Shown here: one piece after another, positions 1 through 48,027 of the stretch
How positions within the stretch are numbered: position 1 is the first letter of the stretch
How the letters are laid out: every line of letters starts with the position of its first letter
Assembly: GCA_017467605.1 (NCBI GenBank)
Contig: JAFUSQ010000002.1
Span: 1 to 48,027, forward strand
DNA length: 48,027 nt
Direction: 5' to 3'
Source: a bacterium
Lineage (GTDB): Bacteria; Cyanobacteriota; Vampirovibrionia; Gastranaerophilales; Gastranaerophilaceae
Notes under the pieces: generated by a model
What the model was told of the DNA's origin: nothing
The model's database searches: none
The model's input: the letters and a program-made list of their open reading frames with translations, nothing else
Translations under genes and position numbers: made by a program

Positions 1-1
1 A

Positions 2-2923
2 TTCTTTAAAACAGGTACTAACAATGACTTAAACTTGATGAATGTTCAAAATAAACTGCAGCAGGTTCAGTCAATGCTTCCGCAAGAGGTTATACAACAG
101 GGGATTACGGCGGAAAATCAAGTTAGCGGTATTGGTGCAATAATACTTAATTTGTCATCTGAAAACGATTCTTGGAATCAATTGGATTTAACCAATTATG
201 CAAATATATATCTGAAAGATGCAATAAAAAGAATAAACGGTGTTGGTGCAGTTAATGTATTCGGTGCTGATGATTACAGTATGAGAATTTGGCTCGATCC
301 TGCAAAACTTGCAAGTTATAAGGTAACGGTATCTGAAATTCAAAACGCAGTAAGAAATCAAAATGCTCAAATTTCAACAGGTGCATTAGGTGATGAACCG
401 TCTTTATCAAAACCGAGTTTAAAATTAACTTTGCTTACAAAAGGCAGATTATCATCAGTTGAGGAATTTGAAAATATCGTAGTCCGTTCAAATCCAAACG
501 GTTCAAAAATTAAGTTAAAAGATTTAGCAAGAGTTGAATTGGGTGCAAAATCTTATTCGAAATTTGGTTTAATTGATGGAAAGCCGGGAGCATTAATTCA
601 GGTTATGCCTTTACCGGGAGCAAATACCGTCGATATTGTTAAAAATGTCCATAAAGAAATGGATAAATTATCCAAGACACTTCCTGATTCTTTAAAAATA
701 GATACAATGATGGATAGTGCCATATTTATTACAGAATCAATGAATGAAGTAGAATTTACAATACTTTTGACTTCATTAATCGTAATTTTAATTATATTTG
801 TATTTTTAGGTGATTTTAAAGCTACATTAATTCCTTGTGTTACTATTCCTGTTTCTTTAGTCGGAACATTTATTGCATTAAAAATGCTCGGTATGTCATT
901 AAATCTGTTAACATTGTTTGCACTTGTTCTTGCTGTTGCAGTTGTTGTTGATGATGCGATAGTAGTTATAGAAAATGTTAAACGGCACATGGAAGACGGT
1001 AAATCAGCCACAGAAGCAACTCAAATAACTATGAAAGAAGTTGGCGGCTCATTAATTGCAATGGCATCTGTTTTAATGGCAGTATTTGTTCCTATGTGTT
1101 TTATGAGCGGTTTATCAGGAACTATGTATAAACAATTTGCGGTTTGTATTGCAGTGTCAATAGCAATATCAGCAATTTGTGCCCTGTCTCTTTCTCCTGC
1201 AATGTGTTCTATTTTGCTTAAAAAAACAAAACGAACAAAAGAAATTACAAACGAATATATAAAAATAATTTTGTCATATATCAATAAAGGGCTGGATTAT
1301 TTTAACAAATACTTTGATATATTGACAAAATATTATATGGAAATGGTTAAAAAATTCGTTTTTGATAAAAAATTAACCGTTATTACATATATTTCTATTA
1401 TGATTTTAATGCTTGGTCTGTTTAAAATAATTCCTACAGGATTTATTCCTGATGAGGATCAGGGGTATTTGATAAGTGCTGTAACACTTCCTGACGGTGC
1501 TTCTTTGAATAGAACCGAAGATGTGATGATTAAATTTACCAAAGCAATTGAAGATATTGAAGGTATAGAAAAAGAAAAAATAATTGCTTTTGGCGGTATG
1601 GGGCCCTCAAATCAGGGATTTGTAGTAATAAATCTCAAAGAATGGGGTGATAGAAAGGTTAGTATATTAGGTAAAATTGTCAGATTTATACAGGGAAAAC
1701 AGACAGATTTATCTCATAACGGCATTTTATCGGAAATATATAAAAGAACTGCTGACATAAATGAAGCATCAATTATTACTTTTTCCCCTCCGGCAATTGA
1801 TGGTTTAAGTATGTCGGGAGGTTTTGAATATCAATTACTTTCGCTAAATAATGCTAAAGTTCAGGATTTGTCCGCTTTTGCAAATGATTTTATACAACAA
1901 GCTAATGCTGATTCAAATTTGGCAAATGTTTATACTCAATTTCAGGCAAATGTACCTCAGTATATTTTGAATATAGATTATGAAAAGGCTCTTGCTCAAG
2001 ATGTTGATATAGCAGAATTACATAACACTCTTGCTTCAACACTTTCATATTCTTACATAAATGACTTTAATAAAATCGGAAGAATTTTTAGGGTATTTAT
2101 GCAAGCTGAAGGTAATTACAGAGATAAAATTGAAGATTTACAAAGAATATATGTATTGAATACTCAAGGAAAACCCGTTCCCATATCAACAATGATAACG
2201 GCAAAACAAATTACAGGTGCGGTATCGATAACAAGATTTAATCAATTCCGATCTGTTCAAATTATGGGTACTCAAGCAAACGGCAAAACATCAGGTGATG
2301 CTATGAATGCTATGGAAAAATTATCAAGCAAACTTTTACCAAATGATTATACTTTTGCTTGGTCGGGAACTTCTCTGCAAGAAAAAGAATCAGCAGGACA
2401 AACAGGTATAGTTGTCGGCTTTGCATTGTTATTTGTATATTTATTCCTTGTTGCATTATATGAAAGCTATATGATACCTGTTGCAGTACTTTTAATATCT
2501 CCCGTCGCTATTGTCGGAGCACTTATCTTCCAATTAATGATGGGACAGGCACTTGATTTGTATTCTCAAGTCGGATTAATTACTTTAATCGGTTTAGCTG
2601 CAAAACAATCTATTTTGATTGTAGAATTTGCAAAAGAAGAACATGAAAAAAATGGTTTGACAATTTATGATGCTGCAATTAAGTCAGCATTACTTAGATT
2701 TAGGGCAATTATGATGACTGAAGCTGCATTTATTTTGGGTATTTTACCTTTATTATTCGCATCTGGTGCCGGTGCAAACAGCCGAATTTCTGTAGGTTCT
2801 ACGGTAATTGGCGGTATGATAGTTGCCGCTACTTTAGGTACGGTTTTGACTCCGGCATTTTATGTGATAGTACAAGAATTTGTTGATAAACATTTTAATA
2901 ATAGGAAAGACGAAGAAGAATGA
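2..2923 (+). CDS. RND (HAE1/AcrB-like) multidrug efflux inner-membrane transporter, 5' partial
   Basis: Proton-driven pump subunit that moves drugs or amphiphiles from the inner membrane/periplasm to an outer-membrane channel. The frame is open from base 2 with no start before it; the first visible residues FKTGTNND match the FxxGT stretch near residue 90 of AcrB, so roughly 90 N-terminal residues lie outside the window and 973 are visible. The family's proton-relay residues are present: the TM4 Asp pair in [13 protein letters not shown] (codons 950-955) and the TM10 Lys in [15 protein letters not shown] (codon 2603). Two hydrophobic blocks flank two large periplasmic loops, as usual. The stop overlaps the next ATG by four bases (ATGA), so it is translationally coupled to the TolC-like gene. 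The membrane-fusion subunit is not seen and is probably upstream. Substrate unknown. Confidence 0.95.
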
Positions 2924-4365
2924 AAAGATTTTATATAAATTTATCAATTGCAATATTAATAACAACTATAGTAGGAATAAATTCTGATACAACACAGGCT
3001 TTCGGATTTAAGCACAAGAAGAATTCGCAAGCGATAGCTGTTTCAAAAAATCACAAAAAGGATTATAATATTGAGGATAGGGCAAAATACACAAATGATA
3101 TACATTCTGTATTTTCATTAGATGATTGTATCAAAATTGCAATAGAATATAATCCTTCAATACAGGCTTCTTTTTATAATCAAGATGCATATAAATCAAG
3201 AATAGGACAAGCTTGGGCTAATTATTTCCCATCTATTAATGCAGGAGTTGAACTTTCGAGAACAGGAAACCGTTACAATAAAGAAATTCCTCCATATTAC
3301 AAAAGAAGTATTTATAATACATCAGGTTATGTGCCTAACATTTCCGCGAATATGCTGCTATTTGATTTTGGTAAAACAAAAGCCGTTGCAGATATGGCAA
3401 AACGACAATATGAAGGTGCTCAAGAAAATACAAAAGAAAATATTAATATAATAATTTATGATATAAAAGCGACTTACTATAATATTTTGTTTGCACAAGC
3501 ACAAGTACAAGTTTATCAAGATACCGTTAAAGATTATGAACTGCAGTTAAGTCAAGCAAAAGGATTTTATGAATATGGTAAAAAACCAAAACTTGATATT
3601 GTAACAGCAGAATATAATCTTGGAAAAGCAAAATTAAATCTTGTAAAAGCAGAAGATATTTTGAAAGTTGCTAAAATCAGGCTCTCCAAAATTATGGGTA
3701 TTCCCGAATATATAAATTACGAACTTTCAGATGAGATGTCTCTAAATAAATTCGGTATAGATTCTGATGAAGCTATTAAACTTGCATTTGAATTAAGACC
3801 TGAATTAATATCAGCCCAAAAAGAAATGGAAGCGGCTAAGATGAACCTTAGAGCAGAAAAAAGAAATTTTACTCCTAATATCGGGATATTTGGAAGTTAC
3901 GGAAACAATTTGGGTAGTGAATATGATGTTCAAACCGGACAATTTGGAGTAGGTCTAAATTATAACGGGTTGAATATACTAAGGATAAAAAAACAAGTTG
4001 ATGAAGCTCGTTCAACATATAATATGACAAAGGCTCGATATCAAGAGGTAAAAGACACAGTATATTTTAATGTAAAAAAATGTTATACCGAACTGCAAAC
4101 TGCAGCCGAAGCAATTGTAATGGCAAAACTTGCGTTGGACCAAGCAAAAGAACAGTACAGACAAGTTACAGGTCGTTATAAAGCCGGCGTTGGTGATGCC
4201 ATTGAACTTAAAGATGGTGAAAATACATATTTGAATGCTCGTTTGGATTTTTATAATGCGGTATTGAATTACAATGTTACCGCTGCAAATTTAGAACAGG
4301 AAATAGGTATTCCTCTTAAACAAGCAGAAGAAAAAGTTATTGATATAACACAAGAAGATTTGTAA
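2920..4365 (+). CDS. TolC-family outer membrane efflux protein
   Basis: Outer-membrane channel partner of the preceding RND pump. The 481-residue product begins with a Sec-type signal (KRF, hydrophobic stretch, cut probably after TTQA around residue 27) and contains two outer-membrane-efflux repeats, about residues 65-260 and 280-470. Both have the long amphipathic helices and the [14 protein letters not shown]-type opening typical of the family. No lipobox Cys follows the signal, so it resembles TolC more than lipidated OprM. The four-base overlap with the pump gene supports one operon. The next gene is convergent, nine bases away. Confidence 0.93.
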
Positions 4366-4374
4366 GTTTTAAAT

Positions 4375-5565
4375 TTAACAGATCATTTTTATAGCTTCTT
4401 TAGGGCAAACATGCGAACATAAAGAACAACCGACACATTTTGTCTTATCAAGACAAATGGAAGTTTTATTATCATTTACCCCTAGTGCTTGATGTTCTGA
4501 TTCAGAACAAATCTTGATACATTTCCCGCATTTTACACAAACTTCTTTATTTATCTCAGGGTGCAAATGATATTCTTTATTTAATTTTTCGTGCGTTGTA
4601 ATTTTGGATATTGCGATATTTTTCAGTTCAGAAATATCATTCATTCCCTTTTCTTCTAAATAATTCAATAAACCTGATTTGAGTCCGTTAATTATACCGT
4701 ATCCGTTTATCATTACTTCTGTACAGATTTGAACGGCATCTGATCCTAACGCAATATATTGTGCGGCATCTTGCCAATTTGTAATTCCACCCATACCTAA
4801 AATAGGCAAATCAGAACATTGTCTTAATTGAGCAACACACTTAAATCCTATCGGTTTTACAATTTCACCTGAACAACCGCCATAAGTAGATAGTCCGTCA
4901 ATATTCAAATTAGGTTCTAATGTATCAAGATTTATCCCCATAAATCCCTGAACCGTATTTATTGCAGCAAATCCGTCAGCGTTAGCACGTTCAACAGCTT
5001 TTGCGATTTTTGTTATATCAGTTACATTCGGGGTAAGTTTTACAAAAACAGGTTTTGTTGCTACATCTTTTACCCAGCCTGTAATAAGTGTTGAAATTTC
5101 TGTTGTTGTGCCTATAGCCATTCCGATACCTTTTTCAGGCATACCATGTGGACAAGAGAAATTTAATTCATAAGCATCAACTGGCGTTTCATTTAATCTT
5201 AATACAAGTTCATGCCAAGCCTTTCTATCCACAGGGGACATTATACTTGCAATAATAACCTTTGTAGGATGTTTTTCTTTTAAGTATTTAATTCCGTCAA
5301 CCCAATATTGAACAGATTTATGACTCAACAATTCAATATTTTGAAGTCCGATAACTTTGCCATTTTCTTTCATAATCGCATAACGAGGACTTGCTTCGGT
5401 CATTTCCAAATCGTCAGGAGTTATTGTTTTTAAAACAGCTCCTCCCCAACCCATTTCAAACGCTTTATCAATGCTTTCAACGAGTGCCGTAGGTGGTGCT
5501 GAAGCAAGTAAAAACGGGTTTTCAAATTCTATACCTAATACTGAGGTTTTTAATATTTGCAGCAT
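4375..5565 (-). CDS. preA: PreA-like dihydropyrimidine dehydrogenase subunit with ferredoxin domain
   Basis: Predicted flavoenzyme of pyrimidine reduction/catabolism: in E. coli, PreA with PreT interconverts uracil or thymine and the 5,6-dihydro forms using NADH. Residues 1-330 form a dihydroorotate-dehydrogenase-like FMN barrel. NFSCPHGM places the expected catalytic Cys at residue 138, in the same context as the active-site loop of mammalian DPD. Residues 335-396 carry two 4Fe-4S motifs (CVKCGKCIKIC and CVGCSLCSHVCP). Length 396 against about 411 in E. coli PreA. The usual FAD/NADH partner PreT is not next to it; the neighbours are a convergent TolC gene and a CstA gene upstream on the same strand. 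DHODH (PyrD) is less likely because of the ferredoxin tail and the Cys loop. Confidence 0.88.
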   Translation of the reverse strand: MLQILKTSVLGIEFENPFLLASAPPTALVESIDKAFEMGWGGAVLKTITPDDLEMTEASPRYAIMKENGKVIGLQNIELLSHKSVQYWVDGIKYLKEKHPTKVIIASIMSPVDRKAWHELVLRLNETPVDAYELNFSCPHGMPEKGIGMAIGTTTEISTLITGWVKDVATKPVFVKLTPNVTDITKIAKAVERANADGFAAINTVQGFMGINLDTLEPNLNIDGLSTYGGCSGEIVKPIGFKCVAQLRQCSDLPILGMGGITNWQDAAQYIALGSDAVQICTEVMINGYGIINGLKSGLLNYLEEKGMNDISELKNIAISKITTHEKLNKEYHLHPEINKEVCVKCGKCIKICSESEHQALGVNDNKTSICLDKTKCVGCSLCSHVCPKEAIKMIC

Positions 5566-5607
5566 ATACTTAATCCTTAAATTTATCGAGTATTTTAACC
5601 TAGTATT

Positions 5608-5616
5608 ATTATAGCA
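5608..5616 (-). promoter_or_regulatory. Extended -10 promoter element of preA
   Basis: Read on the minus strand this is TGCTATAAT, a perfect extended -10 (TGnTATAAT), about 43 bases before the preA start. No good -35 is visible, which is usual for extended -10 promoters. It suggests preA has its own transcript rather than depending on cstA upstream. Confidence 0.5.
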
Positions 5617-5652
5617 CAGAGTTAATTGTGAATAAGAATGGAATGATATAAA

Positions 5653-7110
5653 TTAAGTATTACTATTTTTAATATTTTTTATTAAAAGGAATAGTACAAT
5701 AAATGTCAGAAGCAGACCAATAATTTCTGCATATTTTAGCGGGAAATTAAAACCTATTTTTTCACTAAATATAAATGACATTGTTATAAATACATAAAAT
5801 AGTGCAGGCAATAATGCAACAAAATAATTTTTCTTTGCCCTTGCTAAAAATACAGTTGCACAACATAATGTTGGAATTGCGATTAATTGATTGAAAAATG
5901 TGAAGTATCGCCAGATTAAAGAAAAGCTGTTTGCATTCGTTTTTGCCCAAACAAGTATGGCTAAGACGCATATAACAATAGGAATAACTATTAAAAGTCT
6001 TTTCAAGATACTTTTTTGTTCAAGATTTAAAGCTTCGGCTATTGTAATTCTTAAACCCCTTAAAGCGGTATCTCCTGAGGTTATCGGAAGAATAATAATT
6101 GCGATTGTTACTAAAAATGCTAAATTTAGCGGAACAAATTTGTTTGCAATAATATTCACGACATTAACCGTTCCGACAATGTTTTGAGGTACAAGATTGG
6201 TGCTGTATATATCCATAGCGGCTGCCGCCCATATAATTGCAATTAATGATTCTAAACACATCATTCCGTAGAAAATTCTTCTTCCGTCTTGTTCTTTATC
6301 GACAGTTCTTGAAATTATTGTTGCCTGAGTTGAATGAAAGCCTGAGAGTAATCCGCAGCTTACAGTCATAAAAAACATTGGTATTAGGGGTAATTTATTT
6401 GGGTGTATGTTAATGTTTGTCAGGTTTAAGTTCTGCAGGTTTACTCCGTTTATCATAAACCCTGCAAGGACAAAACCCGTACCGATAATTAACATCAAGC
6501 CTAATACAGGATAAAATTTCCCGATAATTTTATCAATAGGAAACAAAGTTGCCATTACAAAATATGAAAGGATTACAATATATGTTCCAAGGACTTTCGG
6601 ATCAGTAATTACAAAATCCTTAACCCCCAAAAATCTTTCTGCAAAAAGATCTCCTGCGGTATAAACAAAAACAGTTGCAAGTAATAACAACATTATGGCA
6701 ACAATAACCATAAAAATTTTAAATGCATTTTTACCCAGATATTTATGAATTAGTCCGGTAATTTGTGCTCCGCGATTTCTGACAGAAAGCATTCCAGCAA
6801 AATAATCGTGAACCCCGCCTGCAAAAATACAACCAAGAGGAATTAAAATAAACGCAATCGGTCCGAATAAAATTCCCTGAATTGCGCCGATAATAGGTCC
6901 CATACCCGCAATATTCAAAAGATGAATAAGAGCATTTCTGTTTTTTGACATCGGAACATAATCCACACCGTCTTGATATTTGTGTGCAGGAGTCGGTATA
7001 TCTTCAGGAACAAAAGTCCTTTCTATGTATCTTGAGTAAAAAATATAACCCAAGATTAATATTATTATACCTAAAATAAAAGTAATCATACTTACATTAT
7101 AAAAGGACAT
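5653..7110 (-). CDS. cstA: CstA-family carbon starvation protein / transporter
   Basis: Multi-spanning inner-membrane protein of the CstA/BtsT family, whose characterised members import pyruvate or peptides during nutrient limitation. The family signature is clear in the first third (NIAGMGPIIGAIQG, then FAGGVHDYFAGMLSVRNRG). The rest is a run of about a dozen hydrophobic helices. At 485 residues it is one of the short CstA forms, much shorter than the roughly 700-residue E. coli CstA, because the C-terminal part is absent. No two-component sensor of the Bts type is next to it. The substrate cannot be told from sequence. Confidence 0.9.
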   Translation of the reverse strand: MSFYNVSMITFILGIIILILGYIFYSRYIERTFVPEDIPTPAHKYQDGVDYVPMSKNRNALIHLLNIAGMGPIIGAIQGILFGPIAFILIPLGCIFAGGVHDYFAGMLSVRNRGAQITGLIHKYLGKNAFKIFMVIVAIMLLLLATVFVYTAGDLFAERFLGVKDFVITDPKVLGTYIVILSYFVMATLFPIDKIIGKFYPVLGLMLIIGTGFVLAGFMINGVNLQNLNLTNINIHPNKLPLIPMFFMTVSCGLLSGFHSTQATIISRTVDKEQDGRRIFYGMMCLESLIAIIWAAAAMDIYSTNLVPQNIVGTVNVVNIIANKFVPLNLAFLVTIAIIILPITSGDTALRGLRITIAEALNLEQKSILKRLLIVIPIVICVLAILVWAKTNANSFSLIWRYFTFFNQLIAIPTLCCATVFLARAKKNYFVALLPALFYVFITMSFIFSEKIGFNFPLKYAEIIGLLLTFIVLFLLIKNIKNSNT

Positions 7111-7204
7111 TTACTTTATGCAAAATTTTTACATATTTGATATTTTAGTTAAAAATTGTTATTTTATAATCAAAATTTTATTTAAGTTTTGAGGAGCTAA
7201 AGAT

Positions 7205-7618
7205 ATGGCAAAATTAATGAAATCAATATTTGTTCTATTTGTAATGATTTTATGTGTAACAAATATATCATATTCAGCACAAAAAGAAGTATTGTTAAAG
7301 ACAACTTCTACTTGGGATAGTGCAGAGTATAAAAAATTAAACATTAAAAATCCTGAAGCTACAGTATTGAGAATTATAATAAATGTCAATGAAGAATTAC
7401 CTATGCATAAGCATGATTTAGTTAATATTGCTTATGTTAAAAAGGGTACTTTAACAGTTGTCACAGATGATAATAAAGAAATAACACTCCGTGAAGGTGA
7501 AGTTTTACCTGAGTTAGTAGGTAAATATCATTACGGCAAAAATACAGGTAATGAGCCTGTTGAGCTTATTGTTTTTTATCTTGGGCAAAAAGGAACACCG
7601 TTATCTGTTAACAAATAA
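7205..7618 (+). CDS. Secreted cupin-domain protein
   Basis: A 137-residue protein with an N-terminal signal (hydrophobic residues 6-19, cut probably after SYS or SYSA near residue 24) followed by one cupin beta-barrel. Metal-ligand candidates are H68 and H70 in MHKH and H109 in KYHYG, as in mononuclear cupins. EVLLKTTSTW followed by the barrel resembles small periplasmic cupins of unknown role. A ribosome-binding site (GAGGAG) lies nine bases before the ATG. It is monocistronic, divergent from cstA. Enzymatic or binding role not known. Confidence 0.78.
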   Translation: MAKLMKSIFVLFVMILCVTNISYSAQKEVLLKTTSTWDSAEYKKLNIKNPEATVLRIIINVNEELPMHKHDLVNIAYVKKGTLTVVTDDNKEITLREGEVLPELVGKYHYGKNTGNEPVELIVFYLGQKGTPLSVNK

Positions 7619-7725
7619 CTGAACAAATAAAGCATTTTTCTATTTATAAACAACAATAATTAACATATAAAATAAATTATATACTTTTCAAATTCAAATT
7701 TTCCAAATAAACCCCATCAGGAATT

Positions 7726-7756
7726 TTGACTGTAAGTTGGAAGTTTGTTGTAAAAT
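7726..7756 (+). promoter_or_regulatory. Promoter of ogt, six bases before the start codon
   Basis: TTGACT (7726-7731) and TAAAAT (7751-7756) are separated by 19 bases, and the -10 ends six bases before the ATG at 7763. No Shine-Dalgarno sequence precedes that ATG. The transcript would start at or next to the A of the start codon, so it is probably leaderless. The 19-base spacer is longer than ideal, so this is the weakest of the three such cases in the window. Confidence 0.45.
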
Positions 7757-7762
7757 TATTAT

Positions 7763-8230
7763 ATGGATATTTCATTTTACAAATCACCAATAGGGAATTT
7801 AGAAATTATTTGTAATAATAACGAATTGATTTCATTAAAAATGGTTGATAAAATTGAATTATCAAATGATGAAACAGGTTTTATAAAAAATATTAAATCT
7901 CAATTAGATGAATATTTCTCCCAAAAAAGAAAAAACTTTGATATCAATATAAATCCTAATGGAACTGAGTTTCAAAAGCGTGTTTGGAGAGAACTTCAAA
8001 ATATTCCGTATGGTAAAACAAAAAGCTACTCCGAAATAGCAAACATTATAGGTCAAAAAAATGCTCAAAGAGCAGTGGGTAATGCTTGTAATAAAAATCC
8101 GATTATGATTATTATTCCCTGTCATAGAGTTATTGCTAAAAACGGAAATGTAAATGGTTTTGCTTATGGCAAAAATGTAAAAGAAAAATTATTGGAATTA
8201 GAGTATTTTCTGTGTAAATATTTAACATAA
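7763..8230 (+). CDS. ogt: Methylated-DNA--protein-cysteine S-methyltransferase
   Basis: Suicide DNA-repair protein that moves the alkyl group from O6-alkylguanine to its own cysteine. The PCHRV active-site motif is at residues 119-123 with acceptor Cys120, and the arginine finger is R103 in QRAVGNA, which flips the base. The 155 residues cover the short N-terminal domain and the conserved C-terminal domain, as in Ogt/MGMT without an Ada regulatory part. No ribosome-binding site precedes the ATG; see the promoter entry. The next gene follows after 16 bases and is probably co-transcribed. Confidence 0.93.
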   Translation: MDISFYKSPIGNLEIICNNNELISLKMVDKIELSNDETGFIKNIKSQLDEYFSQKRKNFDININPNGTEFQKRVWRELQNIPYGKTKSYSEIANIIGQKNAQRAVGNACNKNPIMIIIPCHRVIAKNGNVNGFAYGKNVKEKLLELEYFLCKYLT

Positions 8231-8246
8231 ATGAAAGGAATAAATA

Positions 8247-8918
8247 ATGAAAAAAGTAATTGTCTTAAATGCAGGTCCGAGAAAAAATTTTAATACGGCA
8301 AAAATGTTAAAAGAAGCTCAAAAAGGAGCAGAATCAGTTGGTGCAGAAGTTGAATATTTTAATTTATATGATTATAACTTTTTAGGTTGCCGCAGTTGTT
8401 TTGCCTGTCAAAGAAAAGGAAGTACAACGAATAATGTATGCGCCATAAAAGATGATATAAGACCATTGTTAGAAAAATGTGTGAATGCAAATGCAATAAT
8501 AATTGGTTCTCCTGTTTATTTTTCGTATCCTACAGGGGTTTTTAGAAATTTTGTTGAAAGATTAATGTTTGCTAATCACACTTATATTGTTGATAAAGAA
8601 AAAGGGGGCTGCAAAAGTCAATTAAATAAAACTATTCCTGTTGGCGTTATTTTTACAATGAACTGTCCTGAAGATTTAGCGCATCAAATTAATTATGATG
8701 TTATTTTAGATGAAAATGTTAAATGTTTAAATCATGTTTTAGGATATGCAGAGGGTTTATATTCCTATGACACATATCAGTTTGCAGATTATTCAAAATA
8801 TAACTGCGACCTATTTGACGAAAAACATAAAGCAAAAGTGCGCGACGAACAATTCCCTAAGGATTTGGAAAAGGCATTTGATTTGGGTAAGAGATTGGCT
8901 AATGGAATTGTTAAATAA
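8247..8918 (+). CDS. Flavodoxin-fold NAD(P)H-dependent FMN reductase, iron-sulfur-flavoprotein-like
   Basis: Cytoplasmic flavoprotein of 223 residues. Residues 1-12 (KKVIVLNAGPRK) form the first strand and phosphate loop of the NADPH-dependent FMN reductase family, and GSPVYFSYPTG near residue 93 is the second FMN loop. Cys48, Cys51, Cys54 and Cys65 give CX2CX2CX10C. This resembles the cluster motif of Isf iron-sulfur flavoproteins (CX2CX2C then a fourth Cys after 4-7 residues) with a longer last gap, so a 4Fe-4S centre is possible but not certain. It has a good ribosome-binding site (AAAGGAA) and lies 16 bases after ogt. Probable redox or detoxification role; substrate unknown. Confidence 0.8.
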   Translation: MKKVIVLNAGPRKNFNTAKMLKEAQKGAESVGAEVEYFNLYDYNFLGCRSCFACQRKGSTTNNVCAIKDDIRPLLEKCVNANAIIIGSPVYFSYPTGVFRNFVERLMFANHTYIVDKEKGGCKSQLNKTIPVGVIFTMNCPEDLAHQINYDVILDENVKCLNHVLGYAEGLYSYDTYQFADYSKYNCDLFDEKHKAKVRDEQFPKDLEKAFDLGKRLANGIVK

Positions 8919-8932
8919 AAATACCTTTACTC

Positions 8933-9349
8933 TTACATAGCACCTATTGCACGGAAAATTCCAATCATGCCCTCTGCAGCTATATCGTTTGTAATTTTTC
9001 CATCTTTATTAAAATAGTAAAAATTCATAACACAAACAGAGATTTTTTTGCCTGTTGGCTTAATTCCCATAAATTCGCCATCATGCGTTCCTGTTAAATC
9101 CCACTTTATAGCGGCTTTATCAATATCAGCAACTAAATCCGTAATATGCCATTGTACATCAGAAAATCCTTTTCTCATAAAATGTACAACTGATAAATAA
9201 CCTTTCCCGCCATACAAAGGTTCGGGGCTTGCTGGAGTGTAAAATGCGGCATCAGGTGCAATCAAATCTTGTGCAAGTTTTTCATCAGCCGTATTTATCA
9301 TAGTTTCAAATTTTTTCATTAATTCTTTGTTGCGTTCAATTAAGTCCAT
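8933..9349 (-). CDS. NTF2-like / SnoaL-like ester cyclase-fold protein
   Basis: A 138-residue single-domain protein with the SnoaL-like pattern: an N-terminal helix (NKELMKKFETMI), LIAPDAAFYTP, then FMRKGFSDVQWHITDLVAD and the beta-strand core TGTHDGEFMGIKPTGKKI. Family members include polyketide cyclases and many small enzymes or binding proteins of unknown substrate. It is the last gene of a three-gene minus-strand group, marR-cupin-NTF2, with ribosome-binding site AAAGGA. The MarR repressor upstream probably controls it, which points to response to a small organic compound. Confidence 0.78.
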   Translation of the reverse strand: MDLIERNKELMKKFETMINTADEKLAQDLIAPDAAFYTPASPEPLYGGKGYLSVVHFMRKGFSDVQWHITDLVADIDKAAIKWDLTGTHDGEFMGIKPTGKKISVCVMNFYYFNKDGKITNDIAAEGMIGIFRAIGAM

Positions 9350-9395
9350 AATTTATTCCTTTTCTTATAAAGGAGCAATAATGCCCCCGATAATT

Positions 9396-9770
9396 CTAGC
9401 ACAATTCTGCATCACCCAAACCAAATTGTTCAAGAGAATTCGTCTTTGCTTGAACACAAATATATTCTATATCTGTTTTAGATTCCATTGTTCTTATTGC
9501 TTCCGGAAGAACTTTAACACAAGTTCCTTCTTTAACTTCGATTACTTCATTATCAAGTGTCATTGTACCGCTGCCTTTTAGGAAAATGTAAACTTCTTCG
9601 TTTTGTTTGTGCTTATGGTTAAACGGAAGCTTAATCCCTGCCGGCATTGAGCTGATTGAAATTTCGCAACTTGTTAAGCCTAACAAATCATGCAAAAAGG
9701 CTTTTCCGTTTTCATAGTTTTTTCCTATTTCATTTAAATTCCCGATTTGCGTATTTTTAAAATTTGTCAT
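9396..9770 (-). CDS. Cytoplasmic cupin-domain protein
   Basis: A 124-residue single cupin without signal peptide. The first cupin motif is seen in LPFNHKHKQNEEVYIFLKGSG (H, H, E ligand candidates) and the second region in EVKEGTCVKVLPEAIRTMES. It has a strong ribosome-binding site (AAGGAG) and sits between marR (48 bases upstream) and an NTF2-like gene (46 bases downstream) on the same strand. Small cupins next to MarR repressors are often sensors, isomerases or quercetinase-like enzymes; the specific role cannot be read from the sequence. Confidence 0.8.
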   Translation of the reverse strand: MTNFKNTQIGNLNEIGKNYENGKAFLHDLLGLTSCEISISSMPAGIKLPFNHKHKQNEEVYIFLKGSGTMTLDNEVIEVKEGTCVKVLPEAIRTMESKTDIEYICVQAKTNSLEQFGLGDAELC

Positions 9771-9818
9771 TTCTTTTTCTCCTTTTTAATTTAATATTAT
9801 ACAGTTCATCTAAAATTT

Positions 9819-10229
9819 TTATTCAATAACTTTTTGTAAAATTTGCTCCAATATATTTGCTTCTTCTTGAGATAAATTTTTATATAATTCGTTATTTAAA
9901 TCATTTGATATTTTTTCAAAAATTGGTTTAAAATTTTTCCCTTTTTGAGTCAAAACAAGCAATGTAGAGCGATTATCTTTTTCAGAAGCTTCTCTTTTTA
10001 AATATCCTAATTTTTCAAGTTTATTAATTAAGACTGTTACGGTTGGTTTGGTTCTATGAATTTTTTCTGCGATATCTTTCATTGTCATTTTGTCATTTTG
10101 GTACAGACAAATTAAAATATCTCCATGACTTGGAACAAGTTCTTGTGCACCGTTTTGTTTTAGTGCTTCGATTATAAATCGATTTCCTTTTTCGCTTATT
10201 TTTGATGATAATGATAAAAGTGCTTTCAT
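9819..10229 (-). CDS. MarR-family transcriptional repressor
   Basis: Winged-helix dimeric repressor of 136 residues. The recognition region is MTMKDIAEKIHRTKPTVTVLINKLEKLGYLKR with the wing SEKDNRSTLLVLT, the standard MarR arrangement. N- and C-terminal helices form the dimer interface. It heads the marR-cupin-NTF2 group. Its start codon follows a perfect consensus promoter whose spacer is a 20-base palindrome, so autorepression is very likely. No Shine-Dalgarno is present, and the -10 is six bases from the ATG. The inducing ligand is unknown. Confidence 0.92.
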   Translation of the reverse strand: MKALLSLSSKISEKGNRFIIEALKQNGAQELVPSHGDILICLYQNDKMTMKDIAEKIHRTKPTVTVLINKLEKLGYLKREASEKDNRSTLLVLTQKGKNFKPIFEKISNDLNNELYKNLSQEEANILEQILQKVIE

Positions 10230-10235
10230 AAAATT

Positions 10236-10264
10236 ATTATAGTTAGATATCTAACTATTGTCAA
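10236..10264 (-). promoter_or_regulatory. Consensus promoter of marR with operator in the spacer, leaderless
   Basis: On the minus strand: TTGACA (10259-10264), 17 bases, TATAAT (10236-10241), then six bases to the ATG at 10229. Positions 10239-10258 read ATAGTTAGATATCTAACTAT, a perfect 20-base palindrome filling the spacer and overlapping the -10. A MarR dimer bound here would block polymerase directly. The expected start point is the A of the ATG. Confidence 0.85.
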
Positions 10265-10366
10265 TATGTATTTATATTTATTTAATAAATGAATATAAAT
10301 TTTTTGTTTTTGTTATCATTAGACTATTAGCGTTTATTAGTAGAATTATTCAGATAATTGATAATT

Positions 10367-11086
10367 ATGATAGTAGATGACAAATATAAAAATTCTGTTG
10401 TTAATTTTGAAGCCATTAAATACAGAACTTTTAATGACATAAAAGTTCCGTCAAAGTTTAGGGCATTACTTTATGATAAAAATCATTCTGTTGATTGTTT
10501 TGTAAGTTCTCAAAAAGACAATGAAGATATTTGTATAAGTGTTTTAAACAAGAATTTTGAAGAACTTGGTATGGGAAGATTTAATGTTGATGAAAATACT
10601 TTGTGTGCTTCTTCTATAAATAGTTTTTCAGGTTTGAAGGGTGTCGGGTCTATTTTGCATCTTAGTCAAATTATTTCAATGCTTGAAAACAATATAGATA
10701 AAATAAAACTTTTTTCATTAGGTAATGCAATTCCTTTTCATAGCAAATTTATGTTTAAATCAGCTATAAATAGCAGAATTGAACTTGTTGATTTTTTAGT
10801 AGAGGAGATTTTATTAAAAATAAAAGATAATCCAAAATATTCTTATATTGTCGGAAATATTGAACAATGGTTCAGAAAAAAGAATTTATCCGATAGTGAA
10901 AAAATCCTTCAAGGTAATGCACTTATTGATGATTATCTTAAAATTGCTTCTCGGCAAAAAGATAGTGATAAAACGGATATAATATCCGATATTGCTATGG
11001 TTTTGGAAAGAAAAACAGTTTTAGAGCAAAAAGAATATTTTAATCCTTTGCTTAAAAAATTTGGAATAGATTATCAAATACGATAA
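10367..11086 (+). CDS. Uncharacterised protein with GNAT-like acetyltransferase region
   Basis: I do not recognise a named family with confidence. The roughly 239-residue product has a central stretch GLKGVGSILHLSQIISMLEN, like the acetyl-CoA loop and helix of GNAT acetyltransferases (R/Q-x-x-G-x-G/A type). It is followed by FSLGNAIPFHSKFMFK, which resembles the GNAT ending A-x-x-F/Y-x-x-x-G-F with Lys/Met in place of Gly. The C-terminal third is helical and charged. I chose the ATG at 10367; an in-frame TTG at 10358 is possible. No ribosome-binding site is visible for either. Divergent from marR and convergent with the methyltransferase gene. Confidence 0.55.
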   Translation: MIVDDKYKNSVVNFEAIKYRTFNDIKVPSKFRALLYDKNHSVDCFVSSQKDNEDICISVLNKNFEELGMGRFNVDENTLCASSINSFSGLKGVGSILHLSQIISMLENNIDKIKLFSLGNAIPFHSKFMFKSAINSRIELVDFLVEEILLKIKDNPKYSYIVGNIEQWFRKKNLSDSEKILQGNALIDDYLKIASRQKDSDKTDIISDIAMVLERKTVLEQKEYFNPLLKKFGIDYQIR

Positions 11087-11088
11087 AA

Positions 11089-11970
11089 TTAAACTTTTTG
11101 GAATACGAAAATATATTCATGAGTAAATATGCTAAACCCGCCAGCTAAAGCTCTATAACGCCATAAGTTTGCAGTTTTACCCTTACCTCTTTCGTTACCT
11201 TGAATATCTTTTACTATTGTTGATTTTAGTACAAAACCTAATTTTCTCATTCTGTTCATACATTCAAAACCGAGTGGTTGAACTTCCGAATTTTTGTAAC
11301 TGTCGCCGATAATCAGGCATGCAAAACGTCCTTTTTCCAATAAATCGTAACCGTTTTTAGCAACTTTTTCAAAAAGGTCGTAGAATTCTTCTGTTGATGC
11401 ACAATTAGATAAATCTTCTTTTTTATCGGAAAATTTTATAATATCATCATACGGCGGGTGAAGCATTAAAAATTGAGCTTTTTCTTCCCCCATAATTTCG
11501 AGTCTTGCTTTAACTTTCTCAACTGCCAAATCTGATGCAGAATCAGCACATATTATATTCACATCAGTAACAAGCTGTTTTGGAGTAAATTTTTCAGAAA
11601 CACTTTCAGCAAGTTCATCTTTCAATTCTACACCAATACAACGTCTGTTCATATTTATAGCTTCAATTCCTGATGTTCCTGAACCGAAGAACAAATCAAG
11701 AACTACATCATTTTTCTTTGTATAACGTTCGTACATTTGTTGAGCAATTTGCGGAATATAATTTCCGTGATATTCGTTAGAATGTCCATTTTGCTTCAAT
11801 CGTGAAGGGAATTGCCACAATGTGCCGGTTAATATATGTCCGTAATCCCTCCAATTTTTGAGGTTTATATCGCTATATTTGGTTGTTTTTACATTTTGCT
11901 CTTTTACAATTTGTAAATCAGCCTGTTTTTTAGGTTTTAATTTTAAATTTGATAATGCTTTTCTAACCAA
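11089..11970 (-). CDS. Orphan DNA methyltransferase (N4/N6 amino-methyltransferase class)
   Basis: SAM-dependent methylase of 293 residues. Motif I (AdoMet binding) is DLFFGSGTSG at residues 92-101, with the following acidic strand RCIGVELKDE. Motif IV is HPPY at 171-174, a variant of the DPPY catalytic motif of N6-adenine/N4-cytosine methylases with His for Asp. Motif I precedes IV, as in alpha or gamma subclasses. No restriction endonuclease or specificity gene is adjacent, so it appears solitary. The target base and site cannot be deduced; an RNA target is not excluded. It is divergent from mutL across a 188-base gap containing a dispersed repeat. Confidence 0.8.
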   Translation of the reverse strand: MVRKALSNLKLKPKKQADLQIVKEQNVKTTKYSDINLKNWRDYGHILTGTLWQFPSRLKQNGHSNEYHGNYIPQIAQQMYERYTKKNDVVLDLFFGSGTSGIEAINMNRRCIGVELKDELAESVSEKFTPKQLVTDVNIICADSASDLAVEKVKARLEIMGEEKAQFLMLHPPYDDIIKFSDKKEDLSNCASTEEFYDLFEKVAKNGYDLLEKGRFACLIIGDSYKNSEVQPLGFECMNRMRKLGFVLKSTIVKDIQGNERGKGKTANLWRYRALAGGFSIFTHEYIFVFQKV

Positions 11971-11993
11971 AATAGCCTCCGATGTAACAGTTG

Positions 11994-12056
11994 TCTTTCT
12001 GAATTTAATTCAGAATCTATCTTTATATAGACTTTGAAACGATTTCAGGGTGACAA
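11994..12056. repeat. Dispersed palindromic repeat, TCTGAA..TTCAGA family
   Basis: GTCTTTCTGAATTTAATTCAGAATCT at the left and ACTTTGAAACGATTTCAGGGTGACA at the right form the two arms of a palindromic element between the divergent methyltransferase and mutL genes. Related arms are seen at 19169-19194, 40861-40890, 16985-17010 and 44440-44470, so it is a dispersed family. No coding function. Confidence 0.6.
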
Positions 12057-12158
12057 AACTTGCCTTTATATTTCAATGTTATAAAAATGTTTCAAATTTG
12101 TAATCAAACATTTAGATGATTTTGTGTTTGAGATAGATTGAACTTAAGGGAGATTTAT

Positions 12159-13961
12159 ATGGCAAGAATTAGGCAATTATCCAGGCATTTAATAAATCAA
12201 ATCGCAGCGGGTGAAGTAATTGAACGTCCTGCTTCTGTTGTAAAAGAATTGACAGAAAATTCAATTGATGCCGGTGCAACAAAAATAAGTATTGAAATTA
12301 GTAACGAATGTCGTGATATTAGGGTTGCTGATAATGGCTGCGGGATTCATCCTGATGATATTATGCTTGCTTTTTCAAAACACGCTACAAGTAAATTACA
12401 AGAAGATGAAGATTTGTTTGACATTCATACTCTCGGATTTCGCGGAGAAGCTCTTGCAAGTATTATATCCATTTCAAAATTAACTTGTACGACAAGAACA
12501 AAAGATTTTGAAACAGGTACAAAGGTTAAATGTGAGAATTCAGAAGTTTCAAAAGTTGAAACAGGATGTGCTATAGGAACAATTATGGATATAAAAGATT
12601 TATTCTATAATGTTCCTGTTCGTTTAAAATTTTTAAAATCTTCAAATACCGAGTTTTCGTATATTCAAGAAATTGTTCAGTCTATTGCACTTTCTCACCC
12701 TGAAGTATCCGTTGAATTAAAAAAATTTGGGAAAACTGTTTTAAAGACCACAGGTCAGGGCAATTTGACCCAAACGATTAAGGAAGTTTATTCTTCTGAT
12801 GTTGCAAATAATTTAAAAGAAGTTTTGAAAACAGATGAACTTTCAGGTTTAAAAATCAGCGGTTTTGTAAGTAAACCTGATTATTCCCGTTCAAGCAAGA
12901 AAAACTATCATATTTATATAAATTCAAGAACTGTGAAATGCCCTATTTTTCAAAAGGCTATTGATACAGTTTATAAACATTTAACTGCGAATAACAAATA
13001 TCCGTTTGTTGTTTTAAATTTAGAAATTCCGACTGATGAAGTTGATGTTAATGTTCACCCGACTAAAAAAGAAGTTCGTTACAAAAATCCGAATCAAATA
13101 TTTAATTTTATCTATACGGCTGTTCAGGGCGGACTTTCTAATTATGTAGAGAAAAATGTTGTTCCTATGGCAAAACCTGTCGCATCTGAAAATTCTGAAA
13201 ATGTTTGGCATACAACTTTTGAAACTCAAAATTCTCCGGAAGTCCTTAAATTTCCTCAAAAACAGGCAGAATTTTATGTTGATAAAGATTCAGATACAAT
13301 GTATATACCAAATTCTGTTTTGGAAAAATTTGAAAATAATCCTATAAATACTGAAAAACCTCAGCAAAAACAAATTTTTACCCCTCAAAATCAAGAGCCA
13401 GAAATTCAAGATAATATAATCGGACAATATCACGACACATATATTTTAATCGATACTGAAGAAGGTTTGGAAATTGTTGATCAGCATATCGCTGAAGAAC
13501 GTTATATTTATGAAAAATTAAAATCAGAAAAAAATATTATTTCTCAAATGTTATTTGTTTCAGATGTAATAGAAATTTCAGCAAGTGAAGTTGAATTAAT
13601 TAAAGAAAATATCGATAAATTTGAACGTTACGGATACGGAATAGAATTTTTGAGTGATACAGAATTGATATTCAGAAAAGTTCCGCAACTTTTGTCTAAA
13701 GTAAACCCTAAAGATATTATTGCAGATATAATCGAAAATCTTGAAGGGGACAGTATAGATAATATTGAAGAAAAAATACTTATAACAACATCTTGCAAAG
13801 CTTCTGTTAAAGCAAATACGAAATTATCAATCTGGCAAATGCAGGATATTATAAAAAGATGGCGGACAACAAAAATGCCATATACTTGTCCGCATGGCCG
13901 TCCGATTTCAAAACTGATACCACATAAAGAGCTTGCCGGATTCTTTCAAAGAAATAAATAA
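12159..13961 (+). CDS. mutL: DNA mismatch repair protein MutL (endonuclease type)
   Basis: Mismatch-repair ATPase and nicking endonuclease that couples MutS recognition to strand removal. N-terminal GHKL ATPase motifs are intact (NQIAAGEVIERPASVVKEL, DNGCGI, TLGFRGEAL). The C-terminal half has the endonuclease site DQHIAEERYIYE starting at residue 441 (the family DQHAX2EX4E with Ile for Ala), SCKASVKA, CPHGRP and a final FFQR. These identify the nuclease-active type of species without MutH. I prefer the ATG at 12159 because AAGGGAG lies just before it; an upstream TTG at 12138 would add seven residues. 600 residues, normal length. MutS is not in the window. Confidence 0.96.
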   Translation: MARIRQLSRHLINQIAAGEVIERPASVVKELTENSIDAGATKISIEISNECRDIRVADNGCGIHPDDIMLAFSKHATSKLQEDEDLFDIHTLGFRGEALASIISISKLTCTTRTKDFETGTKVKCENSEVSKVETGCAIGTIMDIKDLFYNVPVRLKFLKSSNTEFSYIQEIVQSIALSHPEVSVELKKFGKTVLKTTGQGNLTQTIKEVYSSDVANNLKEVLKTDELSGLKISGFVSKPDYSRSSKKNYHIYINSRTVKCPIFQKAIDTVYKHLTANNKYPFVVLNLEIPTDEVDVNVHPTKKEVRYKNPNQIFNFIYTAVQGGLSNYVEKNVVPMAKPVASENSENVWHTTFETQNSPEVLKFPQKQAEFYVDKDSDTMYIPNSVLEKFENNPINTEKPQQKQIFTPQNQEPEIQDNIIGQYHDTYILIDTEEGLEIVDQHIAEERYIYEKLKSEKNIISQMLFVSDVIEISASEVELIKENIDKFERYGYGIEFLSDTELIFRKVPQLLSKVNPKDIIADIIENLEGDSIDNIEEKILITTSCKASVKANTKLSIWQMQDIIKRWRTTKMPYTCPHGRPISKLIPHKELAGFFQRNK

Positions 13962-14168
13962 TTAGACAAAAAGATTTATATCAACATTTAAAATTTTTGC
14001 AATTTTTGCCACCAAAAAAAATTTTGGGTGTTGTAGGCCGTTTTCTATAAGGCTTACAGTTCTTGGGGAAACTCCCAAAAGTTCTGCAAGTTGTTCCTGC
14101 GAATAATCGTTCCTTATTCGCTCAATTTTAACATTTTTGCCAAGTCTTTTTAATTTTTCCTCAAGCAT
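13962..14168 (-). CDS. Small XRE-family HTH regulator (cassette 1)
   Basis: About 68 residues: nearly a bare helix-turn-helix, with YSQEQLAELLGVSPRTVSLIENG as the HTH core and a C-terminal helix ending INLFV. The start at 14168 is an ATG; an upstream TTG at 14190-14192 would add eight residues. It converges on mutL with the stop codons abutting and diverges from the prepilin gene at 14294, 125 bases away. It is inferred to be a local repressor acting on the shared intergenic region, which carries an inverted repeat. No sensing domain is visible. Confidence 0.85.
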   Translation of the reverse strand: MLEEKLKRLGKNVKIERIRNDYSQEQLAELLGVSPRTVSLIENGLQHPKFFLVAKIAKILNVDINLFV

Positions 14169-14241
14169 ACAAACATGATAAATTCTTGACAAATATTATT
14201 CCATATAATAAACTTATTCTACATAGAAGTAAACTTCATGA

Positions 14242-14257
14242 ATATTAATCTTAATAT
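14242..14257. promoter_or_regulatory. Inverted repeat, candidate operator of cassette 1
   Basis: ATATTAATCTTAATAT: seven-base arms around TC, between the divergent XRE gene and prepilin gene. A second, shorter inverted repeat (GAAGT AA ACTTC, 14226-14237) lies just to its left. The AT-rich arms could arise by chance, so this is only a candidate binding site. Confidence 0.4.
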
Positions 14258-14293
14258 CATAATATAACAAGAATAATACAAGGAGAAGATTAT

Positions 14294-15031
14294 ATGGAAA
14301 CATTGGATAATAAAGCAGAATGTAGGTTAGACTTTAGTCTACCTGTTAGGGAAAAGAAGGCGGGGTTTACGTTAGCAGAAGTTTTGATTACTATAGGCAT
14401 AATCGGGGTTGTGGCAGCGTTGACTATTCCAAATTTAATAACCGCATACAAAAGACATGTGATTGCAAGTTCCCTTAAAAAAGGAGTTTCCGTAATAAAT
14501 CAAACAATAAAACAATCAGAAGCCGAAAACGGCGAGATGGAAACTTGGGACAAAACAACAACACAAGATGTATTTATAGATAAATATATAAGACCTTATA
14601 TGAAAATTTCTGCGACTTGCCCTGATGTAATTACAGATTGCGGGTATAAATATGTTAGTGGTAATAATGTTTGGAAATATTTAAATAATAAAAGTTATGT
14701 TAATCCAAATTTCAATAACCGAATTCCATTTCTCACAATGGATAGTATACTGTATACATTTGCATATGTTCAAACAGTGGGTCAATTAATCGACGATAAT
14801 AATAGAACAATATTTATAGATATAAACGGACCTAAAGGACCAAATCAATTTGGGCAAGATGTATTTATTTTGTACAGAAATGAAGAAGCGGATTCAGTTA
14901 TTCCGTATGGTGCAGATAAACCTATTGAAGAAGTTCAGCAGGATTGTTCTAAAACAGGCAGAGGTTTTTATTGTGCAAGTTTAATTTACCAAAACGGTTG
15001 GAACATTCCTAAAGATTATCCTATTTATTAG
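14294..15031 (+). CDS. Prepilin-like protein (cassette 1)
   Basis: Type IV pilin/pseudopilin-like protein of 245 residues. Predicted prepilin-peptidase cleavage is KKAG|FTLAEV after residue 24, with Glu at +5 and a hydrophobic helix GIIGVVAALTIPNLI that anchors the subunit before assembly. The globular part has DINGPKGPNQFGQDVF, a loop shared with other prepilins here, and a C-terminal CASLIYQNGWNIPKDYP. The ATG has a strong ribosome-binding site (AAGGAG). The leader is longer than the usual 6-10 residues and contains a palindromic DNA segment. It is divergent from an XRE gene. Role inferred: minor pilin, pseudopilin or surface adhesin. Confidence 0.88.
   Translation: METLDNKAECRLDFSLPVREKKAGFTLAEVLITIGIIGVVAALTIPNLITAYKRHVIASSLKKGVSVINQTIKQSEAENGEMETWDKTTTQDVFIDKYIRPYMKISATCPDVITDCGYKYVSGNNVWKYLNNKSYVNPNFNNRIPFLTMDSILYTFAYVQTVGQLIDDNNRTIFIDINGPKGPNQFGQDVFILYRNEEADSVIPYGADKPIEEVQQDCSKTGRGFYCASLIYQNGWNIPKDYPIY
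14321..14347. repeat. Palindromic segment inside prepilin leader codons
   Basis: The bases around TAGGTTAGAC TTTA GTCTACCTG form a hairpin (AGAC/GTCT plus flanking AGGT/ACCT) within the leader-coding part of the 14294 prepilin gene. It resembles the GTAGGTTGAGC-type segments at 42592-42640 between acpP and fabF. It is short, so family membership is tentative. Confidence 0.45.
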
Positions 15032-15048
15032 TTTGAGGTAAATATTTC

Positions 15049-15077
15049 TTGTCATTAATTTTATTTTTTAATAAAAT
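15049..15077 (+). promoter_or_regulatory. Promoter of holA, leaderless
   Basis: TTGTCA (15049-15054), 17 bases, TAAAAT (15072-15077), then six bases to the holA ATG at 15084. No Shine-Dalgarno is present. The geometry predicts transcription starting at the A of the start codon. Confidence 0.65.
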
Positions 15078-15083
15078 ACTACT

Positions 15084-16055
15084 ATGATTTATTTTTTCTA
15101 CGGGGACGAAGAATTTAATCTTTCCAAAGAAGTTAAAAAATTTAAGGATAAACTTGATAAAAACTTTATTGAAATGAGTTTTAAATCATATGAAAACCCA
15201 AAATTTCCCGATCTTTTAGCCATATTGAAATCTCAGCCTATGATGTTTGGGAAAATGCTTATTTTAATAAATTGTCTTAATTATTTTAGTTCTAAAAAAG
15301 CTGATGATAAGGGTTTTGATGATAAACAGCTCGAAGAAATTAAACAAGCTTTAGACAATTGTAATGAAAATCTTGATATAATTTTTGCTGCACAAATTCC
15401 GCCGGATAGTCAGAAAAAAATCGATAAACGTAAAAAATTATTTAAATTATTAGCAAAATATAACTCACAAGAATTCCTGCAAATTCCGTCATACAAAACT
15501 GCTGAATTAGAAGCTTGGATTAAGCAGCAAGCAAAGGCAAAAAAATTAAAAATTACTGATGAAATTGCTTCAAATATTCTTATTCAAATAGGTTCAAACC
15601 TTAGAATGCTTGATTCTGAACTTGAAAAATTGAAAATTTATGCCGGCGAAAATGCAGTTACAAAAGATATGGTTAAAGAAATTTGTGTAACAAACGAAGA
15701 TTTATTTGTTTTTGCCGATTATTTAATCAAAGGAAATATTTCAAAGGCATTGGAAGAATATCAAAAACTGCTTACAAAAAAACACCCGCTTGAAATTCTT
15801 TCGGTTTTGCACACACTTTTGCATAATAGTATTCAAATCAAAGCATATTCATCAAAATATTCACCTGATGAGATTTCTAAAATGATAAATATGCACCCAT
15901 ACAGGGTTAAATTGGAAATTCAAAAATTAAAAAATGTTTCATTAAAAAGTTTGGTAAAATTAAAAGAAAATCTTACAAATGCGGAATATAAAATAAAAAC
16001 AGGGCAATCTTCCCTTGAAACGGATAAAGAGGTGGAATATGCCTTATTACAATAG
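15084..16055 (+). CDS. holA: DNA polymerase III subunit delta
   Basis: Clamp-loader wrench subunit that opens the beta sliding clamp during replication. The 323-residue protein starts MIYFFYGDEEFNLSKEV, typical of HolA, with the P-loop-like position altered. It has the middle domain LKITDEIASNILIQIGSNLRMLDSELEKLKIY and the C-terminal collar domain HPLEILSVLHTLLHNSIQIK, all in family order. It overlaps holB by 17 bases. Its promoter sits just downstream of the cassette 1 prepilin gene, so it is transcribed independently of that gene. Confidence 0.93.
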   Translation: MIYFFYGDEEFNLSKEVKKFKDKLDKNFIEMSFKSYENPKFPDLLAILKSQPMMFGKMLILINCLNYFSSKKADDKGFDDKQLEEIKQALDNCNENLDIIFAAQIPPDSQKKIDKRKKLFKLLAKYNSQEFLQIPSYKTAELEAWIKQQAKAKKLKITDEIASNILIQIGSNLRMLDSELEKLKIYAGENAVTKDMVKEICVTNEDLFVFADYLIKGNISKALEEYQKLLTKKHPLEILSVLHTLLHNSIQIKAYSSKYSPDEISKMINMHPYRVKLEIQKLKNVSLKSLVKLKENLTNAEYKIKTGQSSLETDKEVEYALLQ

Positions 16056-16941
16056 TGAACTTCTAGAAAAATATCCGAAATTATTGGATTATTTTACAAA
16101 AGGAATATCTGACGATAATAAAAATATAAGTCATTGTCTTTTGTTTTGGGGGCGGGATATTTCTTCGCAATGTGCTTTAGCATTGGAAATAGCCAGATTA
16201 TTAAATTGTACAAAAGACAAAACTCCTAATTGTGATTGTTTGAATTGCAAATGGATAAAAGAGCAAACTCACCCTGCCGTCAAAATCTATACAAGACTTG
16301 ATTTTAAAGAAGGTTCGTCAACTGATGATGACGAGTCAACAAAGGGTAAAAAAAATATAAATATTAATCAGGCAAAAGCTATTATAAATGAGCTTTCCGT
16401 AACAAGTGATTATCATAGAGTTTATATTTTCTGCGACAGAGATGAAGATGGAAATTTATTACCGCTAAATCAAATAAATTTTCCGGAAGCAACTTCTAAT
16501 GCTTTATTAAAAACATTTGAAGAACCGCCCCAAAATACAACTTTTATATTTTTAACAAATGATAAAACTGATATAATTTCGACTGTTGTTTCAAGAGCGC
16601 AGGCATTTTTTGTTCCGGCATCTGATAATGAGCAAGAGGATTATAATTTAGTAGAAAATATTATTTCAGATTATTGGATGCTCGAACGTAATCAAGTTTT
16701 GGAATTTGAAAATAATTTGTATAAATTGATTTCAGAAAATGAACCCAAAGAAATTTTTACTCAAATTCAAAATTATATTCTTGCAACAATTAAAGCAAAT
16801 TCTGAAAATAAGCCTCTTTTTTATAGGTTAAAACAAGATATGGAATTTGTAGAAGATGCAAAACGTCAAATTTCATTAACTCCTTCTATGAATATTCAAA
16901 ATGTTGTTGAGAATTTGGCTTTTAAAATGATTTTGAAGTAA
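16039..16941 (+). CDS. holB: DNA polymerase III subunit delta prime
   Basis: Clamp-loader subunit of the AAA+ superfamily, 300 residues from the ATG at 16039, which has ribosome-binding site AGAGGTGG inside the end of holA. The Walker A region is degenerate (LLFWGRDISSQCALALEIA, no GKT/S), as in delta prime, which does not hydrolyse ATP. A zinc motif CTKDKTPNCDCLNC (CX7CXCX2C) is a spacing variant of the usual CX8CX2CX2C. The sensor region EATSNALLKTFEEPPQNTTFIFLT followed by STVVSRAQ is canonical, with SRA in place of SRC. Translational coupling to holA is implied by the 17-base overlap. Confidence 0.92.
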   Translation: MPYYNSELLEKYPKLLDYFTKGISDDNKNISHCLLFWGRDISSQCALALEIARLLNCTKDKTPNCDCLNCKWIKEQTHPAVKIYTRLDFKEGSSTDDDESTKGKKNININQAKAIINELSVTSDYHRVYIFCDRDEDGNLLPLNQINFPEATSNALLKTFEEPPQNTTFIFLTNDKTDIISTVVSRAQAFFVPASDNEQEDYNLVENIISDYWMLERNQVLEFENNLYKLISENEPKEIFTQIQNYILATIKANSENKPLFYRLKQDMEFVEDAKRQISLTPSMNIQNVVENLAFKMILK

Positions 16942-16944
16942 TTT

Positions 16945-17160
16945 AAGGTGACTATGTAGATGTTTCCACTAGAAATCGTCAAAACTGTCATGCTGAACTC
17001 GTTTCAGCATCTGAGAATTTTCAAAAGTGGACAGATTCCGAAACACCGAGTAGGAACAGAAAATTACGTTTCGCAAGCTCAACTAATTTTCTAGTCAGTT
17101 CGGAATGACATTATGATTGTCGTTTGGTTTATTTTTGTGGCAACTGCTATATCATTACCT
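16945..17160. repeat. Long dispersed repeat, copy 1
   Basis: This fills most of the 294-base gap between holB and plsY. It is a copy of the sequence at 44402-44606: positions 17033-17119 are identical over 87 bases to 44481-44567, and the flanks are recognisably similar. Ends are loosely inverted (AAGGTGAC and CATTACCT). Inside are nested hairpins: ATGCTGAA/TTCAGCAT at the left, and GAAAATTA/TAATTTTC within ATTCCGAA/TTCGGAAT. No open frame; a non-coding, possibly mobile or structural RNA element. Confidence 0.85.
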
Positions 17161-17235
17161 AATTTAAATATTAAGTATTTGCCTTGAAATATTATTATAT
17201 GATAGAATTTTGTCAAAAATTTAGGAGAGGGAATA

Positions 17236-17853
17236 ATGGATTACGCGGAAATATCACGACAAATTGCACTTGTTGCGGCAGTATCTTATTTAATAGGCTC
17301 AATTCCGACAGGTTACATAGTCGTAAAACTTTTTACAGGTCAAGATATAAGAACAATTGGTTCAGGCTCAACGGGAGCAACAAATGTAAAACGTGTTATG
17401 GGTAAAAAATGGTTCTTTACAGTAATGTTGTTAGATGCCTTAAAAGGAGCATTACCCGTAATCTTAACCGCAATGTTTGCAACCGCATTTTACGATTATG
17501 GGGTATTACCTGTTGTTGCGGCAATTTGTGTAATATTAGGACATAGCAAATCTGTATTTTTGAATTTTACCGGCGGAAAATCTGTAGCATCAGGAGTCGG
17601 AACACTACTTGCATTGAATTGGCAAGCAGGATTGATTATTGCAGGAATTTGGGGGATTGTAACTTGGATTTCTAAATATGTTTCTTTAGGCTCAATAGTT
17701 GCGCTTGCGTTGGCCCCTGTTATTATGTGGCTGTTGAACTCTCCAATAGCTTATGTTGTTTACGCACTACTTGCGGCAATATATGTTATTTATTTGCACA
17801 GAGAAAATATTAAACGTCTTAAAGCCGGCAGCGAAAATAAAGTCAGAGAATAG
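17236..17853 (+). CDS. plsY: Glycerol-3-phosphate acyltransferase, acyl-phosphate dependent
   Basis: Inner-membrane enzyme that makes lysophosphatidic acid from acyl-phosphate and glycerol-3-phosphate. It is the step after PlsX, which is encoded at 32901. All three PlsY loops are visible: GSGSTGATNVKR near the N-terminus, GHSKSVFLNFTGGKSVA in the middle, and KYVSLGSI near the C-terminus. It has 205 residues with five or more hydrophobic helices. Ribosome-binding site AGGAGAGGG. It faces the cassette 2 prepilin gene, one base away. Confidence 0.95.
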   Translation: MDYAEISRQIALVAAVSYLIGSIPTGYIVVKLFTGQDIRTIGSGSTGATNVKRVMGKKWFFTVMLLDALKGALPVILTAMFATAFYDYGVLPVVAAICVILGHSKSVFLNFTGGKSVASGVGTLLALNWQAGLIIAGIWGIVTWISKYVSLGSIVALALAPVIMWLLNSPIAYVVYALLAAIYVIYLHRENIKRLKAGSENKVRE

Positions 17854-17854
17854 T

Positions 17855-18541
17855 TTACCAAGGGTAATCTTTTGAAATTTTCCAATTATTTTTCACTATT
17901 ACTGCTGTACAGTTCCAGCCAACATAACGACCGTTTTCATTCGTTTTGGAGCATGCATAACTACCGGTATATAATTCGTTTAATTCATTAGTTTCATTCC
18001 AAGCTCTTATTCTATATTCACTATTTCTAAAATTTTGTGCATTAAAAACAAATATATCTTGTCCTATTCTGTTTGGACCCTGCATTCCATTTATATCCGC
18101 AAATAACCAAATATAATTATTTGGAGTATTGGGATAAAATGATATAATACGTCCATCTATCATTTCAAAACCACAAGTAGGAGCAATTGATTCATTGCCA
18201 TTTAAATTTTTCATTTTATATAATTCTTTTTGGATTTTAAAATTACCACCTTTAACAAAAGGGATAAAGTATGTTTCTACAAAACTTTTACAACCTTGAA
18301 TATTATTTTCTGATATTGGATATTCCCAGCCGGAAGCTTCTCCGTTTTCTACAACAGAAAGTCGAATAATGTTTTGCAAATCAGCATAAGTCTTTTTTAA
18401 TTGTTGTACAGTTTGGTGTTTTTGATAATTTGCAATTAAATTCGGAATAGTTATTGCTGCGACAACTCCGATTATACCAATGGTTATGAGTACTTCTGCT
18501 AATGTGAACGCTATACTCCGATTATATTTTATCCTGGTCAT
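17855..18541 (-). CDS. Prepilin-like protein (cassette 2)
   Basis: Prepilin-like protein of 228 residues with a short normal leader (11 residues) and cleavage expected at RSIA|FTLAEV. The residue before the cut is Ala, not the usual Gly; Ala is tolerated by some prepilin peptidases. The helix is GIIGVVAAITIPNLIANYQ. The mature part shares DINGMQGPNRIGQDIF and the ending CTAVIVKNNWKISKDYPW with the 14294 and 36027 products. Ribosome-binding site GGAG. It is divergent from an XRE gene across 158 bases that contain repeated TATATGATTA motifs. Confidence 0.88.
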   Translation of the reverse strand: MTRIKYNRSIAFTLAEVLITIGIIGVVAAITIPNLIANYQKHQTVQQLKKTYADLQNIIRLSVVENGEASGWEYPISENNIQGCKSFVETYFIPFVKGGNFKIQKELYKMKNLNGNESIAPTCGFEMIDGRIISFYPNTPNNYIWLFADINGMQGPNRIGQDIFVFNAQNFRNSEYRIRAWNETNELNELYTGSYACSKTNENGRYVGWNCTAVIVKNNWKISKDYPW

Positions 18542-18550
18542 TTTAACTCC

Positions 18551-18706
18551 TATATGATTATATTAAATATTAAGTAATTATATATGATTATAACATGTCT
18601 TTTGAAAATAGTCAAATAGTGTTATTTTTTAATTTAGTAATTCAAATAGATATTTAAAAATAATCATATAATGCATATAGTCATATAAAGGAATTTTATA
18701 TGATTA
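18551..18706. promoter_or_regulatory. Iterated TATATGATTA operator region of cassette 2
   Basis: TATATGATTA occurs at 18551-18560, 18581-18590 and 18697-18706, and in reverse (TAATCATATA) at 18661-18670. A one-mismatch reverse copy is at 18678-18687. The first flanks the prepilin ribosome-binding site and the third overlaps the XRE start codon, so a bound protein could repress both genes. The same ten-mer occurs at 26439-26448 beside a related XRE gene. Confidence 0.7.
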
Positions 18707-19035
18707 ACGCATTATCTATTGGTAAAATAATTAAGCAATTTCGTTGTCAAAATAACTTGACGCAGGAGGAATTGGCTGAAAAAGTTGATATTTCCAAAAA
18801 TTATCTTAGTAAAGTTGAACGCGGTTTGAGCCTTTTAAATATGGAAACTTTTTTGAAAATGGCTCAGATATTATCTTTTAGTTTAGAAGATTTTGGGATT
18901 AAAATTCAAAATGAAACCAAAAATGATATTGTAAAACAAGAAATAATTACAAAAATTCTTTCATCAAATCAAGAAAAGCTTGAAATTTATTCCAAATTGA
19001 TTAATCTTGCTGATGAAGTTTTGATTAAAAAATAA
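18700..19035 (+). CDS. XRE-family HTH regulator (cassette 2)
   Basis: A 111-residue protein. HTH residues 8-62 (KIIKQFRCQNNLTQEELAEK, then ISKNYLSKVERG) with LEDFGIK closing the domain. A helical tail of about 45 residues follows and may dimerise. It is closest in the window to the XRE product at 26608 (LSKIETG, LKDFGIN), and the two share a DNA motif upstream. It is divergent from the prepilin gene at 18541. Its start codon lies inside one motif copy, implying autorepression. No ligand domain recognised. Confidence 0.88.
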   Translation: MINALSIGKIIKQFRCQNNLTQEELAEKVDISKNYLSKVERGLSLLNMETFLKMAQILSFSLEDFGIKIQNETKNDIVKQEIITKILSSNQEKLEIYSKLINLADEVLIKK

Positions 19036-19071
19036 ATTTATCTTTATTAATTTTTTATCGATAAGTTTTTA

Positions 19072-19250
19072 CCCTCTCCCGCCGGTGTAAACCTCGCAAA
19101 GCTCGTTAACACCGGACTCCCTGCGACTCGCTAACGCTCCCTGCACGCAGTCTCACTCAAAATTTTTGTCATTCTGAACTTGATTCAGAATCTTCAAAAA
19201 TTTTGGTTCTACTAGTGTCTCCCAATGGGAGAGGGTAGGTGAGAGGGGGC
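19072..19250. repeat. Composite palindromic repeat, CCCTCTCCC / GGGAGAGGG family with nested element
   Basis: The outer arms are CCCTCTCCCGCC at the left and CCCAATGGGAGAGGG at the right. Inside are GCCGGTGT/ACACCGG arms and, at 19169-19194, a GTCATTCTGAACTTGATTCAGA element flanked by AAAATTTTTG and CAAAAATTTTG. The structure looks like one repeat inserted into another. The outer family recurs inside the prepilin genes at 36076-36191 and 38223-38266. It is GC-richer than its surroundings. The 250-base gap 19036-19285 holds nothing else. Confidence 0.75.
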
Positions 19251-19285
19251 GAACAATGAAATAGTAACAATGCCAAGATTAACTC

Positions 19286-20497
19286 CTAAAATTTATCGGC
19301 AACAAATATTTGGTTAGAATATGCGGGTTCATATTTCACAAGGTCATTAGCAGGAATTTTTGAGGAAATATAATCTAAACTTGCACCTTGTACATCACCC
19401 ATACGTCTTTTTGCCCAGCCTCGTTCGGCATATAGAGATTGTAATTCTTTTGAAAAATCTTTTTTATTTGCTTCGGCATATGATATTAAAATATTGTATG
19501 CTCCAATTGCGTTTTCGTAATCTTGCATCAAATACATCATATATGCTCTGTCACAAGATATATAAAATTTGTTTCTTGAATCTTTTTCGTCAAGAGATTC
19601 TAATAAATCGTAATAATCTTGCATAATTGTTTCTGTCAGGTTATTTTCAATTTGAAAAATAGATTTAATCCAAAGCATTTGAGATTCTTCTAACGGAGTC
19701 ATTTTCTTTTGGGTAATATATTCATTAAAAATATCTACTGCTTCTTGTGCGGTAGTTATTCTTTTTTGAAGAAGTAAGAGATTTTCAAATCTTACGATAT
19801 CGTGCTTTGTGAATTTTTTGCTTGAGATATCAAGTACTTTTTTATAATCCTTGAGTGCGCCTTCGTAATCTCGTGTCATATATTTTCCGTAGGCACGCAT
19901 ATCATAAATTCTAGGCTCTTTTGGATATATTGCAAGATAAACATTTGAAAGTGTTACGGCACGCTTAAATCCGTTAAATTTTGGAGTCAAACTGAATTTT
20001 ATTCCAAATCTTAACAGTACTGAAGGAGTTAAAAATAAAGCTATTGCAATTAATATAATGATTACTTTTGATTTAAATAATGAGACATATTCATCAATTT
20101 TTCTTTTAGGAACAGGAGGTCTGAATTCTGTTATTTCGTATTTCCCAAAATGTCCGATTAAATATTCATGGTAAAAATATGAACAAATCATTCTGGCTGT
20201 TGTTACAATGAACACCCACAAAATTTCAAAAAATATGAGTTTACCAAGTGAAAAATTTAAATGAATAAATATAAAATATAATAAAACGGTTGTTAAAAAA
20301 TAGGTTAAATTCAAATAATTATCGAGTTGAAATCTATATTCCAAAGCTTTTCCGACATTTTCTTTCGGAATAGACATTTTGTATAAATTTCCGGTTTCTT
20401 TAACAAGACAAAAATTTCTAAAAACCGCACTGCCTGTTGTTTTGTCAGTGTAATACAATAAGGGATTACTAAGTATTTGAATATATTTTTTGAACAT
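19286..20497 (-). CDS. Membrane protein with tetratricopeptide repeats
   Basis: A 403-residue protein. Hydrophobic segments near residues 62-80, 84-105 and 142-163 anchor it, and the C-terminal half carries TPR-like helix pairs (about 190-230, with YLAIYPKEPRIYDMRAYGKYMTRDYEGALKDYKKVL in two pieces, and about 310-385). This suggests a membrane scaffold for protein contacts. It follows the 20512-21171 gene by 14 bases and is probably in an operon with it and map. No specific function recognised. Confidence 0.72.
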   Translation of the reverse strand: MFKKYIQILSNPLLYYTDKTTGSAVFRNFCLVKETGNLYKMSIPKENVGKALEYRFQLDNYLNLTYFLTTVLLYFIFIHLNFSLGKLIFFEILWVFIVTTARMICSYFYHEYLIGHFGKYEITEFRPPVPKRKIDEYVSLFKSKVIIILIAIALFLTPSVLLRFGIKFSLTPKFNGFKRAVTLSNVYLAIYPKEPRIYDMRAYGKYMTRDYEGALKDYKKVLDISSKKFTKHDIVRFENLLLLQKRITTAQEAVDIFNEYITQKKMTPLEESQMLWIKSIFQIENNLTETIMQDYYDLLESLDEKDSRNKFYISCDRAYMMYLMQDYENAIGAYNILISYAEANKKDFSKELQSLYAERGWAKRRMGDVQGASLDYISSKIPANDLVKYEPAYSNQIFVADKF

Positions 20498-20511
20498 AAC
20501 CAGTAAACAGT

Positions 20512-21171
20512 TTATCTCATAACAAGATTTTTTTCAAAATTGTAAACATCAGTTGATATATTTAGATTTTCCTTAATATCAATAACGTCAATTCCTCTAA
20601 AATTGTATAAGATATTAATTTTTTCAGGGTTAGTTTCATATTCTTTTGCAAGAATTGCACCTAAAATTGCTTCGCAATGGGACATTGGCATCATATTTGA
20701 CGGAATATCTTCAAAACCCCATTCGTATCTGAGAGCTTGTTGAAGAAATTTGCAATCAGCAGGTGAGCGGTCTTTGTAGCAAGAGTTTAAGTGTAAACTT
20801 TGTCTTGTCATGTAAATATCAAAACGATTTACCGTAATTCCGCGTTCGGTTAATTCTTTCAGATATTCAGAACCTCTGTTTGAATGCCTTTGAGTCCAGT
20901 TATCGCGATTTGGAATATTTTTATTTGATGATACAAGTTGATATGGTTTTGATAAAATTCGCCATTTCCCCTCAAGCATTGTTTTGTCAGATGGAACTGA
21001 AACACATATTTTTGAATATTTTAATGATGAAAAATTCTCAAAAAAGAAAATAATATCACTCATTTTATACAATTTATCAATAAGAATAATTTTGTTATTC
21101 TCATCAATTACAGCAACACCTGAATCCATACTTGACCCTGATGCAAGTGATAATCCTATATAGTAATTCAT
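20512..21171 (-). CDS. Uncharacterised protein with RNase H/actin-like N-terminal strand pattern
   Basis: Not recognised with certainty. The 219-residue product begins YYIGLSLASGSSMDSGVAVID, a beta-hairpin pattern seen at the start of RNase H-like folds such as DUF429 proteins. Later motifs include KICVSVPSDK and RYEWGFEDIPSNMMPMSHCEAILGAILAKEYE, also reminiscent of that group (an acidic/His-rich helix near the C-terminus). No signal or membrane segment. It lies between map and a TPR membrane protein on the same strand with short gaps, so they are probably co-transcribed. Confidence 0.55.
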   Translation of the reverse strand: MNYYIGLSLASGSSMDSGVAVIDENNKIILIDKLYKMSDIIFFFENFSSLKYSKICVSVPSDKTMLEGKWRILSKPYQLVSSNKNIPNRDNWTQRHSNRGSEYLKELTERGITVNRFDIYMTRQSLHLNSCYKDRSPADCKFLQQALRYEWGFEDIPSNMMPMSHCEAILGAILAKEYETNPEKINILYNFRGIDVIDIKENLNISTDVYNFEKNLVMR

Positions 21172-21203
21172 TTCATTCTCCTGTTAAGAAGCAGGCTTTA
21201 CCC

Positions 21204-21959
21204 CTACCCCTCCATTAATTTTGTTGTAATTAATGGCCCGTCGTCTGTTGCAATTACTGTATGTTCAAAGTGTGCTGAAGGTTTACCGTCTTTTGTGCTT
21301 ACTGTCCAATTATCGTCAGCTACTACAACATCATCACAACCAAGATTTAACATAGGTTCAATTGCGATTGCTGTATTAGCTTTGATAAGAGTATTATCTC
21401 CGACACTGTAGTTAAATAGGAAAGGATCTTCGTGCATTTCATGTCCCACACCGTGTCCGCCGTACTGTCTTACAATTCCGTAACCTTCGCGATTTGCGAC
21501 GGCTTCAATTGCTTTTGAAATATCATCTAAGACATTTCCCGGCTTCATTTGCGCAATCCCTGCGTACAAAGATTCTTCCGTAACTTTCATTAACTTATCG
21601 ACATCTTCAGAAACCTTGCCAACTCTATATGACCAAGCACTGTCTCCGACCATTCCGCCATAAGTTGCACCAACATCAATTGCAATAATATCTCCTTCTT
21701 TTAGAATTGCTTTGTCAGAAGGGATACCGTGTACGACCTGTTCATTAATTGATGTACATATACTTGCAGGAAAACCGTTATATCCCAAAAACGTCGGGAT
21801 AGCGCGATTTTCTTTAATTATTTTCATTGCGATATTATCTAATTCTTTTGTAGAAATTCCGGGTTCTACAACTTCTTTCATTTTTTGATGAACAAGAGCT
21901 ACAATATGACCGGCATGGCGCATTCTCTTAATTTCATCTCTTGATTTTTTATTTATCAT
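21204..21959 (-). CDS. map: Methionine aminopeptidase, type I
   Basis: Removes the initiator methionine from nascent proteins. All five metal ligands are in place and at the expected spacing: D95, D106, H169, E201 and E232, plus the substrate-binding H77 in VVHGIP. 251 residues, type I without insert or zinc-finger extension. It is the first gene of a minus-strand group with the 20512 and 19286 genes. Confidence 0.96.
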   Translation of the reverse strand: MINKKSRDEIKRMRHAGHIVALVHQKMKEVVEPGISTKELDNIAMKIIKENRAIPTFLGYNGFPASICTSINEQVVHGIPSDKAILKEGDIIAIDVGATYGGMVGDSAWSYRVGKVSEDVDKLMKVTEESLYAGIAQMKPGNVLDDISKAIEAVANREGYGIVRQYGGHGVGHEMHEDPFLFNYSVGDNTLIKANTAIAIEPMLNLGCDDVVVADDNWTVSTKDGKPSAHFEHTVIATDDGPLITTKLMEG

Positions 21960-22050
21960 AATTTCCTACCCTTGACCAAATACTAGCACAAAGGGGGTAA
22001 ATATGCAAAAAATACTTATGTTGCTAAAAACAATGAAATTGTTAGAAGTA

Positions 22051-22071
22051 GGCCGGCATTGCTATGCCGAC
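22051..22071. repeat. Short GC-rich hairpin upstream of map
   Basis: CGGCAT TGCT ATGCCG forms a six-base-pair stem (22054-22069) between the stop of the small HTH gene and the map start. It may be a terminator-like or dispersed palindrome; there is no long T-run on the map side, so its role is unclear. Confidence 0.4.
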
Positions 22072-22084
22072 AAAAATACTGAAC

Positions 22085-22321
22085 TTACCCTGAAATCTCA
22101 GAAATTTCTAATTCAAATCCCAATATTTGGCAAATATATCCCATTTCGTAAAGTTTAAGTTTATTTTGTGCCAATCTATAATTTAAATTTTGCGGGGAGT
22201 AAAATTTTCCGCTTGCTTCGGATAGTTTATTGGCAAGCATTTTCATTGTCCAAGCTTTTTTTGAAAGCATAATTTTAACTTCTTTTTTTGCATCAATTTT
22301 TTTTAAACTTATCCCCTGCAT
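22085..22321 (-). CDS. Small HTH regulator-like protein (cassette 3)
   Basis: A 78-residue protein starting at the ATG at 22321 (a TTG at 22330 would add three residues). The segment TMKMLANKLSEASGKFYSPQNLNYRLAQNKLKLYEMGYICQILGFELEI, given here only for its pattern, has the helix layout of XRE-like HTH proteins in which KLSE..K and QNLNYRL are the two DNA-facing helices. The match is weaker than for the other six. It is divergent from the prepilin gene at 22441 across 119 bases with a strong 19-base inverted repeat, which supports a regulatory role. Confidence 0.62.
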   Translation of the reverse strand: MQGISLKKIDAKKEVKIMLSKKAWTMKMLANKLSEASGKFYSPQNLNYRLAQNKLKLYEMGYICQILGFELEISEISG

Positions 22322-22381
22322 AATAACCAATTATATATTTAATAATTTTACAGGGTTGACAAAATAAAATAAATGTTGCAT

Positions 22382-22423
22382 TAATAAAGTAATACTTTTA
22401 AAAATAAAAGTATTACTTTATTA
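22382..22423. promoter_or_regulatory. Nineteen-base perfect inverted repeat, operator of cassette 3
   Basis: Arms 22382-22400 and 22405-22423 are perfect inverse complements around AAAA. Each arm itself contains a 13-base palindrome, AAAGTAATACTTT on the left and AAAGTATTACTTT on the right. The site is therefore two neighbouring operator half-pairs as well as one long hairpin. It lies just before the prepilin ribosome-binding site. TTGACA at 22356-22361 may be the -35 of the prepilin promoter. An RNA hairpin in the 5' leader is the alternative reading. Confidence 0.75.
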
Positions 22424-22440
22424 TTATAAAGGAGTTTAGT

Positions 22441-23289
22441 ATGAAATTATTAAATGAAAACAAAATGAAAAGTCATTACGAGTTGCGAAGCAACGTAGTA
22501 ATCCCCTGCAAATCTTGCGAAGAATTGCGATTGCGATGCTCATTTCATTCGCTCGCAATGACAGGATTTACGTTGGCAGAAGTATTAATTACACTTGGTA
22601 TTATCGGGGTTGTTGCGGCACTGACTATTCCAACGCTTATTGCAAATATTAATGGGCAGCGTTATAGAAGCCAATTCAAGAAAACCATTTCAACCCTAAA
22701 TCAAGCAGTGAGAATGAATAAAGCAAATCATGATTGGGATTTTGCCGATTTAGAATTGTGTCAATCTGCAAATGACCACCCGGAAAATGTGAAATCTATC
22801 TGTGCAATTATAAACGGTAATCTCAAAGGAGTAAATTACCAACCATATAATTTGGTTGGAGAAGTAGAAAATAAAGATACTGATTACCATATCGATTTTG
22901 CAACAGGTGCGGACTCTGGTGATTTTAATGGTTCAATTGAAGGTGGGGGATATTATCAATTAGCTGATGGCTCAATATTTTTATACAGAGATGGGACAAA
23001 TTGTACCAAAAAAATAGGAGAAACTGTTGCTGAAGGGTTAGAAGGTTCAACAGGTCCAGGTGATGATACACATATGTTTTTGTGTAAAGGATACATAGAC
23101 GTAAACGGTAAAACATTACCAAATAAAGAAGTAAAATGTTCAGGAGATGCTACCACAGGTTGGACTCCTGAAACTCCTTGTGTTGTTAAAAATAGTGATA
23201 TAACAGATGTTTTTCCTGTAGTATTTCATGATTCAACTATTGAACCTGCAACAAACGCATCTGCTTACGTATTGAATAATACTAAATAG
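22441..23289 (+). CDS. Prepilin-like protein with repeat-expanded leader (cassette 3)
   Basis: Prepilin-like protein of 282 residues. The start at 22441 has an excellent ribosome-binding site (AAAGGAG), giving a 42-residue leader before AMTG|FTLAEV. Most of that leader is encoded by a palindromic repeat (22472-22562). An ATG three codons before the cut exists but lacks a ribosome-binding site. The mature part is a close paralogue of the 41669 product: SQFKKTISTLNQAVRMNKANHDW is shared and both end TNASAY followed by V/I-LN. DNA identity is 103/104 over 22642-22745. The remainder is diverged and contains a Gly/Asp-rich insert (EGLEGSTGPGDD). Confidence 0.87.
   Translation: MKLLNENKMKSHYELRSNVVIPCKSCEELRLRCSFHSLAMTGFTLAEVLITLGIIGVVAALTIPTLIANINGQRYRSQFKKTISTLNQAVRMNKANHDWDFADLELCQSANDHPENVKSICAIINGNLKGVNYQPYNLVGEVENKDTDYHIDFATGADSGDFNGSIEGGGYYQLADGSIFLYRDGTNCTKKIGETVAEGLEGSTGPGDDTHMFLCKGYIDVNGKTLPNKEVKCSGDATTGWTPETPCVVKNSDITDVFPVVFHDSTIEPATNASAYVLNNTK
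22472..22562. repeat. Palindromic repeat (GTCATTACGAG..CTCGCAATGAC) inside prepilin leader
   Basis: Ends GTCATTACGAG (22472) and CTCGCAATGAC (to 22562) are inverted with one mismatch. The left half matches 38305-38370 almost base for base (shared TAGTAATCCCCTGCAAATCT and the following bases). The termini match those of 38432-38533. The whole element is translated as part of the leader peptide without a stop codon. Confidence 0.85.
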
Positions 23290-23381
23290 TATAATACTAC
23301 CTCGATTGGGGAAATGGCACGAAGTGCAGATGGGGAATTTATTTTCGTTATTTGTATTATAATAATGTTTGCGAGGTTTTT

Positions 23382-23864
23382 ATGAACGATTACAAATATT
23401 ATTTGGATAACGGAATTTATAATATTCAAGACGGTAAATTTAAAGAAGCGATTGAAAATATTACAAAATCAATTGAATTGAAGAACGATTTTGAAATTTC
23501 TTATTTTTATCGCGGGGTTGCAAATCAGGCTTTAGAAAATTTTGATGAAGCCATGCTTGATTATACAAAGGCTTTGCAAATCAATGATAAAATGACTGAT
23601 GCGTATTACAATCGTGCAAAAATTACTCTTTCTCGCAAAGATATTGAGAATCCTAATATACAAAAAGCTGTTGAAGATTTGGAAAAAGCTTTAAATTTAG
23701 ATGATAAATTTGTTGATGCTTTATTTGCAATGGCTGCTGCGTATAAAAAATTGGGAGATTATCATAAATCTTTGGAATATTTGGAGAAACTTTTGCAAAT
23801 TGAGCCTGATGCAGTAAATGCAAGAGCTTTGAAGAAATTAATCTTGCAAAAATATATTATTTAA
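23382..23864 (+). CDS. Tetratricopeptide-repeat protein
   Basis: A 160-residue protein made of four TPR units: YLDNGIYNIQDGKFKEAIEN, then SYFYRGVANQALENFDEAML, then AYYNRAKITLSRKDI with an insert, then ALFAMAAAYKKLGDYHKSLE. No signal peptide; probably a cytoplasmic protein-protein adaptor. I chose the ATG at 23382, preceded by GCGAGG; the frame is open upstream to a TTG at 23352. Its 3' end overlaps the convergent DUF4145-like gene by eight bases. Confidence 0.85.
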   Translation: MNDYKYYLDNGIYNIQDGKFKEAIENITKSIELKNDFEISYFYRGVANQALENFDEAMLDYTKALQINDKMTDAYYNRAKITLSRKDIENPNIQKAVEDLEKALNLDDKFVDALFAMAAAYKKLGDYHKSLEYLEKLLQIEPDAVNARALKKLILQKYII

Positions 23865-24531
23865 CAATCAGTAAAAACATAACAAGACAAAAAGCGATTA
23901 GAGAAAATATTCCTACAACAATCCAATAGGGGGTTATTTTACTCTTTTTCGGATAAGACTTCATTACCGTTTGTTGAGGTTTTTTAGTTGATTTTTTAGA
24001 CGTTGTTTTTGTTGAAATTTTCTGTTTTGTTGAAGTTTGTGAATTCAGTTGTTCTTTTGCTTTCAGGTATTCTTTTGCAAGTTTTTTATTTTTTTTGCCT
24101 GTTGCGAGAAGTTCGATATCAAAATGCAGGTCAAGATTTTTCTTAGATGCTTTTTTTGTATATACGGAATAATTTATTGCGGCTTCAAAAGCTCTTTGCA
24201 GACATTCAAGGGCATTAAGTCCGTCTTTTTTAACAGATGATGAATGAATTGTTTGATTTCCGCATTTTTTTAGAAAATATAAATCGTCAATAAATTCTTT
24301 TTCTTGTTCCGAACCTTGCGAATTATCCTTTAAGGTTGCCAGCATTTGGTCAAAAGTTTCTTCTGTAGTGCGTTTTGAACCGAGAACATTTTTGCATATA
24401 TTTTCTGCAAATTTTCTTGTCTGGCTTACACATTGGTCGTAATATTCATCTCTATAAAGCATTTCTGCATCAGAAATTATTTCATACAAATTTTTATCAA
24501 TTGTTTTTAGAAAATCGAAATTCGTTGTCAT
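23857..24531 (-). CDS. DUF4145-like protein with C-terminal membrane anchor
   Basis: A 224-residue protein. Residues 1-120 (NLYEIISDAEMLYRDEYYDQ, then CVSQTRKFAENICKNVL, and FLKKCGNQTIHSS) match the pattern of the DUF4145 helical domain, found alone or at the start of restriction and other defence-linked proteins. Residues 140-198 are Lys/Ser/Thr-rich and probably disordered. Residues 203-223 form a single hydrophobic tail (WIVVGIFSLIAFCLVMFLLIV) that would anchor it with the N-terminal domain in the cytoplasm. Function unknown. It is 29 bases downstream of the glycosyltransferase gene on the same strand. Confidence 0.68.
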   Translation of the reverse strand: MTTNFDFLKTIDKNLYEIISDAEMLYRDEYYDQCVSQTRKFAENICKNVLGSKRTTEETFDQMLATLKDNSQGSEQEKEFIDDLYFLKKCGNQTIHSSSVKKDGLNALECLQRAFEAAINYSVYTKKASKKNLDLHFDIELLATGKKNKKLAKEYLKAKEQLNSQTSTKQKISTKTTSKKSTKKPQQTVMKSYPKKSKITPYWIVVGIFSLIAFCLVMFLLIVK

Positions 24532-24560
24532 GCTATTTTATTTCCTAAAACAAATATATA

Positions 24561-26420
24561 TTAATCGTTATAATCTGGCAATTCAAATTCTGATTTTTCG
24601 GGGAAAGTTTCTTCTAAAAAGATTTTTGTCCTTCTTCTGTCAAAATCTGTTATTCCTTCTCCGTCATTTGTACAAAATAGAGCAGGTTTATATTTTCTTA
24701 GTTTCCCATAGGGATTTTTTGATTTCATATTCATAACTATTGAATCAGTACAATAATCTTTTTTTAATCGTCTTTTTAAGCGTTCAAATATTGACAAAAA
24801 TCTGTCAATACGTGAGTAAAATTTTAATATTCCATATTTTTTTACCAAACCGTAATAAGCAACAATAACTCGTTGAATATCTCCTTCTGTGCGAAACTTG
24901 TGCGACATAGTTTTTAGAAAATATCTAAGATAATGGTTTATGCATTCAATAAATAAAGATTTTGTGTAGGCATCAATATTATGATGAGGGGCATAAGGGA
25001 TTTCCTTCCCAAATTCTTCTTTTATAATTTTTTGCATGTTAAGAATTGATCTTGTATACATTGACGTCAATATATATTTTGGAGAAACTTGATGTTTTAG
25101 TCTTATTATAGGTTTTTTATCAAATGTAAAAAAGAAAAACTTATTTATATATCTGCCAAAAAATATATCATCATTTCCATAAATAAAATGTTCGCTAAGC
25201 TTTGGTATAAATGGCAGATAACACTCTATTGCTTCACTGTTAAATAGTGGCAGGTTTTCATTTGGAATAAAATCTTTATGAAAAACAACTTTAATTTTAG
25301 GATTATTTGTGTCAAGCCATTTGGGAATTTGGTTGTCTGTTACAATATAAATTTTATTTATCCAGCTTGCATATTTTTCTAATGAGCGCAGAGAAAATTT
25401 TAATTCATCATTATTTACGAAACGTCCTTTTGCCGTAGCTTGTTCATTAAAATTATTATTTAATTCTTTTAAAAATTCGTTTTTTTTATGACTCCAAATT
25501 TCGTCTTCTCCGTCTACCCACAAATAAACCATGTCAACAGGAAATGTGAAATCAATGCTGCTTGATTTGATTGGAATTAATCCGAGCAAAAATTGCTTAT
25601 ATTTATAATTTCCCAAATAAGTTTTTATAAATGGGTTATACCAAATACTTGTGTAATAATTCAATCTTTCGGGGAGAATTATTTTGTGTTTTTGGGCAAA
25701 ATCTTGCAGATATGAATATGCAAAAACCAAATCTTGTTGTTTTTTCCCTTCTTTATCAGTGTATTTAACTGAAGAATTTTCTCTTTCAACATAGTGATAT
25801 GTTGTATTTGGAACGGTTACAATAGAATTAGCGTAAAAAATTGATTCAATTGCAAATTTAACATCTTCATAAATATGACCTTGTGCAAATTTGATTTCGT
25901 TATCTTTAATTATTGAGGTTCTGTATATTTTATTTATGACATAGAAAAAATTATTTTTTTTATCTTTACAGAGATTGATTTTATCTTTTAATGCTGATTT
26001 TATATAATGTTTTTTGTGTAAAATATTATATCTTTTGAAAAATTTTTTGTGTTTAAGCATATTTGCAGATACGATATCAGCATTATATTTGATTGCGGTA
26101 TTGTATAATTTTTCGCAAAAATCATAGTCAATCCAATCATCAGCGTCAATAAATCCTGTGTAATCTCCGCATACTTTTTCCAAACCTATATTTCTGGCAT
26201 AGCCTTGTCCGTAATTTTTTTCTAAATTTATAATTTTAATTCGACAATCTTTTTGTGCGTAGTTATTAAGAATTTCCAATGAATTATCTGTTGAACAGTC
26301 ATTGATACAAATTATTTCGATTTCTTTTAATGTCTGATTTATTGCGCTATCAAGACATTTTGGTAAATATTTTTCAACATTATATACAGGTATTATTATG
26401 CTAATTCGAATTTTGTTCAT
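24561..26420 (-). CDS. Bifunctional GT2 glycosyltransferase - Stealth phosphotransferase
   Basis: A 619-residue fusion. Residues 5-210 are a family-2 glycosyltransferase (ISIIIPVYNVEKYLPKCLDS, DADDWID at 94-100). Residues about 294-590 are a Stealth-type sugar-phosphate transferase, with CR1 DMVYLWVDGEDE (296-307), CR2 GRFVNNDELKFSLRSLEKY to FIYGNDDIFF (332-421), CR3 around YAPHH (476-480) and CR4 around FCTNDGEG (582-589). Stealth enzymes make phosphodiester-linked capsule or surface polymers, so the product probably builds a surface polysaccharide. The upstream region contains TATATGATTA and a divergent XRE gene, the same layout as the prepilin cassettes. Confidence 0.88.
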   Translation of the reverse strand: MNKIRISIIIPVYNVEKYLPKCLDSAINQTLKEIEIICINDCSTDNSLEILNNYAQKDCRIKIINLEKNYGQGYARNIGLEKVCGDYTGFIDADDWIDYDFCEKLYNTAIKYNADIVSANMLKHKKFFKRYNILHKKHYIKSALKDKINLCKDKKNNFFYVINKIYRTSIIKDNEIKFAQGHIYEDVKFAIESIFYANSIVTVPNTTYHYVERENSSVKYTDKEGKKQQDLVFAYSYLQDFAQKHKIILPERLNYYTSIWYNPFIKTYLGNYKYKQFLLGLIPIKSSSIDFTFPVDMVYLWVDGEDEIWSHKKNEFLKELNNNFNEQATAKGRFVNNDELKFSLRSLEKYASWINKIYIVTDNQIPKWLDTNNPKIKVVFHKDFIPNENLPLFNSEAIECYLPFIPKLSEHFIYGNDDIFFGRYINKFFFFTFDKKPIIRLKHQVSPKYILTSMYTRSILNMQKIIKEEFGKEIPYAPHHNIDAYTKSLFIECINHYLRYFLKTMSHKFRTEGDIQRVIVAYYGLVKKYGILKFYSRIDRFLSIFERLKRRLKKDYCTDSIVMNMKSKNPYGKLRKYKPALFCTNDGEGITDFDRRRTKIFLEETFPEKSEFELPDYND

Positions 26421-26438
26421 TTTTCACCCCATACTATA

Positions 26439-26568
26439 TATATGATTATTAATAAATTAAGGTAATATATATAACTACTTTATACTAACACAATAAATTC
26501 ATATGAGTATCACATGTAACGATTTATAAATTTAATAATCAATAGTAAGGTTTATAGAGTGTCATATA
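26439..26568. promoter_or_regulatory. TATATGA-type operator motifs upstream of the XRE gene and GT2-Stealth gene
   Basis: TATATGATTA at 26439-26448 is identical to the motif repeated at 18551-18706. A reverse core TCATATA lies at 26562-26568 and a weaker CATATGAGTA lies between them. The 187-base intergenic region separates divergent genes. The shared motif suggests that the two related XRE proteins recognise the same sequence or cross-talk. Confidence 0.55.
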
Positions 26569-26607
26569 TAAGGGATATTTATTGAAGGTAATAATGGGTG
26601 TGTTGTA

Positions 26608-26934
26608 ATGGTATATTGCGATAAGGAATATGTGGCTAAAGTTATTAAGCAGGCCAGAAAAAAGCTTAATCTTAAGCAGTCTGAACTTGCTGAAAAAATT
26701 GGTATTAGCGAGAAGCATCTTAGTAAAATTGAAACCGGAAAAAATTATTTAGCTCTGGATAACTTTTTACGGATAGTTGAAGTTTTGGGTATTTCTTTGA
26801 AAGATTTTGGAATAAATGATAATTCCGCACATGGTGAAAATAGACAAAAATTGTTCAAATTAATTAATGTTTCTTCAGATAAACAAGTAAAAATGTATTT
26901 AGATGTTATAGAAACTATCCGCAAACATGTTTAG
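26608..26934 (+). CDS. XRE-family HTH regulator, divergent from GT2-Stealth gene
   Basis: A 108-residue protein with HTH core KKLNLKQSELAEKIGISEKH and LSKIETGKNYLALDNFLRI, closing with LKDFGIND, then a helical tail of about 35 residues. It is most similar in the window to the XRE product at 18700. It is the only one of seven such regulators not paired with a prepilin; its divergent partner is the surface-polysaccharide glycosyltransferase. Likely a local repressor. Confidence 0.88.
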   Translation: MVYCDKEYVAKVIKQARKKLNLKQSELAEKIGISEKHLSKIETGKNYLALDNFLRIVEVLGISLKDFGINDNSAHGENRQKLFKLINVSSDKQVKMYLDVIETIRKHV

Positions 26935-27016
26935 TGGTTATTGTTATGTTTATTTTTTTATATTAGAATTCTGAACATAAAGAATGAATTTTGTATAATT
27001 ATAAAAGGAGAATGTA

Positions 27017-28315
27017 ATGTTGACAAAAAATTCGGCAGTAAAAACATGGTTTTCAGGTGTTGATTTCAGCAAATATTCATCAAAAACATCTGAATTTGTA
27101 AAAGAATTTGCAGCTCGTGCAAATAAAAAAGGTTATTTCTTGAATTGGGTAAATTTACCTCAAGAACAGTTGAAAAGAGTTGATGAACTTTATTCAATGG
27201 TTGAAAAATTTAAGGCTCAAACAGGTGTTTCAAGACTTTCTGTTATGGGTATCGGCGGTTCAAAACACACAGTTGAACATATGTTAGCTATCAATGGCTT
27301 AAATATCAATGGCGATAGTGTTGCTTTTTATTCTGATGTTGATTCAATCAGCTGGGCAAGATTTTTGCACAAAATCGGTGATGTAACTTCATCAAACTTT
27401 ATGATTGCATCAAAATCAGGTTCAACTTTTGAAACAAAAGACGGTTTTTTGAGAGTTCAGCAAATGTTGATTGACTCTTATATTTCTAAAGGACAATCAG
27501 AAGAAGAAGCTAAAAAATCAGCTGCAAAACATTTTATTGCGGTAACTGACGGGAACTCAGAAAAAAGCGAATTGCGCAGAACTTCAATTGAACAAGGCTG
27601 GTTAGGTGATTTGTTTATTCATGATGATGTTGGCGGAAGATTTTCAGCATTTGACGATCATGCTTTGTTTACTTTAATTTGGGCAGGCATGCCAAAATCT
27701 GATATGATTGCAATGCTTAATTCCGCTCAAGAAATTTCTTCTCAATCACTTTGCGAAGATTTAGAAATTAATGACGCCTTAAAAGAAGGTATTTTCTGGG
27801 CTGATGCAAAACTTAGCGGAATTGATGCTTCTGTTCATCAATATATGGGTTCAATGTTTGAAAATACCGTATACTGGCATGCTCAAATGCAAAATGAATC
27901 TGTTAAAGATACGCTAAAACAAGTTGCAAAAGTGCCTGATGCTATGCATCACTCAGCAGAAGCTCACTTTAACCCTGCAAATAAATTGGTGTTTGCTTTG
28001 ACTGTTCCTGTTGATAATGGTGTTTGCCGCGAAAATGCAGAAAGTTACATTGAAGCGTTAACTAAATCTTACGAAATAACAGGAGCATTCTTTAAAGAAG
28101 AAGTTGAAACTTCAAAATTAGGTTTGACTCCTCAAGCAGCAGGCGCAATAACACAATTGAGAGCCTTTGCAACTGTTTATCAAGAAATTGTTACCTGCGT
28201 TATGACAGGGAAACAGTTACCTGAAGTTTTGGATAGTGTACTTCAACCGCACGTTGAATTCTACAAAAAGAATTTGAAAGGTGGAGTTGTTGTTCCCGGC
28301 AGAATTTCTAAGTAG
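27017..28315 (+). CDS. pgi: Glucose-6-phosphate isomerase
   Basis: Glycolytic enzyme converting glucose-6-phosphate and fructose-6-phosphate. Recognised by SVMGIGGSKHTVEHML, SKSGSTFETKDGF (phosphate-binding SxSGxTxET), DVGGRFSAFDDHALF and ENTVYWHAQ. At 432 residues it is the short bacterial type. Ribosome-binding site AAAGGAG; a TATAAT box is at 26994-26999, 17 bases before the ATG. It stands alone, followed by a strong terminator. Confidence 0.95.
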   Translation: MLTKNSAVKTWFSGVDFSKYSSKTSEFVKEFAARANKKGYFLNWVNLPQEQLKRVDELYSMVEKFKAQTGVSRLSVMGIGGSKHTVEHMLAINGLNINGDSVAFYSDVDSISWARFLHKIGDVTSSNFMIASKSGSTFETKDGFLRVQQMLIDSYISKGQSEEEAKKSAAKHFIAVTDGNSEKSELRRTSIEQGWLGDLFIHDDVGGRFSAFDDHALFTLIWAGMPKSDMIAMLNSAQEISSQSLCEDLEINDALKEGIFWADAKLSGIDASVHQYMGSMFENTVYWHAQMQNESVKDTLKQVAKVPDAMHHSAEAHFNPANKLVFALTVPVDNGVCRENAESYIEALTKSYEITGAFFKEEVETSKLGLTPQAAGAITQLRAFATVYQEIVTCVMTGKQLPEVLDSVLQPHVEFYKKNLKGGVVVPGRISK

Positions 28316-28341
28316 AACTTGAAGGTAATATTTTGAAATAA

Positions 28342-28375
28342 AAAATCGGACTTATAATCTAAGTCCGATTTTTGT
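28342..28375 (+). terminator. Rho-independent terminator of pgi
   Basis: AAAATCGGACTT (28342-28353) and AAGTCCGATTTT (28361-28372) form a 12-base-pair stem with a seven-base loop, followed by TTTGTTATT. It is also A-rich on the other side, so it may serve the convergent gene at 28392 too. Confidence 0.85.
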
Positions 28376-28391
28376 TATTAATATTAAAAAT

Positions 28392-29903
28392 TTACTTTTC
28401 ATGGATTATCAATTTTGATTTATTATTTCCAACGAGTCTATCAATTTCTTGAGAAAATTTTTCATATTGTTTTTGGTTACAAATAATTTTGCCTGTTACT
28501 TCCTCTAAATTTGGCGGAATTCTTGTTATTCTGGATTCAAAGACAGGATTTTTGGCATCAAGAATTAAATTGCCATTAATAATTCTGACGTTTTGTAAAA
28601 TAGAATCTTCATTCAAGCCAAACATTGAATATGGTACTGAAATTCCGCTTTTAGGATTTATGTTGTAAGAAGGGCGATAAGTACCAATTTCGAGCATTCC
28701 ATCGCTGAGTTTTTTAGTTTCAATACCTAAAAATTTTAATATAACAAAATCATTATTTTCTTTTATTGCTCGTGCAAAGCTATATGGAGGCTTACTTTCA
28801 GGAAGTACTTCATTTAATTTTTCACTAATCATTATTGCAGAATTTGCTTTTGGACCTTCATCAAGAATTTCTGTGTGACATTTGAGATTTTTAGATTTGA
28901 TGAAATTTTTTACTTCTTCTACCAAGTTTAGCGGAATAATATTGTTATTTTCAGGACCTTGAATTTGATCAATTTTACCTCTGCTTGTTGTCATTCCGAT
29001 TAAGGATTCCCAAAGTTCTGATTTCCCGCGTTTGAGGTATATGTAAAAATCTCCATCTTCAAGAGCATCTGATGCTTTATCAACACTTGAACGCGTACAC
29101 CAATTTTTATTACTTAAAATTTCAAGCATTGCAATATTTTTTTCTTTGTTAATCGGATCATGTGCAAATGAAGATATTTTTATCCAAACAGGTTTGTCAC
29201 CGGATTTCCCCAATTTCATTAACAAATTATCACGTAATCTGTGAGTATAAATATCTATAAATGATGGAGAAGCACAACGTACTTTTCTATCTTTGGGTGC
29301 AATTTTTTCAAACCCTTTTATTGTTTCAAGCAAGGCTTTTTCATCAAAAGGTACCGGAATGTGTCTGTTAGCTTCCTTTAGTTCACTTGTTATTGAATGC
29401 CAAATAATAAATCTGAGTGATTCGTTGGTTTTAATCTTTTTTACAAGTTCCGGATTAATATTTGTTCCGTTTTGGGTAAATTGTTCCGGATTAGTCAAAA
29501 AGTCCAGCCATTCTTGCATTCTGTCAGTTCTTGCTTCATTGATTTTATTTATTGAATATACCCGTACATCTTGTGGAATATAGCTTTTCCACCTGATTTT
29601 TTCACTATCACTTTTTTTGTAAGGAAGTAGAGCTTTTCCTTTTTCGAAAAGCATTTGCATGGTATATTTAATTTTTTTTGACGAAATTACACTGCCATCT
29701 ACATGATATCTTTTATTTCCTGCTAATATTTCTGCTGCCATATATTCAAAAACTGATTTGTATTGAGATGGTGCAGACAGCCCTGTAAAACAAACAATGT
29801 CAGATTTTAATTCGTTTGATGCTGTATAAAATCCAAATTTATTTTGGATTTTTATGGGTTTTGTATTATTTTGAACCGAATAATTACTTATTGCCGGTAT
29901 CAT
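28392..29903 (-). CDS. Uncharacterised 503-residue protein with NWCT motif
   Basis: No family recognised. The N-terminus has no signal peptide; a polar start is followed by IVCFTGLS near residue 36. A compact central module reads NWCTRSSVDKASDAL (residues 267-281), then GDFYIYLKRGKSELW and GMTTSRGKIDQIQGPENN. This W-C-T / DFYIYL / IxxIQG layout recalls a motif seen in several phage- and plasmid-associated proteins of unknown role, but I cannot assign it. The C-terminal part is beta-rich (GNLILDAKNPVF). It is transcribed alone, convergent with pgi. Confidence 0.6.
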   Translation of the reverse strand: MIPAISNYSVQNNTKPIKIQNKFGFYTASNELKSDIVCFTGLSAPSQYKSVFEYMAAEILAGNKRYHVDGSVISSKKIKYTMQMLFEKGKALLPYKKSDSEKIRWKSYIPQDVRVYSINKINEARTDRMQEWLDFLTNPEQFTQNGTNINPELVKKIKTNESLRFIIWHSITSELKEANRHIPVPFDEKALLETIKGFEKIAPKDRKVRCASPSFIDIYTHRLRDNLLMKLGKSGDKPVWIKISSFAHDPINKEKNIAMLEILSNKNWCTRSSVDKASDALEDGDFYIYLKRGKSELWESLIGMTTSRGKIDQIQGPENNNIIPLNLVEEVKNFIKSKNLKCHTEILDEGPKANSAIMISEKLNEVLPESKPPYSFARAIKENNDFVILKFLGIETKKLSDGMLEIGTYRPSYNINPKSGISVPYSMFGLNEDSILQNVRIINGNLILDAKNPVFESRITRIPPNLEEVTGKIICNQKQYEKFSQEIDRLVGNNKSKLIIHEK

Positions 29904-30000
29904 TTTTATTTCCTTAAGCTTGTTTACTTATTGTTATTATAAATGTTCCTAAAAATTTTTTTTGCTTTATTCTATTTTATATTTAACAAATTTTAACTTA

Positions 30001-30038
30001 AAATAAAAAGAGGCGGGAAATTTTTTCTTCGCCTCTTT
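30001..30038 (-). terminator. Rho-independent terminator after the 30085 gene
   Basis: AAAGAGGCG (30007-30015) and CGCCTCTTT (30030-30038) form a stem. Read on the minus strand it ends in TTTTTATTT. It closes the DtxR-membrane protein operon. Confidence 0.8.
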
Positions 30039-30084
30039 AGTGTACAGTTGTGGGGCTGTAAAATAAGGTTTGTGTTAGTTTAAC

Positions 30085-31098
30085 CTAACACTTTTGTCGT
30101 AAAAAATGAGCTTCTTTTTCGTTATTAGAACGGGCCGGGTGGTTACGATAGCCTATTCCTGCACGATAACCTGATACTGCATACAATAAAGGCAGAGAAG
30201 GCTCAATCCATTTTAAGCCTGATAATAGCGATATTGTTGCAATGTCATCAGTATGTAAACTTAAATCCAAAAGTTCCGGAGTTCTGTAATCTGACTTATA
30301 TTTTTTATTCATCATAGGGTTGATTATTTTGTTTCCTATGTAATTTGCAATTACACTTCCGCCAATTACTCCCGTGGTTAAAATTCCTCCAATCATGCCT
30401 AAACATCTTGCAGTTTTTGATTTTATATTAAATTTTTCAAGAATTCCCAATGCTGCTCCGGCACCGATATTACATAAGAATATGTTTGCAAGATATTGAT
30501 AAATACCTTCATTAACTTTGTTTGGAATTCTGTCTTTCCAATTTTTTTCTGTTAATCTGTCCGCTATTGTACCGCCTGCAATTCCTCCTGCTACAGGGAC
30601 AGCACCATATATAGATAACCAGCCGATTTCTTTGAATATATCTTTTGCTTTGATATTATCAGGAGGCGGTACAAGTTTATTAGCCATATCTCTCAGTCCA
30701 TCTGTTTTAAAAAGTTCATGGACTTCTTTCAATGATAAAACTTTTGTTTTTGCTTTATTTAAAATTTTGTTTATATTTTTGTCTACATTATTATTTTGTA
30801 AAAATTCATCTATAAGTTTTGAATTTATTTCTTTTATTTGAGAAACTGTTTTTGAATTTTGTCTGCCTGTCAAATATGATGCAATTTTGGGAGCTTTTAT
30901 TGCAGATAAGGCAGTTGCTCCAAGTATTATTGAAGTTTTTATTCCTGTTTTAAATTTTTTCTTTTTAGGTGCTTCATTCACTTGGTTTACAAGAACTCCT
31001 GTTGATCCTATTGCTAATAATGCGGGAACGTTTTTATTAATTTTTGCTATTAATAACGGCTGGTCTAAATATTTTCCTATTGCTCTTATCGGGGTCAT
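30085..31098 (-). CDS. Uncharacterised membrane protein
   Basis: A 337-residue protein of unknown family. Hydrophobic Gly/Ala-rich segments are near residues 25-40, 52-68, 157-180 (LSIYGAVPVAGGIAGGTIAD), 205-222 and 232-258 (GMIGGILTTGVIGGSVIANYIG), separated by Lys-rich cytoplasmic-looking loops. The C-terminus is polar and ends in a Cys. It begins seven bases after the DtxR/MntR-like gene on the same strand, so it is probably regulated by metal, but it does not resemble NRAMP, Feo or ZIP transporters. Confidence 0.6.
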   Translation of the reverse strand: MTPIRAIGKYLDQPLLIAKINKNVPALLAIGSTGVLVNQVNEAPKKKKFKTGIKTSIILGATALSAIKAPKIASYLTGRQNSKTVSQIKEINSKLIDEFLQNNNVDKNINKILNKAKTKVLSLKEVHELFKTDGLRDMANKLVPPPDNIKAKDIFKEIGWLSIYGAVPVAGGIAGGTIADRLTEKNWKDRIPNKVNEGIYQYLANIFLCNIGAGAALGILEKFNIKSKTARCLGMIGGILTTGVIGGSVIANYIGNKIINPMMNKKYKSDYRTPELLDLSLHTDDIATISLLSGLKWIEPSLPLLYAVSGYRAGIGYRNHPARSNNEKEAHFLRQKC

Positions 31099-31105
31099 TG
31101 CGTTT

Positions 31106-31537
31106 TTATATTTCCTTTTTAAATGTCTCTATACGCTTTTTATGTTTTTTGTAAAATTCGGTAAAATTACTCATTTTATCCAATATATTTTGAGATATTA
31201 TGTGTTCAATTTTACAAGCATTTTCTCCTGCTTCATCTGAATTTATATCAAGTACAGTTTCAAAAAAGTCTTTTAAAATATGATGTTTTGCATAAACTTT
31301 TTTTGCTTCTTCAATTCCGGTTTTAGTTAAGGAAATTGTTTCGTAACTGTTATATTTAATAAGTTCTTTTGCAACTAATTTAGATAAAGCTTCCGATACT
31401 GATGCACGTGAAATATTTAATTTCCTTGCTAAATCAGCACCTTTTAAAGGGATATTGTTAATGTGTGCAATATAGATTGCTTCTATATAATCTTCTAAAC
31501 CTGATGATAGAGTTTGCGCATTTGCACACATAATCAA
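31106..31537 (-). CDS. DtxR/MntR-family metal-dependent regulator
   Basis: Metal-sensing repressor of 143 residues: an N-terminal winged helix (GADLARKLNISRASVSEALSKL) then a dimerisation/metal domain. Candidate ligands are D16, E19, H85/H86 and the motif C108-K-I-E111-H112. A Cys at this place corresponds to the DtxR ligand C102 and is Glu in Bacillus MntR, hinting at iron rather than manganese. The TTG at 31537 is well spaced from AAGGAG, whereas the ATG at 31531 is rather far, so I kept the TTG. It is autoregulated through a palindrome in its own promoter. Confidence 0.88.
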   Translation of the reverse strand: MIMCANAQTLSSGLEDYIEAIYIAHINNIPLKGADLARKLNISRASVSEALSKLVAKELIKYNSYETISLTKTGIEEAKKVYAKHHILKDFFETVLDINSDEAGENACKIEHIISQNILDKMSNFTEFYKKHKKRIETFKKEI

Positions 31538-31559
31538 TACATTCTCCTTTTTTAAAAAT

Positions 31560-31588
31560 ATTGTAAGGCATGCCTAACACTTTGTCAA
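31560..31588 (-). promoter_or_regulatory. Promoter and DtxR-type operator of the metal regulator
   Basis: On the minus strand: TTGACA (31583-31588), 17 bases, TACAAT (31560-31565). The perfect palindrome AGGCATGCCT (31566-31575), within GTTAGGCATGCCTTAC, abuts the -10. It resembles known DtxR/IdeR-type boxes with AGG..CCT arms. The layout predicts metal-dependent autorepression. Confidence 0.75.
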
Positions 31589-31612
31589 GTACTAAATTAA
31601 AAATTTGGGAAT

Positions 31613-31641
31613 TTGCTTTTAAAACATGTTTTCGGTAGTAT
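31613..31641 (+). promoter_or_regulatory. Promoter of the yceD-rpmF-plsX-fab block
   Basis: TTGCTT (31613-31618), 17 bases, TAGTAT (31636-31641), about 24 bases before the first gene at 31665. It is divergent from the metal regulator's promoter, whose operator lies 38 bases upstream of the -35. Confidence 0.5.
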
Positions 31642-31664
31642 AGTTTTACTAAAAAGGAGAAATT

Positions 31665-31919
31665 ATGGCTCAGCAATTTAATCCAAATCCGCAAAATATC
31701 AAAAAAAGATATTCGGTACTTGTATTTATAAAGGGTTCAACCGCGCCTTTGGTTTTATATGTTAAAGACGCTCAAGCTCTTTATCAAGAATTGTCTGAAA
31801 AAATGGTTGCAAATCAAGCTGTTTTGATTGAAAAAGAAACAGAAGGACCTTTGAAAAAAGTTTGTTTTGTATCTAACCAAATTTCTGCCCTTGCAATTCA
31901 AGAAGAACAGTACATGTAA
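31665..31919 (+). CDS. Small uncharacterised protein at the head of the fab block
   Basis: An 84-residue soluble protein, not recognised. A polar N-terminus (QQFNPNPQNIKKRY) is followed by a predicted beta-alpha-beta fold: SVLVFIKGSTAPLVLYV, a helix around ALYQELSEKM, then AVLIEKETEG and KVCFVSNQISALAIQ. It has a strong ribosome-binding site (AAGGAGAA), and its stop directly abuts the yceD start, so the two are translationally linked. A role in ribosome or lipid synthesis is only guilt by association. Confidence 0.7.
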   Translation: MAQQFNPNPQNIKKRYSVLVFIKGSTAPLVLYVKDAQALYQELSEKMVANQAVLIEKETEGPLKKVCFVSNQISALAIQEEQYM

Positions 31920-32426
31920 ATGAAAAAAATATTATCACTAGAAGAATTAGAAAATAGCACGAATAAGACACTTTATTTTACTTTTGATGAAAAAATTGAA
32001 GGTATTGATTGTGTTACTCCGATATATGCTGATTTGTGTGCAAAATCTTTAGGTGATTTTGTAGAAATTAGCGGAAATGTTAAGGGAAAAGTTTTACTTG
32101 AATGCGATTTATGTTTGGATAAATTTGAATATGAATTAGATTTTGAACTTGATGAATTATTCTCAAAAGACTCTTTGTTAGGTGATTACGAAGAAGCAGG
32201 ACAGGAGTTTGAAATCAAAGAAGGACAATTTGTTACAGATTTGAACGGTGAAAAAGAAATCGATATTTATGACTTATTGTATCAATCTGTAATATTAAGT
32301 TTTCCAAATAAAAAAGTTTGTGGTATTAATTGTAAAGGAAGGGAATATCTTACCGAAGAAGATAGTATCACTGACCCAAGACTGGAAGTCTTTAATAATC
32401 TCCAAATTAACCCAAAAAATAGTTAG
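31920..32426 (+). CDS. yceD: YceD/DUF177-family protein
   Basis: Member of the YceD family, which is linked to large-subunit rRNA accumulation and almost always precedes rpmF. The 168-residue product has the typical VLLECDLCLDKFEYELDFELDEL region (CxxC), the acidic middle DIYDLLYQSVILSFPNKKVC, and a second Cys pair CGINCKG near the C-terminus. The upstream stop abuts this ATG and rpmF follows after 26 bases, so they form one transcript. Confidence 0.9.
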   Translation: MKKILSLEELENSTNKTLYFTFDEKIEGIDCVTPIYADLCAKSLGDFVEISGNVKGKVLLECDLCLDKFEYELDFELDELFSKDSLLGDYEEAGQEFEIKEGQFVTDLNGEKEIDIYDLLYQSVILSFPNKKVCGINCKGREYLTEEDSITDPRLEVFNNLQINPKNS

Positions 32427-32452
32427 TACAGAAATAAAAAGGAAAAACAAAA

Positions 32453-32767
32453 ATGGCAGTACCTAAGAAAAGAACAGGACATTCCGCTCAAGGCAGCAGA
32501 AGAGCTAATTGGAAAGCTACAAAGCCTGAAACAACTAAATGTCCTAACTGTGGCGAAACAGTTTTAACACACACTGTATGTACAGCATGCGGAACATACA
32601 AAGGTCAGCCTGTAAAATTGGCTGATAAAGCTGCAGCAGCAGCGGCAGAAAAGGCTCCTGCAAAGAAAACAACAAAAAAATCTACTAAAAAAGCAGAAGC
32701 AAAAACTGAAGAAAAAGTAGAAGAAGTTAAAGCAGAAGAAACAAAAGAAGAAAAAACTGAAGAATAA
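32453..32767 (+). CDS. rpmF: 50S ribosomal protein L32 with long charged C-terminal extension
   Basis: Ribosomal protein L32. Residues 1-58 are canonical: MAVPKKRTGHSAQGSRRANW and a zinc ribbon with C30, C33, C43 and C46. Residues 59-104 are an unusual low-complexity tail rich in Ala, Lys and Glu (KKTTKKSTKK, then EEKVEEVKAEE), nearly doubling the normal 57-60 residue length. Within the tail, charge goes from basic to acidic. It has a normal ribosome-binding site and lies between yceD and plsX, the standard order. Confidence 0.95.
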   Translation: MAVPKKRTGHSAQGSRRANWKATKPETTKCPNCGETVLTHTVCTACGTYKGQPVKLADKAAAAAAEKAPAKKTTKKSTKKAEAKTEEKVEEVKAEETKEEKTEE

Positions 32768-32776
32768 GCAAAGTCT

Positions 32777-32878
32777 GATAAGTTTGATAAGTTTGATAAG
32801 TGCGTTAAGTTCTTTACAAACTGTTATAAAATAGATTATAAAAGGACTTATCCAACTTATCCTGCTTATAGACTTATC
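32777..32878. repeat. GATAAGT / ACTTATC repeat cluster between rpmF and plsX
   Basis: GATAAGT occurs three times with a nine-base period (32777, 32786, 32795). Its inverse ACTTATC occurs three times (32846, 32855, 32872), with a degenerate unit between the last two. The two groups can pair into a long imperfect hairpin in the rpmF-plsX mRNA. It could be an attenuator, a processing site or a protein-binding array. Confidence 0.65.
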
Positions 32879-32900
32879 CTACTTTTTAAAAGGGGAGAGT

Positions 32901-33965
32901 ATGGCAAGAATAGCAATAGATGCAATGGGCGGTGATTATGCACCAAAGACAATAGTAGAGGGTGCTCTTTGGGCTGCGCAAGAGTATGGCGTGGGTCTGG
33001 AACTTGTTGGCCGCCAGGAAGAAATTCAGAAAGAAATTGACAGAATCAAATCTGCCGGTTGTATTTATTCTGATTGCGGTACAAAGGGTCATAAAAGAAG
33101 AATAAAAATTAACGTAGATAAAATTGACTATACAATTTCACATGCATCAGAAGTTATTGGAATGGGTGAAGCTGTTGGTCAATCAATTCGTAAGAAAAAG
33201 GATTCCTCAATAGTAGCATCTGTCAGAGCTGTTGCGGAAGGCAGATGTGAAGCTGTAGTTTCAGCGGGTTCAACGGGGGCGGCAATGGCTGCAAGTTTGT
33301 TTGGCTTGGGCAGAATTCATGGTGTTACAAGACCGGCTATAGCGGTAACTTTGCCAACGTTATATAAACCTGTTGTATTAATTGATGGTGGTGCAAATAG
33401 CGATTGTACTCCTGAAATGCTTGCTCAATTCTCTGAAATGGGATTGGTTTATGCTCAAGATATTGTTGGAGTTGATGAGCCAAAAGTCGGAATTTTAAGT
33501 ATTGGGGAAGAAGAAGGCAAAGGAAATGCTCTTGTTAAAGAAACTTATCCGCTTTTAAAAGATTTGCATGAACAGGGTAGAATTAATTTTGTCGGAAATA
33601 TTGAAGGCAAAGAATTATTTATAAATAAAGCTGATGTTGTAGTTTGTGATGGTTTTGCAGGTAATATTGCATTAAAAGTTACAGAAGGTACGGCATCTTT
33701 GTTGATAAAAATGATTGCATCTGAATTTAAATCTGATTTTGTCGGAAGTGTAATCGGTTTGTTAGCTAAACCTTTCTTGAGAAGGATTTTGAAAAGAACA
33801 AACTGGGAAGATTTTGGCGGAATGTTGCTTTTAGGTGTAAAAGGAATATCAGTAATTGCTCATGGCAGAAGTTCATCTTATGCTATGAAAAATGCGGTAA
33901 GAGCTGCTGTTAGAGTTTTGAATAAAGACATAAATTCAAAAATAGCAGAAAATATTAATAAATAA
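32901..33965 (+). CDS. plsX: Phosphate acyltransferase PlsX
   Basis: Makes acyl-phosphate from acyl-ACP for PlsY, linking fatty-acid and phospholipid synthesis. IAIDAMGGDYAPKTIVEG at the start, SAGSTGAAMAASLFGLGRI, LIDGGANSDC and the C-terminal VCDGFAGNIALKVTEG are all characteristic. 354 residues, normal. Ribosome-binding site GGGGAG. It is followed by fabH after a 69-base gap with a GC-rich hairpin. Confidence 0.96.
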   Translation: MARIAIDAMGGDYAPKTIVEGALWAAQEYGVGLELVGRQEEIQKEIDRIKSAGCIYSDCGTKGHKRRIKINVDKIDYTISHASEVIGMGEAVGQSIRKKKDSSIVASVRAVAEGRCEAVVSAGSTGAAMAASLFGLGRIHGVTRPAIAVTLPTLYKPVVLIDGGANSDCTPEMLAQFSEMGLVYAQDIVGVDEPKVGILSIGEEEGKGNALVKETYPLLKDLHEQGRINFVGNIEGKELFINKADVVVCDGFAGNIALKVTEGTASLLIKMIASEFKSDFVGSVIGLLAKPFLRRILKRTNWEDFGGMLLLGVKGISVIAHGRSSSYAMKNAVRAAVRVLNKDINSKIAENINK

Positions 33966-33968
33966 GAT

Positions 33969-34018
33969 GTGCTCCTTTGCCCCCTGCGGGTGAAGTCGGA
34001 TATGGCAGAGGGGTTTTA
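33969..34018. repeat. GC-rich hairpin between plsX and fabH
   Basis: A segment with CCTTTGCCCCCTGC at the left and GGCAGAGGGG at the right, followed by TTTTAA, can fold as an imperfect hairpin. It is far more GC-rich than its surroundings and resembles the dispersed CCCTC-type repeats of this window. It could also weaken read-through into fabH. Confidence 0.5.
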
Positions 34019-34034
34019 ATATAAGGATTATAGC

Positions 34035-35045
34035 ATGACGAATATAAAACCATTAAGAATTGCAGGTGTAGGATATTGTGTTCCGGAAACGGTTATTACA
34101 AATCAAGATTTAACTCAGTTGTATGACACTTCTGATGAGTGGATTTATACAAGAACCGGAATAAAAGAAAGACGTGTTGTTTCCGGAAATGAAACTGCGA
34201 TTGATTTAGGTTTTAAAGCTTCTCAGAGTGCTATGAAAAAATCAGGATTTAAACCTGAGGATATAGATTGTATAATTGGAGCTTCATCTGCTCCTCCTCA
34301 ATTGTATCCGACAATGGCAAGTACATTGCAGGATAAATTAGAAATCCCGAATAATGTTCCGGCTTTCGATTTGACTGCCGCATGTACTGGTTTAATTTAT
34401 GCATTGCAAGTTGCAAGGGGTTTTATCGGTGCAGGAATTTATAAAACAATTTTGATAGTTGCATCTGATAATAATTCAAAAATTACGAATTGGGACGACA
34501 GAGGGACTTCAATTTTATTTGGAGACGGTGCAGGGGCAATGGTAGTAACAGAAGCAACTGACGGAGTTGATGATATTTTATCATTAAAAATCAGTGCAAA
34601 TGGAACTATTGGTGAATATATTTACACAGATATGCCGGGACAAAATTGTCCTTTGGTTACTCCAAATGATAAAGTTGGAGATGGTAAAATTCATATGAAC
34701 GGTAAAGAAGTTTATAAATTTGCCGTAACAACAGTTCCAAAATATGTTGAAGAATGTATTGCGGCTTCCGGTATGAAATCAGAAGAAGTAGATTATTTAA
34801 TTCCTCATCAGGCAAATCAGAGAATTATTGAAGCAATTCAAAACAGGTTAAAGTATTCTGATGATAAAGTAATTTCGAATATAAAATATTACGGCAATAC
34901 ATCTGCCGCATCAATTCCTATAGCTTTAGTTGAAGGTGTTGAACAAGGTAAAATCAGACTTGGTTCAACTGCTGTTCTTTGCGGATTTGGTGCAGGCATG
35001 ACTTGGGGTGCTGCTGTTGTTCGTCTGCGCGAAGGTATTTGTTAA
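34035..35045 (+). CDS. fabH: 3-oxoacyl-ACP synthase III
   Basis: Starts fatty-acid chains by condensing acetyl-CoA with malonyl-ACP. The catalytic triad is C117 (DLTAACTGL), H258 (IPHQANQRI) and N288 (YYGNTSAAS), at family spacing. 336 residues. GDGAGAMVV and the ending GFGAGMTWGA are also typical. The stop TAA shares its last base with the ATG of a small membrane protein gene. In the classical cluster fabD would follow; here a regulator/prepilin cassette intervenes. Confidence 0.96.
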   Translation: MTNIKPLRIAGVGYCVPETVITNQDLTQLYDTSDEWIYTRTGIKERRVVSGNETAIDLGFKASQSAMKKSGFKPEDIDCIIGASSAPPQLYPTMASTLQDKLEIPNNVPAFDLTAACTGLIYALQVARGFIGAGIYKTILIVASDNNSKITNWDDRGTSILFGDGAGAMVVTEATDGVDDILSLKISANGTIGEYIYTDMPGQNCPLVTPNDKVGDGKIHMNGKEVYKFAVTTVPKYVEECIAASGMKSEEVDYLIPHQANQRIIEAIQNRLKYSDDKVISNIKYYGNTSAASIPIALVEGVEQGKIRLGSTAVLCGFGAGMTWGAAVVRLREGIC

Positions 35046-35233
35046 TGTCTTGGAGTCTCAAGACAGTAATTGAATTTTTTCTGATAATTGTTCTTATTAT
35101 AAATTGGTTTACCGGAGGCGGTTTCACCAGAACAAATACTGATATTTATGCGGTTGAAAGAACTGTAATTCTGAGTGTAATTGTTTTGCTTATATATCTT
35201 GTTGTTAAATTTCTAATCCCTAATAAAAACTAG
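35045..35233 (+). CDS. Small two-helix membrane protein coupled to fabH
   Basis: A 62-residue protein whose ATG overlaps the fabH stop by one base (TAATG), implying reinitiation coupling. It contains two hydrophobic helices, TVIEFFLIIVLIINWF (about residues 8-23) and VILSVIVLLIYLVVKFLI (about 42-59), joined by a short polar Gly/Thr-rich loop. No family recognised; the link to fabH could reflect a membrane role in lipid synthesis, but that is inference. The longer open frame within fabH is not its start. Confidence 0.65.
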   Translation: MSWSLKTVIEFFLIIVLIINWFTGGGFTRTNTDIYAVERTVILSVIVLLIYLVVKFLIPNKN

Positions 35234-35334
35234 ACATGGATATGATATGGTGATATTATTAAGATGTAGGTAAGCTCATGCTTTCTATCCGGTACACACT
35301 TTTGTGAAGGATTTAGGCTGGAAAGGAGGGCACT

Positions 35335-35400
35335 ATGATTAAGCAAACAATAATGCTATTACTAGCACTAATTGCACTAATAATAGCATTCAAACTGTAA
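35335..35400 (+). CDS. Tiny hydrophobic peptide (21 residues), type I toxin-like
   Basis: The ATG at 35335 has a near-perfect ribosome-binding site (AAAGGAGGG) five bases before it, and the frame MIKQTIMLLLALIALIIAFK plus one Leu ends at TAA. The peptide is one hydrophobic helix with basic ends, like small membrane toxins (for example Ibs-type) or short membrane regulators. It is followed at once by a strong nested hairpin with a U-run. Too short for usual gene finders. No antisense RNA promoter is obvious, so toxin status is speculative. Confidence 0.55.
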   Translation: MIKQTIMLLLALIALIIAFKL

Positions 35401-35404
35401 AATC

Positions 35405-35467
35405 GTAGGAGTGAAGCAAGTCCTTAAGAAAGACTATCCAATTTCTTTTGGACTTGTCCTACATTTT
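35405..35467 (+). terminator. Nested hairpin terminator after the 21-residue peptide gene
   Basis: Paired arms from outside in: GTAGGA (35405-35410)/TCCTAC (35457-35462), AAGTCC (35418-35423)/GGACTT (35450-35455), AAGAAA (35426-35431)/TTTCTT (35443-35448), then ATTTTTATT. The multi-tier stem is larger than a simple terminator needs, so an additional RNA role is possible. Confidence 0.7.
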
Positions 35468-35520
35468 TATTATTTACTATTTTAGTGTTTTTGTCAATCC
35501 TATAATAAGTTATAGATATT

Positions 35521-35853
35521 CTAATTCTTTTTTAATTCTTTGAGATTCATAATTGTTTTATATATGTATTCAATTTCTGCTTGCGGGGCATCTGATAGCC
35601 AGTTTGAAATTTTATTTTGAATAATTTTTGAAGGAAGTTTGTGCTCGTAGTTAAAAAGTTCCATAACAGGAATATCAAAAACTTTCGCAATCAAGTCAAG
35701 TTTTTCCGGCTGCGGAAAATGTATGCCTGATTCGATTTTAGAAATGTGATTGGGTTCCAGTCCTATAAGTTCAGACAACTTTTCTTGAGTAAAATTATTT
35801 CTTTTTCTGAGTTCTTTAATTCGTTTTCCTATAAGTTTTTTGCATGAATCCAT
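35521..35853 (-). CDS. XRE-family HTH regulator (cassette 4)
   Basis: A 110-residue protein: KELRKRNNFTQEKLSELIGL and EPNHISKIESGIHFPQPEKL make up the HTH domain, followed by FDIPVMELFNYEHK and a helical tail of about 40 residues. It is closest in the window to the XRE product at 41820 (EPNNLSRIENGKNYPTPENL, LYLFEHH). Ribosome-binding site AGGAG. It is divergent from the prepilin gene at 36027. The cassette lies between fabH and fabD. Confidence 0.9.
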   Translation of the reverse strand: MDSCKKLIGKRIKELRKRNNFTQEKLSELIGLEPNHISKIESGIHFPQPEKLDLIAKVFDIPVMELFNYEHKLPSKIIQNKISNWLSDAPQAEIEYIYKTIMNLKELKKN

Positions 35854-35884
35854 ATATATCTCCTATTCAAAGATATTATATTTT

Positions 35885-35929
35885 TTCGTACCATTACATA
35901 TTGACTTACGATAGAAAATAATGTATTAA
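35885..35929. promoter_or_regulatory. Promoter and TTCGTA/TACGAA-type motifs of cassette 4
   Basis: On the plus strand TTGACT (35901-35906), 17 bases, TATTAA (35924-35929) could drive the prepilin gene. TTCGTA at 35885-35890 and TTACGA at 35906-35911 form an inverted pair flanking the -35, and TTCGTA recurs at 35932-35937. These are candidate binding sites of the divergent XRE protein. Confidence 0.4.
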
Positions 35930-36026
35930 TATTCGTATTACAATTGAATATGTGCAAAATTATGATATAATTCATCTGATTTATAGGTTATATTAGTTGT
36001 ATTGCAATAATAAAAGGAGGTAAAAA

Positions 36027-36839
36027 ATGGATTTAATGAAAAATAAAAGAAGTAAATTTAGGGGTAAATATAATTCCCTCGCCCCTTGTGGGAGAGGTTT
36101 AGAAATTCAAAAAATAAACTTCCCCTCTCCCACAACATCAATTGAGTGGGAGAGGGTGCCCGGAGGGCGGGTGAGGGAAGGGAGAGGGGGCAAGAAGGCT
36201 GCATTTACTCTCGCCGAGGTCCTAATAACACTTGGTGTAATCGGAGTAGTCGCAGCATTGACAATTCCTTCCCTTGTTACAAATTACCAAAAACGTCAAG
36301 TTGAGATTAAATTAAAAAAGTTTTATTCTACAATAAATCAGGTTGTGCGTGCTTCAATGGTGGATAATGATAGTCCTGAAGGTTGGCTTAGTGATTCTGT
36401 AGGTAAAAATTACAGTTACAATGAAGAAGTTAAATTTTTGCAAACATATATGCTTCCTTATATGAAATATAATGGTTATAAACGTTGTTATACAACTGTA
36501 TCTGATGGAGTATGTGTATATCTTTTTGACGGTGGAATAATGTGGTTTACCATTGATATTAATGGTTGTGATATTGCATATCTTTTGGATAATGATTGGG
36601 AAAATAGAGATAATAAGAAACAAAGAAAATATTTTGTTTTCCAGTTTAATAAAATTGCAGGTGCAGGAAATAAAAATTTAAATAGTGTTAATTTTGTTGA
36701 ACCTTATACTATGAGTTGGAATGGTACCCGAGAACAATTACTTGATGGAATTGGAAACAGTTGTAAACAACAAGGAGCATTTTGTACAAAACTTATACAA
36801 ACGAATAGCTGGAAAATTCCGAAAGATTATCCCTGGTAA
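36027..36839 (+). CDS. Prepilin-like protein with repeat-expanded leader (cassette 4)
   Basis: A 270-residue prepilin-like protein. From the ATG at 36027 (ribosome-binding site AAAGGAGG) there is a 59-residue leader before KKAA|FTLAEV, rich in Arg/Gly/Pro and encoded by a GC-rich repeat. The residue before the cut is Ala. The helix is GVIGVVAALTIPSLVTNYQ, and the C-terminus CTKLIQTNSWKIPKDYPW matches the 14294 and 17855 proteins. The DING loop is degenerate here. The start region AGGAGGTAAAAA-ATG-GATTTAAT is shared with the 38186 gene. It interrupts fabH-fabD. Confidence 0.87.
   Translation: MDLMKNKRSKFRGKYNSLAPCGRGLEIQKINFPSPTTSIEWERVPGGRVREGRGGKKAAFTLAEVLITLGVIGVVAALTIPSLVTNYQKRQVEIKLKKFYSTINQVVRASMVDNDSPEGWLSDSVGKNYSYNEEVKFLQTYMLPYMKYNGYKRCYTTVSDGVCVYLFDGGIMWFTIDINGCDIAYLLDNDWENRDNKKQRKYFVFQFNKIAGAGNKNLNSVNFVEPYTMSWNGTREQLLDGIGNSCKQQGAFCTKLIQTNSWKIPKDYPW
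36076..36191. repeat. CCCTCGCCCC / GGGAGAGGG repeat inside prepilin leader
   Basis: It starts CCCTCGCCCCTTGTGGGAGA and ends in GGGAGAGGGGGC, with CCCTCTCCCAC..GTGGGAGAGGG as an internal hairpin. The left end, including the preceding GGGTAAATATAATT, matches 38207-38232 nearly base for base, and the arms match the intergenic element at 19072-19250. All of it is translated in the leader peptide. Confidence 0.8.
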
Positions 36840-36915
36840 ATAGAACTCTTGAAATAACCCTTGTTTGTGTTATTATTCAATCAAAGTATAGAATAATAAT
36901 TAAGGGGTATGAGAG

Positions 36916-37869
36916 ATGACAAAAAAGATAGCGTTTGTATTTCCGGGACAGGGTTCTCAGACTGTTGGTATGGGAAAAGATTTATACGAAAGTTTTGAAG
37001 TATCAAGAAATGTTTTTGATACTGCAGATAAAGTTTTAAATAAAAGTATTACAAAATTGTGTTTTGAAGGTCCTGATGAGGATTTGAAACAAACTGTTAA
37101 TACTCAACCGTCAATTGTAACAATGTCAATTGCGGCATTAGAAGCTTTTAAATCTAAGTCAGGTATTACTCCTGCTTGTGTTGCAGGACACAGTTTAGGG
37201 GAATATTGTGCAATGTATTGTGCAGGTGTTATGAATTTGGAAACGACTTTTAAAGCTATTCAAAAAAGAGCAGACTTGATGGGTGAAACAAAAGGCGGTG
37301 CAATGGCTGCTATTTTGAACGCACCTGAAGGAAGTTTGGAAAAAGCATTAGAAGAAGCTTCATCTGTCGGATATGTTGATGTTGCAAATTACAATTCTCC
37401 TGCTCAAGTTGTTATTACAGGTGATGAAAAATCTGTTACAAAAGCAGGTGAAATACTGGCGCAAGCAGGTGCAAGAAGGGTTGTTCCTTTGGCAGTGTCA
37501 GGGGCATTTCATTCAAAATTTATGGAAAATGCAGGTGAAAATTTTAAAAGCTTTGTTGCTGAATTAGATTTAAATGATGCTTTAATTCCTGTATTTACAA
37601 ATGTTGATGCTCAAGCTACGGTTTTAGGTGCAGAGTTTAAAAACAAAATGCCGCGCCAGATTTATTCATCTGTACACTGGACTCAGACTATTCAAAAAAT
37701 GATAGCTGATGGTATTGATACATTTGTTGAAATAGGACCGGGTAAAGTATTATCAGGATTAATTAAAAAGACTGATGCGAGTGTAAAAACTTATAATATT
37801 TTTGACAAAGAATCATTAGAAAATACAGTAGAGGCTTTAAAATCAGAGTTTTCAACAACGGCAGTTTAG
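36916..37869 (+). CDS. fabD: Malonyl-CoA--ACP transacylase
   Basis: Transfers malonyl from CoA to ACP for chain elongation. The nucleophile elbow GHSLGE puts the catalytic Ser at residue 93, with His200 (SGAFHSKFM) as partner; FPGQGSQ at residues 9-15 and VETF-type C-terminal VEIGPGKVL complete the family pattern. 317 residues. It is separated from fabH by cassette 4 and from fabG by cassette 5 plus a secreted-protein gene. Confidence 0.96.
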   Translation: MTKKIAFVFPGQGSQTVGMGKDLYESFEVSRNVFDTADKVLNKSITKLCFEGPDEDLKQTVNTQPSIVTMSIAALEAFKSKSGITPACVAGHSLGEYCAMYCAGVMNLETTFKAIQKRADLMGETKGGAMAAILNAPEGSLEKALEEASSVGYVDVANYNSPAQVVITGDEKSVTKAGEILAQAGARRVVPLAVSGAFHSKFMENAGENFKSFVAELDLNDALIPVFTNVDAQATVLGAEFKNKMPRQIYSSVHWTQTIQKMIADGIDTFVEIGPGKVLSGLIKKTDASVKTYNIFDKESLENTVEALKSEFSTTAV

Positions 37870-38156
37870 TCGTCAGTAAAATTATAATCAAGATTAATAG
37901 ATTTTAATAATTCATCAGCCCGTATGTCTAACATGCGGGCTATTCTCAGCAATGTCGAAAACTTAATATCAAATAATCCGTTTTCAATTCTGCTCCAAGT
38001 TGCAGTGGTTAAATATCCTTTATTTAAGACAAACTCATTTAAAGATTTGGATTTTTCAAGTCGTAATTCTTTAATTTTTTTTCCAAGTTTGTGTAAATTT
38101 TCAATATCCTGCTGTTGCATACGTGTAATATTAATGTTAAAATGGTATATAAGCAT
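37866..38156 (-). CDS. XRE-family HTH regulator (cassette 5)
   Basis: HTH protein of 84-96 residues: LGKKIKELRLEKSKSLNEFV, GYLTTATWSRIENGLFDIKF and STLLRIARMLDIRADELLKS. The start may be the ATG at 38156 or at 38120; neither has a ribosome-binding site. The 38120 ATG lies inside the left arm of a perfect 12-base inverted repeat and the 38156 ATG touches the right arm. Its 3' end overlaps fabD by four bases. The cassette's intergenic region is only 29-65 bases, the tightest of the seven. Confidence 0.82.
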   Translation of the reverse strand: MLIYHFNINITRMQQQDIENLHKLGKKIKELRLEKSKSLNEFVLNKGYLTTATWSRIENGLFDIKFSTLLRIARMLDIRADELLKSINLDYNFTDD

Positions 38157-38166
38157 TACACGTATG
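38118..38166. promoter_or_regulatory. Twelve-base perfect inverted repeat, operator of cassette 5
   Basis: CATACGTGTAAT (38118-38129) and ATTACACGTATG (38155-38166) are perfect inverse complements separated by 25 bases. They cover the XRE start region and the region just before the prepilin ribosome-binding site (GGAGG at 38176-38180). The spacing, centre to centre 37 bases, would allow two bound dimers or a loop. Confidence 0.65.
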
Positions 38167-38185
38167 TAATAATTTGGAGGTAAAA

Positions 38186-39220
38186 ATGGATTTAATTAAA
38201 AGTGACAGGGGTAAATGTAATTCCCTCGCCCTATGGGAGAGGGAGTCCGAAGGACAGGAGAGTGGGCAGTCTGGATTGCCACGCGATCATAGTGACAGAG
38301 GCATGTCATTACGAGGAGCGCAGCGACGTAGTAATCCCCTGCAAATCTTGCGAGGAATTGCGATTGCGACGGGGGTAAATAAAACAAATTTAAAAGTCCA
38401 TACATTTACCCTTCATCACAGTGACAGTAACGTCATTGCGAGCACGAACGATAGTGAGTGCGTGGCAATCCAGAAAAATTCGTACAGAAACGACTGGATT
38501 GCTTCGTCGGACTTACATCCTCCTCGCAATGACGGGTGGTTTAATAAACGCAAAGAACTTATTCACTTAATCACTTATTCACCTATTCCCTTCAAAAAAG
38601 CGGGTTTTACCCTCGCGGAAGTTCTCATAACTATCGGCATAATCGGGGTTGTTAGTGCTCTAACTATTCCAGGTTTATATACAAAAATTCAGCATAAAAT
38701 CCTTGTAGAACAGTTTAAAAAAGCTTATGCCTCTGCAAATCAGGCATTAAAATTGGTTCAAGAAGAAAATGAAAAAGAATTTTTATGTTATTCAGATGGT
38801 TGGGGTTCATATAAACAATCTGAATGTGCAGAGTTTTGGGGGAAATTTTTTGCAATACAAAAAACTCCAAAACCTTGTAATGGTGGAAAATGCGGTGTGA
38901 AATATAAAAATCAAACACAAGTATTGAGTGAAGGCGGGAGTGTGCCAAATCCTCATTGCTCATTAAATGCAGATTTAATAAATGCTTATGTTCTACCAAA
39001 CGGTGTTATTTATCATCTAACATCTGGAGGTATTTTTTTTAGTTTGGATATCAATGGTAATGCAGGGCCAAACAGATGGGGTTATGATGTGTTTTATCTT
39101 ACTTGGATTAAGGATAATAGTAACGAATCTGCACCTTTAATGCTTGGTGAAAAAACTTGTTCAATAACCGAAAAAGGCGGTTATACATTTGAACAAATGT
39201 TGAAGGAAATTAAAAAATAG
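38186..39220 (+). CDS. Prepilin-like protein with about 140-residue repeat-derived leader (cassette 5)
   Basis: Prepilin-like protein of 344 residues from the ATG at 38186 (GGAGG just upstream; a TTG at 38174 overlaps that site and is rejected). The first 140 residues, before FKKAG|FTLAEV, are Arg/Ser/Asn-rich and encoded by at least three tandem palindromic repeats without a stop codon. No later ATG with a ribosome-binding site exists nearer the cleavage site. The mature part has GIIGVVSALTIPGLYTK, six or more Cys and the loop DINGNAGPNRWGYDVF, and ends LKEIKK, unlike the other five. It interrupts fabD-fabG and has its own terminator. Confidence 0.83.
   Translation: MDLIKSDRGKCNSLALWERESEGQESGQSGLPRDHSDRGMSLRGAQRRSNPLQILRGIAIATGVNKTNLKVHTFTLHHSDSNVIASTNDSECVAIQKNSYRNDWIASSDLHPPRNDGWFNKRKELIHLITYSPIPFKKAGFTLAEVLITIGIIGVVSALTIPGLYTKIQHKILVEQFKKAYASANQALKLVQEENEKEFLCYSDGWGSYKQSECAEFWGKFFAIQKTPKPCNGGKCGVKYKNQTQVLSEGGSVPNPHCSLNADLINAYVLPNGVIYHLTSGGIFFSLDINGNAGPNRWGYDVFYLTWIKDNSNESAPLMLGEKTCSITEKGGYTFEQMLKEIKK
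38223..38266. repeat. CCCTCGCCC / GGGAGAGGG repeat fragment in prepilin leader
   Basis: CCCTCGCCCTATGGGAGAGGG (given as two arms, CCCTCGCCC and GGGAGAGGG) followed by AGTCCGAAGGAC and GAGAGTGGG. It is the same family as at 36076 and 19072, and directly precedes a fragment of the GTGGCAATCCAG family in reverse (38270-38285). Confidence 0.75.
38305..38370. repeat. Truncated GTCATTACGAG repeat in prepilin leader
   Basis: It begins GTCATTACGAG and matches the 5' two-thirds of the 22472-22562 element, including TAGTAATCCCCTGCAAATCT, but lacks the right terminus. Translated in frame as part of the leader. Confidence 0.8.
38432..38533. repeat. Complete GTCATTGCGAG..CTCGCAATGAC repeat in prepilin leader
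   Basis: A perfect 11-base terminal inverted pair bounds 102 bases (exactly 34 codons), with an internal GTGGCAATCCAG..CTGGATTGC stem. The general form is a widespread type of bacterial palindromic repeat. Its length keeps the reading frame and no stop codon is present in the used frame. Confidence 0.85.
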
Positions 39221-39248
39221 AATTTATAAATATATGTAACGAACTATG

Positions 39249-39275
39249 AACGGAATTCTTTTAGAATTCCGTTTA
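39249..39275 (+). terminator. Terminator of the cassette 5 prepilin gene
   Basis: AACGGAATTCT (39249-39259) and AGAATTCCGTT (39263-39273) form a perfect 11-base-pair stem with loop TTT, then TTATG. It separates the prepilin from the next gene, whose promoter begins immediately downstream. Confidence 0.7.
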
Positions 39276-39284
39276 TGTTATAAT
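39276..39284 (+). promoter_or_regulatory. Extended -10 promoter of the duplicated-domain secreted protein
   Basis: TGTTATAAT is a perfect extended -10 (TGnTATAAT), 41 bases before the ATG at 39326 and directly after the preceding terminator. Confidence 0.6.
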
Positions 39285-39325
39285 TTGATTGGAAAAGCTT
39301 ATATAATAAAGGAAAATGGAAGGTT

Positions 39326-40069
39326 ATGTTTAAAAAGACACTTATTGCAATTACGATTTTAGGTTTTAGTTCTTTGTCTGCGTTTGGTTTTGGAATGCTG
39401 CAGGGATTTTATGAAAATCAAGTGCAGCAAGATCAAGCAAGATTTTACAATAGGATTTCTACTTGTAAAGATAATGGGTTTGGTCAATTATATGGTGGTA
39501 AATTTACATATTTTATTATTGAGAAGCGTTCAAATAGTGTTTGTCACGTGGAAAAGATTAAGGATAAAAGTAATTTAACTTGTAACTTTCCAATGAATAT
39601 TGTGAATAAGTATAATGCAGAAACTGCTTCTCAATATGATTCTAATAAGTCATATTGTAAAACTGTTTCTTATACAGATAAGCAATGGCAGTCAAAGATT
39701 GCAGAGATTAAAAACCGTGTGGAAGAAAAAGCTAAACAGCATCATTTGGCAACACAACCCGAAGCATTGAAATTCTATAATAATAATTTGCGAATTTGCA
39801 AGGCCGGTAAGCTTTCAATAAGGGACATAGAGGTTATTGGTGAAAATGACGGTAAATGTCAAATTATAGAAAGTTTGGGTAACGGTATTAAAAGAACTTG
39901 TAATTTCCCTAAAAAAGAATTGGCGACGTATACAACCGAAACTATTAAACAAGAAAAAAATGGCGGAACTTCATTAGCATTAGAAGCAATTCAAGAAGGA
40001 CAGTACTGCCAATTGAATAAATCAGTTGATGAAATATTGAAAGAAACAAAAATATTACCTTGGAAATAG
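39326..40069 (+). CDS. Secreted protein with two tandem four-cysteine domains
   Basis: A 247-residue protein with an N-terminal signal (KKTLIAITILGFSSLSAFG, cut near residue 21). The rest is an internal duplication. Unit 1, about residues 40-113, has C47, C73, C86 and C111; unit 2, about 150-230, has C158, C178, C192 and C228. Both share FYN...C, VC/KC then TCNFP, and a late YC. The even Cys number and export suggest two disulfides per unit. A charged helix (120-145) links them. Not recognised as a known family. It lies between the cassette 5 prepilin and fabG with its own promoter. Confidence 0.75.
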   Translation: MFKKTLIAITILGFSSLSAFGFGMLQGFYENQVQQDQARFYNRISTCKDNGFGQLYGGKFTYFIIEKRSNSVCHVEKIKDKSNLTCNFPMNIVNKYNAETASQYDSNKSYCKTVSYTDKQWQSKIAEIKNRVEEKAKQHHLATQPEALKFYNNNLRICKAGKLSIRDIEVIGENDGKCQIIESLGNGIKRTCNFPKKELATYTTETIKQEKNGGTSLALEAIQEGQYCQLNKSVDEILKETKILPWK

Positions 40070-40094
40070 ATAGAAAATAAGGAGAAAGATTAAA

Positions 40095-40826
40095 ATGACA
40101 GAAAGAAAAATTGCTTTAATTACAGGCGGATCTCGCGGTATTGGTTTTAGTTGTGCAAAAGAATTAGCACAAAACGGCTGCGACATTATTATCAATGATA
40201 TTTGTGATGCTGCAACTGCGCAGCCTGCTATTGATGAAATTAAAGCGTTGGGTGTTAATGCTTGGTTTTATCAATTTGACGTATCAAATGATGCACAGGT
40301 TAAAGAAGCTGTTGATAAAATGATAGCAGAACACGGTAAAATTGATATTTTATTGAACAATGCCGGAATTACAAAAGACGGTTTGTTCTTGAGAATGGAC
40401 GCTGAACAATGGGAAAGAGTTATCAAAATTAATCTTGGTTCAGCTTATTATGTAACACACGCCGTAATCAAATATATGATGAAAGCAAGACAAGGTTCAA
40501 TCATCAATATGTCATCAATTGTTGGTGTTCACGGTAATGCAGGTCAGGCAAATTATTCTGCCTCAAAAGCAGGTTTAATTGGTTTGACAAAAACATTAGC
40601 AAAAGAATTCGGTTCTCGTAATATCAGAGTTAATGCGGTATGTCCGGGATTTATTCAAACTGCAATGACTGCAAACCTTGGTAATATTGAAGAATACGCA
40701 AAAGCAATTCCTATGCAAAGATTTGGTACACCTGAAGATATTGCAAAAGTTGTTAAATTTTTAGCTCTTGATACAGATTATGTAACAGGTCAAGCAATCG
40801 AAGTTGCAGGCGGTTTGATGTTATAA
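40095..40826 (+). CDS. fabG: 3-oxoacyl-ACP reductase
   Basis: NADPH-dependent short-chain reductase that performs the first reduction of each elongation cycle. TGGSRGIG (residues 10-17) binds the cofactor; NNAG at 88-91; catalytic S141, Y154 and K158 (NYSASKAG). It ends with the family pattern TGQAIEVAGGLML. 243 residues. Ribosome-binding site AAGGAG. It is separated from acpP by cassette 6. An acetoacetyl-CoA reductase role is possible by homology but the fab context favours FabG. Confidence 0.94.
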   Translation: MTERKIALITGGSRGIGFSCAKELAQNGCDIIINDICDAATAQPAIDEIKALGVNAWFYQFDVSNDAQVKEAVDKMIAEHGKIDILLNNAGITKDGLFLRMDAEQWERVIKINLGSAYYVTHAVIKYMMKARQGSIINMSSIVGVHGNAGQANYSASKAGLIGLTKTLAKEFGSRNIRVNAVCPGFIQTAMTANLGNIEEYAKAIPMQRFGTPEDIAKVVKFLALDTDYVTGQAIEVAGGLML

Positions 40827-40854
40827 AAACTTATTAAAAATTCTAAAAGACCAA

Positions 40855-40890
40855 AAATTTTAAGATTCTGAATAAATTTCAGAATGACAA
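40855..40890. repeat. TTCTGAA..TTTCAGAA palindromic repeat after fabG
   Basis: AAGATTCTGAATAAATTTCAGAATGACA, here described by its arms ATTCTGAA and TTTCAGAAT, flanked by AAAATTTT. It belongs to the family seen at 11994 and 19169 and may also terminate fabG. Confidence 0.55.
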
Positions 40891-40935
40891 AATTCTTGGT
40901 CTTTTTCTATACAATAGATTGTAGTCACTAAAAAC

Positions 40936-40973
40936 CCACCCAGACCCTCCCTGAAAAGGGAGGGAGTAAAGTA
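40936..40973. repeat. GC-rich CCCTCCCTG..AGGGAGGG hairpin
   Basis: ACCCTCCCTG AAAA GGGAGGGAGT forms a strong short hairpin in the gap between fabG and the convergent prepilin gene of cassette 6. It is related in composition to the CCCTC-type repeats and could terminate transcription from either side. Confidence 0.5.
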
Positions 40974-40985
40974 CAGTTCCCCTCT

Positions 40986-41669
40986 TTATTTTGCGGTATT
41001 CAAAATATAAGCAGAAGCATTTGTTGCAGGTGCAACTGTTGAATCATAAAATACTACAGGGAATATATCACCCATGTTTTTATTATCAACAATACAAGGT
41101 TTGTCAGGTGTCAATGTTGTTTCGACATCTCCCGAACAACTTACTTCTTTATTTGGCAAACTCACTCCATTTACATCTATAAACCCAACACAAAAATAAT
41201 TAAATTCGCTCTCATTATTTAAAACTTCTGTTACTGTTTTTCCGGGCAAAAGCGTACAACCCCCATCAACACTATCGAATTCCTCTGATATTCCAACAAT
41301 TGTTCCATCAGATAGGGTAAAACCATGCGTGTCTCCTATTTCAATGTGATACAAATTAAATTCATATAGATCAAATGCCAAATCATAGTAGCATGTAACA
41401 CCGGACAAATTATTATTAAATATTGTAGCAATATTTTCGTTTGGATTATCACAACCATTCCAAGAATAAGTTGCAAAATCCCAATCATGATTTGCTTTAT
41501 TCATTCTCACTGCTTGATTTAGGGTTGAAATGGTTTTCTTGAATTGGCTCCTATAACGCTGCCCATTAATATTTGCTATCAGTGTCGGTATAGTCATTGC
41601 TGCAACAACTCCGATAATACCTAATGTAATTAGTACCTCCGCGAGGTTAAATCCTGTTTTCTTTTTCAT
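40986..41669 (-). CDS. Prepilin-like protein with normal short leader (cassette 6)
   Basis: A 227-residue prepilin-like protein with a six-residue leader MKKKTG|FNLAEV (Asn replaces Thr at +2, Glu at +5 kept) and helix GIIGVVAAMTIPTLIANING. Close paralogue of the 22441 product: near-identical block after the helix, similar ending FPVVFYDSTVAPATNASAYI, but a shorter and divergent centre. Four or more Cys in the mature part. Ribosome-binding site AAAGGA. It is convergent with fabG and divergent from an XRE gene; the cassette splits fabG from acpP. It serves as the reference for what an uninvaded leader looks like. Confidence 0.9.
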   Translation of the reverse strand: MKKKTGFNLAEVLITLGIIGVVAAMTIPTLIANINGQRYRSQFKKTISTLNQAVRMNKANHDWDFATYSWNGCDNPNENIATIFNNNLSGVTCYYDLAFDLYEFNLYHIEIGDTHGFTLSDGTIVGISEEFDSVDGGCTLLPGKTVTEVLNNESEFNYFCVGFIDVNGVSLPNKEVSCSGDVETTLTPDKPCIVDNKNMGDIFPVVFYDSTVAPATNASAYILNTAK

Positions 41670-41774
41670 ATTTATCCTTTCTACAACAATTTTTCTTTAT
41701 TTTTTGTTGTGTTGCATAGATATATTATATTTATTAAGCCTAATTGTCAAATTAATAATCCCTATTAAATCATT

Positions 41775-41809
41775 TTTTAGTAGTAACTAAAATCTATAAT
41801 TATTTATAG
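41775..41809. promoter_or_regulatory. Inverted repeats, candidate operator of cassette 6
   Basis: TTTTAGT (41775-41781) and ACTAAAA (41786-41792) are inverted around AGTA. CTATAA (41794-41799) and TTATAG (41804-41809) are inverted around TTAT and overlap the ribosome-binding site of the XRE gene. Both are AT-rich candidates. Confidence 0.45.
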
Positions 41810-41819
41810 GAGAATTTTT

Positions 41820-42134
41820 ATGGATAATATTAAAATCCTGCTGGGGAAGCGTATACAAGAACTGCGAAAAGGGAAAAAGTTATCTCAAGAAGCTTTGGCC
41901 GAAAAAATCGGGATTGAACCTAATAATTTGAGTCGTATAGAAAACGGAAAAAATTATCCGACTCCCGAAAATCTTGCTAAAATTGCTAAAGAACTTAATG
42001 TCTCTGTCGACAAATTATATTTGTTTGAACATCATCAAAATTATTCTCAATTAAAGGAGGAAATCGTAAAAGCTTTAGATGATGAGCAATTTGGACGATT
42101 ATTGTATAAGTTTTACAGGTTGATAAAAGAATAA
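41820..42134 (+). CDS. XRE-family HTH regulator (cassette 6)
   Basis: A 104-residue protein with HTH core GKRIQELRKGKKLSQEALAE, KIGIEPNNLSRIENGKNYPT, closing VDKLYLFEHH, and a helical tail of about 35 residues (QLKEEIVKALDDEQFGRLLY). It is the closest relative in the window of the cassette 4 regulator. Ribosome-binding site AGGAG. It is divergent from the 41669 prepilin, and transcription runs toward acpP, which has its own strong promoter downstream. Confidence 0.9.
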   Translation: MDNIKILLGKRIQELRKGKKLSQEALAEKIGIEPNNLSRIENGKNYPTPENLAKIAKELNVSVDKLYLFEHHQNYSQLKEEIVKALDDEQFGRLLYKFYRLIKE

Positions 42135-42177
42135 TCGTGAAGTTTTTTAACAAATTCATATATGTTTTGTAAACTTC

Positions 42178-42206
42178 TTGCAAAAAAATATTCACAGGGT
42201 TATAAT
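42178..42206 (+). promoter_or_regulatory. Promoter of acpP
   Basis: TTGCAA (42178-42183), 17 bases, TATAAT (42201-42206), then a 50-base leader with AAGAGGAAAAG before the ATG at 42257. A near-consensus promoter suits a highly expressed ACP gene and makes acpP independent of the inserted cassette. Confidence 0.7.
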
Positions 42207-42256
42207 GTAGTCGGAAAAGTATTAGTAATACAATTTAATTAAGAGGAAAAGAAAAG

Positions 42257-42493
42257 ATGAGTACATTAGACACAGTAAAAAAAGTTGTAGTAGATCAATT
42301 GAGTGTAGATGAAAAATTAGTTACACCTGAAGCTCGTTTCACAGATGATTTAGGTGCTGATTCATTAGACACAGTTGAATTAGTTATGGCTTTAGAAGAA
42401 GAATTCAAATGCGAAATCCCTGATGAAGACGCAGAAAAAATTCAAACAGTTCAAGATGCTGTAAATTACATTGATAGCAAATTAGCTAAGTAA
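42257..42493 (+). CDS. acpP: Acyl carrier protein
   Basis: Carries growing acyl chains on a phosphopantetheine arm. [20 protein letters not shown] contains the modified Ser at residue 36, and the strongly acidic helix II for partner binding is intact. 78 residues, standard. It lies directly upstream of fabF, as in most bacteria, with its own promoter. Confidence 0.97.
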
Positions 42494-42577
42494 TTATCTC
42501 ACTGTTATGAGTTTTTAAATTGAATTTAACTATATTTGTGAATGCGGGCGTGAGATAATTTTCATTCCCGCATTTTA
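42494..42577 (+). terminator. Competing hairpins after acpP
   Basis: AATGCGGG (42540-42547) and CCCGCATT (42567-42574), then TTAC, form a terminator-like stem. Alternatively ATTATCTCAC (42494-42503) can pair with GTGAGATAAT (42551-42560), which would use part of the first loop. This mutually overlapping arrangement could tune read-through to fabF. Confidence 0.55.
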
Positions 42578-42591
42578 CTGTAAATTGATAA

Positions 42592-42640
42592 GTAGGTTGA
42601 GCTTGTTTGCTCAATAGTAGGTTGGGATTGTTATCCTGAC
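42592..42640. repeat. Tandem GTAGGTTG segments between acpP and fabF
   Basis: AAGTAGGTTGAGC followed by TTGTTTGCTCAA (a TTGAGC/GCTCAA stem), then TAGTAGGTTGGGATTG..ATCC. It is a dispersed-repeat fragment related to the hairpin in the 14294 leader. No open frame. Confidence 0.4.
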
Positions 42641-42658
42641 AATATAAAGGACATAAAT

Positions 42659-43915
42659 ATGAGTAAAAGAAGAGTAGTAATTACAGGTTTGGGTGTTGTT
42701 ACCCCTTGCGGTATAGGCGTTGACAATTTCTGGAAAGCAATGCTTGAAGGTAAAAGCGGAGTTTCAACTATTGAAAGAATTAGTACTGAAGGTCAAGCAG
42801 TAAAAATTGCCGCAGAAATTAAAGATAAAGATTTTAATCCGGAAGATTATATCGATCCTAAAGAAGCTAAACGAATGGATAGATTTACTCAATTCGGAAT
42901 TGTTGCAGCTGATGAAGCTATTGCAGATTCAGGAATTGATGAAGCTGGTCTTGATCCTTACAGAATTGGAGTAATTGTAAGTTCTGCAGCAGGCGGATTT
43001 CATACTTTTGAAAAAAACCATCTTGCAATGATGGAAAAAGGACCGACAAAAGGGTCTCCGTTTACGGTTCCTATGTTAATTGTTGATATTGCTTCAGGCA
43101 GAATTTCAATTAAACATGGTTATAAAGGTTTAAATAAGTGTATTGCATCTGCTTGTGCGACAGGAACTCATACAATAGGTGATGCTTTCAGAAGTATTCA
43201 ATACGGTGATGCTGATGTCGTTGTAGCGGGCGGCTGCGAAGCGACAATTACAACACTGGGAGTAGGTGCATTTACTGCATGTCGTGCTTTATCAAAACGT
43301 AATGATGAACCGCAAAAAGCTTCACGTCCTTATGATAAAGACCGTGATGGTTTTATTATGGGCGAAGGTGCTGCAGTTCTTGTATTAGAAGAATATGAAC
43401 AGGCTAAAAAACGTGGTGCCAAAATCTATGCAGAAATTGTAGGTTATGGTCAAACTGCTGATGCTCATGATATTGTTGCTCCTGATCCGGAAGGTAAAGG
43501 TGCAAGAAAATCAATGGAATTTGCTCTTGCTGATGCCGAAATGAAGCCTGAAGAAATTGATTATATTAACCCTCATGGTACAAGTACCGGTTTGGGTGAT
43601 ATCGCTGAATCTCAAGCAATTGCTCAAATCTTTGGCGACAAAGAAAAAAATCCAAATTTGGTTGTAAGTTCAACAAAAAGTATGCATGGTCACATGCTTG
43701 GTGCAACAGGTGCGGTTGAAGCAGTAGTTTGTGTTAAAACAATTACTGACGGTAAAATACCTCCAACAATCAATCTTGATAATCAAGATGAACGTGTTGC
43801 AAATTTAGATTATGTACCGCATAAAGCTCGTGATAAGAAAGTTCATGCTGCACTTTCAAATTCATTTGGCTTTGGCGGTCACAATACAACCTTGATTTTC
43901 AAAGAGGTTGAATAG
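42659..43915 (+). CDS. fabF: 3-oxoacyl-ACP synthase II
   Basis: Elongating condensing enzyme of type II fatty-acid synthesis. The catalytic triad is C166 (SACATG), H306 (NPHGTST) and H343 (MHGHMLG), each three positions beyond E. coli FabF numbering. 418 residues, ending FGFGGHNTTLIF. It is the last gene of the fab block, followed by a palindromic repeat. Confidence 0.96.
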   Translation: MSKRRVVITGLGVVTPCGIGVDNFWKAMLEGKSGVSTIERISTEGQAVKIAAEIKDKDFNPEDYIDPKEAKRMDRFTQFGIVAADEAIADSGIDEAGLDPYRIGVIVSSAAGGFHTFEKNHLAMMEKGPTKGSPFTVPMLIVDIASGRISIKHGYKGLNKCIASACATGTHTIGDAFRSIQYGDADVVVAGGCEATITTLGVGAFTACRALSKRNDEPQKASRPYDKDRDGFIMGEGAAVLVLEEYEQAKKRGAKIYAEIVGYGQTADAHDIVAPDPEGKGARKSMEFALADAEMKPEEIDYINPHGTSTGLGDIAESQAIAQIFGDKEKNPNLVVSSTKSMHGHMLGATGAVEAVVCVKTITDGKIPPTINLDNQDERVANLDYVPHKARDKKVHAALSNSFGFGGHNTTLIFKEVE

Positions 43916-43965
43916 ATTTTAAATTTTTTAAAATGATATGAAGTGTTAACTTTTCATTGATTAAT

Positions 43966-44030
43966 AGGAGATTCCACGCTGCAAAAATTACGTCATTTAG
44001 AGCGAAGTGTGGAATCTTCGTAATTTTTAC
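43966..44030. repeat. Palindromic element downstream of fabF
   Basis: AGATTCCACGCT and its inverse AGTGTGGAATCT enclose AAAAATTACG..CGTAATTTTT inverted segments. The whole is a roughly 60-base interleaved palindrome in the 185-base gap after fabF. No exact second copy was noticed in the window. It may act as terminator or belong to the dispersed palindrome set. Confidence 0.6.
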
Positions 44031-44100
44031 ACCTCTGAATGAAATAATATTTTTGAGCATACAATAGGCAAAAAATTATATTTTTTGATTTAATATTTAT

Positions 44101-44403
44101 ATGAATTTGCTGAGTTTAAATAAAGATATTTCTGCTTTGCTTGTAAATTGGGCAGATTCTAAGCCTGTTCCTCAATTAATAGATAGTGTTACATACGATT
44201 TGTATGAGGATAACAATCCGTTCAGAAAACAGTTTAGTAAGTCTGAAATTAATAATAAGGAATTGAGATTAGCAGTAAACACTGCGGCATCTTTAGGTGC
44301 CGAAACCTTTTCTCTCTTTGCAAATCCGTATTATCTAAGTCATAAGGTTACTCAAATTCCAGTTTATTATCAAAGTGCAGTTGATTTATATAATAAAAAA
44401 TAA
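44101..44403 (+). CDS. Small uncharacterised protein
   Basis: A 100-residue soluble protein, family not recognised. A helical N-terminus (LLSLNKDISALLVNWADSK) is followed by VTYDLYEDNNPFRKQFSK, a helix ELRLAVNTAASLGAETFSLF and a Tyr-rich end (PYYLSHKVTQIPVYYQSAV). No signal or membrane segment. No clear ribosome-binding site before the ATG at 44101; TTTAAT lies six bases upstream but has no good -35. The stop codon touches the start of a long dispersed repeat. Confidence 0.6.
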   Translation: MNLLSLNKDISALLVNWADSKPVPQLIDSVTYDLYEDNNPFRKQFSKSEINNKELRLAVNTAASLGAETFSLFANPYYLSHKVTQIPVYYQSAVDLYNKK

Positions 44404-44606
44404 GGTAACTACATACCTGTTTCCGCTAAAAAACGTTAAAATTGTCATGCTGAACTTGTTTTAGCATCTTTCAATTTATTAGATTCCGAAACACCGAGTA
44501 GGAACAGAAAATTACGTTTCGCAAGCTCAACTAATTTTCTAGTCAGTTCGGAATGACATTATGATTGAGCTTTAATTTATTTTGTGGTAACTTCTATAGA
44601 ATTACC
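44402..44606. repeat. Long dispersed repeat, copy 2
   Basis: Second copy of the 16945-17160 element, with positions 44481-44567 identical over 87 bases. Ends AAGGTAAC and ATTACC are loosely inverted. As in copy 1 it lies immediately 3' of a plus-strand gene. The remainder of the 260-base gap 44404-44663 holds only the hairpin at 44621. Confidence 0.85.
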
Positions 44607-44620
44607 ACAAACAATTGTAA

Positions 44621-44640
44621 GGTGGGGTACCTACCCCACC
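44621..44640. repeat. Near-perfect GC-rich hairpin downstream of speE
   Basis: GGTGGGGTA CC TACCCCACC: nine-base arms with a two-base centre. It lies 24 bases beyond the speE stop. No strong T-run follows on the speE strand, so it may be a dispersed palindrome rather than a terminator. Confidence 0.55.
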
Positions 44641-44663
44641 ATCAATTCCGGCTCAATATTAAT

Positions 44664-45515
44664 TTATAAAAGTTCTTTTAAATAATTTGGCAGTGCAAAA
44701 CGTGCGTTATGATATTCTTTGTTATAAATTTTACAAGTTGGAATGATTTCATTTGCGCGTTCATCATTGTAGTATTCCAGAGGTTTTACATCAACTGAGC
44801 AAAATGCCCACGCCCAATATCCGCCGGGGTATGTCGGAATGTTTGATGTGTATGTTGCGACTGTTGGGAATACTTTTTTAAGTTGTTTATACATTTTTTG
44901 AACAGAGTCTTTTTGTGCAAAAGGAGATTCTGATTGAGCAACCATAATACCGCCTTTTTTTAGTGAATTTTTAACATTTGTATAAAATTCATCAGTAAAC
45001 AAACCTTCTCCGGGTCCCATAGGGTCGGTTGAATCGATTAAAACAATATCAAATTCATCTTTTTTATCTTTCATATATTCAATTGCATCTTGAACAAGGA
45101 TTTCAACTTTTGGGTTATCAAGTTCGCAAGCAATTGTCGGGAGATATTTTTTGCAAGCATCAATAACCATACCGTCAATTTCACATAATACTGCACGTTC
45201 AACGGTTTTGTGTTTTAGAACTTCTCTGATTGTTCCGCCGTCCCCTCCGCCAATTACAAGAACGGATTTAGGGCACGGGTGCTGCATCATTGGAATATGT
45301 GCTATCATTTCGTGGTAATGATATTCATCTCCAACTGTTGTCATCATCAAATCATCAAGTGTTAAAACTCTGCCTAAGTCGGATTCAGTTTCAAAAATTT
45401 CAACCTTTTGAAATGGTGAATTGTCGGAAAATAACACTTTTCCTGCTTTTATTGCTATACCAAAGCCCCCGGGGGTAATTTCATGGTAGTATCCGTTTTC
45501 TATACCGTTTTTCAT
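44664..45515 (-). CDS. speE: Spermidine synthase
   Basis: Transfers aminopropyl from decarboxylated SAM to putrescine. The nucleotide-binding VLVIGGGDGGTIREVLKH, the acidic VLCEIDGMVIDACKKYLP, and the loop IVLIDSTDPMGPGEGLF are characteristic. 283 residues, normal. It is probably transcribed alone: a terminator lies upstream at 45542 and no partner (speD) is adjacent. Confidence 0.95.
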   Translation of the reverse strand: MKNGIENGYYHEITPGGFGIAIKAGKVLFSDNSPFQKVEIFETESDLGRVLTLDDLMMTTVGDEYHYHEMIAHIPMMQHPCPKSVLVIGGGDGGTIREVLKHKTVERAVLCEIDGMVIDACKKYLPTIACELDNPKVEILVQDAIEYMKDKKDEFDIVLIDSTDPMGPGEGLFTDEFYTNVKNSLKKGGIMVAQSESPFAQKDSVQKMYKQLKKVFPTVATYTSNIPTYPGGYWAWAFCSVDVKPLEYYNDERANEIIPTCKIYNKEYHNARFALPNYLKELL

Positions 45516-45541
45516 TATAAATTTCCCTTTCTTATATAATA

Positions 45542-45572
45542 AAACTTCGAGAATAATTAATTCTCGAAGTTT
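45542..45572 (-). terminator. Terminator of the LysM/EF-hand protein gene
   Basis: AAACTTCGAGAAT (45542-45554) and ATTCTCGAAGTTT (45560-45572) form a perfect 13-base-pair stem with a five-base loop; on the minus strand it ends in a T-rich stretch. Confidence 0.8.
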
Positions 45573-45603
45573 ATACTATCATATAAATATTTGTTTTCAA
45601 ATT

Positions 45604-47745
45604 TTATTCAACAGGAATTTCCTTATTGAAATCCGGGAATGCATAATTTGAATCAGGTGCATAATATTTGCCGTCTATTTTGAATGCTTTTTCTCCGTTT
45701 GGTAATGTTACCCGTTCTCCATTTATAATATGACCATTTATTTGCATATTTTTTATTGGACCGTCTTGCCAGCTATTCATTTGATTGTAGAGATAAAGGT
45801 TGTCATTATATTCTTCCAAGCCTTCCATTTTGAGTCTTTCTTGAGGTGAAGTCGGAAGTTTACCTCTCTTTATATTATTTTTTGATTCAAATTCTTTTAG
45901 TTTGTTGTCTAATGAATCCATTTGTGTTTGGAATGAAGATTGTTTGTTGTCACCTTCATAGTGTTTAGCTCCAACTGATCCTGATTCAATATCAGTTGTA
46001 TTTGTTTTTAATTTGTCATTTGAGGTCTCTGCGGCATTTGGAGTTTGTTGAATCTCGCTACTATCCAGATTCCCAATATCTTCTGTTAGTTTGCTGATAA
46101 CAGATGGCGCATTTTGTTTTAGTTCTTCTTGTGTTAATTCGCCGTCTTTTTTCTGTGTATCAATATTGTCAAAGCTTTCGTCAATAAGTTTGTTAATTTG
46201 CTGTTCATTATCTTTGGTTATTTCAACGCCTGCTTCTTGGAGTTGACCTTTGATAAATGTGTTGTATTCTTTTTTATCCAGTGTTTTATTGCCATTATCA
46301 TCACTTTTTAACATTGTTGCAACATCATCATCATTTGAAGTAAGGGGTTTATTTGCCATTTCGGTTGCTTTTTCAAGAACGTTGCCATTTTTGTCTCGAA
46401 CTTCAATTGAACCATCTTTGGCATATCCGACATCATAATCATCTCCAAGTTGAGCTTGAACTTCTTTGCGTCTTGCAACAGTTTCTTCTGAGGGTTTTTT
46501 GCTGGTAACTTCAACTTCGGATAATTCTTTACCTTCTTGTGTAAAGTTTGGAATATTAACTTTATCGTTTGGATAGAAGAATTTATTACCCTTTAATTTT
46601 GGATTTGAACCGTTATAGGTTTTTACGGTATCTTTATTAGCTTCTAAAAATTCTGTTTTAGCATTTTTAATTTGGTCTGGTGTTGGGTTTTCAAAACCTT
46701 GCTCTTTTAAGGCATCTGTAACAATTTTTGTTATGCTATCACCTTTTTTAACTGTGTATTGAGCAGGTGCATCAAACAGGTTTGATTTAATTTCTTCACC
46801 TTTTGAATTTTTGAATGTTGTTTCTATATTTCCTGCCGAGTCTTTTGTTTCGGCTTTAACATTACCTTTATCATCATATGTAAAAGTTGTTGTTTTCTTC
46901 AATGTTGGGTTTTGGGCATCAATAGTTTCTTCTGACGGTTTACCATTTTGCATGTCTTCTTCGCTTGCATATTTTGTATCAATTGTGTGTCCGTCTTTTT
47001 TCTCGGAAACTGTTACTGAACCTGCCTGACCTTCAACTGTTTCGCGTGCAATTGTTTGACCGTCTTTATATTCAAAATCGGTTTTAACTTCTTGTTTATT
47101 TTTTAATTCTGTGGTTGTTGTAATTTGACCATCTGCATTTTTAGTTACGCTTTTATTTCCGTCAGGAGTGAACGTGGTTGTTAAGCCGTCCTTAATGAGA
47201 GTTGTTTTGTTACCTTTAGAATCATATTGTGTAACTGTTCCGTCTGCATCAATTATATCTTTACTTCCGTTTTTGTGTTTAATTTCTCGGGAACCGTCGT
47301 CCATAGTGGATACAACATCACCATTATCAAGTTTTTCCTGATCATATCTGTAGGAATATTTATCATCAACATTACTTTGATAAATATGGGTTGATTTGTT
47401 ACCGTTGTTTTCAACATATTCGGTACCATTTTTAGCAGCTTCCTGTTGTTTTGCCAGTGAATTTATAGCATCAAAATCCAAACCGGCTTTTTTACTTTCT
47501 CGTTTAGAAAGCTTTTTATTACCTGCTGCATCATTTAATTTTTGGCTAAGCCAAGCTGCTTCATTATCATCAAGTTTGCCGTCTTTGACACCGCCGTTTT
47601 GACCGTCAGCCATTTCGATTAAGGCTTTGTTTTGTTCGGTCATTTGCAGATTTTTAAGTGCATTGGCACTTGTGTCAATTGTTTGTTTTTGACCTTTCAA
47701 TTTAATGATATTGGGCTGATTCCCGCCATTAATACCGTCAACCAT
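45604..47745 (-). CDS. Large LysM and EF-hand-like repeat protein
   Basis: A 713-residue hydrophilic protein without signal peptide. Order: EF-hand-like Asp/Gly region (45-66, DGQNGGVKDGKLDD); beta-repeat region rich in DGxxTxxD and GNxKT units (125-320), like YwqK/YD-type repeats; LysM domain opening AQYTVKKGDSITKIV (329-400); linker ELSEVEVTSKKP (407-418); two EF-hand-like loops (482-493 DDNGNKTLDKKE and 527-539 NIDTQKKDGELTQ); C-terminal region ending in an ERVTLPNGEKAFKIDGKYY hairpin. It probably binds calcium and peptidoglycan at the cell surface. How it leaves the cell is unclear. It shares the linker motif with the next gene. Confidence 0.72.
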   Translation of the reverse strand: MVDGINGGNQPNIIKLKGQKQTIDTSANALKNLQMTEQNKALIEMADGQNGGVKDGKLDDNEAAWLSQKLNDAAGNKKLSKRESKKAGLDFDAINSLAKQQEAAKNGTEYVENNGNKSTHIYQSNVDDKYSYRYDQEKLDNGDVVSTMDDGSREIKHKNGSKDIIDADGTVTQYDSKGNKTTLIKDGLTTTFTPDGNKSVTKNADGQITTTTELKNKQEVKTDFEYKDGQTIARETVEGQAGSVTVSEKKDGHTIDTKYASEEDMQNGKPSEETIDAQNPTLKKTTTFTYDDKGNVKAETKDSAGNIETTFKNSKGEEIKSNLFDAPAQYTVKKGDSITKIVTDALKEQGFENPTPDQIKNAKTEFLEANKDTVKTYNGSNPKLKGNKFFYPNDKVNIPNFTQEGKELSEVEVTSKKPSEETVARRKEVQAQLGDDYDVGYAKDGSIEVRDKNGNVLEKATEMANKPLTSNDDDVATMLKSDDNGNKTLDKKEYNTFIKGQLQEAGVEITKDNEQQINKLIDESFDNIDTQKKDGELTQEELKQNAPSVISKLTEDIGNLDSSEIQQTPNAAETSNDKLKTNTTDIESGSVGAKHYEGDNKQSSFQTQMDSLDNKLKEFESKNNIKRGKLPTSPQERLKMEGLEEYNDNLYLYNQMNSWQDGPIKNMQINGHIINGERVTLPNGEKAFKIDGKYYAPDSNYAFPDFNKEIPVE

Positions 47746-47769
47746 GTACTTATCTCCATTTTATTATCA

Positions 47770-48027
47770 TTAAGCTTTTGTTGATTTAAATCCGTTCATT
47801 ACCCAGGCAAAAAATCCTTGTTTTTTAGGTTTTTGACCTGTTACGGTAACTTCTGCTAATGTACCGCCATCGTAAGTTTTTTCTTGTGGTTTCTTACCAA
47901 TAACAGTAACTTCCGCGAGCGTTCCACCGTCAAGAGTGACATCATCATCTTTTTTCGGTGCTTTACCGGTGACAACGACTTCCGCGAGCGTTCCACCGTC
48001 AAGAGTGACATCATCATCTTTTTTCGG
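47770..48027 (-). CDS. Tandem-repeat protein with GGTLAEVxVTG units, 5' partial
   Basis: The C-terminal 85 residues of a gene that runs off the right edge on the minus strand; only the stop (47770-47772) is in the window. Three tandem units each contain DGGTLAEV-x-V-x-G-K/Q-x-P, the first two joined by a Lys/Asp-rich spacer (KKDDDVTL). The last 18 residues are different, with an aromatic FFAWVMNGF. The first two units have a 23-residue, 69-base period; 47911-47958 and 47980-48027 are identical over 48 bases. Function unknown. The unit resembles ELSEVEVTSKKP in the neighbouring LysM protein, 24 bases downstream. Confidence 0.75.
   Translation of the reverse strand, partial: PKKDDDVTLDGGTLAEVVVTGKAPKKDDDVTLDGGTLAEVTVIGKKPQEKTYDGGTLAEVTVTGQKPKKQGFFAWVMNGFKSTKA

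Follow-up and report, generated by a model that had tools for sequence, protein, structure and literature searches.

Stacked dispersed repeats in the probably translated 140-codon leader of a prepilin gene from a gut bacterium of the Gastranaerophilaceae

A prepilin gene with a 140-codon leader

The window analysed here is a stretch of 48,027 nucleotides from the genome of a gut bacterium (G000; 2.19 Mb, 79 contigs), which its nearest FabD relatives place in the Gastranaerophilales. It holds six prepilin motifs. Four lie on the plus strand, at 14362, 22563, 36200 and 38602; the others are on the minus strand, and one of these is at 40986-41669. Between 36916 and 42493, fatty-acid synthesis genes (fabD, fabG and acpP by sequence) do not lie side by side: prepilins and small helix-turn-helix regulators, encoded on either strand, stand between them.

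The gene at 38186-39220 (plus strand, as are all features described below for it) begins with an ATG at 38186-38188, directly preceded by TTTGGAGGTAAAA, within which lies the Shine-Dalgarno sequence GGAGG (38176-38180). Among the starts of the leader, this is the sole in-frame one with a Shine-Dalgarno match, and two paralogs, L182 and L130, share a near-identical start, GGAGGTAAAA-ATG-GAT-TTA. The frame then stays open for the 140 codons of the leader (38186-38605), which ends in FKKAG; its last codon is GGT (38603-38605), and TTT at 38606 opens the mature part. The cleavage motif G|FTLAEVLIT and the hydrophobic helix (38603-38662) match PF07963 at 9.5e-6, above the cut-off. FKKAG|FTLAEVLITIGIIGVVSALTIP is thus a class III (prepilin) signal motif, in which G/A|F-x4-E is followed by about 20 hydrophobic residues. 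The mature pilin-like domain (38606-39220, 204 residues and the stop) has paralogs both in this genome and elsewhere in the genus. A search for alleles in other strains yielded none: outside this genome, the best hit to the prepilin within the genus has 44% identity, and FabD relatives from named genomes reach 83% at best. Prepilins near fabD in relatives (L227, L263) were considered as syntenic orthologs and rejected, their identity with the window prepilins (about 31-35%) being too low for clear orthology.

The initial annotation had proposed a 140-residue leader running from the ATG at 38186 to FKKAG|FTLAE and free of stop codons; the start signal and the open frame bear this out, the other forward frames containing 4 and 16 stops. 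The leader DNA, which had been called GC-rich, is 45% G+C, and thus rich solely relative to an AT-rich genome. Studied prepilin leaders measure 6-26, up to about 30 residues (PMC4471445), so that the gene lies outside the short-leader range (6 to about 30 residues) of type IV prepilins, and the earlier remark that it exceeds known leaders, mostly under about 30 residues, is correct. Prepilin leader length has been described as variable (PMC10191384), and 140 residues are therefore compatible with membership of the type IV prepilins. No leader of comparable length was found in the prepilin reviews consulted.

Several repeat pieces are stacked in this leader (module numbers refer to the 13 repeat modules used throughout). 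An M4/M13-type module at 38204-38244, read as DRGKCNSLALWERE, consists of GACAGGGGTAAATGTAATTCCCTCGCCC and a hairpin with arms TCCCTCGCCC/GGGAGAGGGA (38222-38244; fold z -2.4), also written CCCTCGCCC/GGGAGAGGG. The M11-type piece GGGCAGTCTGGATTGCCACG (38264-38283), which encodes QSGLPR and is found again in other leaders, is the inverted-repeat partner of 38455-38474 and covers the CTGGATTGCCAC fragment at 38271-38282. The GTCATTACGAG element (38305-38373, right end approximate) is related to module M7; M7 reads CHYESERSEDVVIPCKSCK, and the window leader uses another frame, giving MSLRGAQRRSNPLQILRGIAIATG. A piece VNKTNLKVHTFT (about 38374-38410, limits approximate) is present in the leaders of L002 and L003 too. 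Module M2, a complete palindrome of 104 bases (38431-38534) with more copies in the same genome, is bounded by perfect inverted repeats of 12 bases, CGTCATTGCGAG (38431-38442) and CTCGCAATGACG (38523-38534), and folds at -47 kcal/mol (z -7.4). Finally, module M3, NKRKELIHLITYSPIPFKKA (KELIHLITYSPI..FKKA; about 38543-38601), adjoins the cleavage motif and recurs at other prepilins, with 16 in-frame copies and none out of frame in a first pass.

At least three stacked repeats had been described in the initial annotation, and all four pieces that it named are present, namely TCCCTCGCCC/GGGAGAGGGA, CTGGATTGCCAC, GTCATTACGAG and the complete palindrome; it overlooked two more dispersed pieces, at about 38374-38410 and 38543-38601. 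The palindrome had been given as 102 bases with 11-base ends, which is this palindrome shortened by one base on either side, a codon-aligned form whose GTC starts at 38432. The repeats are not a matter of chance, since the leader DNA has matches at 59 places of the genome, and many of these places immediately precede another prepilin motif. An Rfam search of 35800-39300 gave no match. The leader is exceptionally long, built of stacked repeats and, by the frame statistics given below, very probably translated.

Long leaders in the genome and its relatives

The pilin-like family of this genome is unusually large, with at least 150 places matching the prepilin motif (PF07963). We collected and examined 139 prepilin loci, taking in the stretches around prepilin genes and around repeat copies. 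Leader lengths range from 3 to 205 codons. Long leaders (45-205 codons) occur in 52 of the 139 genes and are mostly repeat mosaics, in which CHSELVSES..QVQGD, NDWIASSDLRPPRND, RGKCNSLAPCG, KELIHLITYSPIHFKKA and PRRTGYSATNFGKTPRLLRSA recur; modules and lengths vary from gene to gene, and numerous paralogs, some in the same families, have leaders of 3-20 residues. Two further prepilin leaders with repeat modules lie on the plus strand of the window. One of 59 codons (36027-36203; NSLAPCGRG...VREGRGGKKA|AFTLAE) is again repeat-built, its repeat stack folding with z -5.4. The other (22440-22565) has 41-42 codons and an M7-type module, RSNVVIPCKSCEELRLRCSFHSLAMT|GFTLAE; its start at 22440 is derived from a 41-codon leader ending at motif 22563.

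The related genomes G013 and G022 hold 85 and 93 prepilin-motif genes. In G013, of the same genus, prepilin leaders reach 165 codons and are made from other repeats (HCEECRARRGNP, CHPERSEGSHNKKRFF, LIPAPCGRGSKG). Leaders in G022 (about 20 contigs) are nearly all short among the 26 prepilins examined. Named Gastranaerophilales contigs or relatives provide further long leaders, for example L266 and L289.

Absence of a prepilin peptidase was considered and rejected: the gene is present at 13.3-14.4 kb of contig C46 (L413), with a divergent A24 domain. The encoded protein has the A24_N domain (PF06750, 4e-36), the cysteine motif CPKC..CAFC and both aspartate motifs, AGTDILE and FGEGDS. PF01478 (A24) was not found at the default threshold, the C46 peptidase scoring below the cut-off. 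Scores for PF01478 are poor throughout the genus, under or near the Pfam cut-off, and good in other families of the order, and the low score accompanies extra sequence in the A24 peptidase domain of the genus. G022 has a peptidase of the same divergent form, and short leaders. The gene at 38186 resembles type IV prepilins in its [G/A]FTLAEVLIT motif, hydrophobic helix, PF07963 match and genome-encoded peptidase, and differs from them in a leader far beyond the studied lengths and made of dispersed repeats. Cleavage of such very long leaders by this enzyme would be expected.

Reading frame and peptide content of the leaders

Selecting long open reading frames and then counting how often they are open is circular, and the frame was therefore tested at the level of genes. 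Every gene was used that has at least one of the 13 modules, in any frame, no more than 750 nt upstream; there are 71 of them. Between the farthest module and the motif, the DNA was open in the frame of the gene in 65 of the 71, and in 5 and 16 for the shifted frames. In the six remaining genes the module and the motif are 169-672 nt apart and the leader as listed has only 5-19 codons; the module is therefore upstream of the gene. Counted by hits, 219 modules are in frame within prepilin reading frames and 9 lie out of frame upstream of a prepilin; a further 93 are located elsewhere, and 30 reach the end of a contig or of the examined stretch. Leaders are thus enriched in modules, not their exclusive site, and part of the 93 sit in a prepilin whose motif was missed by the script (L208). 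Phase agrees in 816 of 943 leader pairs, a figure that is partly circular, leaders being picked as open reading frames. Indel lengths say little here: in BLAST alignments of leaders, about three-quarters of the gaps have a length not divisible by three, and most same-phase alignments are ungapped. In 46 of the 52 long leaders there is no other start with a Shine-Dalgarno sequence within 35 codons of the motif.

This openness and the pattern of starts would be hard to account for unless ribosomes read the repeats. The repeats might alternatively be hairpin elements of a 5' untranslated RNA, with initiation at a weak start near the motif. They do fold strongly, and Di Nocera et al. 2013 (PMC3733652) judged many N-terminal REPs in some other genomes to lie outside the real reading frame; but the frame held from the farthest module, the scarcity of Shine-Dalgarno starts near the motif and the single such start of the window gene, at 38186, make an untranslated leader quite unlikely. 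Misjoining of short-read contigs at repeats, giving false mosaics, is suggested by the numerous contigs that end in or beside these repeats. Random joins, however, would not leave 65 of the 71 genes in frame, the window leader and many others lie well inside contigs, and the separate assembly of G013 has the same design with other repeats, so that we regard an assembly artefact as extremely improbable.

Little in the comparisons points to selection on the peptide itself. In leader copies situated over 90 nt away from the motif, substitutions fall nearly evenly on the three codon positions (366/445/471), and the mature domains of the paralogs have the usual third-position excess (5291/4037/10236). 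Ungapped leader pairs contain 1005 synonymous changes against 743 expected and 1802 non-synonymous against 1969, the pairs compared in such counts being non-independent and part of their divergence possibly predating insertion. Constraint on leader content would therefore be weak at most. A close pair of paralogs differs by one insert, the leader having 39 residues with it (L109) and 11 without it (L140). The initial annotation had suggested that so long a cytoplasmic domain might be functional. Such a domain could be, for instance, a selected peptide acting in regulation, targeting or chaperone binding. The slight synonymous excess and the preference of each module for one reading frame would fit such a role. 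It is opposed by the near-even codon-position changes, by modules and lengths that differ in every gene, by the use of unrelated repeats in other species, and by the paralog without the insert; a conserved function is unlikely because the modules differ per gene and short-leader paralogs exist in the same families. We consider a functional domain very improbable. By these comparisons, the frame is kept and the content of the peptide mostly not.

Origin and fate of the repeat-built leaders

The repeats resemble the RPEs, in-frame palindromic elements in Rickettsia coding genes (Ogata et al. 2000 and 2002, as summarised in PMC10969869), in being dispersed, multi-copy palindromes of about 100-150 bases that lie in frame and would be read as protein; what we propose is a likeness in kind. 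RPEs occupy internal sites of unrelated genes and are kept in the protein, whereas here a single family is concerned, the leader is expected to be cut off, and several repeat families are stacked per gene. We regard repeat-built leaders as a variant of what is seen with RPEs, in which the repeats are concentrated in the trimmed part of the protein. A non-pilin case of RPE-like internal insertion was also noted, an in-frame repeat CHCEEQRDVAIS inside a ribulose-phosphate 3-epimerase-like gene (L040:228-890, contig C6).

Many intragenic REPs are close to N termini and have often been considered untranslated, and their clusters encode 43-82 residues (Di Nocera et al. 2013, PMC3733652). The elements described here share short palindromes with them, but clusters reach 205 codons and the targets are prepilin leaders, the word 'pilin' being absent from the text of that paper. 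The complete element begins with CGTC, as in CGTC-tagged REPs; here, however, CGTC pairs with GACG in the 12-base ends, whereas the REP tag is unpaired. Repeat-built prepilin leaders, in Melainabacteria or elsewhere, were not reported in the open-access literature searched, subscription papers lying mostly outside that search.

The way in which modules enter is best illustrated by M6 (GGTCCTCGCC...GCTCCGCGGGG), whose 28 best genome-wide hits all directly precede a prepilin motif. The M6 insert is flanked by FTLAE on both sides, as in L109 (KSAAFTLAE-GPRRTGYSATNCGKTPQLMRSA-GFTLAEVLIT); the paralog L140 shares the start of L109, ATGAAAAAATCTATTATTACACAAAAAAGTGCA, and lacks the insert. In G068, another species of the genus, a copy of the M6 family interrupts a prepilin FTLAE likewise (MKKDFTLAEVLAGRGNMLPVFSKAGFTLAEVLIT), and since it lies in the same motif, an M6-type element has probably entered FTLAE more than once. 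Elsewhere in the genus, other species carry the conserved first 30 bases of M6 (GGTCCTCGCCGGACGGGGTATT.TGCTACCAA) mostly outside long open reading frames. The coding site of FTLAE|V, GAG|GTCCT, resembles M6's own end. Entry could reflect either a target preference or homology of the element end with GAGGTCCT, and M6 may have spread over the 28 genes by recombination between prepilin genes. It is also conceivable, though we think it rather doubtful, that leaders are a preferred landing pad, M6 targeting FTLAE|V and always leaving a working cleavage site downstream, and that mobile repeats co-evolved with the expanding pilin family, lengthening leaders across the genus. Three Y1_Tnp (RAYT-like) genes are present (C46:16059, C5:2894 and C30:14481; L298-L300). 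None of the 13 modules has a significant match within about 1.5 kb of them, and in this the modules differ from RAYT-mobilised REPs or BIMEs; mobilisation in trans may occur.

Copies outside prepilin leaders were seen as well. Those of leader modules M1 and M5 in the window are at 11992-12054, 43949-44042 and 44444-44493. Elsewhere, a copy of M1 lies within a 438-residue reading frame starting MRNVELLLPAGNIEKLKYAVKYGADAVYLG (L391, C30:300-2700), which we take to be peptidase U32-like. A reading frame of 153 residues (L387, C75:60900-63300) consists almost wholly of leader modules and has no downstream prepilin; it is possibly an orphaned leader.

Repeat composition, frame conservation, near-even substitutions and recurrence in other species were observed directly. 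The explanation that we favour, and hold with good though not complete confidence, is a translated, disposable leader that tolerates repeats. The divergent A24 domain of the peptidase, the lack of a comparably long leader in the reviews consulted and the occurrence of modules outside leaders count against it. Translation would start at ATG 38186 and give a precursor whose cytoplasmic leader is 140 residues long. This leader would have grown as dispersed palindromic REP/MITE-like repeats were inserted in frame again and again, or spread by recombination, into the segment that separates the original start codon from the cleavage motif. The prepilin peptidase would then cut after FKKAG and discard the repeat-encoded peptide. 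Insertions that keep the frame would be cheap and persist, and frameshifts and stops would be lost. In the best reading, selfish repeats are tolerated in leaders because the peptidase removes them, and the disposable leader would be a haven for selfish DNA; of the genome's roughly 150 prepilin genes, about 50 or more would serve in this way. Besides translation and cleavage, we infer that harmlessness is the reason for which the repeats are retained.

In Rickettsia, in-frame selfish repeats are known, and the survival of the proteins lacks a clear reason; here a candidate reason is that the peptide is cut off. Repeats that would be ruinous to most proteins appear to be tolerated in a leader that is discarded, and we offer as a rule that repeats accumulate in places where proteins discard sequence. 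Annotators should be aware that a pilin leader of great length can be genuine and that its sequence may be of little informative value. The long leaders also suggest that the prepilin peptidase tolerates lengths several-fold beyond those of the leaders studied so far.
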